A DNA stretch of 45,453 nucleotides from Ignavibacteriota bacterium (GTDB taxonomy: Bacteria; Bacteroidota; Ignavibacteria; UBA10030; SZUA-254). The translations under genes and the position numbers were made by a program. Shown here in pieces: positions 1 through 45,453 of this stretch (within the stretch, counting starts at the first letter, position 1; each line of letters opens with the position of its first letter). A model generated the notes under the pieces. That model did not search any database. It was not told where the DNA came from and saw nothing but the letters and a program-made list of their open reading frames with translations. Where the stretch lies: contig JACQVI010000136.1 of the NCBI GenBank assembly GCA_016209795.1, positions 1 through 45,453 on the forward strand, given 5' to 3'.

Positions 1-565
1 GCACTGTATCGTGGATCAGGACAACTTCAGAAAATGCCTGATCTAACCATTCTGGAGATAATGCGGGACAGTGGCGAAGAGGATCAACTCCTCGAGGAAG
101 AAGATATATTTCATCGAAACGAGTTGTTTGGTCAAAGAGATTCGTCTTGTCAAGTGCATTTTTAAGATTTCTCAAAATCTTACCGAGCGTTGGATCAGCT
201 TCGCTGTAGATGCGGATCATATTTTTGTTCATCTGGCCGACAACAAGATAACTGAGCGCTATCAGTATGTCCTCGTCGGAACGTGAGGTGAGGTTACAGA
301 TGTGATTGTTCAAAAATGATTGTATATAGGGAAAGTGACCGTGTTCGTCCCTCCGAAACAGATCTGCAAGACAATCGTAGATAAGATCTGCTTCGTTTAA
401 TCCGATCATTGAAAGATCGATTCGCCCCGTCCTAACTTTCTTACGAATTAGAGGACAGGCTAATCCATAACAGAGATGGACAAACTCCCGCAAATCATAC
501 GGCGTATATTCTCCCGAAAGGATACCCCCGATTGCCCTCCTTTGGGGAGTAGACAATTTGACCAT
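1..565 (-). CDS. Hypothetical protein, 3' part cut by window edge
   Basis: Reading the minus strand leftward from the ATG at 563-565 gives about 188 codons with no stop before the window edge, so this is the N-terminal part of a longer protein. It begins MVKLSTPQRRAIGGILSGEY and looks soluble and mixed-charge, with no signal peptide or membrane segment. Polar, acidic stretches such as SRSDEDILIALSY and SEADPTLGKILRNLKNAL look like real coding sequence. An in-frame TAA lies about 16 codons upstream with no other ATG between, which supports this start, although no good ribosome binding site is visible. I do not recognise the family. The gene is divergent from the peptidase gene that starts at 864. 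Confidence 0.55.
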   Translation of the reverse strand, partial: MVKLSTPQRRAIGGILSGEYTPYDLREFVHLCYGLACPLIRKKVRTGRIDLSMIGLNEADLIYDCLADLFRRDEHGHFPYIQSFLNNHICNLTSRSDEDILIALSYLVVGQMNKNMIRIYSEADPTLGKILRNLKNALDKTNLFDQTTRFDEIYLLPRGVDPLRHCPALSPEWLDQAFSEVVLIHDTV

Positions 566-808
566 AGCTTTTAGAGCAATTAGTAATGATCGGAGAAATG
601 ATAAGGAAGATACACAACGAAATGGTTAGATTCAAATGTTGGTTTCGTTTGGGGAGTCTCTCCACATGTGGTAACGTTTAAGATGTTGTATTTTGCTATG
701 AAAATATGTAGAATTAGACTTGCCTGCTCGCCGATGTGCTTTGTACTGCGGCACAGAGTCTTGGAACGACGTGTCGCACTTAGGCGAGCCTGCTGAAAGG
801 TTCATTCT

Positions 809-857
809 GCCTGTCCGCCGCATCCCGCTTTGCGGGACGGAAGGCGGGCAAGCAGGC
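809..857. repeat. Palindromic (REP-like) repeat
   Basis: Nested inverted repeat: outer arms GCCTGTCCGCC and GGCGGGCAAGCAGGC, inner hairpin TCCCGC-ttt-GCGGGA. Related CCTGCC...GGCAGG palindromes occur at 18412-18427 and 43177-43191. The stretch 566-863 between the divergent genes holds this repeat and no convincing gene. Confidence 0.6.
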
Positions 858-863
858 GTATTT

Positions 864-2351
864 ATGAAAATGAAAGCACTGATATCATTCTTGGTTATTC
901 ATCTCTCAATCGTACTGCTGTCATGCTCAACCTCACATACGATTGATCGTCAAATCACAAGCACTCAGAGAGAAGCGAACATAGCACAACTTCAATCTGC
1001 AATCGATGCGATCCTTGAAGATACGCTTCTTGCCCTATGCTTCATCGGAGTAAAAATCGTCTCGCTCGATGACGATCAGGTTTTGTATGCAAAGAATAGC
1101 AACAAACTTTTCCACCCCGCCTCAAATATGAAGCTTCTTACCAGTGCCACTGCGTTGAATCTCCTTGATAAGGGTTTTCAGTTCAGGACTTCTGTGTATG
1201 CTGATCCTGAAATCGACCATGGAGTGCTCAAAGGAAATGTCTACATCAAAGGATCGGGAGATCCATTACTTATTACTAATGATCTTGATTCTCTTGCAAG
1301 ATCGATTGCCAGTTATGGAATCAACACAATTGCTGGAGACCTTGTGGGAGATGTAAGTTACTTCGACACTCTCTACTGGGGGTCTGGCTGGATGTGGGAC
1401 GACGAACCTGAACCGTATGAAGCCTTTATCTCCCCACTTACAGTGAATAGCAACGCAATCCAAGTTTCGGTGGTCCCGGGTAAAAAAATTGGCAATACTG
1501 TTGATGTGTTTCTCAATCCTTCAATCCAGTCATTTACAATTAACAACCAGGGTATTACCTCACTTGATACTCTTATGCCTGAATTGACTGTAACGAGAAT
1601 ACGTGGCGAAAATACGATCACCGTCCGAGGAAGAGTACCACCCAAAAGCGATACAGTAAAATCCATACTGAGCGTCTGGAAGCCAGAACTGTATTTTTTA
1701 GAACTCTTCAAACAAAAGCTTATCGAGCATGGTATTACAGTAAAAGGAGGCATTCGTCTTGGATCAACTGAAGGACTTCAATTTCTTGGAAGCATTTCCC
1801 ATCCGCTCGATTCTGTTTTGCATCAGATTAATAAGCCAAGTGACAACCTTGCAGCAGAAAACACGCTCAAGACAATCGCTGCTGAACTTCAAGGTTCACC
1901 TGGAACGGCAGCTATGGGATTATCGATTATGAAAGAATACCTGACACGCATAGGTATTGACACCGCAAAAATGATTCTTGCAGATGGTTCGGGCGTTTCT
2001 TTTTACAATGCAATTTCGCCCGATGCAATTATTCAACTACTACAAGAACAATATTGGAATAAGCATACTTTCCAGCGATTTCTTGAAAGCCTGCCCATTG
2101 CTGGCATTGATGGAACATTGAACAATCGCATGAAAGACGCTCGTACGGCTGGCAATGTTCGGGCAAAAACAGGAACGATCACAGGTGTCAGTACGCTCTC
2201 AGGATACGCGTGGACTGCAGATGCTAAACCACTCGCATTCAACATCATGTGTAATCATTTCCCTTCCCAGATTATGCATCTTCGCAACATGCAGGATACT
2301 ATAATGGCACTTTTAGTTAACTTGAGATTAGAGGAGAAGGAAGGATTTTAA
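864..2351 (+). CDS. dacB: D-alanyl-D-alanine carboxypeptidase/endopeptidase, PBP4 (DacB) family
   Basis: Predicted periplasmic penicillin-binding protein that trims or cleaves peptidoglycan cross-links (peptidase family S13). All three active-site motifs are present: SNMK (SxxK, about residues 87-90), SDN (about 326-328) and KTG (about 435-437, in VRAKTGTITGVSTLSGY). The long insert between the first two motifs and the 495-residue length fit PBP4. I chose the ATG at 864 because it opens a lipoprotein-type signal, MKMKALISFLVIHLSIVLLSCS, with lipobox LLSC. The longer reading from 720 would translate the palindromic repeat and is rejected. It probably sits as a lipoprotein on the periplasmic side. 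Confidence 0.9.
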   Translation: MKMKALISFLVIHLSIVLLSCSTSHTIDRQITSTQREANIAQLQSAIDAILEDTLLALCFIGVKIVSLDDDQVLYAKNSNKLFHPASNMKLLTSATALNLLDKGFQFRTSVYADPEIDHGVLKGNVYIKGSGDPLLITNDLDSLARSIASYGINTIAGDLVGDVSYFDTLYWGSGWMWDDEPEPYEAFISPLTVNSNAIQVSVVPGKKIGNTVDVFLNPSIQSFTINNQGITSLDTLMPELTVTRIRGENTITVRGRVPPKSDTVKSILSVWKPELYFLELFKQKLIEHGITVKGGIRLGSTEGLQFLGSISHPLDSVLHQINKPSDNLAAENTLKTIAAELQGSPGTAAMGLSIMKEYLTRIGIDTAKMILADGSGVSFYNAISPDAIIQLLQEQYWNKHTFQRFLESLPIAGIDGTLNNRMKDARTAGNVRAKTGTITGVSTLSGYAWTADAKPLAFNIMCNHFPSQIMHLRNMQDTIMALLVNLRLEEKEGF

Positions 2352-2426
2352 AATTGAGTCATTTACTCATTGAATCGGTGGATCAATGGTACAATCACGA
2401 AGAACCATGTAACCACTGACGACTAA

Positions 2427-3386
2427 CTACTCAACCACATTCAAAGCAATATTCCCGCCTGAGGTTTCTGCTTTGATCGGATTTCCCCCGCCATTAATCT
2501 TCCCTTTCATTTTCCCTTCCTTGATTGTGCCGGCGAGCTCAAACTCACAGCTTACTTCGCCTCCGAATGCTTTCGCATCAACATTAGCGCTGATGGATTT
2601 TGGCAATGTAATCCTGATATTTCCTCCAGATGTTGAGAGATCGATTCCTTTGTTATCGTTCGCTTCAACTTTGATATTACCGCCGGATGTTGATGCTGTG
2701 ATCTGACCATCCGTTTCAGAAAGCAGGATATTTCCGCCTGAGGTCTCGACGTTCATAGGTCCAACGACGGATTTCCCAACTATATCACCGCCAGACGTAT
2801 ACAGGGTAAAGGTTCCTTTTGAATGACGAATCTGAATGTTTCCACCAGAGGTAGTTACATCGATTTCTCCATCAAGCTCTTCCAGATCTACTTCACCACC
2901 GGACGTTTTACCATGGAAATTTCCCTCCACGTTCCGAGCAACAATATTTCCTCCTGCAGTCTGCAACTCAATATTGAAATGCTTTGGCAATTGAATCTCA
3001 AAGCGTATATCAAAGTAATGGATGTCAAAGAATCGAAACTTCGCTTTTCGTCGTCCGATAACATTGACTGTGTTATCATCCTGATGAAAATCGAGCTTGA
3101 ATTTCTTCAAGCGATCCGATGATCCGCTTGCCAGAACAACTACTCGTAATTCATTTGAATCACTTCCAATCATCGTGACGTTTCCCTCATCGGTATCGAG
3201 AACAAGCTTGCCATCAGGCTGTACTGAAAATGTTCGCTCGATCCTTTTTGAATCACCCCACTCGTCATCTCCTTCCTCCACAATAGGATTTTTGTTCACC
3301 GATAGCGCAATAAGCGTCGCTGCAAAGCCCAATGCAATCAGCACCAGGATCATCAGCTTGATGGTAATGCTCATAGATGTTTTCAT
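2427..3386 (-). CDS. DUF4097-like beta-repeat membrane-anchored protein
   Basis: 319 residues. An N-terminal hydrophobic segment (about residues 8-29, IKLMILVLIALGFAATLIAL) serves as anchor or signal. The rest is a chain of short repeats built on TSGGNI/TSGGEV/TSGGDI, about one every 18-22 residues from residue 140 to the C-terminus, which ends AETSGGNIALNVVE. This spacing is typical of the DUF4097 putative-adhesin beta-helix fold, whose biochemical role is unknown. It is convergent with the peptidase gene at 864 and divergent from the M28 peptidase gene. Family call is from the repeat pattern; any adhesin role is inference. Confidence 0.75.
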   Translation of the reverse strand: MKTSMSITIKLMILVLIALGFAATLIALSVNKNPIVEEGDDEWGDSKRIERTFSVQPDGKLVLDTDEGNVTMIGSDSNELRVVVLASGSSDRLKKFKLDFHQDDNTVNVIGRRKAKFRFFDIHYFDIRFEIQLPKHFNIELQTAGGNIVARNVEGNFHGKTSGGEVDLEELDGEIDVTTSGGNIQIRHSKGTFTLYTSGGDIVGKSVVGPMNVETSGGNILLSETDGQITASTSGGNIKVEANDNKGIDLSTSGGNIRITLPKSISANVDAKAFGGEVSCEFELAGTIKEGKMKGKINGGGNPIKAETSGGNIALNVVE

Positions 3387-3465
3387 GGGTAGTCCTTTCT
3401 TTGTGTAACAGTTTCTGGAATGTTAAACGGATGCCCTCTAAAAAAGTTACAGGAGTTTATTGTAA

Positions 3466-4491
3466 TTGCGAAAGTACCCAGTTTTTAGTAGATTGATTTC
3501 AACTATCATCATATACCATGAAATGATTGTCCGTTTACTTGTCGTTCTTAGCCTTGCGTTTCAGTTATTAAGTTGTAGCAGAGAACCTCCCAAACCACAA
3601 GCCCCGGCAACGCAGCAACATCGTATTATACCCCAAAGCATTCCTGTCTTTGATGGAAGGAGAGCATTTGACTATTTAGTTGCACAAACGAAGTTCGGTC
3701 ATCGTAATCCCGGCTCCGAAGGTCACCGAAAATGCCTCAACTATCTGCATCAAGAATTACTACAATATGCCGATGCCGTTAATCTGCAGCCATTTACTCA
3801 TCAAGGGTATGATAAGGAAGTTTTACATCTGACAAATATTATTGCTTCATTCAATCTGAACGCGACGACACGTATTCTGTTAGTAGCACATTGGGATACA
3901 CGTCCACGGGCTGATGAAGATCCAGATTCCACGAAACATAATCAACCGATCATTGGTGCTAACGACGGTGCAAGTGGGGTAGCTGTATTACTTGAGATCG
4001 CACGTCATCTCAAAACAACCCCTCCATCCGTTGGCATCGACATACTGTTGACAGATGGAGAAGATTATGGAAATGAAGGAGACAATGGGAACTACCTTTT
4101 AGGCGCACGATATTTTGCAAAGAACTTACCTTCGGGGTTTCAACCTGTCTTTGGAATTTTGCTGGACATGGTTGGAGATAAACAACTTGAGCTTCTCAAA
4201 GAATCCAATTCGATAAAATTCGCACCTGATGTCGTTGAGTTGATCTGGTCTACGGCTCGAGAGTTAGGTGTACATCAATTTACAGATGCCGTTCAACAGG
4301 AAGTGCTCGATGATCATATTCCACTCAGTCAAGCCGGCATACGAACAGTCGACCTGATTGATTTTGATTATCCCGACTCATCGAATCGTTACTGGCACAC
4401 AACGGAAGACACTCCTGATAAATGCAGTCCTGAAAGTCTCGAAGCCGTCGGAAAAGTTATCATGCACATCATTTATACTCAGCCATCTTAG
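3466..4491 (+). CDS. M28-family zinc peptidase / glutaminyl-cyclase-like lipoprotein
   Basis: Zinc-dependent M28-type hydrolase (aminopeptidase or glutaminyl cyclase group). The metal ligands can be placed in order: H and D of VAHWDTRP, D of GANDGASG, E of TDGEDYG, D of LDMVGD, and H of YWHTTEDT. HWDTRPRAD and DNGNYLLGARYFAKN resemble the glutaminyl-cyclase-like branch. Two starts are possible. A TTG at 3466 follows AGGAG with 10 bases of spacing. The ATG at 3523 has a poorer ribosome site but opens a classical lipoprotein signal (MIVRLLVVLSLAFQLLSC). The mature protein starts at the same Cys either way, so it is probably periplasmic. Confidence 0.8.
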   Translation: MRKYPVFSRLISTIIIYHEMIVRLLVVLSLAFQLLSCSREPPKPQAPATQQHRIIPQSIPVFDGRRAFDYLVAQTKFGHRNPGSEGHRKCLNYLHQELLQYADAVNLQPFTHQGYDKEVLHLTNIIASFNLNATTRILLVAHWDTRPRADEDPDSTKHNQPIIGANDGASGVAVLLEIARHLKTTPPSVGIDILLTDGEDYGNEGDNGNYLLGARYFAKNLPSGFQPVFGILLDMVGDKQLELLKESNSIKFAPDVVELIWSTARELGVHQFTDAVQQEVLDDHIPLSQAGIRTVDLIDFDYPDSSNRYWHTTEDTPDKCSPESLEAVGKVIMHIIYTQPS

Positions 4492-4508
4492 GTTTTTTTG
4501 ACCTACGG

Positions 4509-5363
4509 ATGAAAACCTATCTCGAAATATCCATCACAGCTACTCCGCACCAGCAAGAATTGCTCCTCCCCACAATGATCGAGCTTGGCTGTCAGGGATT
4601 TCAAGAAAGCGACGGCGAGTTGCTCTGTTATATCGACAAAAGCCGGTGGAGTTCTGATAAATACGAACAGTTCCGATCTGATCTCAAACGCACTCTTCGC
4701 ATCATCTCGGCCAACGCCTCAGTGAGAATCAAAGAAATACAGGAAGAAAATTGGAATGTTCTATGGGAGCAAACGATCCAGCCTATCGAAATCGGCCAAA
4801 AGTTAGTTGTCAAGCCATCATGGTGCGACTACAATAACATCGAAAATCGCATCATCATCCAGATCGACCCCAAGATGTCGTTTGGAACAGGATATCATGA
4901 GACGACACGCCTTATCCTTCAGCTCTTAGAAAGGTATGTTGATGCTGAATACTCGATACTTGATGTTGGAATGGGAACTGGTATTCTTGCAATTGCTGGC
5001 GTTAAACTTGGTACAACTACAGCAGTTGGAATAGATGTTGATGATTGGTCAATTGAAAATGCACGTGAGAATGTAGAATCAAATTGCGTTGCTGATAAAG
5101 TTGCTATTTTCAAAAAACCAATAGATGAACTTGAATCGCCACCAGCCGATCTCATCACGGCAAACCTGACATTGAATAGCATCATCGAGCTTCTCCAGCA
5201 TTTTCGCTCTCATCTTCGAGATGGAGGACTTTTACTTCTCTCAGGCTTGCTGCAATCAGACCGACAAGCTATGACCAAACATCTTCGTGATCATCATTTT
5301 GAGGTGATCGAGCAACTCACTGAGAATGAGTGGATAGCATTGGCCGCTCAAAAACTCACATGA
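4509..5363 (+). CDS. prmA: Ribosomal protein L11 methyltransferase
   Basis: S-adenosylmethionine-dependent methyltransferase that trimethylates ribosomal protein L11. 284 residues, the usual family length. The N-terminal half is the substrate-binding domain. The catalytic domain has the PrmA landmarks PKMSFGTGYHETTRL (about residues 119-133), the SAM motif I ILDVGMGTGILAIAGVKLG, and the acidic motif II GIDVDDWSIENARENVE. Motif IV reads TANLTLNSI where many PrmA proteins have ANI. It starts 17 bases after the M28 peptidase stop, and its stop overlaps the start of the next gene (ATGA), so the two are probably co-translated. Confidence 0.92.
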   Translation: MKTYLEISITATPHQQELLLPTMIELGCQGFQESDGELLCYIDKSRWSSDKYEQFRSDLKRTLRIISANASVRIKEIQEENWNVLWEQTIQPIEIGQKLVVKPSWCDYNNIENRIIIQIDPKMSFGTGYHETTRLILQLLERYVDAEYSILDVGMGTGILAIAGVKLGTTTAVGIDVDDWSIENARENVESNCVADKVAIFKKPIDELESPPADLITANLTLNSIIELLQHFRSHLRDGGLLLLSGLLQSDRQAMTKHLRDHHFEVIEQLTENEWIALAAQKLT

Positions 5364-6361
5364 AAATCGCCAGCATCGATATTGGGACAAATACCGTCTT
5401 GCTTCTCGTCGCTGATGTTGATACAAACGGTGTCATCTATCCGTTAGAACAGGAACAGCGATTGCCAAGACTTGGAAAAGATCTTGACCGAAATAAAATC
5501 ATCAGCACGTCAGCATTCGACAGGATTAGCTGGATACTCAACGAGTACAAGAATATCGCCAAACAGCACAAGGCAAACAGAATAATTGCTGCAGCAACCT
5601 CCGCCGTCCGAGATGCGACAAACAAAGACGAGTTTCTCTCTTACATTAAATCGGTCACGGGAATTGATGTTGAAGTCCTAAGCGGTGACGATGAAGCACT
5701 CTGCACGTACAAGGGAGTGATCAGTGAATTTCCACAATTGTCGAAGTCTGCAGTTGTTCTCGATATTGGAGGCGGGAGTACTGAAATTTCTTTTCCAACA
5801 AAGCCAACACCCCCTCTCCTCTTAGAGCCTGTCCTGAGTATAACGAAGGAAGAGGGACGGGTTGAGGTCTCACTCCATCGTTTCAGCTTACAGATTGGCT
5901 CTGTTCGCCTTACCGAGCGATTTTTCAAACACAATCCTCCCGAACCCGAAGAGGTTGAGGATGCGATCAATCTCATCAACGCTGAATTCTTCCAGCTAAA
6001 ACATTCTGATTTCACTGACTATTGCTTGATTGGCGTAGCGGGAACGGCAACTACGCTCGCCTGCCTCGATCAGAACCTTCAAGATTTCGATATCGAAAAA
6101 GTCAGTGGCTACGAGATCAATCAAGAGCGAGTAACTCAGTGGTCTCGGAGGTTATGCTCTATGAGCGTGTCGGAGATTCGATCACTCTCGGATGCGACAC
6201 AGGGCAGAGCGGATATCTTAGCAATGGGGGTGTTAACCCTTGAACAATTCATGAAATTGTTTAGATTTCAATCGTTGACTGTGAGTGAGCGGGGGCTACG
6301 CTACGGATTGATCATTCGTGAATGGGAGCGTACGAAATCCCCCTCAATCCCCCTTTATTAA
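5360..6361 (+). CDS. Ppx/GppA exopolyphosphatase family protein
   Basis: ASKHA-fold phosphatase that hydrolyses polyphosphate and/or pppGpp. 333 residues from the ATG at 5360, which overlaps the prmA stop as ATGA. The start fits the canonical first strand MKIASIDIGTNTVLLLVAD (phosphate-1 loop). The second phosphate loop is VLDIGGGSTEIS, and GVAGTATTLACL is the adenosine-type motif. The length fits the short, two-domain Ppx/GppA proteins that lack the C-terminal HD domain, so substrate preference cannot be decided from sequence. The stop codon lies in the loop of a long palindromic hairpin at 6336-6380. Confidence 0.88.
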   Translation: MKIASIDIGTNTVLLLVADVDTNGVIYPLEQEQRLPRLGKDLDRNKIISTSAFDRISWILNEYKNIAKQHKANRIIAAATSAVRDATNKDEFLSYIKSVTGIDVEVLSGDDEALCTYKGVISEFPQLSKSAVVLDIGGGSTEISFPTKPTPPLLLEPVLSITKEEGRVEVSLHRFSLQIGSVRLTERFFKHNPPEPEEVEDAINLINAEFFQLKHSDFTDYCLIGVAGTATTLACLDQNLQDFDIEKVSGYEINQERVTQWSRRLCSMSVSEIRSLSDATQGRADILAMGVLTLEQFMKLFRFQSLTVSERGLRYGLIIREWERTKSPSIPLY

Positions 6362-6380
6362 AGGGGGAATATCGGGGATT
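6336..6380. terminator. Bidirectional terminator-like palindrome between convergent genes
   Basis: Inner arms TCCCCCTTTA (6348-6357) and TAAAGGGGGA (6359-6368), outer arms AATCCCC (6336-6342) and GGGGATT (6374-6380). The stop codon of the Ppx gene is in the inner loop. It lies between two converging genes, so it could stop transcription both ways. The same palindrome type recurs at 38482-38506, so it is also a repeat family. Confidence 0.6.
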
Positions 6381-6392
6381 CACTCACGGACA

Positions 6393-8066
6393 TTATCTTA
6401 GCAGAATCAATTTCTTCGCAGCGGTAAACGTTCCTGCCGTAATCCGATAGGTGTAGATGCCGCTGGACATCTTTTCAGCATTCCACGTAACCGTATGGAC
6501 ACCGGGATCCTTCTTTTCATTCACGAGCGTTGCTACTTCACGCCCCAGAACATCGTACACTTTCAGTGTAACAAAACTCTCAGTTGGCAATTGGAAATTG
6601 AAGGTTGTAGATGGATTAAATGGATTGGGGTAGTTCTGCTCCAGTTCAAATCTCTCAGGAAGGGAATGGGTTTCATCAAATAACCCTGTTACGTTTCCTA
6701 ACGTTCCATCTGCAAGTACACGCTGGGCATAAATGTCATAGTCTGTTCCGCTTCGATAGTCTTGCCATGTAATAATCGCTCCTCCTGCACCATCACTGAC
6801 GATGACAGAAAGTTGCTGATTATTTGAAGCGGTCGAGATCGGAACACCACCGGACTGCCACTCGATTACACCTGAAGCATTCACTCGCTGGGCATAAATG
6901 TCATTGCTGCCATTGCGAGTGTCATACCATGTGATAATCGCTCCTCCTACATCATCACTGACAATCATGGCGCCATTCTCCCAGTCCGCTGTCGCAATCG
7001 GAACCCCGTCGACTTGCCACTGCACTACACCTGAACTGTTTACCTTCTGCGCATAAATGTGATTGTTTGTGCCGCTGCGAAAGTCACCCCACATGAAAAT
7101 CGCTCCCCCTGCGTCATCGCTGATAATCCCGGGAGAACCTTGATTACCTGTTGCTGTACAGATTGGAACTCCATCGGTTTGCCACTCGATTTCACCAGAA
7201 GCATTTACTCTTTGCGCATAGATGTCAGCAGAGTCATGCCAAGCGATTATTGCACCTCCTGCACCATCACTGACCATGGCCAGAAACTGTTGTCCTCCAG
7301 CTGACGTTTTGACTAAAATACCATTGACTGTCCATTGCACATCACCTAATGCATTCACCCTCTGTGCATAAATATCATAGGTATCATTGCGGACATCATT
7401 CCATACGAGAATCGCTCCTCCCGCGCCATCACTAATAATATTGGCATCAACTTGACTGGCTGGTGCTAAGCAAATCGGAACTCCATCTGCCGTCCATTGC
7501 GCAACACCCGCGCCATCTATCTTTTGCGCATAAATGTCCCAATCTGTGCCGCGATAATCAACTGACCACGTGATAATCGCACCTCCTGTATTATCAGTAA
7601 CGATGGCGGGACCGCCTTGATCGCTTGCCTCAGTGCAAATCGGCACACCTTCGACTTGCCATTGGACTGCACCTGAAGCATTGACCTTCTGCGCATAAAT
7701 GTCCCGGTTTGAGCCACTGCGAGAGTCATCCCATGTTATAATCGCTCCTCCTGCACCATCACTGACGATGGCAGGATTGTACTGAGTGTATGCTGCCGTC
7801 GAAATTGGAATGCCGTCCAATTGCCATTCGACAACTCCTGAAGCGTCCACCTTCTGCGCATAAATGTCAACGTCTGTGCCGTTCCGACCGTCATTCCATG
7901 TGACTATTGCTCCTTCTGCGCCGTCACTGATGATCCTCGGACCAGATTGACCGCGTTCTGCTGTACAAATCGGTGTATTGGTAGTTGGATTAGTAGACCA
8001 CTGGGCGTGCAGCGGAAAATCGCTGCATAGAAGAAGCAACACACATATTAACACTATCCGTCTCAT
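6393..8066 (-). CDS. Secreted repeat protein with T9SS type A sorting domain
   Basis: 557 residues. A signal peptide (MRRIVLICVLLLLCSDFPLHA) is followed by eight tandem repeats of about 50-56 residues. Each carries the core GGAIITW-D-R-G...DIYAQKVNASG...QW...GVPICTA. The last 80 residues are a T9SS sorting/FlgD-like domain: NYPNPFNPSTTFNFQLP, LKVYDVLGREVATLVNE, SSGIYTYRITAGTFTAAKKLILL. It should cross the outer membrane by type IX secretion and be attached or released at the surface. The repeats resemble beta-propeller blades, so an eight-bladed propeller is plausible. Ligand and function are unknown. Confidence 0.85.
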   Translation of the reverse strand: MRRIVLICVLLLLCSDFPLHAQWSTNPTTNTPICTAERGQSGPRIISDGAEGAIVTWNDGRNGTDVDIYAQKVDASGVVEWQLDGIPISTAAYTQYNPAIVSDGAGGAIITWDDSRSGSNRDIYAQKVNASGAVQWQVEGVPICTEASDQGGPAIVTDNTGGAIITWSVDYRGTDWDIYAQKIDGAGVAQWTADGVPICLAPASQVDANIISDGAGGAILVWNDVRNDTYDIYAQRVNALGDVQWTVNGILVKTSAGGQQFLAMVSDGAGGAIIAWHDSADIYAQRVNASGEIEWQTDGVPICTATGNQGSPGIISDDAGGAIFMWGDFRSGTNNHIYAQKVNSSGVVQWQVDGVPIATADWENGAMIVSDDVGGAIITWYDTRNGSNDIYAQRVNASGVIEWQSGGVPISTASNNQQLSVIVSDGAGGAIITWQDYRSGTDYDIYAQRVLADGTLGNVTGLFDETHSLPERFELEQNYPNPFNPSTTFNFQLPTESFVTLKVYDVLGREVATLVNEKKDPGVHTVTWNAEKMSSGIYTYRITAGTFTAAKKLILLR

Positions 8067-8101
8067 AAACCCTCCAAAAGCTTAGTAAAGTGAAACGTAC
8101 A

Positions 8102-8213
8102 CGCTGCGGGAAGACCCTCGGACAATCCTGCGGTCCGATACTGGGAAGGAGCTCTGCTCCTGACCCCTCTTTGGTCGGGAGTGCAACTCCCTTCCAGATA
8201 CAACCCCGCAGCG
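8102..8213. repeat. Large multi-hairpin palindromic intergenic element
   Basis: A closing stem CGCTGCGGG (8102-8110) / CCCGCAGCG (8205-8213) encloses hairpin TCGGAC (8118-8123) / GTCCGA (8133-8138). It also encloses a compound hairpin: CTGGGAAGG pairs with CCTTCCAG around 8141-8197 with one bulge, and inside it are GGAG-ctct-GCTCC and GGGAGT-gca-ACTCCC. It lies in the 314-base gap 8067-8380, which contains no convincing gene. Could be a repeat element or a structured RNA. Confidence 0.6.
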
Positions 8214-8233
8214 CGATGGATTAATAACAGATA

Positions 8234-8326
8234 CAAGGTAGAAAATACCTTGACATTTGTCAAGTGGATAAAGCCCTTCATCGTGGCATCAGGCACGTAG
8301 GACTCCTTCAGAGAATTACTCTCTGA
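8234..8326. other. Run of three short perfect palindromes, two overlapping
   Basis: Perfect 7-bp-armed palindromes: CAAGGTA-gaaaa-TACCTTG (8234-8252), CTTGACA-tt-TGTCAAG (8249-8264) and TCAGAGA-attac-TCTCTGA (8308-8326). The first two share CTTG, so they cannot form together. Confidence 0.5.
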
Positions 8327-8345
8327 CGCAACAAGAGCCTTGGAA

Positions 8346-8369
8346 CTGTCAGAACGAAAGTTCTGACAG
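8346..8369 (-). terminator. Ten-bp hairpin downstream of cysteine desulfurase
   Basis: Perfect arms CTGTCAGAAC (8346-8355) and GTTCTGACAG (8360-8369) with a four-base loop, 11 bases beyond the cysteine desulfurase stop codon. Placement suggests a transcription end or mRNA 3' stabiliser. No good T run follows on the minus strand. Confidence 0.5.
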
Positions 8370-8380
8370 CACAGGAAATA

Positions 8381-9547
8381 TCATACCAAAACCTTCGCAA
8401 TCTTCCGCACGACTTCCTCTAAAACTCCAACCGTATACTCAATATCCTCTTCAGTTGTACTCTCCCCCATCGAAAATCGGATTGTCGCACGTGCCGTCTT
8501 TTCATCCCGACCCATAGCTAACAACACATGCGAAGGCTCCATACTTCCAGAGGTGCACGCAGAGCCACTTGTTACTGCAATACCAGCTAAGTCAAGGTTA
8601 AACAGCAACGCTTCCCCGTCGATCTCCACTTTTTCGCTATCAAAAGAAATGTTCAAGATGTGAGGAAGAGCGTCTGTCGGATGACCGTTGAAGATAACAA
8701 ACGGAAACCGCTCCTCAATCATTGCATGTAACTTTACTTTCAACTGCCCCAATCTCCTCTGCTCGCTCTCTCCCATGCTCGCCATCAGCTCTGCCGCTTT
8801 CGCAAACCCAACGGCTAACGGAACATTCTCCGTTCCTGCTCGACGTCCTCTCTCCTGTCCTCCTCCATGCATAAATCGCTCAATCTTTGTCCCCTTGCGA
8901 ATATAAAGCGCTCCAATTCCCTTTGGTCCGTAAATCTTGTGTGCTGAGAGTGAGAGCAAATCGGCTTTGACCTGATCTACTGCGAGAGGCAATTTCCCAA
9001 ACGACTGCACAGCATCGGAATGAAACACAACACCATGTTCCTTACCTATCAAACCAATCTCCTCAATCGGATTGATAGTTCCAACTTCATTATTGGCATG
9101 CATGATCGAAATGATCGCTGTCTTCGGCGTGATTGCTTTCCTCACGTCTGCAGGATCGACCATCCCGTACTCATCGACATTGAGATAGGTGACATCAAAA
9201 CCATTGTGCTCTAAGAACTCGCATGTTTCGAGAACAGCGTGATGCTCTGCCTTGCTGGTGATGATGTGATTCTTACCCTCTTCTTCACGCATCTTCCATG
9301 CAACGCCCTTCAGGGCAAAGTTATCGGCTTCTGTCCCTCCACTGACGAAGAGAATTTCTCCCGACTGTGCACCAAGTAACCGTGCGATAGTATCTCTGCT
9401 TTGATCGAGTGCTGCGCGAGCTTCCTGACCAAATTGATGAATGGATGAGGCATTCCCATATTTCTCGGAAAAATATGGCTTCATAGCTTCAAAGACTTGA
9501 GCATCAAGCGGAGTAGTCGCGGTATGGTCTAAATAGACACGTCTCAT
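8381..9547 (-). CDS. nifS: Cysteine desulfurase (NifS/IscS type)
   Basis: PLP enzyme that takes sulfur from cysteine for Fe-S cluster and thio-cofactor assembly. 388 residues from the ATG at 9547, chosen because the family starts (M)xRVYLDHTATTPLD; the 29 codons upstream are not conserved-looking. Landmarks: SGGTEADNFALKG (PLP contact), HSDAVQSFGK, the PLP lysine in SLSAHKIYGPKG, and the catalytic cysteine in VTSGSACTSGSMEPSHVL. The short S-A-C-T-S loop marks class I (NifS/IscS), not SufS. It stands alone here with no iscU or nifU beside it. Confidence 0.92.
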   Translation of the reverse strand: MRRVYLDHTATTPLDAQVFEAMKPYFSEKYGNASSIHQFGQEARAALDQSRDTIARLLGAQSGEILFVSGGTEADNFALKGVAWKMREEEGKNHIITSKAEHHAVLETCEFLEHNGFDVTYLNVDEYGMVDPADVRKAITPKTAIISIMHANNEVGTINPIEEIGLIGKEHGVVFHSDAVQSFGKLPLAVDQVKADLLSLSAHKIYGPKGIGALYIRKGTKIERFMHGGGQERGRRAGTENVPLAVGFAKAAELMASMGESEQRRLGQLKVKLHAMIEERFPFVIFNGHPTDALPHILNISFDSEKVEIDGEALLFNLDLAGIAVTSGSACTSGSMEPSHVLLAMGRDEKTARATIRFSMGESTTEEDIEYTVGVLEEVVRKIAKVLV

Positions 9548-9648
9548 GATAAAAATATACGATGCTTTCTGTAATTCCACAAATAACAAAGCCTCCATCG
9601 ATTGCTCGAAGGAGGCTCCACCCCCGATCGTCAATCAGCGTCAGATGT

Positions 9649-10143
9649 TCAATCTCGTTCTCGGAAACGTCGCTCACGCTGCATTTCTTTCATCGCATTT
9701 CGTAGCTCTTGTCCAAAGTTTCGCTCAAAGACAAGGAACTTTCCAAATTGTTCAGGCGTCAGCGATTTCCGTAATTCATCGTGATAACGTCTGCGCTCTG
9801 CAAACATATTCTGATCGATCTCGAGGATTTTATCAAGTGTCTTTTGCAGGTCTTTCTTCTCATCTTTTTGTCTGAGCATGTATTCAAGATCATCGACAGC
9901 CTCTTTACGCAGGCCCATCAACTCTCTCTGTTTATCCTCATGGGAGTTCTGTTTGGCAAAGAAACGAACGGCTTCATCTTCGTTGAGATCGAGGAGCTCA
10001 ACTAACTTCATTTTCTTCCACTGCTCAAGCCGTTCTGGTCGTTGTTGCTCACGCTCCATCGGAGGTCGACGTCGCTGAGCCACGCCGTCCTCAGAAATCC
10101 AAAAGAGAGAGACCGCAATAAGTAAAGTCCACAATAATTTCAT
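9649..10143 (-). CDS. Periplasmic Spy/CpxP-like protein
   Basis: 164 residues: signal peptide (MKLLWTLLIAVSLFWISEDGVAQ), then a highly charged, all-helical body with LDLNEDEAVRFFAKQ and LTPEQFGKFLVFE near the C-terminus. The latter is the L-T-x-x-Q motif seen in Spy/CpxP/heavy-metal-sensor proteins. It is the last gene of the operon sigma factor, anti-sigma factor, this protein, with a 27-base gap. It is therefore probably a periplasmic chaperone or stress sensor feeding back on that sigma factor. Family call from motif and composition; the feedback role is inference. Confidence 0.65.
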   Translation of the reverse strand: MKLLWTLLIAVSLFWISEDGVAQRRRPPMEREQQRPERLEQWKKMKLVELLDLNEDEAVRFFAKQNSHEDKQRELMGLRKEAVDDLEYMLRQKDEKKDLQKTLDKILEIDQNMFAERRRYHDELRKSLTPEQFGKFLVFERNFGQELRNAMKEMQRERRFRERD

Positions 10144-10170
10144 AGATAACTCCTTTGTTTGTTCTTAAAA

Positions 10171-10785
10171 TTAGTTAATCATCTTTCGTTGTTCTAATCG
10201 TGCGACGAGGTCGGAGATTTCCTCCTCATCAAGCTCACGAGCTACCGACTCTATATCTACATCGGGAATTGAATACAACTGCGTTTCGTCCGTCACAAGC
10301 TCTGCGAGCGATCCATTGCCATTCGTTAGACTTTCTTCCAGCAGAGATGAAAACTCAGAGATGCCTGAAGCCTCCTGCATTTCAATAACCTTTCCGATCT
10401 CTTCAGGTTGAAGCTGCTGAAGGATGGTCTGCAACTCGTGTGATTGTGTCCCGGTCTCAAATGGGTTCAGAGAAATAAGGACGACAACAGCCACGATCGC
10501 CGCCGAGAGTGGCATCGCAAGTCGTGTAATCCATTCGGGAAGTGCTGGTGACGATTTCTCTTCGATACGCTGATGAATCTTTGGCAACAACGTTGACCAA
10601 TACGTCGATGGGGGTGCCCAGGGCTGATGCGCATGTAACTCAGAGAAGACTCCTTTCAACTGCTCAGCCTCCGATCGGCATCTCTCACACGTCACAAGAT
10701 GTTCACGAATAGATGCCTGCTGTTCTTCAGAAAGTTTTCCCAGCAGGAAATCCGGAAGATCGTATTGAATCTCACTACACTTCAT
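10171..10785 (-). CDS. Zinc-finger anti-sigma factor
   Basis: 204 residues. The cytoplasmic N-terminus carries the zf-HC2/ZAS motif HLVTCERC (His-x3-Cys-x2-Cys, about residues 29-36), which holds an ECF sigma factor. One membrane segment follows at about residues 94-110 (AAIVAVVVLISL), then an acidic periplasmic tail ending DEEEISDLVARLEQRKMIN. Its ATG overlaps the sigma-factor stop codon as ATGA, the usual arrangement for a sigma/anti-sigma pair made in fixed ratio. Confidence 0.88.
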   Translation of the reverse strand: MKCSEIQYDLPDFLLGKLSEEQQASIREHLVTCERCRSEAEQLKGVFSELHAHQPWAPPSTYWSTLLPKIHQRIEEKSSPALPEWITRLAMPLSAAIVAVVVLISLNPFETGTQSHELQTILQQLQPEEIGKVIEMQEASGISEFSSLLEESLTNGNGSLAELVTDETQLYSIPDVDIESVARELDEEEISDLVARLEQRKMIN

Positions 10786-11336
10786 TTGTTCATTTCTCTT
10801 CGAACATATTCTTGAATCTTCTTCAGGGCATGAAAGTAATTTGCCTTCAACCCACCAACTGATTTCTTAAGCATCGCTGCCATCTCTTCGTATGAAAGCT
10901 CATCATAATATCGCATCGTAAACACCATCTTTTGTTTTGTCGGTAATCGCTCAATTGCTTGCTCCAAAATCGTTAAGTACTCTTGACGATGGACCTGTCC
11001 ATCTGTTTGATAGTCGCTCGGCAGCGTCTCTTCCAGGACTTCGTCCAGGCGGAGAAATTCTTTCCACCGCTTCTTTTGCTTTGCGTTGAGCGAGACATTG
11101 ACCGTTATGCGATATAACCATGTAAAAAATTCTGATTCTGCCCTAAAATTCTTTAACCCTTCATAGACCCGAACAAAGACATCCTGAGCAACGTCGTCTG
11201 CATCTTCATGAGTCCCGACAACCCGCCGGGCAATCCAGTACACCTTCTGCTGATACCGCCGGACGAGCTCATTGAATCCTTCAACCTTTCCCTGTCTGAA
11301 CTCTTCGACTAATTCACGATCCGTCTTGGATGCCAT
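10782..11336 (-). CDS. ECF RNA polymerase sigma factor (RpoE-like)
   Basis: 184 residues. Region 2: DADDVAQDVFVRVYEGLKNF and FFTWLYRITVN (-10 recognition and core binding). Region 4: LPTKQKMVFTMRYYDELSYE followed by the helix-turn-helix that recognises the -35 element. The two are joined by a short linker, with no region 1.1 or 3, which defines group 4 (ECF) sigma factors. First gene of a three-gene operon with its anti-sigma factor and a Spy-like periplasmic protein, so an envelope-stress regulon is likely. Confidence 0.92.
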   Translation of the reverse strand: MASKTDRELVEEFRQGKVEGFNELVRRYQQKVYWIARRVVGTHEDADDVAQDVFVRVYEGLKNFRAESEFFTWLYRITVNVSLNAKQKKRWKEFLRLDEVLEETLPSDYQTDGQVHRQEYLTILEQAIERLPTKQKMVFTMRYYDELSYEEMAAMLKKSVGGLKANYFHALKKIQEYVRREMNK

Positions 11337-11454
11337 TCATGCCCTTGGCTATTGGTTAGATGAGAATTTGTAGGAAAAGTTTAATGAATAGCGAGAGGAA
11401 AAGCAAATCCCTCTCATTTCCACTTAACCAGCTAATCTCCAATCACATAGAGAG

Positions 11455-11545
11455 TTACAATGCCTTCCTCAGCTTCGTCGGCACCTCCGTCATATCTAAA
11501 GAGGTCACTTTCCTATCGGCAAGTGTGGGCACGAAGCTGGTCTCG
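11455..11545 (-). pseudogene. Decayed 3' end of a HIT-family gene (tail copy C)
   Basis: On the minus strand this reads TSFVPTLADRKVTSLDMTEV and then PTKLRKAL-stop. It aligns residue by residue with the end of the intact HIT protein encoded at 13381-13869 (TNFMPTLADTKMISEDMKET, then LVKLRRAL-stop). No upstream HIT coding sequence remains; the T9SS gene stop (11562-11564) is immediately adjacent. A second tail is at 12945-13035. The rest of the gap 11337-11561 holds no gene. Confidence 0.65.
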
Positions 11546-11561
11546 CATCTCACAATGGTCT

Positions 11562-12935
11562 TCATTTCAGCATTATCATCATGATAGTTCTTGTGGTGGC
11601 CAAGGCTTCAACATGGCAGAAATAAGCGCCAGAATTCACCGTACGCACGGTGTTATCACGCCCATCCCACTGCACGAATCTTTCACCGGGTCCTTCAATC
11701 CGATCCACCAGCGTGCGTACTTCCCGACCGAGAAGGTTGTAAATCTTGAGACTAACGTTACTCTGAACGGGTAACTGAAAACGGATAACAGTTAACGGGT
11801 TGAAAGGGTTGGGGAAATTCTGAGACAGCTTAAACGAGGATGGCAATCCTTTGGGTGCCAGTATCACCCCCGTGATGCTGTTGTCGTACCGATGAACGCC
11901 AAAGGAGCCAGCAATTACAACAATATCTGTACCGTTGCGGTGAACAACCTCGACATCCGAGAGAATGGACAGCGACGTGCCGTAGCCAGAGTGTTCAAGC
12001 GTATCCCAGCTTATGCCGCGGTTCTCGCTCTTGAACAAGTACGGTCCTCCGTTCACGTACAACGTTTGGCTCCGCACCGGACTTACAGCCATGTCGAAGT
12101 TATAGAAGCTGTTCTCGTGGATAACGCTCCATGTGAGACCAGCGTTTGTCGATTTGACTATTTTCCCTTCACCGGGCACATACCATGTATTCATGTCGTC
12201 AGGATAAAATGCAAGCGTGTGACAAGCGTTGTCACCCTGAAAGACGTCGTCAACAATGACTTGATCCCACGTGCTGCCGTAATCCGTGGACTCAAACAAA
12301 ATCGGGTTAAAGATCCAGCCTTCACCTCCAAACCATAACTGATTAGGTCTATAAGGGTTGACTTTGATAAAACGATATCGCCACTGTGTATCGTAAATTC
12401 TGTTCCATGATGTACCACCGTTCGTGGTCATGTAAATCGCTCCCGCACCGACATCGACAAGATAGACCGTATCGCGTGTGAAAAGCAAACGATCCATGAC
12501 ATCGAACATGTTATCAGTAGGATTCCCCGAGCCGCTCACCGGACTCGTATAAACAACCGACCAATTTTCCCCAGCATCCATGGTCTTGTAGACTATAGTA
12601 CTGTCGGCGGTTTGCCAGAGATTCCTGACTCCCCAGATTTCATTATGATCAAAAAGAAGAAGGGTCCGAATCGCTTTCCCCTGTAATCCGACTTGGGACC
12701 AGACTGTATCCACAGCATCAATTGAACGCTTGTAGATCCCGCTGTCTGTGCCAACATAGATTGTATCCCCGAGTATCCTGATTTCGCCAACTATACGATC
12801 GCCAAGACCTAAATACGTCCATTGGGAATAGGCAATGCAAAAGAAAATCTTCATCACCGACAGAAGGGCATAGTACTTCAGACAAGTCAATACGAAAGAA
12901 GTTAATCTTGAATTGCTGGTTAGATGGTGTATCAC
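11562..12935 (-). CDS. Secreted BNR/Asp-box protein with T9SS sorting domain
   Basis: 457 residues from a GTG at 12935; an in-frame ATG about 28 codons in is another possible start. A hydrophobic N-terminus (roughly residues 12-36) acts as the signal. The body has repeated Asp-box motifs (MDAGENWS, TNGGTSWN, TDYGSTWD, TNAGLTWS, ENRGISWD), typical of sialidase/sortilin-like beta-propellers. The C-terminus is a T9SS domain: QNFPNPFNPLTVIRFQLP, LKIYNLLGREVRTLVD, NSGAYFCHVEA. The gene lies exactly between two decayed HIT-gene tails, suggesting that it arrived as cargo. Function beyond surface export is unknown. Confidence 0.8.
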   Translation of the reverse strand: MIHHLTSNSRLTSFVLTCLKYYALLSVMKIFFCIAYSQWTYLGLGDRIVGEIRILGDTIYVGTDSGIYKRSIDAVDTVWSQVGLQGKAIRTLLLFDHNEIWGVRNLWQTADSTIVYKTMDAGENWSVVYTSPVSGSGNPTDNMFDVMDRLLFTRDTVYLVDVGAGAIYMTTNGGTSWNRIYDTQWRYRFIKVNPYRPNQLWFGGEGWIFNPILFESTDYGSTWDQVIVDDVFQGDNACHTLAFYPDDMNTWYVPGEGKIVKSTNAGLTWSVIHENSFYNFDMAVSPVRSQTLYVNGGPYLFKSENRGISWDTLEHSGYGTSLSILSDVEVVHRNGTDIVVIAGSFGVHRYDNSITGVILAPKGLPSSFKLSQNFPNPFNPLTVIRFQLPVQSNVSLKIYNLLGREVRTLVDRIEGPGERFVQWDGRDNTVRTVNSGAYFCHVEALATTRTIMMIMLK

Positions 12936-12944
12936 AAGATACTC

Positions 12945-13035
12945 TTAACGCCCTATAGAAATCTCAGGAATAATCTTCTTATACTCCGCGATCATCTTCG
13001 TATCGGCGAGGGTGGGCATGCAGATGGTGGATCTA
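12945..13035 (-). pseudogene. Decayed 3' end of a HIT-family gene (tail copy B)
   Basis: On the minus strand this reads CMPTLADTKMIAEYKKIIPE then ISIGR-stop. ATGCCCACCCTCGCCGATAC and its flanks are identical to the intact HIT gene (23 bases in all). An in-frame stop lies about a dozen codons upstream, so only the tail remains. Its stop is 10 bases before the T9SS gene start at 12935. Confidence 0.65.
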
Positions 13036-13073
13036 CATTTGAAAATACTAGTTCAGCTCAGGGAGGTCAGATT

Positions 13074-13310
13074 CTAAACAGATCCTTTTAGTGTTTTGAT
13101 CAATTCCCTTGTTTTATCAGCTTCCGTAACAATCAATTCAGCGATTTTTGCTGTTCGCTCATCAACAAGTTCAGCGATTTTCGCCGTTCTCTCATCCATC
13201 CTGGCACCCAAATCTTGTATAGCCTTGCCAGTTTGAATGAGCAATGTCGTGAGCACTACCGAAAGAAAGGCACCAAGAAAGGTAAAGATTATCTGGAAGA
13301 CAAGATCCAT
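13074..13310 (-). CDS. Small membrane protein with coiled-coil repeat
   Basis: 78 residues: one membrane segment (MDLVFQIIFTFLGAFLSVVLTTLLI), then a charged helical tail in which the decapeptide DERTAKIAEL occurs twice in a row (about residues 39-58), ending ELIKTLKGSV. No family recognised; the layout is that of a membrane-anchored coiled coil. The ATG at 13310 is preceded by a weak AAGG. It sits between decayed tail copy B and the intact HIT gene, so it is cargo of the same rearranged segment. The decapeptide duplication suggests recent expansion. Confidence 0.6.
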   Translation of the reverse strand: MDLVFQIIFTFLGAFLSVVLTTLLIQTGKAIQDLGARMDERTAKIAELVDERTAKIAELIVTEADKTRELIKTLKGSV

Positions 13311-13380
13311 AACATGTACCTTCTTGATTAAGAAAAATACAAATTACTACATACTACCGAATTGATCCGTAAAAATCAAT

Positions 13381-13869
13381 TCAAAGGGCTCTCCTCAATT
13401 TTACTAGCGTCTCCTTCATATCCTCCGAGATCATTTTCGTATCGGCGAGGGTGGGCATGAAGTTGGTGTCGCCGTTCCAGCGTGGGACGATGTGAAAGTG
13501 CACATGCTGGTCTATTCCTGCCCCTGCGGTTCGACCAATGTTCGATCCAATATTGAATCCATCAGGATGAGAAACTCTTTGTAAGGCTACAGTCATTTTC
13601 TTGAGAAGAGCCATGATTTCCAATGATTCGTCGTCGGTAAGTTCGGTGAGATTTGGGATATGGCGATACGGCACAATCATCAAGTGACCGCTGTTGTACG
13701 GAAAGAGATTCATAATCACAAAGCACAGTTTGCCTCGCATGATAATGAAGTGTTCATCATCGTTGTTTGCTTGGAAGGCTTCGCAGAGGACACATTTCCC
13801 CTCTTCGTCCTCTGAATGAAAAAACTTTTCAATATACTTAGATCGCCAGGGGGAGAAGAGTCGTTGCAT
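13381..13869 (-). CDS. HIT-family nucleotide hydrolase/phosphorylase
   Basis: 162-residue histidine-triad protein. The catalytic motif HVHFHIVPRWNGDTNFMPTL (His-x-His-x-His-x-x, about residues 126-145) and the Cys-x-x-Cys pair CVLC near residue 26 match the zinc-binding, Ap4A-phosphorylase-like HIT branch. MNLFPYNSGHLMIVPYRHI is the conserved central strand. Likely activity is hydrolysis or phosphorolysis of dinucleoside polyphosphates or AMP conjugates. Two decayed copies of the last ~30 codons lie downstream at 12945-13035 and 11455-11545. Confidence 0.88.
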   Translation of the reverse strand: MQRLFSPWRSKYIEKFFHSEDEEGKCVLCEAFQANNDDEHFIIMRGKLCFVIMNLFPYNSGHLMIVPYRHIPNLTELTDDESLEIMALLKKMTVALQRVSHPDGFNIGSNIGRTAGAGIDQHVHFHIVPRWNGDTNFMPTLADTKMISEDMKETLVKLRRAL

Positions 13870-13993
13870 ACTACAATTCTTCTTTAAAAGAGTACAGTGT
13901 CGTTGAAAGATCCCATCGCCAGACTTCGACTAGCGCTCAGTGTGACGATCTGATTGGGGTCAACGGAAGACGAGCTAGCACTGCCAATCGTAA

Positions 13994-16102
13994 TTATGCC
14001 TCCTCCTCCACTTTTTCTTTCGCATGTTCGGCGATGATCTTTTCCATGATTTCACGTGGGACTTCTTCGTAATGATCGAACTTTTGCTTGTGGATGCCTC
14101 GTCCTTGCGTCATCGAGCGTAGATTCGTCGAATACCGATAGAGTTCTTTCAGCGGCACAAGCGCTTTGATGATCTGATGCGAGCCATCGGAATCCATTCC
14201 TAAAATCTTTCCTCGTCGACTCGAAATATCTCCCATAACATCACCCATGTACTCGTCGGGGACGGTGACCTCAATTTCATAAATCGGCTCTAACAGAATC
14301 GGTTTCGCCTCTTTGAAGCCTTTCTTGAACGCCATACGTCCAGCAATCTTGAACGAGTTTTCATCCGAATCGACATCGTGGTACGAGCCATCGAACAATG
14401 TTACCTTCACATCAACCACTTTATACCCGGCGATCACGCCCCCGTTCATCGCTTCGATGATACCTTTTTCCACGGCAGGGATAAATCTTCCAGACACTAC
14501 ACCGCCGACAATTGCATCCTCAAACTCAAAACCGGCACCACGCTGCAACGGTTCGATCTTAATCCAGACGTGACCGTATTGCCCCCGCCCCCCCGTTTGT
14601 TTCTTATGTTTGTACTCCACTTCGTTGGCACGTCCCTTAACAGTCTCACGATACGGTATCTTCGGCTCAACCATTTCAACGTCAACTCCGTACTTGGCTT
14701 TCAGCCGCTTGATGATAATTCCAAGATGAAGCTCGCCTTGTCCGCTAATAACCGTCTGGTGCAACTCTGGATCAACGGTCATGACAAACGTCGGATCTTC
14801 CTCATGGAGTGCGTGCAAGCCGGTCGCAATCTTATCCTCATCGCCCTTTGTCTTTGCAACAATCGCCATGCTAATGACGGGTTCTGGGAATTGTATCGGT
14901 GGAAGATTGGCGGAAAATGCCTTGCTGCTGAGCGTGTTGTTTGTGTGTGTATCTTTCAACTTTACAACGGCACCAAGATCACCCGCCACTAATTTTCCCA
15001 CTTCTTTCCGCTCTTTCCCATTCATAACGTAGAGCTGAGCAAGGCGCTCGACCTTGTTGTTTGTTTCATTGACCAAATCAAGACCGGGTGACACCATCCC
15101 CGAATACACTCTGAAGAACGAAAGCTCGCCAACGTGAGGCTCCGAAACTGTTTTAAACACGAAGAGCACAGGCGGTCGATTTGGATCATTGGAAACAATC
15201 ACTTCTTTACGATTCTCATGGTTAGAGCCGGGAAGCGTTCCAACAGCCGGTTCAACTTCCATGGGACTCGGGCAATAGTCAACAATAAAATCGAGGAGTG
15301 AGGCAACACCGATGTTATGAACTCCTGCAGCACAAAGAAGCGGGAAGAGCTTTCGTGTACGGATACCAAGCCGAAGTCCTTCCTTGATTTCCTGATCATT
15401 GAGGGTACCTTTGTCAAAAAATGTATCAAGAAGCTTTTCATCAGTTTCCGCAATCTGCTCGATGAGTTGTTCACGCATTTCATCGGCTTTAGCTTTAAGC
15501 TCGGCGGGGATGTCGGTCTCAGTGTACTTTCCTTTACCATCACGAGCGAATTTGAGAACTTTCATACGCAAAACATCGACAATTGCTTCAAAAGCAAGTC
15601 CTTGCTCTGCAGGAAATTGGATCGGCGTAACGTCGTGTGAGAATCGATCCCTCGCCATTTTGACTGCTTGCTCAAAGTCGGCGTTTTCATTGTCCAGCTT
15701 GTTGACGACAAAGAGAGTGGCATTCTTGAATTCTTTCGTATACTGCCAGGCGATTTCCGTTCCAACTTCCGCACCTTCGACTGCTTTCAAAAAAACAATC
15801 GCTGTGTCGGCTACACGCAGACTGCATTTAACTTCTCCGGTAAAATCTGTATAACCCGGCGTGTCCAGAATGTTGAGCTTGGTTCCCTTCGAGTCACAAT
15901 ACAACACTGAGGAATTAATAGAGATTTGTCGTTCAATCTCATCGACATGGTAGTCTGAGACTGTATTCCCCTCCTCGACTTTTCCAAAACGTGTCGTCGC
16001 TCCCGCGGTAAACAAACAAGCCTCGGCGAGCGACGTTTTTCCCGAACCACCGTGTCCCACCAAGGCTACATTACGGATGCCCTCTGCGGTATATTCCTTC
16101 AT
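13994..16102 (-). CDS. Elongation factor G paralogue (EF-G2-like)
   Basis: 702-residue translational GTPase. G1 reads GHGGSGKTS (residues 16-24) instead of the GHxDxGKTT of main fusA; G3 is DTPGY and G4 NKLD. Domains II-V follow, including the domain IV stretch TGGRGQYGHVWIKIEP and the C-terminal SSRRGKILGMD and YSTNLRSMTQGRG. This G1 variant is typical of the second EF-G class found beside a canonical fusA, whose role is less clear (translocation or recycling variants). Start: ATG at 16102 with AAGGAG upstream; an in-frame TTG two codons earlier is less likely. No rpsL, rpsG or tuf nearby, which also argues against main fusA. Confidence 0.88.
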   Translation of the reverse strand: MKEYTAEGIRNVALVGHGGSGKTSLAEACLFTAGATTRFGKVEEGNTVSDYHVDEIERQISINSSVLYCDSKGTKLNILDTPGYTDFTGEVKCSLRVADTAIVFLKAVEGAEVGTEIAWQYTKEFKNATLFVVNKLDNENADFEQAVKMARDRFSHDVTPIQFPAEQGLAFEAIVDVLRMKVLKFARDGKGKYTETDIPAELKAKADEMREQLIEQIAETDEKLLDTFFDKGTLNDQEIKEGLRLGIRTRKLFPLLCAAGVHNIGVASLLDFIVDYCPSPMEVEPAVGTLPGSNHENRKEVIVSNDPNRPPVLFVFKTVSEPHVGELSFFRVYSGMVSPGLDLVNETNNKVERLAQLYVMNGKERKEVGKLVAGDLGAVVKLKDTHTNNTLSSKAFSANLPPIQFPEPVISMAIVAKTKGDEDKIATGLHALHEEDPTFVMTVDPELHQTVISGQGELHLGIIIKRLKAKYGVDVEMVEPKIPYRETVKGRANEVEYKHKKQTGGRGQYGHVWIKIEPLQRGAGFEFEDAIVGGVVSGRFIPAVEKGIIEAMNGGVIAGYKVVDVKVTLFDGSYHDVDSDENSFKIAGRMAFKKGFKEAKPILLEPIYEIEVTVPDEYMGDVMGDISSRRGKILGMDSDGSHQIIKALVPLKELYRYSTNLRSMTQGRGIHKQKFDHYEEVPREIMEKIIAEHAKEKVEEEA

Positions 16103-16228
16103 AAGCAATTATTCTCCTTACTGTTCAAAATACTCATGTGGAAGTAAGATGCAATTTGTAAGCAAAGTGACCTGAGAGTGTTACCTCACATGTGACTTAA
16201 CTGAGCGGATGATTTTAACTTTTGAGCC

Positions 16229-16256
16229 CTACAAAAAATCAAGCCCGCAAGCGGGC
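16229..16256 (-). terminator. Rho-independent terminator overlapping the DUF948 stop
   Basis: On the minus strand GCCCGC-TT-GCGGGC is followed by TTGATTTTTTG. The stem (16243-16256) is coding sequence and the TGA stop sits between stem and T run. Confidence 0.8.
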
Positions 16257-16625
16257 GAAGAATGTCTGAATACCTTTGAAGAGTGCAGCAAACGCACCGA
16301 CGGTCTCCATCACAGGCTCTTCAATACGTTCTTGAACTCTGCGCTCAAAGTCGGCAATGTCATCTGCAATGTGTTTGACAGCATTGATCGAGTGTTTCAC
16401 ATTCTCAACTTGCTCATCAATACTCTCTGCAACATTTTTGATTTTCTCGGTGATCACCTCAAGATTCTCAAACACTGGAATCGCTTTGGCAGTCAATTCT
16501 TTGAGATCACGGTCAACTACTTCAAGGGTACTCCGCACACGGATAAGCATAGTAATAAGATAGACGCACAATGCAGATAAGCATGTCAGTGCTATAATCT
16601 GCATCATCAAAAGGATTGATTCCAT
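16239..16625 (-). CDS. DUF948-type membrane/coiled-coil protein
   Basis: 128 residues: one N-terminal membrane segment (IIALTCLSALCVYLITMLI), then a long amphipathic helix (VRSTLEVVDRDLKELTAKAI...VITEKIKNVAESIDEQVENV) as in the DUF948 family, whose members often sit beside YtxH genes. That is the case here, 30 bases downstream of the YtxH gene. Probably an envelope-stress-linked structural protein; function not established. Its last five codons (ARLRA) and stop form the terminator hairpin. Confidence 0.75.
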   Translation of the reverse strand: MESILLMMQIIALTCLSALCVYLITMLIRVRSTLEVVDRDLKELTAKAIPVFENLEVITEKIKNVAESIDEQVENVKHSINAVKHIADDIADFERRVQERIEEPVMETVGAFAALFKGIQTFFARLRA

Positions 16626-16655
16626 AGACCTTTGATTTCCTTTGTTTAACGAAGC

Positions 16656-17057
16656 TTAGCTTGAGCGCTTATCTCGTTCTCTTTCAGTTTTGTACGTTTC
16701 CACGCCGGCACGAAAGGCAGATTTCACTCTCCCCGATTCTTCCGTAGCTCGGCTCCGGATATCTGAAAGCATCTTGTCTGCATCATCGAGAAGATGTCCA
16801 GCCTTCTCTTTTACTTCACCGACGAGCTGTTCTGAGCGCTCTTTGCCTTTATTAACCAGCTCAGTTGTTTTTGAGCGAACGCCCTTCATGTAGTCTGATG
16901 CCCCCTCAGCAAGATCTCCTGCTTTCTTCTTGATGTCTGACCGCATCTCTTTACCACTTTTGGGTGAATACAAGAGTGCAGTGATGGCGCCTGCAATTGC
17001 ACCGGCAACGAAGCCGATGAAAAGCCCTTTTGCTAATCCATTTCGTTCTTCAGCCAT
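16656..17057 (-). CDS. YtxH domain protein
   Basis: 133 residues: a Gly/Ala-rich membrane segment GLFIGFVAGAIAGAITALLY followed by SPKSGKEMR, the hallmark of YtxH (general-stress, gas-vesicle-like) proteins. A long charged helix follows with repeated SKTTELVNKGKERSEQ-type heptads. An AAGGAG-like site precedes the ATG. It forms an operon with the downstream DUF948 gene, ending at the terminator near 16240. Likely an envelope or stress protein; no enzymatic activity expected. Confidence 0.82.
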   Translation of the reverse strand: MAEERNGLAKGLFIGFVAGAIAGAITALLYSPKSGKEMRSDIKKKAGDLAEGASDYMKGVRSKTTELVNKGKERSEQLVGEVKEKAGHLLDDADKMLSDIRSRATEESGRVKSAFRAGVETYKTERERDKRSS

Positions 17058-17110
17058 TGTGATTACTCCTTGTGAAATTACATGTGATGAGTGAATAACC
17101 TATTAAAAAT

Positions 17111-17139
17111 AAAGTAACATTAATACGTATAAAAAGCAA
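17111..17139 (-). promoter_or_regulatory. Possible promoter of the YtxH-DUF948 operon
   Basis: On the minus strand TTGCTT (17139-17134), a 17-base spacer and TACTTT (17116-17111), in an AT-rich gap between divergent genes. Match to consensus is only fair. Confidence 0.35.
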
Positions 17140-17242
17140 GTACTTTTAGAGAATTTTGAAGTATCTTGCATTTGAGAAATATATATTTTAACTTAACGTT
17201 CAATTACACCAAAAATTCATCTGAACCAATCGACTTTCAACC

Positions 17243-18376
17243 ATGTGGAAAACAACTGAAGGAAGCACAGGCAGGCTCATCCAACTCTGCTTGGGGTATT
17301 TTTTCTTTTACGTCCTCACTGGAGTAAGCGTAAAATACTTTACCGGAAGCCCGGCGTTAGGCTTCCCGGGAATGAAGGAATTAGAGTTTGCCGTCTACAG
17401 CACAATTGGAGGAATCCTCGTGTGTCTTGCCGTGGTGTTCGCTCTTCGCTGGTACAACTTAAAATCCAATCAAATCATCCAGTGGGGTAAGCTCAGATTC
17501 CCGCAGGAAGTATTGTATATCATTCCATCTGGAGTGTGTACAGCAGTAGTTATTCCCACCACCACGCTCATGTATACTCTGCCAATTTCCGTCATGGTGG
17601 CAATGGTCATTATGCGAGCAAGTATCATTGTCATCAGCCGGATCGTTGATGCGATTCAGATTCAGCAGCGAATTCTCAAGAAGAAAGTATACACGGAAGA
17701 AAATTTCGCAGTTGTTTTTGCACTTCTTGCCGCAGGTGTTAATATTCTTTGGGTTGGTCATGGTGACTTCGACTTTCTCAAACACGAAGCTGCTGTGATC
17801 ATCCTTGGAAGCTACATCGTTGCGTATGCCATCCGTATCTACATCATGAATTACTACAAAAACACCCGAGCAAAAGGCGTGAAGTTAGACAACCAAGGGT
17901 TCTTTTCAATCGAGCAGATTGCAGCGACGGTAGTGTTAGTACTGGTAGGTGTCTTCTTATTCAAGTCACCCGACTGGTTTGGCGGAGGTGGCGAGCAGAT
18001 TACAATTTTTAGAGAGAGTTTTCTGAATCCGAAGTCAATTTGGACGTTGGCGTTCGTATCGGGTATGGCGTATGGCGGCGTTGCCTTCTTCTCCGTGTTT
18101 ATTTTTATGTTTAAGGGACGAACAGCAACGTTTGCCGGCTTGGTCAATCGACTAACTTCGTTGGTAGCCGGTACAACTGCTACATTGTCGTTTGCAATTA
18201 TTTACAGTGGAAAATTTCCAAAAATTCAGGATTGGGTTTCACTCGTCTTTATCTTGATTGCCGTGGGATTCCTGACAATTGCCGAGCGGAAGCGTACACA
18301 AGAACTTGTGTTGACGCATGAAATTGAAACGAAACCTGCTACTAAGGATTTTGTGGCAGTAGCAGAAAAGACGTAG
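17243..18376 (+). CDS. Multi-pass inner-membrane protein (DMT/EamA-like)
   Basis: 377 residues with about ten hydrophobic segments spread over the whole length, short loops, and a charged cytoplasmic tail (ETKPATKDFVAVAEKT). Overall size and ten-helix plan resemble drug/metabolite transporters, but I see no diagnostic signature, so the substrate is unknown. A Gly-rich loop (WFGGGGEQITIFRE) lies between helices in the second half. It is monocistronic and divergent from YtxH. Its stop is 12 bases before the leader of the first cassette array. Confidence 0.6.
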   Translation: MWKTTEGSTGRLIQLCLGYFFFYVLTGVSVKYFTGSPALGFPGMKELEFAVYSTIGGILVCLAVVFALRWYNLKSNQIIQWGKLRFPQEVLYIIPSGVCTAVVIPTTTLMYTLPISVMVAMVIMRASIIVISRIVDAIQIQQRILKKKVYTEENFAVVFALLAAGVNILWVGHGDFDFLKHEAAVIILGSYIVAYAIRIYIMNYYKNTRAKGVKLDNQGFFSIEQIAATVVLVLVGVFLFKSPDWFGGGGEQITIFRESFLNPKSIWTLAFVSGMAYGGVAFFSVFIFMFKGRTATFAGLVNRLTSLVAGTTATLSFAIIYSGKFPKIQDWVSLVFILIAVGFLTIAERKRTQELVLTHEIETKPATKDFVAVAEKT

Positions 18377-18388
18377 TGGAATTACACT

Positions 18389-18451
18389 TATAAAGAAAAT
18401 AAACACACATACCTGCCCGACGGCAGGCGGGTGTACGTTGTTACAGTAGTT
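18389..18451 (+). other. attI-like leader of array A
   Basis: TATAAAGAAAATAAACACA (18389-18407) is identical to 44152-44170, and GTTGTTACA (18437-18445) plus TAGTT repeat at 44180-44194. In between, the short palindrome of the other copy is replaced by a REP-like CCTGCC-cgac-GGCAGG (18412-18427). The inferred crossover is G18449/T18450. Confidence 0.6.
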
Positions 18452-18483
18452 GCAATTGCCCTGTATAAACTTAAGGAAAAGCA

Positions 18484-18936
18484 ATGTCTGAGAAGAAAGA
18501 AAGCCATGTAGGCGGCATAGAAGGTAAAATGGATGTTGTTGCAACCTTTTATTTTGGTATTTCAATTTCCCTTTTAGTCATTTGTCTGATCGTATCAGCA
18601 TTCGAATCTAGTCAGAAAACTGGTTTGTCGGTTTTCTGGCTTGCTTTGGGTCTTATTTCAATAGCCCAAGGTTTCATTTCCTGGATACTCTTCCGGGCCG
18701 GTGCCGAGATAATAAGGCTCTTGAAGCGATTGAACAATTTGCCGTACGGAGGTGAGATTTCACGCAGCAAAGCTGCCCCTTCTTCAATACAAAAGGAACC
18801 TCAGCAAGTTAACAAATTTGTGCTGATTGAAGAGCGTACTTCGTCAAAAAAGGTAGACTCTTTCTTCTGCAACGAATGCAAGACAGAAGTACCGGCAGAT
18901 GCCACAGAATGCCCTAAGTGCGGTACAATTTTTTGA
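18484..18936 (+). CDS. Cassette A1: two-TM protein with C-terminal zinc ribbon
   Basis: 150 residues. Two membrane segments (about residues 20-40 ATFYFGISISLLVICLIVSA and 50-75), a polar linker, and a C-terminal zinc ribbon FFCNECKTEVPADATECPKC (Cys-x2-Cys, 12-13 residues, Cys-x2-Cys). A ribosome site (AAGGAAA) lies just before the ATG. The gene fills cassette A1 between leader and attC-like site. Function unknown; the layout resembles regulatory membrane proteins that present a ribbon in the cytoplasm. Confidence 0.72.
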   Translation: MSEKKESHVGGIEGKMDVVATFYFGISISLLVICLIVSAFESSQKTGLSVFWLALGLISIAQGFISWILFRAGAEIIRLLKRLNNLPYGGEISRSKAAPSSIQKEPQQVNKFVLIEERTSSKKVDSFFCNECKTEVPADATECPKCGTIF

Positions 18937-18945
18937 TCGGTGACC

Positions 18946-19104
18946 GGGCAACTGCAACTAACAATTGTAAAAAAGTTGTTCGCTTTGTTTTAATGGAATA
19001 TTATTGTGCTCACTACATGCCGTTGCTCACGAATAAATTTGTTTATCATAGGTTCGCAACGGCACGTCTTTTTTACAAAACACGTTAAGCGCCATAGCGA
19101 TTCG
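18946..19104 (+). other. attC-like recombination site A1
   Basis: Left arm GGGCAACTGCAAC (18946-18958), second arm TTGTAAAAAAG (18965-18975) pairing perfectly with CTTTTTTACAA (19068-19078), then inner arm TGCCGTTGC (19018-19026) pairing perfectly with GCAACGGCA (19056-19064). The right core GTTAAGC starts at 19084, crossover G19084/T19085. The side between second and inner arm has 42 extra bases on the left but three on the right. Confidence 0.75.
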
Positions 19105-19126
19105 ATCATATCAAACGAAATAACCA

Positions 19127-20494
19127 ATGCCACAATCAGTTAAGATCGTGCTCGTCGGTGCGGCTGGATTTGATTCCAGAGATAGTGATAAATCAGTCCA
19201 GTGTATTGAATGGGATCGGCTCAAGAATCTTGGGAACATCCGGGACTTCGATATTGTAATACTAAATCTTCTTGAAGGGGTTCCAAAGACTGATTGGAAT
19301 CTTTTTCATCAGAAACTGAATCCTTCAACGATGCGTGAAATTCTGATGAACGGAGGCCGAATATATGTCTTAGGAGACCCACGATTCGAGGTCCCTTCAC
19401 CAAAAGAAGGTAACTTCCCCTTTCTTACGTGGACCGCCATGATGTTTCATTGGGACGACGATGCAGGTGACACCAAATGGATCAACCCCTACTACCAGTA
19501 CCGAGGCTACGAGGACTATCTCAGTAAACTATCTAAATGGAAATACTCCCTTCGAGCCGTTGAAATTAACAAACCAGTGATTTGGACTCTTTTCAATCCC
19601 GATCAATTCAAGAAAAATCAATTGTATCTCGATGTTGAGGTAGAGGAACTGGCAAAGAATAGATATGGCTGTCATTTGGCTTCAATCCAGCATCTCGTTG
19701 TCAGGAGGCGAGGAGATTATGGGAGGTCTGACAAGATAGCTCTTGATTTTGGCCCCGTAATTCTATTGCCCCCAACCGATCGATCTGCTAATGATGAAAT
19801 CATGATAGTTCTTCGTGACTTATGCGGCGTCGAGGGACAATCACCTGAGCCGAAATGGATTGAAGATTTCAAGGTTCCGGGGCAAAGGACGCTTGATGAA
19901 GAGATAACCAAAGTCAACGCAGCGATTGAATCTCAACTAAGCCAGCTTGAGGCTATTCAAAAGGAACGAGAAAAAGCTAGGGAATGCCTAAGACTACTAT
20001 ATGAACGTGGCAAGCCGCTAGAGGAAGCAGTCCGCAACGTCTTGCGCTCACTTGGTGGCAAAGTCGAAGATCCCGATGACCCTGGCAAGGAAGACGGTTG
20101 GATCACTGTCCAAATTGGCGAGGTTGTCTACGAGGGCGTGTTAGAAATCAAGAGCACCACAACCGAACAATTTGGAGAGGATGGAATCCGCCAATTACTA
20201 GATTGGGTAGGCCGAGGCATCAGCAAACGTCAGAAGAAGTACAAAGGATTATTCATAGGAAGCAACATGACCAACAAACCACTTAAAGAACGTCCTTGGG
20301 CGTTTAGTGATTCATGGCGAAAAAGCATAGAGTTGCATGGTTTTGTTGCTATGAAAACCGAAGACCTTTATGGTGCATACCTTCTTAACTCAAACGGCAA
20401 ACTGACTATCGAAGAGTTCTGGAACAAAGTATTCACCACAAATGGTGTCCTTGACACAAAGTTCTTGCAGGAAAAATTATCATCGAAGGACTGA
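19127..20494 (+). CDS. Cassette A2: putative PD-(D/E)XK nuclease-domain protein
   Basis: 455 residues, no signal peptide. The N-terminal half (about 1-240) starts VKIVLVGAAGFDSRD...DFDIVILNLLEG and is not recognised. Next is a coiled coil (about 260-300, VNAAIESQLSQLEAIQKERE), then a domain with LRSLGGKVEDPDD, KEDGWITV and GVLEIKSTTTEQFGEDGIRQ. D323 and E340-x-K342 have the order and spacing of a PD-(D/E)XK nuclease core, and the helix after the Lys is Gln-rich as in restriction-like enzymes. Carriage in an integron-like cassette makes an anti-phage or anti-plasmid role plausible but unproven. Its stop codon overlaps the 3' cassette arm. Confidence 0.6.
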   Translation: MPQSVKIVLVGAAGFDSRDSDKSVQCIEWDRLKNLGNIRDFDIVILNLLEGVPKTDWNLFHQKLNPSTMREILMNGGRIYVLGDPRFEVPSPKEGNFPFLTWTAMMFHWDDDAGDTKWINPYYQYRGYEDYLSKLSKWKYSLRAVEINKPVIWTLFNPDQFKKNQLYLDVEVEELAKNRYGCHLASIQHLVVRRRGDYGRSDKIALDFGPVILLPPTDRSANDEIMIVLRDLCGVEGQSPEPKWIEDFKVPGQRTLDEEITKVNAAIESQLSQLEAIQKEREKARECLRLLYERGKPLEEAVRNVLRSLGGKVEDPDDPGKEDGWITVQIGEVVYEGVLEIKSTTTEQFGEDGIRQLLDWVGRGISKRQKKYKGLFIGSNMTNKPLKERPWAFSDSWRKSIELHGFVAMKTEDLYGAYLLNSNGKLTIEEFWNKVFTTNGVLDTKFLQEKLSSKD

Positions 20495-20512
20495 ATCGCT
20501 ACGGCGCCAAAC
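20493..20512 (+). other. Truncated attC-like left arm of cassette A2
   Basis: GAATCGCTACGGCGCCAAAC matches 17 of 20 positions of the reverse complement of the A2 cassette start (19084-19103). The rest of an attC is missing: the decayed kinase-gene tail begins 17 bases later. Confidence 0.6.
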
Positions 20513-20528
20513 AACGAAAAAACGTAAC

Positions 20529-20614
20529 TCACCGCTTCATCACACTCCACAACCTCGACGTCTCTCTCCAACTCATTGCAAGCTTTACAGGATCATCCGT
20601 CTTTTCAGATTCAT
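20529..20614 (-). pseudogene. Decayed 3' end of the P-loop kinase gene
   Basis: On the minus strand reads NESEKTDDPVKLAMSWRETS then RLWSVMKR-stop. It matches the end of the intact kinase at 21152 (NEPEKTDDPVKLGAELGRVT, ARLWGVMNKK-stop). AAGCTTTACAGGATCATC is identical at DNA level. Between the copies lie only a hairpin and hicBA. The gap 20495-20717 otherwise holds the cassette arm, hairpin TTGGTCA/TGACCAA (20622-20648) and a promoter. Confidence 0.72.
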
Positions 20615-20663
20615 TCATCTGTTGGTCAGGAGTTCAACTCATGACCAACCTAAGTCAGTGAAC

Positions 20664-20692
20664 TTGATTTGACAAAAAATCTATGGTATATT
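20664..20692 (+). promoter_or_regulatory. Promoter of hicBA
   Basis: TTGATT (20664-20669), 17-base spacer, TATATT (20687-20692), 25 bases before the hicB start. Confidence 0.55.
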
Positions 20693-20717
20693 ATTGCAAC
20701 GGTTCAAGGAGATAAAT

Positions 20718-20912
20718 GTGAAATATAAAGTTCATATAAAAAAAACTGATGAAGGATACTCTATTTGGGTGCCGGGTCTGCCCGGCTGCTGGTCTCAAGG
20801 AAAAACTGAAAAAGAAGCCTTAGAGAATATCAAGGATGCGATTGAATCATACTTAGAGACCGTTGAAGAATTGAGCAAAGGAGTAAGAACTCGTGAAGTA
20901 GAAGTCGCATAA
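20718..20912 (+). CDS. hicB: HicB-family antitoxin
   Basis: 64 residues from the GTG at 20718, chosen because AAGGAG lies six bases upstream; a TTG eight codons earlier would bury that site in the gene. The HicB fold is clear: YKVHIKKTDEGYSIWVPGLP, GCWSQGKTEKEALENIKDAI, ESYLETVEEL. This is the short HicB form with no visible C-terminal DNA-binding domain. It should bind and silence the HicA ribonuclease encoded three bases downstream. The pair is flanked by an intact and a decayed copy of the same kinase gene end. Confidence 0.88.
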   Translation: MKYKVHIKKTDEGYSIWVPGLPGCWSQGKTEKEALENIKDAIESYLETVEELSKGVRTREVEVA

Positions 20913-20915
20913 AGA

Positions 20916-21128
20916 ATGCCCAAGCTTCCGGGTATCAACCACCAACGTGCTGTTAAGGCGTTCAAGAAAGCAGGATTTTGGATAGCACGTGAAAGCAAAC
21001 ACATTACAATGACAGACGGCAAACATATCATTTCAATTCCCAGAGCAAATCCTGTTAATGCTTTTACAATGGGTGGAATTATCAAAGATGCCGGATTTAC
21101 AATCGAGGAATTCAAAGAACTTCTCTGA
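20916..21128 (+). CDS. hicA: HicA-family mRNA interferase toxin
   Basis: 70 residues. Double-stranded-RNA-binding-like fold with the family pattern LPGINHQRAVKAFKKAGFWI, then ARESKHITMTDG with the catalytic His, and IPRANPVNAFTMGGIIKDAG. It cleaves mRNA to arrest translation when unbound by HicB. The antitoxin-first order is common for this family. The stop is 23 bases from the kinase gene stop on the opposite strand. Confidence 0.9.
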   Translation: MPKLPGINHQRAVKAFKKAGFWIARESKHITMTDGKHIISIPRANPVNAFTMGGIIKDAGFTIEEFKELL

Positions 21129-21151
21129 AAATAAATTCATGAATTACCCCG

Positions 21152-21871
21152 CTATTTCTTATTCATCACACCCCACAACCTTGCTGTTACTCTCCCCAAC
21201 TCCGCACCAAGCTTTACAGGATCATCAGTTTTCTCAGGCTCATTCTCAAACACTGCGTAAGGTACTTTGAAATCCTTGATCCTGATATAATTAGTATCAT
21301 CCGCTGTTAATTTTTCCCAATCATTGGTCTTGTAATAGAACTCCATCTTCTCATCCGGCAGCGAGTGATAGAGGATGGAATCTTCCATGCCCGGTCGTGC
21401 TCGCTTGCGGTTTTTTCTGACGGATTCTTCATACGATACTTTGATGTAAATGATGCCGGCTCTCTTAAGGATTTCCTCATGAAGGTAAGAGAATGCCTCA
21501 CCAAAACCATTCTCACCACCACGAGCAAATTCCACCAGCGCTGTTATTGTATCGTGATAGTGGGGATCGGCAGCAAGCTTTTTCCTGTAAGCAAGATTGA
21601 TCCGCTCGATGTAGAGATTCCAGATAAAATGGTCTTTGAACCAGTACTTTTCATCTGACCAGATGCGAGGTTTTCCATGTCGAGAGAGAATATCATCAAT
21701 CTCAAAAGTCTCCCAGACATAGACAAAATCGTCAACCTCTTCGAAATTGTTGATATGAAATCGTTGAAGGCGTTCCTCAGGAGATGTCTTTTTCAGGAAA
21801 TCAATAACCTCCGATTTGCCGGCAGCGGGTCTCCCAATTAAGATAATTACCTCGAAATGGTTTCGACTCAT
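21152..21871 (-). CDS. P-loop kinase-like ATP-binding protein
   Basis: 239 residues. Walker A GRPAAGKSE at residues 13-21 in the first strand (FEVIILIGRPAAGKSEVIDF), as in small-molecule or nucleotide kinases. The arginine-rich segment SVRKNRKRARPG (about 160-170) may be the lid. Substrate not recognisable. It starts three bases after the 5'-nucleotidase stop and ends the leftward operon that begins at sppA, so a nucleotide-related role is reasonable but inferred. A decayed copy of its last 28 codons lies beyond hicBA at 20529-20614. Confidence 0.65.
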   Translation of the reverse strand: MSRNHFEVIILIGRPAAGKSEVIDFLKKTSPEERLQRFHINNFEEVDDFVYVWETFEIDDILSRHGKPRIWSDEKYWFKDHFIWNLYIERINLAYRKKLAADPHYHDTITALVEFARGGENGFGEAFSYLHEEILKRAGIIYIKVSYEESVRKNRKRARPGMEDSILYHSLPDEKMEFYYKTNDWEKLTADDTNYIRIKDFKVPYAVFENEPEKTDDPVKLGAELGRVTARLWGVMNKK

Positions 21872-21874
21872 CTG

Positions 21875-23392
21875 CTATTTAATTTCAACGAAACGATTAT
21901 CTGTGTCTGCTTGAATTGTTTTCTCTTTACGGGCTTTATCAACCAACGCTTCAAAAATTGTCTTCTGTGAGTATGCGACTGAATCGGGTATCATTCCTAA
22001 ATACCTATCTCCTTGATTGATAACGAAATCGCTTGTTGCACACACATACATCTTATCGTCAACAACTTCCTCATCAGCAATTGTTAAGTGCTGGATTTCG
22101 GAACCGCCGTTCTTACGCGTCCACGTACCTTGCAGACCAGAAATCTGAATGGAGCTTCTCCCTTTTGCTAACTGCTCTACATATCGTTGTGCAAACTCCC
22201 GAACTTCCTTACCACTCAGAGTGAACGTGCTCAGATAATTTCTAAAAGGAGAAATTTCAAAGAGATCCAATTTTCTAATCGGACCCGCACTGAGATCTTT
22301 GCGTATACCGCTGCTATTGGTTACTGCCATCTGCGAACCAGCGCCCTCACGAATGGCATCAGCAATGAAATGACCGATATTGCTTTCGCCAGTGCCCGAT
22401 CTTTTCCAATCCTCCAAAATTCTACCGAGAGTATCACCATATTCTTCTGTAATTTTATTTTCAAACGTCTGAACAAGCTTCGAGATTTCGTTCTCAGGTC
22501 TATTCCCTCGATACCAGAGTGTGTGCAGCTTACCATCGAAGCTCGTCACTGAATCATCTTCAACCACGAGCTTTAGCTCACCCACATTTTCACAATTGGA
22601 GCCTGTCTGACAAATGATGACGTCACTAACAACCTTCGGCGTTTTCAATCTTGTATGGCTGTGTCCTCCAATAATGACATCAAGTCCACGTGAGTGTACG
22701 GCTAAGATCGAGTCATCCTCAACACCTTCGTGCGTTACAGCCACAATAAGGTCTGTTTCTGAGTCAATCTTATCAATGATTTGTTGTACAATGTCTGAGG
22801 GAGATAGAACTTTCAAGCCTTTCAGATTATTTGTATTTGTTACGTGGAATAAATCTCGTGTAATGAAACCGATAATTCCGATGCGCAACCCACCTTTTGT
22901 CACAATCACATAGTCCCTGTTATTCAAAATGAAATTGCCAAGTGTGTCTGTAAGATTAGCACTGAGAGTAGCAAATCCGGCAATCTGGGTGAGCTTACGC
23001 AGATTATCCTGAGAAATGTCGAGATCATGATTTCCAATTGTCCAGGCATCGTAACCGATCATGTTCATCATTTCGAATAGTGCACCGCCTGTTGCACCTT
23101 TATAATCGATCTCAGAAAGCGGTGTACCGGTCATGACATCACCAGCATCGAGGAGTAAGGAATGCTCGCTTGCCGAGCGCAAGCTGTCGACTATCCACCA
23201 GAGTTCTTGAAATCCACCAACCATGGGCTTTGGATCGGTTCGTATCCAGCCAGCTTCATGCGGTATGAATCCGGCGTGCAGATCATTCGTATGGAGGATT
23301 GTAAGTGTCTTCGGCTGTGAACAAGCCTGAGTATTGAGACAGCAACACAAAACACTTAGGGTTAACAAGCGATAGATCAGAAAGGATTTCAT
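21875..23392 (-). CDS. 5'-nucleotidase / UshA-type metallophosphoesterase
   Basis: About 505 residues from the ATG at 23392, which opens a signal peptide (MKSFLIYRLLTLSVLCCCLN); upstream in-frame ATGs are less convincing. The N-terminal calcineurin-like domain has the metal ligands in order: HTNDLH, DAGDVMTGTPLS, GNHDLD, VTHEG and GGHSHTR. The C-terminal 5'-nucleotidase domain has NSSGIRKDLSAGPI and FEISPFRNYLSTFTLSG. It should dephosphorylate extracellular nucleotides or UDP-sugars in the periplasm. It lies between the 31-aa protein gene and the kinase gene in one operon. Confidence 0.88.
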   Translation of the reverse strand: MKSFLIYRLLTLSVLCCCLNTQACSQPKTLTILHTNDLHAGFIPHEAGWIRTDPKPMVGGFQELWWIVDSLRSASEHSLLLDAGDVMTGTPLSEIDYKGATGGALFEMMNMIGYDAWTIGNHDLDISQDNLRKLTQIAGFATLSANLTDTLGNFILNNRDYVIVTKGGLRIGIIGFITRDLFHVTNTNNLKGLKVLSPSDIVQQIIDKIDSETDLIVAVTHEGVEDDSILAVHSRGLDVIIGGHSHTRLKTPKVVSDVIICQTGSNCENVGELKLVVEDDSVTSFDGKLHTLWYRGNRPENEISKLVQTFENKITEEYGDTLGRILEDWKRSGTGESNIGHFIADAIREGAGSQMAVTNSSGIRKDLSAGPIRKLDLFEISPFRNYLSTFTLSGKEVREFAQRYVEQLAKGRSSIQISGLQGTWTRKNGGSEIQHLTIADEEVVDDKMYVCATSDFVINQGDRYLGMIPDSVAYSQKTIFEALVDKARKEKTIQADTDNRFVEIK

Positions 23393-23551
23393 AAAAATGT
23401 TTAGGGTAAAAGCGCTAAGAGTTGAAAAAAACAGAGGCTGTACAACAGATAGTTTCATTATACTACTTTTGAAATGAGATTTCCATCCCGATGAAATCGG
23501 GAAGGAATAATGTCTCACAAGGTTTCTTGAACAGCCTTAAATGTTAATCAA

Positions 23552-23647
23552 TCACCTATTCTTTTTCTTATGTCTCATCATGCGCAAGCGTTTCTTTCGC
23601 TTATGTGTTGCCATCTTTCTTCGCAAACGTTTTTTACCACTTGGCAT
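23552..23647 (-). CDS. 31-residue AURKAIP1/COX24-type basic protein
   Basis: ATG at 23647, TGA at 23552-23554; AGGAG lies six bases before the start. The protein begins MPSGKKRLRRKMATHKRKKR and is almost entirely Lys/Arg/His, ending RHKKKNR. It has the form of the tiny AURKAIP1/COX24-domain proteins encoded across Bacteroidota, thought to be ribosome-associated. It sits 15 bases after the TPR gene stop and belongs to the sppA-HU operon. Too short for ordinary gene finders. Confidence 0.85.
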   Translation of the reverse strand: MPSGKKRLRRKMATHKRKKRLRMMRHKKKNR

Positions 23648-23662
23648 TACGTTCTCCTAAGG

Positions 23663-24547
23663 TTATGATGGATTTTTGAATGAATGTTGATTAAGTAATT
23701 GCTGTGCTTTCTTTGCTGATTCAGTGTTTGGATTAATCGCAATACATTTCTTGAACCAGCCATTTGCTTCTTCAATATCTCCACTGTGTAAACTCACAAT
23801 GCCAAGATTGAACAATGCAAGTTGATGCTGTGGAGCGTAACGAAGCGCTTTTTCCATTTCATTGCGTGCTGCTTGAATGTATTCGTTCCCTCGAACTGTA
23901 TCAGCCATTGACAACTCAAAGTATGAAATTCCGAGATCAACTCGTGCATCCGGATCTGATGGATCCAGTTCTAAATACCGTTCGTACACTTCGATTGCAC
24001 GAGGAAAAAACTTCACATCGTGTAGGACGTTCGCTAACCGAAGCAAGGCTTGAGTATCGTTCGGGTTGTTATCTACTCTTTTTTGTAACGTTTCTATTTC
24101 ATTGATAAGTTCTGCAGTGTGGGGAGATATTCCGCTCGTATGAGGATCGTCTCGCCGCGTTGCTTTGAGTATAACGATAACAAAGACAAAAAGAACCGCA
24201 AGAGCCACAGTGAGTTTCCAGCTTTGAAAAAATGTTAATGGAATAAGAAAAGAAGAGCGCTTAGCTTGCTGCTTCTCTTGCCGTTGAACCTTAGAGCTTT
24301 GTTTTGAACTATGTGTCAAGGCATTGCCACAGCTTTCACAATATGATGCTGATGCTGGATTGTATTGTCCACAAAGCGAGCATCTCGTCTCGCTGGAATT
24401 GACAAGTGTTGTTTGCGCTATTGGTTCAGAAGAGATGAAGGCTTGCTCGTATGCATTCCGATCTGTTTTCTGACCACAAGAACTGCAGAAGCGGTCTGAC
24501 GATGCTACTTCGGCGCCACAGTTTCTACATGTGATGTTTGGAATCAT
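23663..24547 (-). CDS. Zinc-ribbon, single-TM, TPR-repeat protein
   Basis: 294 residues. Two zinc ribbons (CRNCGAEVASSDRFCSSCG at about 8-26 and CSLCGQYNPASASYCESCG at about 57-75), a basic linker, one membrane segment (about 113-128, LTVALAVLFVFVIVILKA), then three to four TPR repeats (LLRLANVLHDVKFFPRAIEV; ARVDLGISYFELSMADT; ALFNLGIVSLHSGDIEEANG). This topology places ribbons in the cytoplasm and TPRs in the periplasm. Probably a scaffold for an envelope complex. It lies 19 bases after the HU gene. Confidence 0.75.
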   Translation of the reverse strand: MIPNITCRNCGAEVASSDRFCSSCGQKTDRNAYEQAFISSEPIAQTTLVNSSETRCSLCGQYNPASASYCESCGNALTHSSKQSSKVQRQEKQQAKRSSFLIPLTFFQSWKLTVALAVLFVFVIVILKATRRDDPHTSGISPHTAELINEIETLQKRVDNNPNDTQALLRLANVLHDVKFFPRAIEVYERYLELDPSDPDARVDLGISYFELSMADTVRGNEYIQAARNEMEKALRYAPQHQLALFNLGIVSLHSGDIEEANGWFKKCIAINPNTESAKKAQQLLNQHSFKNPS

Positions 24548-24566
24548 TTCGAACGTTGAATGATAC

Positions 24567-24899
24567 TCACAGTGAGAAGGGCTGTTTCTTCTTCATGGCG
24601 TCATTGACAACCATACGCAATTCTTTGGATACTTTGAAGAATGGTACGTAGTGCTCATCCACATTTACTTGTGCACCCGTGCGTGGATTGCGTGCAATTC
24701 TGCTTTTTCGTTTCTTCGTTTTGAAGCTGCCAAATCCTCGAATCTCGATATTCTTCCCTTCTTTCAGTGCCTCGATAACCGTCTGGATGAAACCATCAAC
24801 GACAGCCTCAGTTTCTACCTTCGTTAAACCAGTGCCTACAGCTATATGATCAACAACATCTGCTTTTGTCAAAGCAAGTCTCCTTGTAGTGTTGGACAT
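24567..24899 (-). CDS. HU/IHF-family DNA-binding protein
   Basis: 110 residues: the HU fold LTKADVVDHIAVGTGLTKVE, then GKNIEIRGFGSFKTKKRKSR and IARNPRTGAQV with the DNA-intercalating proline arm (RNPRTG). A short N-terminal extension and the C-terminal tail KKKQPFSL make it slightly longer than standard 90-residue HU. It bends and compacts DNA. It lies 30 bases after the sppA stop. IHF versus HU cannot be separated by eye. Confidence 0.9.
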   Translation of the reverse strand: MSNTTRRLALTKADVVDHIAVGTGLTKVETEAVVDGFIQTVIEALKEGKNIEIRGFGSFKTKKRKSRIARNPRTGAQVNVDEHYVPFFKVSKELRMVVNDAMKKKQPFSL

Positions 24900-24929
24900 T
24901 GCCCATCATTTAGTCCGACGAGCAGTGAG

Positions 24930-25844
24930 CTAAAATCCATGTACCATTCGATATTGGAGAATCGGTTGGTCGAGTAATTGTTCTTTTAAATCTAATAACT
25001 CAGAAACCTTGGAGTCACTGAGGAACCAATCGACAAACGAAATTCGCCGCTTGCGTTCTTTCACGATTGTAGGCTCCCCTTTGATACCAGCCATCGCAGC
25101 AGTAATAGCAACTGCATCTTGGTATGTTCCTAATGTATCCACCAATCCAAGTTCAACCGCTGCTTCTCCAGTAAAGACTCGACCATCTGCATTCTCGACA
25201 ACCGACTCATGATCGAGATTTCGTTCAGTTTCTACAACTGTTATAAACTGACGATGAACATCGTCCATAAGATTTTGAAAATATGCTCTATCTTCCTTGG
25301 TCATTTCTCGAAATGGATTTCCGGCATCTTTAAATTTTCCGCTCTTAATGGTATTGACACCAATTCCAATCTTATTCATCAGTGGGTCGAAGCGCATAAA
25401 CTGAGAAATGACACCTATGCTGCCTGTCAACGTTCCTGGATTACAAACAATTTTATTCGCTCCACAGGAAACATAATATCCGCCGCTTGCAGCAACTGAC
25501 CCCATCGAAACAACAACCGGCTTACCCTGGTTACGAGTCTTCTTGACCTCTTCATAAATTTCCTGACTAGCTACAACTCCGCCGCCGGGTGAATCCACCC
25601 GAAAGAGGACAGCTTTGATTGATCGATCTTCACGAAATTTTTTGAATTGCCTTACAATCTCTTCGGACGAAAGAATGATCCCTTTTAATTCAATAACGGC
25701 AATCTTCTGACCGGATCCGCTGACAATTTCAGTATCACGATGTGCAACACTTACGAAGACAAGGTAAAAGAAAGCGGTTATCCCCAGACCAATAAAGAGC
25801 AGCAATGCTACGACCGACAAAAATATTTTTGTTGACCTATTCAC
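24930..25844 (-). CDS. sppA: Signal peptide peptidase SppA (short form)
   Basis: 304 residues. An N-terminal membrane anchor (IFLSVVALLLFIGLGITAFFYLVF) is followed by one S49 protease domain: FRVDSPGGGVVASQEIYEEV, the nucleophile Ser in SMGSVAASGGYYVSCGA, and the general-base Lys in IKSGKFKDAGNPFREMT. The single-domain length is that of the ~300-residue form, which assembles as an oligomer in the membrane to degrade cleaved signal peptides. It heads the operon with HU, the zinc-ribbon-TPR protein and others. No strong promoter was resolved upstream. Confidence 0.92.
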   Translation of the reverse strand: MNRSTKIFLSVVALLLFIGLGITAFFYLVFVSVAHRDTEIVSGSGQKIAVIELKGIILSSEEIVRQFKKFREDRSIKAVLFRVDSPGGGVVASQEIYEEVKKTRNQGKPVVVSMGSVAASGGYYVSCGANKIVCNPGTLTGSIGVISQFMRFDPLMNKIGIGVNTIKSGKFKDAGNPFREMTKEDRAYFQNLMDDVHRQFITVVETERNLDHESVVENADGRVFTGEAAVELGLVDTLGTYQDAVAITAAMAGIKGEPTIVKERKRRISFVDWFLSDSKVSELLDLKEQLLDQPILQYRMVHGF

Positions 25845-25929
25845 GACCCAATCAAACCATCAAAGAATCCGTAACTTATTGATTTTCCAGCTAATTATAC
25901 GAAACTATGAGTACAAAGTCAAACACGTC

Positions 25930-26011
25930 AAATAAAACAAAAACGGACGATCAGCAGCTACTTTGCCAATCGTCCGTCCTATCTGCAGACTTGGAATGAG
26001 CCTTCAGGCTC
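25930..26011 (-). terminator. Terminator pair after hsp20
   Basis: Two hairpins. GAGCCT-tc-AGGCTC (25998-26011, extendable by GGAA/TTCC) lies right after the stop. ACGGACGAT (25943-25951) / ATCGTCCGT (25969-25977) is followed on the minus strand by TTTTGTTTTATTTG. Confidence 0.8.
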
Positions 26012-26032
26012 GTTCCATACAGAATGTTAGAG

Positions 26033-26512
26033 TTACTTTACCTTCACTTCGATCTCTTTTGGCTTGGCTTCTTCGACCTTCGGTAATGTAATTGTGAGAA
26101 CACCGTTGTCGTATGAAGCCTCAATCTTATCACTCATGACCGAGGAAGGAAGTGTGAATGATCGCTGGAACGATCCGTAGGAACGCTCGACACGATGGTA
26201 ATTCTCGCCCTTTTTCTCTTTCTCCTGCTTCTTCTCACCACGAATCGTCAACACGTCGTTTTGCACCGTGATCTTTACGTCGCTCTTGTTCACTCCGGGA
26301 AGATCAACCTTCACAACGTAATCATTTTCCTGCTCGGCAATATCGACAGTAGGCAACCATGTCGAGGCAGACCCATCGTCAATCATTCCACCACGGAATC
26401 GATCAAACATACGATCAATCTCGCGCTGCATGCGTTCAAACTCTGAAGTTAAATCGCTTACTGGATGCCATGCAGTAACATCTCGTAAGGGATTCCAACG
26501 AATGAGTGTCAT
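26033..26512 (-). CDS. Small heat shock protein (Hsp20 / alpha-crystallin)
   Basis: 159 residues. The N-terminal arm MTLIRWNPLRDVTAW and EFERMQREIDRMFDRFRGG are typical of bacterial class A small heat shock proteins. The alpha-crystallin domain runs from WLPTVDIAEQENDYVVKVDL to the conserved GVLTITLPK, and the C-terminal anchor is KPKEIEVKVK. ATP-independent holdase that keeps unfolding proteins soluble. AAGGAG lies nine bases before the ATG. No CIRCE element was seen in the 240-base gap upstream (26513-26752), so regulation is unclear. Confidence 0.93.
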   Translation of the reverse strand: MTLIRWNPLRDVTAWHPVSDLTSEFERMQREIDRMFDRFRGGMIDDGSASTWLPTVDIAEQENDYVVKVDLPGVNKSDVKITVQNDVLTIRGEKKQEKEKKGENYHRVERSYGSFQRSFTLPSSVMSDKIEASYDNGVLTITLPKVEEAKPKEIEVKVK

Positions 26513-26752
26513 AGTATTATTCTCCTTTCATTATCGTTTACAGTGAATTTGAGGTTTGTCATCTAAAAACATTCTCATATCGTGTGCCAAAAGATGATAA
26601 CTTAAATTCCGTTGGAATAAACCGATTTTTAAGGAAGGCGACGGAAGTGCGCTAAATTCTTTTCGACGAATTGTCAGATGAATGAAAAAACGTTAGACGT
26701 GAATCAGACAAGCTGACAAAGATATGACAATTAAAGACAGTTGAATCTGAGG

Positions 26753-27700
26753 TTAATCGTGCTGAGCCTCTAAATACCTTTCTGCATCGATAGCAGCCAT
26801 ACACCCTGTTCCTGCTGCCGTCACTGCTTGACGGTAAACAGCATCAGCAACATCACCAGCAGCAAAGACTCCCGGAACATTTGTTCGTGTCGAGCCATCT
26901 TTCGTCAGGATATACCCCTTCTCGTCCATCTCAATTTGACCTCTGAAGATTTGAGTGTTTGGTTCATGACCAATGGCAATGAATAAGCCATCTGTTCGAA
27001 GTGTCGACGTCTCACCCGTCTTCAAATTTCGGAGCTTAATACCGGTAACAACCTTTTTCTTGTTCTCTTCCTTCCCCAGAACTTCCTCTACGACAGAATT
27101 CCAAACGAAGGAAATCTTAGGATTTCTGACTGCACGATCTTGCATGATCTTCGATGCACGGAGTTGATCTCGTCGATGAATGACTGTAACCTTAGAAGCA
27201 AACTTTGTTAAGTACGTAGCCTCTTCCATTGCAGTATCTCCGCCGCCTACAACTGCAACTTCAAGTCCTTTGAAAAAAAAGCCGTCGCATGTTGCACACG
27301 CTGAGACTCCATAGCCCATGTATTTTTTCTCGGATTCAAGACCAAGTAATTTGGCAGAAGCTCCAGTCGCAACGATGACTGCATCGGCAAGATATTCTTG
27401 ATCATTTGAGTAGATGCGGAATGGACGCTTTGAGAAATCCACCTTTGTGACATCCTGAAATATCGTTTTCGCTCCAAATCGTTGTGCCTGATTACGGAAT
27501 AGATCCATTAATTCTGGACCTAGTATTCCCTCAGGGAAACCCGGATAGTTTTCTACGTCTGTTGTGATTGTTAACTGACCTCCCGGTTGGATGCCTTCGA
27601 AGACCAGCGGATTGAGATTAGCTCTTGCTGTGTAAAGAGCAGCGGTTAAACCCGCCGCACCTGAGCCGATGATAATGATTTTGTAATGATTCGCTTCCAT
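26753..27700 (-). CDS. trxB: Thioredoxin reductase
   Basis: 315-residue flavoprotein that passes electrons from NADPH to thioredoxin. FAD site [16 protein letters not shown] near the N-terminus, redox pair in [13 protein letters not shown] (Cys-x2-Cys), NADPH site [14 protein letters not shown], and C-terminal FAD motif [20 protein letters not shown]. Family length is exact. Start ATG at 27700; the sequence just before it is a short A/T-rich repeat (GATTTT-GATTTTAGATTG type) that also forms the end of queG. Confidence 0.94.
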
Positions 27701-27715
27701 TTTAGATTTTGGATT

Positions 27716-28666
27716 TTAGATTGTAGATTCAAGCGTAGTGTTTATGGCCATTACGGCTTTAGCATTACGAGTAAGACCTGCATGTTTTGTTCGCTTCATT
27801 GGGCTATTACGATACTTGATTCGGAATTCATCTTCGGTCATTTCTTCAAGTTCGTGAAGGTTCGGAGCAATGTTACATTCTCTTGGAAAAAACTCCTTAA
27901 CATCTGCCGGGCTCGAAAATTTCTGATTCCATGGACACACATCCTGACAAATATCGCATCCATAAATCCAACGGTCAAATTTGTCAGCCATCTCCTCAGG
28001 TATCTTCCCTTTATGCTCGATGGTTAAATACGAAATACACCTATTCGAATCAAGAACATACGGCACGACGATAGCCTGAGTTGGACATGCCTCGATACAC
28101 AGCGTGCAGCTTCCACAGTGATCTGTTGCTTCAGCGTCATACTCTAACTCAAGATCGAGAATGATTTCACCGAGAAACACCCATGAGCCAAGGTCTTGTG
28201 TAATCACATTCGTATGTTTCCCAATCCAGCCAATGCCTGCTCGCTGCGCCCAGACTTTATCCATGATTGGTCCAGTGTCGACATAGACTTTCCCTTTCGC
28301 ACTTGGTTCTTGGTTCTGGATAAACTCCAACAGCTTCCAAAGTCGCTCAGCCATGATATCATGGTAATCGTCTCCCCATGCATAGCGGGAAATTTTCCCC
28401 GTCAGTTCATCATCGCTGTGTTGAACATTTGTGTAGTAGTTCATAGCAACAGCAATTACAGATTTCGCATCCTGTAAAACGTTTCGAGGATCGACACGTT
28501 TCTCGAAGTTCCTTGCCATCCATTCCATCGTGCCGTGATACCCTCTGGCAAGCCATTCAGAAAGCTGTTGAGACTCCTTTTCAAGAAAATCCGTGCGGGC
28601 AATGCCGACTTTGTTGAAGCCAAGCTCAATAGCTTTATGTTTTATTTCACCTGTTAAATAATACAT
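27716..28666 (-). CDS. queG: Epoxyqueuosine reductase
   Basis: 316 residues. Cobalamin- and Fe-S-dependent enzyme for the last step of queuosine synthesis in tRNA. The N-terminal domain has ARTDFLEKESQQL and MEWMARNFEKRVDPR; two 4Fe-4S clusters are marked by CGSCTLCIEACPTQAI and CDICQDVCPWN, with SYLTIEHKG between. The C-terminal HEAT-like extension of long QueG is missing; the protein ends NTTLESTI, the last residues encoded by the GATTTTAGATTGTAGATTC intergenic repeat. The repeat may have replaced the native C-terminus. Confidence 0.92.
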   Translation of the reverse strand: MYYLTGEIKHKAIELGFNKVGIARTDFLEKESQQLSEWLARGYHGTMEWMARNFEKRVDPRNVLQDAKSVIAVAMNYYTNVQHSDDELTGKISRYAWGDDYHDIMAERLWKLLEFIQNQEPSAKGKVYVDTGPIMDKVWAQRAGIGWIGKHTNVITQDLGSWVFLGEIILDLELEYDAEATDHCGSCTLCIEACPTQAIVVPYVLDSNRCISYLTIEHKGKIPEEMADKFDRWIYGCDICQDVCPWNQKFSSPADVKEFFPRECNIAPNLHELEEMTEDEFRIKYRNSPMKRTKHAGLTRNAKAVMAINTTLESTI

Positions 28667-28710
28667 TCAATAGTCTGCTCAATAGTATATAACAATTCGC
28701 AGTTCCCCAT

Positions 28711-29556
28711 TCAATCGAACGCAACTGGTGCATCAAATGTGAAACCTTTCTCCGTTCTCCTGGCTTTTCCTGCTACGATTTTCGGATCGTGCTCAAAGAA
28801 AAGTATCCAGTCTTCTTCACACGTATTTGTGAGTACTTTTCTTTTCTCTTCTAATGTCATTAATGGTCTCAAGTCATATGCCATGATGTACGGCAAAGGA
28901 ATGTGTGAGCTTGTGGGAAAAAGATCGGCGCTATAGAGCAGTGTCATCTTGCCATCAGAAATCTTTGGAAGCTGTAAGGCAGTCGAATGTCCGTTCACAA
29001 GAAGCAGAGAGATGTTTGGGAAAATTTCAAATTCACCTTCAACAAGCTCCAGCACACCATGTTCTTTCAAGGGGATAAAATCATCCGCCATATAGCTTCC
29101 TCGATCTTTTTCGGATGGATTCAAAGCCTGCTCCCACTGTGCCTTTTGAACATAGTATCTTGCATTCGGGAACGTTGGCTTCAAGACACCATTGTCTCGG
29201 TACGTTGATCCACCAGCATGATCAAAATGCAAGTGTGTTAAAATAACATCCGTAATATCGCTCGTAGTAAGTCCATATTGCCTTAGTGACTTGTGGAGTT
29301 CATATTGGTTCATGTTGAGACGGTAAATATCCACTTGCTTGTCTGAAAACTTCGATCCGTTGCCATTATCGACTAAAATCTTTTTTCCATTCCCAATGAT
29401 TAACAATGCCCGAGCAGCAAGCTCGATGCGATTGCGCTCGTCAGGGGGATTGGTTTTGCTCCAGAGCGGCTTTGGGACAATACCGAACATCGCTCCACCA
29501 TCTAGTCCAAATCGCCCCGTTTCAATCGGATGGATTTCGTAGTTGGCTATTTTCAT
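28711..29556 (-). CDS. Metallo-beta-lactamase-fold hydrolase
   Basis: 281 residues. The zinc motif LTHLHFDHAGG (His-x-His-x-Asp-His, about residues 107-117), a later His in VNGHSTALQLP, Asp in YSADLFP, and a final His in FFEHDP complete the dinuclear site. Resembles quorum-quenching-lactonase-like or general MBL hydrolases; substrate unknown. Its ATG overlaps the ferredoxin stop as ATGA, so the two are translationally coupled and may act together in redox or detoxification. Confidence 0.85.
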   Translation of the reverse strand: MKIANYEIHPIETGRFGLDGGAMFGIVPKPLWSKTNPPDERNRIELAARALLIIGNGKKILVDNGNGSKFSDKQVDIYRLNMNQYELHKSLRQYGLTTSDITDVILTHLHFDHAGGSTYRDNGVLKPTFPNARYYVQKAQWEQALNPSEKDRGSYMADDFIPLKEHGVLELVEGEFEIFPNISLLLVNGHSTALQLPKISDGKMTLLYSADLFPTSSHIPLPYIMAYDLRPLMTLEEKRKVLTNTCEEDWILFFEHDPKIVAGKARRTEKGFTFDAPVAFD

Positions 29557-29891
29557 TTCCTAAAATGCGACGTTGCAGGAGAAAGTTCCGGAAACTCACG
29601 GTCGGGATGCAGCTTCTTCGCACGCTCGAACAACTCCTCTTCTGTCTCTACATGGTTAGGATCGGGGACACAGCAATCAACGGGACAGACCGCAGCACAT
29701 TGCTCTCGGTCGAAATGGCCCACACACTCTGTGCATTTTTCAGGGACGATGTAATAGAAATCCATTGACAGAGGTTCGTGCTTAACGCCATTCAACTCCC
29801 AGGATACTCCACCAGCATAGATGGCAATGTTTGGGCATTCAGGCTCGCATGCCCCGCAGTTGATGCATTCCTCTGTGATCATCGTTGCCAT
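29553..29891 (-). CDS. YfhL-type 4Fe-4S dicluster ferredoxin
   Basis: 112 residues. First cluster motif CINCGACEPECPN and second CTECVGHFDREQCAAVCPVD, with the widened Cys spacing (x8 insert) characteristic of YfhL/Allochromatium-type ferredoxins. The 30-residue helical tail (DPNHVETEEELFERAKKLHP) is also typical. Low-potential electron carrier. First gene of a two-gene unit with the metallo-hydrolase. Confidence 0.9.
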   Translation of the reverse strand: MATMITEECINCGACEPECPNIAIYAGGVSWELNGVKHEPLSMDFYYIVPEKCTECVGHFDREQCAAVCPVDCCVPDPNHVETEEELFERAKKLHPDREFPELSPATSHFRK

Positions 29892-30044
29892 AACGCCCTT
29901 AACTTACCCAAAAATTAAGTGAAATACAACAGATCAGCCCAATTCAAAGAAGATCCTTTCCATTTTAAACAGCTATTTCGAGATTTTCTGGCTTTGAATG
30001 ATCTACTCTCTCGCAAGAGATATACAACTCCTGCTTAAAAATAG

Positions 30045-30073
30045 TTGACAATCATTCGCAGTTTTGTTATACT
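30045..30073 (+). promoter_or_regulatory. Strong sigma-70-type promoter before the AraC-type gene
   Basis: TTGACA (30045-30050), 17-base spacer, TATACT (30068-30073): near-perfect consensus. About 200 bases of untranslated leader follow, with a run of C near 30097. Nothing else was found in the 389-base gap 29892-30280. Confidence 0.75.
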
Positions 30074-30280
30074 TTAGTAGGCATACTATAAGATGCCCCC
30101 CCCCAAGAGTTGTGAGGATTGTAAATCTTAAAAAGGGACATTACTCAACATTTGGCAAGCAAATGGTATTTAAGCACATCATATCGAAACTTCTTTTCTC
30201 AACACAGCTTTCCAAAAGAGGACTCAACACACTTTATGCTCAAGTTTATACCCCCCAAAAAAAATATTGAGGAGCCAGCT

Positions 30281-30616
30281 ATGGGAAAACAGAAAGACGA
30301 TCACAAAAACATTGTTCATTACATCGAGGCAAACTGGAATCGAGGAATTACACTCAAGAGTGTCAGTACGAAGTTCCGGCGTGACCCATCAGATATGGAG
30401 CGAATAGTTCGTGAAGAGACGGGCATGACGTTTCACGAGAATATCGAGCTGAGAAGAAAAGCACGGCTCGAAGAACTTCTGCGGAGAGGAGAGCGTGTGG
30501 GAATCGGGATAGCAAAAGAACTTGGCATTCCTGGCGCACGAGCATTTTACCAGTGGGTGCCTCGAGCGTACGGGATCGCATTTACACAACTGCGTAAGCA
30601 GTATGATACATCCTAA
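30281..30616 (+). CDS. Stand-alone AraC-type DNA-binding domain protein
   Basis: 111 residues from the ATG at 30281, with GGAG six bases upstream; a longer reading from 30152 lacks a ribosome site and is not conserved-looking. The whole protein is the two-HTH AraC module: GITLKSVSTKFRRDPSDMER and EETGMTFHENIELRRKARLE (first HTH and linker helix), then VGIGIAKELGIPGARAFYQW (second HTH). The usual F-x-R-x-F-K-x-x-x-G end is altered to AFYQWVPRAYGIAF. There is no ligand domain, so it is a constitutive or partner-dependent regulator; targets unknown. Confidence 0.75.
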   Translation: MGKQKDDHKNIVHYIEANWNRGITLKSVSTKFRRDPSDMERIVREETGMTFHENIELRRKARLEELLRRGERVGIGIAKELGIPGARAFYQWVPRAYGIAFTQLRKQYDTS

Positions 30617-30698
30617 CTCCCCAAAAACTTTACCCAAAAATTTTACCCAATAATAAGCACTGGGGCTTGACTTTTAAAAAGATTCCGATTAATTACGG

Positions 30699-32024
30699 AT
30701 GATGAAATTCATTGCAATAGTTTGGAGCTTGTTACTTGTTTGCAGTTTCGCCTTTCCCCAGCAGTCGCAGTGGATGATTGCTGCTGGTACATTTGGCATT
30801 CCTATTCAGAACATTGTAATTTACATAAGTGATCCAGATACGTTGTACGCCATGGGAAATAGGTTCATGATAAGCACTGACAGAGGTAAACAGTGGGATA
30901 CGATCTTAGCTGGTCCCAGTACCGATATAGGCGCGTTACAGGTCGATCCATTCGACTCGAAACGAATTTATGCCTCCCATTATGGACTTGATCCAAGCAG
31001 CAATGATATCAGTATGACAACCGATGGCGGGGTAACCTGGCAAAGACTTTTTATTGGACGAAGAGACCCGTCGCCTGTAGTTGTGATTGACCCAATGGAC
31101 TATCGAACTGTCTATGCAGTCGTAGGTCCAGGCTTTGTCCATCGATCTACGGATCGGGGTGGAAGTTGGCAAAGGCTTGATAGTCTTAGTATTGCCTTCC
31201 TTTACTCGATGGTAATTTCACCGACAAATGATAGCATCATGTATTTTGGTTCCCTTTACGGAGTATACAAAAGCACCGATAAAGGGCAAAGTTTCTTCCC
31301 GCTTTCACTTGGCTTTCAGCCCCAAAGTCAACTAACACTTCTTGCTCTCAATCCACAACATCCTGAAACTCTTTATGCCACGGTCTACACAGATGGAAGC
31401 CTGCCCGGTGGTGTCTTTAAGTCTACCGATGGAGGAGTAACATGGACAGAGAAGAATAATGGTTTAGGTACTCTCAACAGAAGCATATCGGCCTTAACAC
31501 TAAATCCAGAAAATCCAGAAGAAATATTTATTGGAACTGGTACGCTACAGATTCCTGACGACATACTTTTCAGAAGTACAAATGGAGGAGAAGACTGGTC
31601 GTCATTTAGAAGTGGATTACCAGACGCCGGACACGTTGGTGCAATTGCTATCGATACACTCTATAACAGACTCTATGTTGGAGTAACATCGGAGCCGAGT
31701 GGAAGCGGTATTTATATCTTTGATCGTGTGACTTCCGTCAAGACGGATGAAATCTTACCACATCGGTATGCCTTATATCAGAATTATCCCAATCCGTTTA
31801 ACCCTGAAACAAGAATCCAGTTCATTCTTTCACGACAAGAACATGCGACCCTTGAAGTCTATAATCTGATTGGACAAAAAATTCAAACGCTCTTAGTAGG
31901 CAATCTGAGTGTTGGTAAGCACTGGATTTTATTCAACGGTACAACTTATCCTTCCGGTGTGTACTTCTATCGTCTTACCACACCTGAAGGGGTGCTATCA
32001 AAAAGGATGGTAATAGTAAGATGA
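30699..32024 (+). CDS. Secreted Asp-box beta-propeller protein with T9SS sorting domain
   Basis: 441 residues: signal peptide (MMKFIAIVWSLLLVCSFAFPQ), then a propeller with Asp-box repeats STDRGKQWD, TTDGGVTWQ, STDRGGSWQ, STDGGVTWTE and STNGGEDWS. It ends in a T9SS domain YQNYPNPFNPETRIQFILSR, LEVYNLIGQKIQTLL, PSGVYFYRLTTPEG. Close in plan to the protein encoded at 11562 but with different repeats. Surface-exposed or released; binding target unknown. A strong terminator hairpin follows at 32061-32149. Confidence 0.85.
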   Translation: MMKFIAIVWSLLLVCSFAFPQQSQWMIAAGTFGIPIQNIVIYISDPDTLYAMGNRFMISTDRGKQWDTILAGPSTDIGALQVDPFDSKRIYASHYGLDPSSNDISMTTDGGVTWQRLFIGRRDPSPVVVIDPMDYRTVYAVVGPGFVHRSTDRGGSWQRLDSLSIAFLYSMVISPTNDSIMYFGSLYGVYKSTDKGQSFFPLSLGFQPQSQLTLLALNPQHPETLYATVYTDGSLPGGVFKSTDGGVTWTEKNNGLGTLNRSISALTLNPENPEEIFIGTGTLQIPDDILFRSTNGGEDWSSFRSGLPDAGHVGAIAIDTLYNRLYVGVTSEPSGSGIYIFDRVTSVKTDEILPHRYALYQNYPNPFNPETRIQFILSRQEHATLEVYNLIGQKIQTLLVGNLSVGKHWILFNGTTYPSGVYFYRLTTPEGVLSKRMVIVR

Positions 32025-32060
32025 AAATCTTGCACCATGATCGTTCTCCACCTCTAAAAT

Positions 32061-32149
32061 AGAAAGCCCCCAAGGCACTCGCCCTCAACAGTCTTCGCTA
32101 GAAAACACATCGAAGGATTGAGTATCCTTTGAGGGCTTTCTCTTTTTGT
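32061..32149 (+). terminator. Long compound hairpin with T run
   Basis: AGAAAGCCC (32061-32069) and CAAGG pair with CCTTTG and GGGCTTTCT (ending 32141). Inside, CTCAA pairs with TTGAG and CTTCG with CGAAG. CTTTTT follows. Terminates the gene at 30699, with an unusually elaborate stem of about 80 bases. Confidence 0.75.
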
Positions 32150-32204
32150 AAATGTACATTTTTTAATTCACAATATCAACCACTTTTCATAAGGGGAGTA
32201 AGTT

Positions 32205-34769
32205 ATGAAACCATATATAGTCATATTGCAAGTTCTTGCATGTCTTCTGGCTCTTTCTTCTGTAATAGCTCAGCAGCCTAAGTTAGTAAGAATACAATCT
32301 GGCGCTCAACTTGCACCACCATTTATTCCACCTCAGAGTTCGGGGTCAAGCAGCCAAGCGCCAGACATCCGTATTTATCCCAGCAGCAATCATCAAACGG
32401 AATTCACGATAGCAGTTAATCCAAATAACACGGACCAGCTATTGGTCGGAGCGAATACTCAAATTGGAACTACTACAACTACGCCAAGGCAAGGTTATTA
32501 TTACTCCGCTGACGGAGGCCAGACTTGGTCTGGGGGTGACCAACTTCCTAGTGTAGGATGGAGTTCAGACCCGGCAGTTGCTTTCGATGCAAGTAATAAC
32601 ACTTTTTTTAATTACTTAGAGGATGTCTCTGGATGGAAACTGCGAGTTAAGAAGTCTACGAATGGCGGTTCTACATGGGGAAACTATGTTGAAATACCGA
32701 GTGCAGGTGACCCGGATAAAAATCACATGGCAATTGACGTGACTAATAGTTCTTATCAAAACTATATCTATGTTGCATATACAGACTTTACCACCTCGCC
32801 CTTTCCTATACGATTATCTAGGTCAACAAATGGTGGTACGTCATATAGTACCCCAGTAAATATCAGCACAACTGTTACTGGCGGATCTCACTCACAGGGT
32901 GTTCATCTCAGTATTGGATCAAGCGGACAGTTATATGCCGTTTGGGCGGTTTATGATGATTGGGGACCCGGCGTCTATGGTGAGGATGGAATCGGGTTCA
33001 ACAAATCTACTAATGGAGGAAGCTCTTGGCTTGCATCCCCCGTCAGGATCCTTAACATTACAGGTATCAGGGACTGGTGGACGTACAAGAACACTACTGG
33101 TCAACTCATCCGTGTTAACAGTTTTCCATCGATGGCAGTTGATCAGAGTGGAGGAAGTTACAATGGTCATATGTACCTTGTATGGGCTGATAGACGATAC
33201 GGTGATCCCGATATTTTACTAAGCAAATCGTCAGATGACGGGACAACTTGGACGACACCTATTCGAGTAAATAAGGACACCCAAGGTAATGGCAGAGACC
33301 AATGGATGCCATGGGTAACAGTAAATACCGATGGCGTTGTCAATGTTACATTCTTGGATAGCAGGAATGATAATACTTCACCTGTGAATCAAATGACAGA
33401 AGCGTGGGCCGCTCAATCTTACGACGGAGGAGCTAACTTCAGGGAGTATCGTATAAGCGATTATGCCTTCATGCCATATCCTGTATATAGTAATGGCTAC
33501 ATGGGTGATTATAATGCTATAAGCTCAAATAAAGGCTACGCGTTCCCTGTCTGGTCTGACAATACGACCGTTATCAACAATACAGCAATCTACCAAGCGG
33601 ATCTTGAGCGGTTTGGTACATACAAAGTTGTTCCACCACTGGTAGCCAACTGGAACATGGTTGGTGTACCTGTAGTGGTACACGATTTTGCTAAAGCGGC
33701 AGTCTATCCGAGTTCAATTTCAAGTGCATCACGCTGGGATACGACATGCCAGTGCTATGTTGTCACCGATCCGTTAAAAAACGGTGAAGGCTACTGGATA
33801 AAATTTCCAGCAGGTGCTTCGGAAACAAACTTAGGCGCCCCGATCTACAGCTATGCCATGCGAGTTGCTAACCTGTGGAATATGATCGGATCGATTTCCA
33901 AAAACGTAGCAACATCTTCTGTGGTTCAAAATCCTCCAGGCATTGTAATCTCATCATACTTTAAGTACAACAACGGCTATGTAGCGGTGACTACCTTAGA
34001 AGCCGGCTTAGGCTTTTGGGTAAAATGTAATGGAAGTGGTACGTTGACACTTATTGCTGCACCTCCGAAAGTCTCAGGTGGCATCGATTTCTTAGCTTCA
34101 CTCGATAAGTTTACCGTCATTGATGGAATTGATCAAAGACAGGAGATGTATGTGCGGAACATCACGTTATATTTATCAAAAGGCAATGGGATAGAAACAG
34201 CGAGCGAGGAGATGCCACCTCCGCCTCCTGAGGGATCCTTCGATGCTCGTTTTAAGTCGAATAACTATATCCATGCCATCTCACCCGAAAATGGTGTCAT
34301 AGAGATACCTATTGTTGTTAGGACTGCGGTGTATCCCATGACGCTACGTTGGGAACTCCGCACGGAGAACAACGTGAAGTATTGGCTCAGAATGGACGGT
34401 GGCAAGAGTCGGATGTCACTCACTGGCTCGGGCACTTTTGTATTTAGCACATATACAGACGGGACTATTCACCTTGAGGCTCAAGCGGGTACTGCGTTAA
34501 TTCCACAGGTCTATTCACTTAGTCAGAACTATCCGAATCCCTTCAATCCAGAGACACGGATATCATACACTTTACCGAAGACCGACCATTTAAAATTAGT
34601 TGTGTACGATATTCTCGGTAGGCAAGTCGCAACGCTCGTGAATGGGATGCAAGATGCTGGCTATAAAATCGTCAGTTTCGATGCCAGCAATTTACCAAGT
34701 GGTGTTTACTTCTATCGACTCCAAGCAGGCAAATTCACTGATGTGAAGAAGATGCTGCTCATGCGCTAA
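32205..34769 (+). CDS. Large secreted sialidase-like propeller protein with T9SS sorting domain
   Basis: 854 residues; AAGGGGAG precedes the ATG. Signal peptide (MKPYIVILQVLACLLALSSVIAQ). The N-terminal ~470 residues form an exo-sialidase-type propeller with SADGGQTWSG, STNGGSTWG, STNGGSSWL and SSDDGTTWTT. A second domain follows (about 475-640) with two repeats around NWNMVGVPVVVHD / LWNMIGSISKNVA and GEGYWIKF / GLGFWVKC. A beta-rich domain follows, then the T9SS domain QNYPNPFNPETRISYTLP, LVVYDILGRQVATLVN, SGVYFYRLQAGKF. Catalytic sialidase residues were not identified, so binding rather than cleavage is possible. Confidence 0.85.
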   Translation: MKPYIVILQVLACLLALSSVIAQQPKLVRIQSGAQLAPPFIPPQSSGSSSQAPDIRIYPSSNHQTEFTIAVNPNNTDQLLVGANTQIGTTTTTPRQGYYYSADGGQTWSGGDQLPSVGWSSDPAVAFDASNNTFFNYLEDVSGWKLRVKKSTNGGSTWGNYVEIPSAGDPDKNHMAIDVTNSSYQNYIYVAYTDFTTSPFPIRLSRSTNGGTSYSTPVNISTTVTGGSHSQGVHLSIGSSGQLYAVWAVYDDWGPGVYGEDGIGFNKSTNGGSSWLASPVRILNITGIRDWWTYKNTTGQLIRVNSFPSMAVDQSGGSYNGHMYLVWADRRYGDPDILLSKSSDDGTTWTTPIRVNKDTQGNGRDQWMPWVTVNTDGVVNVTFLDSRNDNTSPVNQMTEAWAAQSYDGGANFREYRISDYAFMPYPVYSNGYMGDYNAISSNKGYAFPVWSDNTTVINNTAIYQADLERFGTYKVVPPLVANWNMVGVPVVVHDFAKAAVYPSSISSASRWDTTCQCYVVTDPLKNGEGYWIKFPAGASETNLGAPIYSYAMRVANLWNMIGSISKNVATSSVVQNPPGIVISSYFKYNNGYVAVTTLEAGLGFWVKCNGSGTLTLIAAPPKVSGGIDFLASLDKFTVIDGIDQRQEMYVRNITLYLSKGNGIETASEEMPPPPPEGSFDARFKSNNYIHAISPENGVIEIPIVVRTAVYPMTLRWELRTENNVKYWLRMDGGKSRMSLTGSGTFVFSTYTDGTIHLEAQAGTALIPQVYSLSQNYPNPFNPETRISYTLPKTDHLKLVVYDILGRQVATLVNGMQDAGYKIVSFDASNLPSGVYFYRLQAGKFTDVKKMLLMR

Positions 34770-34814
34770 TCGACTTGACTATCTTGTAACTCGCAAGCCA
34801 GCTTTATTCTAGTA

Positions 34815-34847
34815 AACCTCCCGCAGGTTCTGAACCTACGGGAGGTT
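34815..34847. terminator. Bidirectional terminator between convergent genes
   Basis: AACCTCCCG (34815-34823) / CGGGAGGTT (34839-34847) with an inner AGGTT/AACCT hairpin, flanked by AATTTTAAA on the plus side. It separates the T9SS gene from the end of metH. Confidence 0.8.
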
Positions 34848-34851
34848 AATT

Positions 34852-37800
34852 TTAAACATTAAAATACCTCGCCTCGGGATGATGAACGATGATGGCAGAG
34901 GTCGATTGCTCAGGAACAAGTTGATACTCTTCCGTCAACGTTACACCGATCCGCTCAGGCTTCAGAAGTTCAAAGAGCTTCGATTGGTCTTCAAGACTTG
35001 GACATGCTGGATAGCCAAAGCTATAACGTGAGCCTTGATAATGTTGACTGAACAGCTTCTTAATTTCCTGTGCATCGTTCTGGTGAATATTCAGCTCTTC
35101 CCTGATCTTCTTGTGCCACAGCTCTGCCAGCGCCTCAGCAGATTCTACGCTTAGTCCATGGAAGTAAAGATAGTCTTTATAGTTGTTGGACTTAAACAAT
35201 TGCGCAGAATGTTCAGATGCGACCTTTCCCATTGTCACCAAGTGAAATGCAACAACATCAATCTTCCCAGAATCTTTTGAGGCAAAGAAATCCGAAATGC
35301 AGAAAAATCGACCTTTCGTTTGACGAGGGAATCTAAAACGTATCCATTCTTTGAGATCTTGGATTGCGGATTGCGGATTGCGGATTGCGAGTTCGGGAAT
35401 TGCATTCCACGTTGCTGTTGGATCGTTCGCATTGGTCGGTCGATATATAATGAGATCATCCCCATCGGACTGACATGGAAAATAACCATAGACAACCTTC
35501 GGATCAAGCAAGAGTTTTCGCTTCACTATCGTTTTTAACCGTTGGAAGTCAGGATACACTTTCTGATCCAGCATTTTTTTGTATTCAGCCTCAGTCAATT
35601 TCCCTCTTCGTACCTGCCACTGACCCCGAATGAGCGCTGCTTCGTTGATGTAACAAAAAATTTCTTCTAGAGCAATATTCTCGACAACCTTCGCTCCCCA
35701 GAACGGTGGTAATGGGATTTCTGCAGTGGTAACAGTTTTAGAAACCTGTTGTGCAATTTTTTTAGACATCGCAATTTTTGCTTCGAGTCCAATGAGATTT
35801 TCGTCTTCTTCCTCCGTTGCTTTGGGAGTAACGATTGGCATTTCTGCAATTGGTCTGTCACCATTTCTTCGTGAGGCGATCTGCTCCATGTATCGAAGAC
35901 CATCGAAAGCATCGTTTGCGTAGTACAGCTCGCCTTTGTAAATCTGCCGAAGGTCTTGCTCAACATAACGACGAGTGAGCGCCGCACCACCCAAAATGAC
36001 CGGCCGCAAAACACCACGCTCGTTCATCACTTCAAGATTTTGTTTCATAATCAGCGTCGACTTCACCAGCAAGCCAGACATACCAATTGCATCAGCGTTG
36101 TGTTCGTGACACGCTGTAAGCATTCTATCCAATGGGCACTGGATACCCAAATTAATCACCTTATAGCCGTTGTTCGTCAGGATGATGTCGACCAGATTTT
36201 TCCCGATATCGTGCACATCTCCTTTCACCGTAGCAATGACCATAGTTCCCTTGCTGGTAGATGCAGCTTTGTCCATGAACTTCTCGAGATAGCCCACGGC
36301 AGCCTTCATCGCTTCAGCCGACTGCAAGACAAACGGAAGCTGCATTTGTCCGCTGCCAAAGAGATCACCGACAATCTTCATCCCATCCAGTAAAATATTG
36401 TTGATGATGTCAAGCGCTGCATATTGTTTCAACGCTTCGTCGAGATCCGACTGCATGTTGATTTTATTGCCTTCGATGATGCGGTTTTTCAAACGCTCTT
36501 CAACAGTAGCCGCCACTTTTTCCACCCTCTTCACTTCACCCTTCTTTGCGGAGTAGTAAGCGATCAACGCTTGCAGTGGATCATAGCCATCCGTACGCTC
36601 ATCGAAGATTAACTTTCGGCAAAGTTCCTGTTCTCCTTCAGAAATTTTGTACAGCGGAAGTATCTTCGAGGCATGAACAATCGCCATGTCAAGCCCATAC
36701 TCAATGGCATAATGCAGGAAGACGCTGTTAAGAACATGCCGCGCATGAGGTGCCAGACCAAACGAAACATTGCTTACACCAAGGCTTGTGTGCACGTTAG
36801 GAAACTCTTTTTTGATGAGCCTGATCGCCTCGACGGTTTCGATGCCCGCTTTTCGAAATTCCTCATCGCCCGAGCCAAGGGTGAAGGTCAGTGTGTCGAA
36901 GATGAGATCGTGCTCTCGCATGCTGAATTTCTGAGTTGCAAGATGATAGATTCGCCGTGCAATCTCTAATTTTCGCTGTGCAGTTTTTGCCATTCCTTGT
37001 TCATCAATTGTGAGGGCGATGACGGCAGCACCGTACTTCTTGCACAGAGGCAGAACTCTCGCCATCCGTTCTTCACCATCTTCCATGTTGATGGAATTGA
37101 CAATCGCTTTGCCGCCAATCCGCTGCAACGCTTCTTCAATCACCGGCGGCTCAGTCGAATCGATCATCAAGGGAACAGTGATCTGCGTGTTGAATCGAGT
37201 GATAAGCTCACGCATGTCACGAGCCTCATCACGACCGACATACGCCGTGCACACGTCAAGGATATGAGCCCCCTCCCGCCCTTGCTGCTTTCCCATTGCT
37301 ACCATGCCTTCCCAATCTTCTTTCGCAAGAAGCTCACGGAACATCTTGCTGCCGTTGGCATTCGTTCGCTCGCCTACAAGAATTGGTGGAGGATCGATAT
37401 GAAATGGAACACTTTGATATAAGCTTGAACAGCTTGGCGAAAATTCTTGCTTGCGAGGCGTTGGTGATAGTGATCCCACCGCTTCGACAAGTTTCTTCAA
37501 ATGCTCTTTTGTCGTACCACAGCATCCACCGACGACATTTACACCTAAGTCTTTTACAAAGTGAGAGAGATAGTACACCAACTCATCAGGAGTGAGTCTG
37601 TAGTGCGGTCGCCCTCCCACATTCTCAGGAACGCCAGCATTTGGCATGACAAAGACCGGCTTCGGACTGTTTGCACAGAGAAAACGTACATTCTCCGACA
37701 TCTCCTTTGGACCCGTGGCACAGTTCATTCCGATAAGATCGATGTCGTACGGTTCAAGCGACGTCATCGCCGCCGAGATTTCCGTCCCGAGAAGCATCGT

Positions 37801-38394
37801 TCCCATTGCTTCAATAGTAACAGAAGCAATGATGGGAATTTTCTTTCGCACCTCTGCTAAATACATGAAGATACCAGCTAATGCTGCTTTCGCCTGCAGA
37901 ATATCCTGACACGTCTCAACACAGAGAAGATCAACGCCGCCTTCAACAAGTCCTTTGGCTTGAATATAGTATGCAGTCTCCATCTCTTTGAAGCTGATAT
38001 GTCCAAGAGAAGGAAGTTTTGTCGTTGGACCCATCGAGCCAGCAACGATTCGTGGATGTGCTGGAGTAGAGAAATCCCGTGCAACACGTTGAGCAAGCTT
38101 CGCCGCTTCATAATTCAGTGTATATGCTTGATCGGCAAGACCGTATTCTCCTAACACAATTGGTGTTGAGCCAAAGCTATCCGTTTCGATGACGTCGCAG
38201 CCAACTTCAAGAAAATCCGCATGGATTTTTTCGACGGATGATGGCTTTGTTATGACAAGGTATTCATTACACCCTTCGTATTTCTCCCCGCCGAAGTCAT
38301 CCGCAGTTAAGTTCTGCGTCTGGATGCTGACACCCATCGCGCCATCGAAAACGATGACTTTTTCTTTCAGTATGTCAAGAAAGGATTTTGTCAC
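34852..38394 (-). CDS. metH: Cobalamin-dependent methionine synthase
   Basis: 1180 residues, all four modules. Homocysteine domain: FDGAMGVSIQ; zinc Cys in GMNCATGP and VVGGCCGTTKEHL. Pterin domain: VGERTNANGSKMFRELL. B12-binding domain: cap, then GDVHDIGKNLVDIIL with the cobalt-ligand His. C-terminal activation domain ends HHPEARYFNV. It methylates homocysteine using methyl-tetrahydrofolate. Start is a GTG at 38394 abutting an A/T-rich repeat, with no clear ribosome site. Four tandem heptamers GGATTGC (35361-35388) sit inside the activation domain, encoding AIRNPQSAIQ at about residues 1003-1012. No cobalamin riboswitch seen upstream. Confidence 0.93.
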   Translation of the reverse strand: MTKSFLDILKEKVIVFDGAMGVSIQTQNLTADDFGGEKYEGCNEYLVITKPSSVEKIHADFLEVGCDVIETDSFGSTPIVLGEYGLADQAYTLNYEAAKLAQRVARDFSTPAHPRIVAGSMGPTTKLPSLGHISFKEMETAYYIQAKGLVEGGVDLLCVETCQDILQAKAALAGIFMYLAEVRKKIPIIASVTIEAMGTMLLGTEISAAMTSLEPYDIDLIGMNCATGPKEMSENVRFLCANSPKPVFVMPNAGVPENVGGRPHYRLTPDELVYYLSHFVKDLGVNVVGGCCGTTKEHLKKLVEAVGSLSPTPRKQEFSPSCSSLYQSVPFHIDPPPILVGERTNANGSKMFRELLAKEDWEGMVAMGKQQGREGAHILDVCTAYVGRDEARDMRELITRFNTQITVPLMIDSTEPPVIEEALQRIGGKAIVNSINMEDGEERMARVLPLCKKYGAAVIALTIDEQGMAKTAQRKLEIARRIYHLATQKFSMREHDLIFDTLTFTLGSGDEEFRKAGIETVEAIRLIKKEFPNVHTSLGVSNVSFGLAPHARHVLNSVFLHYAIEYGLDMAIVHASKILPLYKISEGEQELCRKLIFDERTDGYDPLQALIAYYSAKKGEVKRVEKVAATVEERLKNRIIEGNKINMQSDLDEALKQYAALDIINNILLDGMKIVGDLFGSGQMQLPFVLQSAEAMKAAVGYLEKFMDKAASTSKGTMVIATVKGDVHDIGKNLVDIILTNNGYKVINLGIQCPLDRMLTACHEHNADAIGMSGLLVKSTLIMKQNLEVMNERGVLRPVILGGAALTRRYVEQDLRQIYKGELYYANDAFDGLRYMEQIASRRNGDRPIAEMPIVTPKATEEEDENLIGLEAKIAMSKKIAQQVSKTVTTAEIPLPPFWGAKVVENIALEEIFCYINEAALIRGQWQVRRGKLTEAEYKKMLDQKVYPDFQRLKTIVKRKLLLDPKVVYGYFPCQSDGDDLIIYRPTNANDPTATWNAIPELAIRNPQSAIQDLKEWIRFRFPRQTKGRFFCISDFFASKDSGKIDVVAFHLVTMGKVASEHSAQLFKSNNYKDYLYFHGLSVESAEALAELWHKKIREELNIHQNDAQEIKKLFSQHYQGSRYSFGYPACPSLEDQSKLFELLKPERIGVTLTEEYQLVPEQSTSAIIVHHPEARYFNV
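35361..35388. repeat. Four tandem 7-base repeats inside metH
   Basis: GGATTGC x4 on the plus strand, read as AIRNPQSAIQ by metH. Unit length is not a multiple of three, so copy-number change would shift the frame. Confidence 0.85.
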
Positions 38395-38395
38395 T

Positions 38396-38425
38396 GATTT
38401 TAGATTGTAGATTTTAGATTTTGAT
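38396..38425. repeat. GATTTTAGATTGTAGATT-type A/T-rich repeat
   Basis: Short direct repeats of (W)GATTTTAGATT directly upstream of the metH start. A sister copy lies at 27703-27730, where it forms the end of queG. Confidence 0.6.
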
Positions 38426-38481
38426 GGTTGTTATGCATCTCCAGTATTTCTGAGCTTCTCTAAACAGTGAATCCCTCCCAA

Positions 38482-38506
38482 ACCCTCCCTTTAGTAAAGG
38501 GAGGGT
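38482..38506. repeat. Perfect 12-bp palindrome
   Basis: ACCCTCCCTTTA (38482-38493), G, TAAAGGGAGGGT (38495-38506), within a longer imperfect palindrome 38470-38516. Same type as the one at 6336-6380. May also terminate transcription. Confidence 0.65.
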
Positions 38507-38568
38507 AGGGTGAGATTCAACATAAGCAGTTACAGTCCCATTTTCATCTTTATGCATAAGATCAATCA

Positions 38569-38841
38569 TTAACTTACACTCACTTCCTCACACGCAAGCC
38601 ACGCTGCATAACGCAACGCCTCGCCTATGTCTCCAGGCTCAAGATCAGGATATTCCTTGACAAGCTCCTTCACCGACATACCGCTTGTAACGAGACTTAC
38701 AACGAGTGAAACGGGTATTCGCATTCCTCGAATACAAGCCTGTCCACCCCTGATATGTTGATCAAATGTTATTCTCTTGAACGTCTGGTACTTTGATTTA
38801 GATTCTCTTACCACCTGTGGTTTTGACGCACCCTTCTTCAT
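38569..38841 (-). CDS. DUF433 (VapB-like antitoxin) protein
   Basis: 90 residues, AAGGAG eight bases before the ATG. The N-terminal tail is basic. The domain contains FDQHIRGGQACIRGMRIPVS, then LVVSLVTSGMSVKELVKEYP and DLEPGDIGEALRYAAWLACE, the complete DUF433 helix-turn-helix pattern. In many genomes such proteins precede a PIN-like toxin (DUF5615); none follows here on the same strand, so it is an orphan or a solitary regulator. It lies between metH and a thioredoxin-like gene. Confidence 0.85.
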   Translation of the reverse strand: MKKGASKPQVVRESKSKYQTFKRITFDQHIRGGQACIRGMRIPVSLVVSLVTSGMSVKELVKEYPDLEPGDIGEALRYAAWLACEEVSVS

Positions 38842-38961
38842 GAATCTTACTCCTTTTCGGTCTTTAACTTAAGATAGATTCGAAAACAATAACGGCGATT
38901 TTGTCCCACCTCTCCAAAGATGAGATCAAACCGCCGTACCAGTGTCTGCTTTATGACTCCG

Positions 38962-39984
38962 TTAGCTATGAATACTCATCTCCGGAATAACACATGAGAC
39001 AAATGAAATAGAATACAGTGTAAACCCGTTGGCACGAGTGCTCAGCTTCAGCTTGTACTCACCAAATTCTTTGTTCTTGACAATGTTATACAGCTTTGCA
39101 TCTCTGACGAGGAAGTAACTCCTTCCCTCCTCATCGGTCAAGATATCATCTCCTTGATTTTCTAAAGTCAAGTACCGATCGTCTTGCTGAGCAAACACCT
39201 GAAAATTTTTTTCACCCTCGGGCTTGATCACAGCATTGACTTCTTTCGCCTGATACGTGATGAGAAGATATCCTTCTTTGCCATCGGTTTCATTTAATCG
39301 CACAGAGTTTCTATCATTCAACCAGTTACCATGCAGATAGAGCCGCCCTGGAATGTAGAAGCTGGGATCTTCATAGTGTATGGTTGATTCAGGAGAATAA
39401 CCTTCAACATTTCCAAGAGTCCCCCGATGCCATCCTGTAAGAATTTCCGGCGTGACTCGATAACATATTGCACCGGGTCGATCAGTGTCACGAACGGGAT
39501 CCATGATAAGCGGAAACTCTGCATGATATCCTGCTTCATGTAATAACGCCTGCATTGCATGCTCAAAATTCTGGTACGATCCTTCTCCGGCATGAATGTA
39601 TCGGATGAACCCATTTTTATCGATGAGATACTTCGTGGGCCAGACACTCGTCCGATAGGCATTCCAGATGATGAAGTCGTTATCCATCACAACTGGGTAG
39701 TGGACTCCTAATCGTTCAATTGCTTTACGTACTCTTATCGGATCACGTGCAAACGGAAACTCTGGTGTGTGTACTCCAATTGTTACCAATCCTTTATCAT
39801 TATATCGGCGATGCCATTCCTGCACGTACGGCAGTGCTCTAAGGCAAGCCTGGCACGTGTAATCCCAAAAATCTATGAGGATGATGTACCCTTGCAATGC
39901 ATAGATCGGGATGGGATCGGAGTTAAACCAGAAATCTCCGTATAGCTGCGGTGACCGATATTCTTGCGGTAGCAATTCCATCAA
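38962..39984 (-). CDS. Thioredoxin-like protein with C-terminal DipZ-type domain
   Basis: 340 residues. The N-terminal thioredoxin/redoxin fold has the redox pair in FWDYTCQACLRALP (Cys-x2-Cys, about residues 44-47) and the cis-Pro region VWPTKYLIDKNG. The C-terminal ~170 residues (from about YRVTPEILTGWHRGTLGNVE) match the beta-sandwich found after thioredoxin in DipZ/CcdA-fusion proteins, but no membrane part is present. No signal peptide is visible, so cytoplasmic location is likely, though an upstream start cannot be excluded. Partner unknown. Confidence 0.75.
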   Translation of the reverse strand: MMELLPQEYRSPQLYGDFWFNSDPIPIYALQGYIILIDFWDYTCQACLRALPYVQEWHRRYNDKGLVTIGVHTPEFPFARDPIRVRKAIERLGVHYPVVMDNDFIIWNAYRTSVWPTKYLIDKNGFIRYIHAGEGSYQNFEHAMQALLHEAGYHAEFPLIMDPVRDTDRPGAICYRVTPEILTGWHRGTLGNVEGYSPESTIHYEDPSFYIPGRLYLHGNWLNDRNSVRLNETDGKEGYLLITYQAKEVNAVIKPEGEKNFQVFAQQDDRYLTLENQGDDILTDEEGRSYFLVRDAKLYNIVKNKEFGEYKLKLSTRANGFTLYSISFVSCVIPEMSIHS

Positions 39985-40158
39985 TGGTCGTGAGATTGTT
40001 CCAAAAACCCTTTAATTAAAATATAGAGAAAACAGAACGGAGAAGCAAGCTCAGGATGATCTCAGATGTGCAATCTCAGATGTGCAATGTGAGGTGTGAG
40101 TAAACGAAAATTTGCCCAAGATTCTTTTTTTACTTTTTAATTTTGTGAGCACCTTTGG

Positions 40159-40286
40159 TCTACGAGTGTGTCCGAAAACTCGGTAGCCGCAACCTTCAGG
40201 TTGCGTTCTCGATCCAATTTCGCAGGCATGAAGCCTGCGGCTACCACGCTTGCAATGGTTTTCGGACAGATTCTACGACTCGTAGA
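40159..40286. repeat. 128-bp cruciform intergenic repeat
   Basis: Outer arms TCTACGAGT (40159-40167) / ACTCGTAGA (40278-40286); next TGTCCGAAAAC (40169-40179) / GTTTTCGGACA (40258-40268); next GGTAGCCGCA / TGCGGCTACC. At the tips are two hairpins, GCAACC-ttca-GGTTGC and GCAGGC-atga-GCCTGC-like. Resembles REPIN/MITE-type elements. It fills much of the 336-base gap 39985-40320, which has no gene. Confidence 0.8.
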
Positions 40287-40320
40287 GCCCCATGGCGCCT
40301 TGCACTACACTTTGAATTTT

Positions 40321-41007
40321 TCATTTCCCCTTCCCTCCTTCCACAACAATCACAAATTCTCCCTTCATATTCTTCCTTTCAAAGTAGCGATACAATTCAG
40401 GTGCTGTGCCTCGAAAGATCTGCTCATCGGGCATCGTAAGATTGAAGGCAACGCAAACTCCACGCTCATCACCAAAAACCACTGCCAAATCCTTCATCAA
40501 GGCAACAAGACGATACGGAGTATCCATGAAGACCATCGTCCGTCGCTCATTCCGCAGCTGACGCAACTCAGAGATGCGACGATTGCTTTTCGGAGAAAGA
40601 AATCCATAGAATAAAAATTGATCGATAGGAAAGCCACAGATGGTCAGCGCCGGCAACAGTGATGATGTACCGGGAATCGGAACGATGGTGATCTTCTGCT
40701 CGATAGCTTTTCGAACAAGGATTTGTCCCGGGTCGGAAAACACCGGCGTGCCTGCATCTGAAATCAGTGCTACGTTTTTCCCCTGCTTCAAGTGATCGAG
40801 AATATGAAACGATGCAGCCGCTTCGTTGTGTTCGTTCAGCGTCTCTACTACCTTTTCTGGAATTCCATACTGTGAAAGCAAGCGGTTGCCTTCCTTCCGC
40901 TCTTCACATACGATGACATCCGCCGACTTGAGAATATTCAAAGCCCTGAACGTAATATCATCGTAATTGCCGATTGGTGTAGCAACAAGATAGAGAATAC
41001 CGCTCAT
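40321..41007 (-). CDS. rsmI: 16S rRNA 2'-O-ribose C1402 methyltransferase
   Basis: 228 residues, tetrapyrrole-methylase (SAM) fold. Begins GILYLVATPIGNYDDITFRA; has EERKEGNRLLSQYGI, ALISDAGTPVFSDPG, VPIPGTSSLLPALTICGFP and FYGFLSPKSNRR, the standard RsmI series. RsmI with RsmH modifies C1402 in the ribosomal P-site. Slightly shorter at the C-terminus than E. coli RsmI. Its ATG overlaps the stop of the upstream transporter gene (ATGA). Confidence 0.93.
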   Translation of the reverse strand: MSGILYLVATPIGNYDDITFRALNILKSADVIVCEERKEGNRLLSQYGIPEKVVETLNEHNEAAASFHILDHLKQGKNVALISDAGTPVFSDPGQILVRKAIEQKITIVPIPGTSSLLPALTICGFPIDQFLFYGFLSPKSNRRISELRQLRNERRTMVFMDTPYRLVALMKDLAVVFGDERGVCVAFNLTMPDEQIFRGTAPELYRYFERKNMKGEFVIVVEGGKGK

Positions 41008-42236
41008 TTGGTTTCAGCGACAGCCGTGGATGTATTGTACTCCTCCCACATCTTTACGAACATCAGAATCACCGCAGTCATTGGAACTGCAATTACTAAT
41101 CCGACGAAGCCGAGAAAATAACCGAAGACAACAAGTGAGAGAATCAACAGGATCGGATGCACCCCTACTTTTTTACCGACGATCTTCGGAGCCAACACCA
41201 TATTCTCCAACACATTCAGTCCGACGTATAAGATGATCACCCCGATGAATTTCCCCACTACAGGATCTCCGCTGAATAATGCAACGATCGCAGACAACAC
41301 CAGGCAACTATAAAACCCGATATAGGGAATCAAATTCAGGATACCTGTCAGAATACCAAGGACTAAAGCATAGTGAATGCCAATGAGAAAAAGACCGGTC
41401 GTTGTAGCAATACCCTGGATCAAGGCGAGGAGGAGAATGCCGCGCAGGTAGTGACCGAGCATATCATCAATTTTGGCTATGTAGACAGTCACTGATTCCC
41501 GCCGTGGTACAGGAATTAATGACCTGAGCTTTTGAAGGATCGCTGGATAATCCATAAGCAGATAAAATGTGGTAAATGGAATGATGATAAGGCCGAATAC
41601 CTGAGTGATGATCGTTGAGACACTTGTGAGAAAGCCAAGCGCTCCTTCGAGCAGCGCTCGTACAATTGATTCAAATCGTGTTGGGAGCTGATTGGCAATC
41701 ATGTCTCGTAGATCGTTTGTTGGGATTCCAACATTCTCGAGCCATGTCAGCAACTGTCCTTGTTTGATCTGATCGACAGTATTCCAGGCAAACACGGTTA
41801 ATCCTTCAATAATGCCACGAAACTGACCTACAAGTGTTGGAATCAGTAGAACGATTGAAGAAATGATTGCACCGAGAAACACCACAATAATGAGCAGCGA
41901 AGAAAGCCAGCGTGGGATGTTGCGTTGTTCGAACACTTCAACTAATGGATTCAGGAGATACGCCAACAAGAACGCAATGATGAATGGCGCAAGCGTGCCA
42001 ATCAGTGCATGGAAAAACCAGAGAAGAAAAAGAAACACGGCAAGCCACATCATCCGCCGAACATACAGATGATGCCTTGCCGGATAGAGAAGAAACAGAA
42101 TTGCGGCAACGAGAATAAACGGCGAGAGGATAGGCAGTATTTGGTAGATAAACACCAAAAACAATGCCATGCCCGCAACGAATGCTATTATCTCAGAGAG
42201 TTTTTTAAACTCTTCGGTATGCTCAGTCTCAGGCAT
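41004..42236 (-). CDS. AI-2E family transporter (PerM-like membrane protein)
   Basis: 410 residues with about eight membrane segments: pairs at each end and the central LLALIQGIATTTGLFLIG region. Conserved family stretches include FIIAFLLAYLLNPLVEVFEQ near residue 95 and ILNLIPYIGFYSCLVLS near 290. Family members include the AI-2 exporter TqsA and Na+/H+ antiporter-like proteins, so substrate is not defined. The gene is coupled to rsmI by an ATGA overlap. The 278-base gap upstream (42237-42514) has only simple-sequence repeats. Confidence 0.85.
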   Translation of the reverse strand: MPETEHTEEFKKLSEIIAFVAGMALFLVFIYQILPILSPFILVAAILFLLYPARHHLYVRRMMWLAVFLFLLWFFHALIGTLAPFIIAFLLAYLLNPLVEVFEQRNIPRWLSSLLIIVVFLGAIISSIVLLIPTLVGQFRGIIEGLTVFAWNTVDQIKQGQLLTWLENVGIPTNDLRDMIANQLPTRFESIVRALLEGALGFLTSVSTIITQVFGLIIIPFTTFYLLMDYPAILQKLRSLIPVPRRESVTVYIAKIDDMLGHYLRGILLLALIQGIATTTGLFLIGIHYALVLGILTGILNLIPYIGFYSCLVLSAIVALFSGDPVVGKFIGVIILYVGLNVLENMVLAPKIVGKKVGVHPILLILSLVVFGYFLGFVGLVIAVPMTAVILMFVKMWEEYNTSTAVAETK

Positions 42237-42319
42237 TCAAGCTCGTTCTTTGACTTGGTACTTTGTTCTTTGTGATTGAACCATTTGAGCCGGAGGCTCA
42301 TGCGCCTCTGGTGCAGAGT

Positions 42320-42440
42320 CATCGATTCATGATTCCATTACTCCAGTATTCCATCATTCCAATATTTTACCATTCCATTACTCCAACACACCACTACTCC
42401 ATCATTCCGCCGTTTGTTTACTCACTTGCCCCTCTGCACT
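42320..42440. repeat. Degenerate CCATTACTCCA-type simple repeats
   Basis: A run of imperfect 8-10 base units (ATTCCATTACTCC, AGTATTCCATCATTCC, CACCACTACTCC). No gene. A related TTGATTCATCGATTCATTG patch is at 42990-43060. Confidence 0.7.
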
Positions 42441-42514
42441 CCATCTCCCTCTCATTACATCAACATTCACATTTCCTAACGACCTTTCACCTATAACCTA
42501 TCACCTCTCACCTC

Positions 42515-42982
42515 TTACCTACCACTATGTCCAAACCCACCCGCTCCCCGTGACGTTTGCTGAACCTCTTTCACTTCTACCCACTCCGCTCGCACTACAG
42601 GTGCAAGGACAAGCTGTGCAATGCGATCACCACGCTGCACGATGAAATTTTCCTTGCCAAAATTTGTAAGAATGATTTTGACTTCCCCTCGATAATCAGA
42701 ATCAATTGTGCCGGGAGAATTTAAGATGCCGATGCCATGCTTAATGGCAAGCCCGCTGCGAGGGCGAACCTGTGCTTCATACCCTTGAGGGACTTCGATG
42801 CGAAAACCACTCGGGAGAAGAACGGTTTCTCCCGGCTTGACGACCGTTTCTTTCTCGACCGCAGCGTACATATCCATTCCCGACGAGCCGTTCGTGGCGT
42901 ATGCAGGAAGAAGAATGTCTCTATCGTTTGGATTTATCCGTGATATGCGGACGGTGACGATTTTAGGTGATTGGGCATTCAT
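42515..42982 (-). CDS. dut: Deoxyuridine 5'-triphosphate nucleotidohydrolase
   Basis: 155 residues, trimeric dUTPase. The five motifs can be read: AYATNGSSGMDMYA (I), VRPRSGLAIKHGIG (II), NSPGTIDSDYRGEVKIILTN (III, catalytic Asp), QRGDRIAQLVLAPV (IV) and the C-terminal P-loop-like arm RGAGGFGHSGR (V). It hydrolyses dUTP to dUMP, keeping uracil out of DNA. Full length with no signs of decay. Confidence 0.95.
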   Translation of the reverse strand: MNAQSPKIVTVRISRINPNDRDILLPAYATNGSSGMDMYAAVEKETVVKPGETVLLPSGFRIEVPQGYEAQVRPRSGLAIKHGIGILNSPGTIDSDYRGEVKIILTNFGKENFIVQRGDRIAQLVLAPVVRAEWVEVKEVQQTSRGAGGFGHSGR

Positions 42983-43176
42983 GGAAATTGAGACATTGAT
43001 TCATCGATTCATTGCTGCAATGAAAAAATGGCTCAATGATACAATGATCCGATGATTCAATTGTATAAATATAAGCAATTTTCGATGGAATGCAAGGTTA
43101 AATTTCGTATCAGATCCCGCTCAACGAGTTGACCTACGGTCTCGTAGAGAGTTGGCAACCAAAGGACGGTCGGATC

Positions 43177-43191
43177 CCTGCCTGCGGCAGG
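43177..43191. repeat. REP-like palindrome
   Basis: CCTGCC-tgc-GGCAGG, same family as 18412-18427 and 809-857. It lies just before the recombinase promoter. Confidence 0.6.
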
Positions 43192-43199
43192 CGGGGGAC

Positions 43200-43228
43200 T
43201 TGACAAGGGGATAAATTTTTACTATACT
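43200..43228 (+). promoter_or_regulatory. Consensus promoter of the recombinase gene
   Basis: TTGACA (43200-43205), exactly 17 bases, TATACT (43223-43228). Confidence 0.8.
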
Positions 43229-43280
43229 TAGAATATTGATTTCGGGGGTTAGACTTTCTTCAAAGGCAACAAACTTGGGC

Positions 43281-44132
43281 GTGCAACAGAACAAATTGAA
43301 GTTTTTTGAGACAGTTAGGCAAGAGATGCGGCTGAGAAACTACGCTCACAAAACAACGAAAGCATACTTGAGTTGTTTGAGATCGTTCGTGAAATATTTC
43401 ACGCCACGACATCCTCGTGAGTTGACAGATGCAGATATTCGCTCGTATCTTCTTCACTTAATCGAGATAGAAGAATTCGCTGCTTCTTCAGTCAATTAAG
43501 TGTTTAACGCTTTACGTTTTTTGTATGTTGATTTGTACAAGATGCCGTTTGCGATTGGCAGTATTCCGAGACCGAGGAAAGAACGAAAGCTCCCTGATGT
43601 CCTAACTCAGGATGAAGTGAAAAGGCTTTTCTCTGCTGTGACCAACCCGAAGCATAGAATGGTGCTCATGGTCATATATTCTGCAGGGTTGCGAATCGGG
43701 GAAGCGACACGATTACGACTTGAAGACTTTGATCCTGCTCGAAAAATGATCCACATCCGTGGCGGCAAAGGGAAAAAAGATCGCTTCACGATGCTCTCTG
43801 AAAAAGTTATGAATGAACTTTCACAATATCGAGCGGTATACAAAACGGTGAAATACCTTTTCGAAGGAGAGCGTGACGGCAAGCCCTACAGTCTCAGCAG
43901 TATCCAACAGGTCTTCCGGAAAGCAATTGAACATGCAGGAATAACAAAACCGGCGACCGTCCATACGCTTCGGCACTCCTTTGCCACCCATTTGTTGGAA
44001 CAAGGAGTGGATTTACGATATATTCAGGAGTTGCTTGGACATTCAAGCTCTAAAACAACCGAAATTTACACCCATGTGAGTTCCAAGAACATCGCTGCCA
44101 TCCGCAGCCCATTAGATAGCTTGGGGTTATGA
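43281..44132 (+). pseudogene. Tyrosine recombinase/integrase interrupted by one in-frame TAA
   Basis: One continuous frame broken only by TAA at 43497-43499, where relatives would be expected to have a sense codon (CAA, Gln) in SSVN(Q)VFNALRFLY. The part before is the SAM-like core-binding domain (MRLRNYAHKTTKAYLSCLRS). The part after is the catalytic domain with Arg in YSAGLRIGEATRL, Lys in GGKGKKDRF, His-x2-Arg in HTLRHSFATHLLEQG, His in ELLGHSSS and Tyr in TEIYTHVS. The second part begins with GTG directly after the TAA, so re-initiation as a split enzyme is possible. Start taken as GTG 43281; a TTG at 43236 is too close to the promoter. The IntI-specific insert is not evident, so it may be XerC/D-like. 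Confidence 0.8.
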
Positions 44133-44151
44133 AAGAGACAGAGTTTTGTAC

Positions 44152-44194
44152 TATAAAGAAAATAAACACATATATGTGTGTTGTTACACTAGTT
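44152..44194 (+). other. attI-like leader of array B
   Basis: TATAAAGAAAATAAACACA (44152-44170) identical to 18389-18407; palindrome ACACATATATGTGT; then GTTGTTACACTAGTT with inferred crossover G44192/T44193. It lies 19 bases after the recombinase stop. Confidence 0.62.
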
Positions 44195-44217
44195 ATGTGC
44201 CATTGCCCTAACAGAAA

Positions 44218-44769
44218 ATGAGCCACAAACCACTGTTCATAGTTTTCTTGTTTGTTTTCGTTGGATGCGAGTCGACGACCATAACATTTACAGACATTGC
44301 TTTGGTTCTTGCGACACTCGGTCTCGTTTTCGCGACCTGGAAGCTCGCTCAGTACACACGGGCCTTGTCCAAACTGACGGAGCGACTCGTGAACATAGAA
44401 AACAAGCGGGATGAGCGAGATGAGAAAGAGAAACGGTTGAAGGATCTGGCGAGCGGACTTGCTGCGGCAGAAATAGTTCAACGCATTTATCCTGAAAGTT
44501 TCGCGCAGCGATTGAACAAACCGTCAGACTTGCCAATCGAAGAAATGAATGCAATTGAAGTTCTCCAATCCCGCAAGAAGTACATTGGCGATACCGACAG
44601 TCATCCGAATCTTGACTACCTATGCAGTGTGTTCGACTCTGTGCGCAGAGAGAAGTCAGGCGTACGACAAAACGAAGCTGACATTGCCAAACGAATCCAC
44701 ACTTTGCAGGGCCGGATACAGTGGTTTGTGGACGAAGCTCGACGAGAGATCGGTTCCGCTGAACAGTAG
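44218..44769 (+). CDS. Cassette B1: hypothetical membrane-anchored coiled-coil protein
   Basis: 183 residues. The N-terminus has a hydrophobic stretch ending in a possible lipobox (FVFVGCESTT), a membrane segment (ITFTDIALVLATLGLVFATW), then a long charged helix (LTERLVNIENKRDERDEKEK). The C-terminal half is soluble and contains SRKKYIGDTDSHPNLDYLCS and RIQWFVDEARREIGSAEQ. No known family recognised. It is the only gene of cassette B1. Cassette-borne genes of this kind are often single-gene accessory functions. Confidence 0.65.
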   Translation: MSHKPLFIVFLFVFVGCESTTITFTDIALVLATLGLVFATWKLAQYTRALSKLTERLVNIENKRDERDEKEKRLKDLASGLAAAEIVQRIYPESFAQRLNKPSDLPIEEMNAIEVLQSRKKYIGDTDSHPNLDYLCSVFDSVRREKSGVRQNEADIAKRIHTLQGRIQWFVDEARREIGSAEQ

Positions 44770-44784
44770 TTCATTCAAAGGTAC

Positions 44785-44957
44785 GGGCAACGGCACATAA
44801 CACGCCGCACCACGACGCTCCGTCATTTGAAAGGGATTTAAGTCGTCGCTCAATGGTTTTTGGTGCGTTTTGGTAAGCGAAGTTAGAGCGATGGATATTT
44901 TTCTTAGCACCAAAAACCACTGCGTGGTGCGGCGAGACGTTAAGCGCAATGCGCCAC
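44785..44957 (+). other. attC-like recombination site B1
   Basis: Left arm GGGCAACGGCACATAAC (44785-44801). CGCCGCACCACG (44803-44814) pairs perfectly with CGTGGTGCGGCG (44923-44934). TGGTTTTTGGTGC (44854-44866) pairs perfectly with GCACCAAAAACCA (44907-44919). Right core GTTAAGC, crossover G44939/T44940. As at site A1, one side has an extra ~39 bases between stems (44815-44853) against three on the other. Confidence 0.8.
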
Positions 44958-44995
44958 AATCAACTAAATCCATAACCATTATAGGAGACGTTCTC

Positions 44996-45433
44996 ATGCA
45001 ACGCATCTACAGTGTCGGACGATGTTTCTGTCTTATCGCCATTCTGATTTTCGCCGTGAATGGCTGTGCGACAACCAATGAAAAATCAAATTTTTTAAAC
45101 GGAATTTGGACACCTGTAAAACAGGAAATGGCTGGAACGTCTCTACCTCCAACTGCTTTTGAAAATCAAAAACTGACATTGCTAGACAGCACATATACCT
45201 ATTTAGCAGAAAGTATTGACAAAGGCATCGTTACTTACAGCAAAGGGAAAATGGACATTTACGGCAAAGAAGGAGTCAATACCGGAAAACACTTTACTGC
45301 AATTTATAAATTTGAAAACGAGCAGTTGACAATTTGCTACAACTTGTCAGGTGACAGTTATCCGGAAACATTTAAGACCAAAGGCAAACCATCATTTTTC
45401 CTTTCAGTATTCAAAAAAGAATCGACAAAATAA
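44996..45433 (+). CDS. Cassette B2: small lipoprotein, TIGR03067-like
   Basis: 145 residues. AGGAG (44983-44987) nine bases before the ATG fixes the start; the longer reading from 44870 runs through the attC site and is rejected. Lipoprotein signal MQRIYSVGRCFCLIAILIFA with lipobox VNGC. Mature part: GIWTPVKQEMAGTSLPPTAF, KLTLLDSTYTYL, KHFTAIYKFENEQLTICYNL, then SGDSYPETFKTKGK. The W...E..G...P start and L-x-I-C-Y-x-L-S-G near the end resemble the TIGR03067 lipocalin-like family. Role unknown. The 3' cassette arm lies beyond the window. Confidence 0.72.
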   Translation: MQRIYSVGRCFCLIAILIFAVNGCATTNEKSNFLNGIWTPVKQEMAGTSLPPTAFENQKLTLLDSTYTYLAESIDKGIVTYSKGKMDIYGKEGVNTGKHFTAIYKFENEQLTICYNLSGDSYPETFKTKGKPSFFLSVFKKESTK

Positions 45434-45453
45434 ATTATGGCAAAAAATAAAAC

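Follow-up and report, generated by a model that had tools for sequence, protein, structure and literature searches.

An integrase-less and probably decaying array of an I2-less class of integrons

Integron integrases (IntI) possess the additional domain I2, which the literature regards as the feature that defines them and as a requirement for recombining cassettes (PMC9668308, PMC7790495). I2 reads an extrahelical base in the L'' box of the attC site and this base sets strand choice (PMC2727003, PMC4792948); within canonical attC sites it is described as “absolutely conserved” (PMC2727003). How I2 could have been selected before attC, or attC before I2, constitutes a chicken-and-egg problem (PMC4792948), and intermediates in integron evolution are lacking (PMC7790495). 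The locus described in the following lies within a stretch of 45,453 nucleotides from an Ignavibacteriota bacterium, in its full length referred to as the window. Array B (18389–20512) is composed of an attI-like site and two cassettes, B1 and B2, and contains no integrase. We consider it, with a probability of roughly 0.8, to be a decaying copy of an integron which belongs to an integrase class without I2. Such an integrase heads a further array of the window, array A.

Array B and its insertion between two neighbouring genes

Array B comprises the following elements:

18389–18451, + strand: attI-like site, made up of a 19-mer, a hairpin and the core GTTGTTACAGTAGTT
18447–19084, + strand: cassette B1 with complementary ends, its attC found by covariance model
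18484–18936, + strand: gene of B1, encoding 150 amino acids with a hydrophobic N-terminal half and a zinc-ribbon-like C-terminus
18953–19091, + strand: attC of B1 with R'' TAAC, L'' TTGTAAAAAAG, L' CTTTTTTACAA and R' GTTAAGC
19085–20512, + strand: cassette B2, start GTTAAGCGCCATAGCGATTC at 19084, end GAATCGCTACGGCGCCAAAC at 20493
19127–20494, + strand: gene of B2, encoding 455 amino acids, no family match
20493–20530, + strand: truncated attC of B2, which retains R'' and L'' but has neither L' nor R'

A search of the whole 3.39-Mb genome for the 19-mer, TATAAAGAAAATAAACACA, yields exact matches at 18389 and 44152 only (shuffled sequence averages 0.05 matches at three or fewer mismatches). In both places it opens an attI-like site on the left, with cassettes behind the site, which speaks against the 19-mer being a common intergenic motif devoid of cassettes. 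In both arrays it is succeeded by GTTGTTACAnTAGTT, the attI core, whose exact sequence is present three times in the genome (C64:13378, C103:18437 and C103:44180), each time with cassettes behind it. The original prediction that these two motifs recur ahead of cassettes is thereby borne out, and it was right in taking the leader for attI-like and what follows for cassettes, which are of integron type and carry attC-like sites. The TAGTT which it had added as a third recurring element does not, however, represent the same junction in array B as in array A. The R'' of B1 predicts the cassette start GTTAGTTGCA, whereas the window reads ACAGTAGTTGCA, so that the attI/B1 junction is short by about 4 nt, corresponding to one AGTT unit. 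Matches to the 19-mer with two mismatches in relatives were dismissed, most of them being due to chance and having no attI core behind them. The arms of the attI hairpin in array B read ACACATA/..GTGTAC and enclose an inserted palindrome, CTGCC..GGCAGG (18413–18431). A similar palindrome insert stands behind the same leader motif in a relative (G030; L020 near 1530).

Complementary ends, as originally claimed for two cassettes, are indeed seen for both B1 (start ..TAGTTGCAATTGCCC, end GGGCAACTGCAACTAAC) and B2, whose start and end are complementary at 17 of 20 positions. The attC of B1 is free of an extrahelical base and reaches 109 bits (E 3.4e-21) with the covariance model, in whose training set it is also contained; its bottom strand folds weakly better than shuffled sequences (z -1.5). 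For B2, the reverse complement of L'' is absent within 330 nt. The B1 protein matches Zn_Ribbon_1 weakly (E 4.6e-5, under the gathering score), and no homologue of the B2 gene was found among 59 relatives. Comparison of the window with Rfam gave no match.

The flanks of the array are occupied by:

17243–18376, + strand: permease-like gene, left flank (homologues 61–74% identical in 20 of 29 relatives)
20535–20616, + strand: duplicate of the kinase-like gene's 3' end (blastn, 80% identical)
20694–21128, + strand: HicB-like/HicA-like toxin-antitoxin pair (open reading frames; HicAB assigned by eye)
21152–21871, - strand: kinase-like gene, right flank, convergent, found beside the permease homologue in relatives

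Since the homologues of the permease-like and the kinase-like gene are directly adjacent in at least eight relatives (L156, L158, L161–L166), array B sits in an insertion, the gap between the ends of the two genes (18376 and 21152) amounting to 2.8 kb in the window. Judging by this gene order, attI, B1 and B2 evidently entered the gap in this lineage, and the HicBA pair behind B2 probably entered the same gap. A search beside this pair, which array B and the kinase-like gene enclose, found no attC; it may be a former cassette. The duplicate at 20535–20616 corresponds to 21152–21245 and stands directly behind the truncated attC of B2. Upstream of 18389 neither a recombinase gene nor a remnant of one is present, in agreement with the earlier statement that array B is without a recombinase. 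Elsewhere in the window, a gene on the - strand (6393–8066) contains eight repeats of ~165 nt with a 57-nt core (65–88% alike).

Array A and the I2-less integrases

Array A extends to the end of the contig:

43281–44132, + strand: tyrosine recombinase of integron type without I2, interrupted by an in-frame TAA (43497–43499)
44152–44194, + strand: attI with 19-mer and core as in array B
44193–44939, + strand: cassette A1, ends complementary at 16 of 18 positions, gene at 44218–44769
44792–44946, + strand: attC of A1, no extrahelical base, 90 bits with the covariance model
44940–45453, + strand: start of cassette A2, inside which the contig ends

As assembled, the TAA replaces a glutamine codon which is CAA or CAG in relatives; apart from this single codon the integrase gene is open throughout. 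The bottom strand of the A1 attC folds with a z of -4.67. Since 17 of 18 positions at the start of A2 agree with R'' of the attC that comes first on contig C148, this contig with its seven further attC sites probably continues array A, which is thus probably long, with A2 completed on C148. With the covariance model and a threshold of E<1e-4, the genome yields 18 attC sites, among which seven share one strand of C148. The sole other family member of this genome, a frameshifted I2-less integrase, resides on C64 (L072 12493–18615) together with an attI of its own and four attC sites. A search for canonical IntI found none above cut-off in the genome, whose assembly is 96% complete.

When read through the stop codon, the window integrase attains 254 bits against TIGR02249, which is below the 265-bit cut-off, the profile matching at positions 2–179 and ~235–315 and skipping ~180–235; it passes NF040815 with 224 bits (cut-off 220). 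What the family lacks is the IntI-specific I2 domain of ~41 residues near patch III. Accordingly short is the GKG-to-HxLRH distance, which is 65–72 in 91 of 91 family members compared to 107 in 18 of 18 IntI including IntI1. The catalytic residues R138, K163, H228, R231, H254 and Y263 are present and invariant among 19 sequences, and an SPLD/SPFD tail is common to the family and IntI. By sequence, the closest solved structures are VchIntIA (2a3v; 142 bits), in the alignment to which about 42 IntI residues remain unmatched, and archaeal XerA (4a8e; 134 bits). The confident AlphaFold2 model (pLDDT 86.6) finds its best structural matches in XerA (4a8e, Z 23.8) and VchIntIA (Z 21.5; 37% identity).

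In the phylogenetic tree, IntI forms one clade (support 100/100) with the family outside of it, and XerC/D stand apart from both together. A sister position of IntI to the I2-less family and a position nested inside it are both compatible with the tree (AU p 0.38). The I2-less family is set apart by a single branch in the quick tree (support 74) but not in the careful tree (23% of bootstraps), the data being compatible with its monophyly as well as with the lack of it. By the tests made, the window integrase is thus to be placed outside the IntI family. The I2-less family spans Bacteroidota, Nitrospirae, Atribacteria, Firmicutes and Archaea, in all of which these integrases would be overlooked since standard detection requires the I2 profile.

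Recombination sites and arrays of the I2-less integrases

The attC-like sites of A1, B1 and C64 share a layout consisting of R'' (..TAAC), a spacer of 1–2 nt, L'', a variable part of 60–120 nt, L', a spacer of 4–5 nt and GTTRRR. They conform to the canonical attC pattern, with R'' ending in AAC, R' reading GTTRRRY and L boxes able to fold. A covariance model built from 31 attC sites gives 52 matches beside I2-less integrases or solo attI sites and none in eight canonical IntI loci. A cassette start matches its own R'' at, on average, 14.2 of 18 positions compared to 9.4 with shuffled partners (maximum 10.3; n=51), this pairing of up to 18 nt having played no part in picking the sites. Cassette ends are complementary over 17–18 nt in the window's lineage versus about 8–12 nt in the canonical arrays compared. 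Within this lineage, 36 of 39 well-matched cassettes carry, at position 11, an A in the start and a C in R'', which produces a mismatch in the top-strand hairpin and a G.T wobble in the bottom-strand hairpin; this position may set strand choice. As the hairpin reads on both strands, orientation was taken from the spacer asymmetry, a scan for attC with symmetric spacers returning equal forward and reverse counts. Covariation in the attC alignment was rejected as proof, being largely circular for sites picked by stem complementarity.

Beside I2-less integrases, 64 sites are without and 11 with the extrahelical base, compared to 1 without and 26 with it beside canonical IntI; counted by locus, the ratio of without to with is 29:7 versus 1:12 (P=6e-6), where the rules for picking the model set and part of the sites counted favour unbroken stems. 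Bulged sites thus occur at 7 of 36 loci with an I2-less integrase, and a strict rule that absence of I2 means absence of the bulge is contradicted by L085, L098 and L111. The last of these (11720–14260) combines an I2-less integrase with five bulged attC sites and no unbulged one, an exception which bears on gain or loss of I2.

In all loci examined, the integrase is co-oriented with the array and situated upstream of it. The attI is found next to the integrase gene, a motif ..TTACAn..GTT being conserved no more than about 150 nt from the stop codon of this gene in most loci at the level of the order. On the integrase strand of 59 named bacterial and archaeal loci, 88 attC-like sites are located downstream (310 kb) versus 11 upstream (483 kb); a Markov sequence control gave 7. 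At least three attC sites are present in 19 of 23 genomes with an I2-less integrase versus 5 of 37 without (P=2e-7 for 60 genomes of the order, not corrected for relatedness). Canonical IntI above cut-off is absent from 15 of 20 named genomes with an I2-less integrase, evidence which is weaker for some of them since their assemblies are incomplete; the isolates Flavobacterium terrisoli, F. caseinilyticum, Arundinibacter roseus, Alkaliphilus pronyensis and Rufibacter psychrotolerans are among the IntI-free ones. One cassette is found at 85% identity, in different array positions, in a Deltaproteobacteria and a Nitrospirae contig (L075 872–1490 and L090 12305–12922); the match begins with GTTATGTGA and ends just past CATAAC, so that it includes the gene as far as R'' and leaves out the remaining attC. 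With its ends at the crossover, this cassette lends indirect support to recombination of attC with attI by the integrase. Sites of attC type which are at least 90% alike recur in Altarchaeum and Atribacteria.

By all available sequence tests, the I2-less system appears to work like an integron. Its integrase presumably recombines attC with attI, performing the catalysis itself and using a single strand. It would bind the double-stranded attI core together with the folded cassette end (attC, R''-L''...L'-R') and join the two between G and TT, so that cassettes would stack in one orientation behind attI. With I2 absent and the extrahelical base mostly missing, the strand would be chosen by means of the unpaired spacer, which is lopsided (1–2 versus 4–5 nt), and in this lineage also by the fixed A/C wobble position.

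Origin of array B, evolutionary meaning and comparison with known systems

With its contracted attI/B1 junction, its truncated last attC and a broken cognate integrase, array B looks derelict. The original prediction had offered two explanations for it, namely that one enzyme serves several attI-like sites in trans or that the array was copied. Copying gains support from the 19-mer, common to arrays A and B only, from the insertion between genes that are neighbours in relatives and from the signs of decay. How an array may come to stand without its integrase is illustrated by relatives. At the solo attI G001:C54 (L023 496–1420) the last integrase codons are kept before attI, and an attC-like site is located about 700 nt upstream. 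The solo attI G034:C105 (L024 784–2800) is fused to a scrap of the integrase N-terminus and followed by two attC sites, which makes it another integrase-less array, produced by deletion. No integrase scrap was found at the third, G001:C66. Since two of these three sites retain scraps, it is demonstrated that a solo leader can result from loss of the integrase; array B itself presumably lost its integrase as well.

Service in trans would make array B a live satellite on which the integrase of array A, or one of another replicon, acts as on several attI sites. The identity of the 19-mer and near-identity of the core at both sites agree with this, as do relatives such as G001, in which several integrases occur together with two or more solo attI sites. 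Yet both I2-less integrases of the genome are broken and no canonical IntI was found above cut-off, the attI junction and the last attC of array B are damaged, and in relatives, integrase deletion has visibly left two solo attI sites behind. The evidence thus gives no support to an enzyme acting in trans today, and we regard a live satellite as unlikely, copy and decay being better supported, though an integrase gene in the unassembled part of the genome, or an enzyme acting on array B in trans in the past, is conceivable.

As there is no scrap at 18389 or at G001:C66, attI might also have travelled together with the cassettes as a unit, in which case array B never had an integrase. The shared block indeed begins sharply at TATAAAG, positions 18377–18388 being free of integrase remnants, and attI-type cassettes, albeit unusual, occur in mobile integrons (PMC12901181). 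The sharp edge may, however, merely mark the conserved part of attI, and considering the scraps retained at the two other solo sites we hold this course of events to be quite improbable. That a lost or unassembled canonical IntI built the arrays, the neighbouring I2-less recombinase being incidental, is very unlikely: canonical IntI does exist within the same order and foreign IntI can recombine attC sites (PMC9668308), but the I2-less enzyme is the only one present in isolates with long arrays, such as Flavobacterium terrisoli, Arundinibacter roseus and Alkaliphilus pronyensis, attC counts follow this enzyme rather than IntI, and attC structure varies with integrase type.

If array B is a decaying copy of an I2-less integron, it represents a widespread kind of integron, with an integrase lacking I2 and mostly unbulged attC sites, which is apparently undescribed; we found no earlier description of I2-less integrons in the open-access literature. 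I2-less integrases located at attI sites and arrays are candidates for an intermediate, or else for a secondary simplification, and the system bears on the order in which I2 and attC originated. Tentatively, I2-less integrons might be a surviving ancient stage within which IntI arose by gaining I2 and its attC by gaining the extrahelical base, spacer asymmetry, here along with the wobble, being the older means of strand choice. Independently of this, part of the many “integrase-less” attC clusters would be explained by undetected I2-less integrases.

Among known systems, the integration of CTX-phi by XerC/XerD (cited in PMC4792948) likewise involves an I2-less recombinase and a folded single strand without extrahelical bases, but it borrows the Xer proteins of the host and features neither cassette arrays nor an attI platform. 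With the CALIN elements of IntegronFinder (PMC9024848), array B has in common that cassettes are present without an integrase, the nearest integrase gene being 24.8 kb downstream; in contrast to them it keeps its attI, and with one intact and one truncated attC it falls below the two-site default. The “complete” class of the same program would miss I2-less integrons, as it requires the I2 profile. XerA resolves chromosome dimers at dif. The window integrase is structurally close to it and passes NF040815, the model for a “site-specific tyrosine recombinase/integron integrase”, while the I2-less family differs from XerA by its IntI-like SPLD tail, by its location at attI and arrays and by grouping with IntI. 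With the canonical sedentary chromosomal integron of the V. cholerae type, finally, the system shares the tyrosine recombinase, the adjacent attI and the one-way cassette array, as well as the R''/L''/L'/R' boxes, the G|TT crossover and the large variable terminal part. It differs from it in the integrase, which is devoid of I2 and lies upstream of the array in the same orientation at all loci examined, and in attC sites which mostly do without the extrahelical base.
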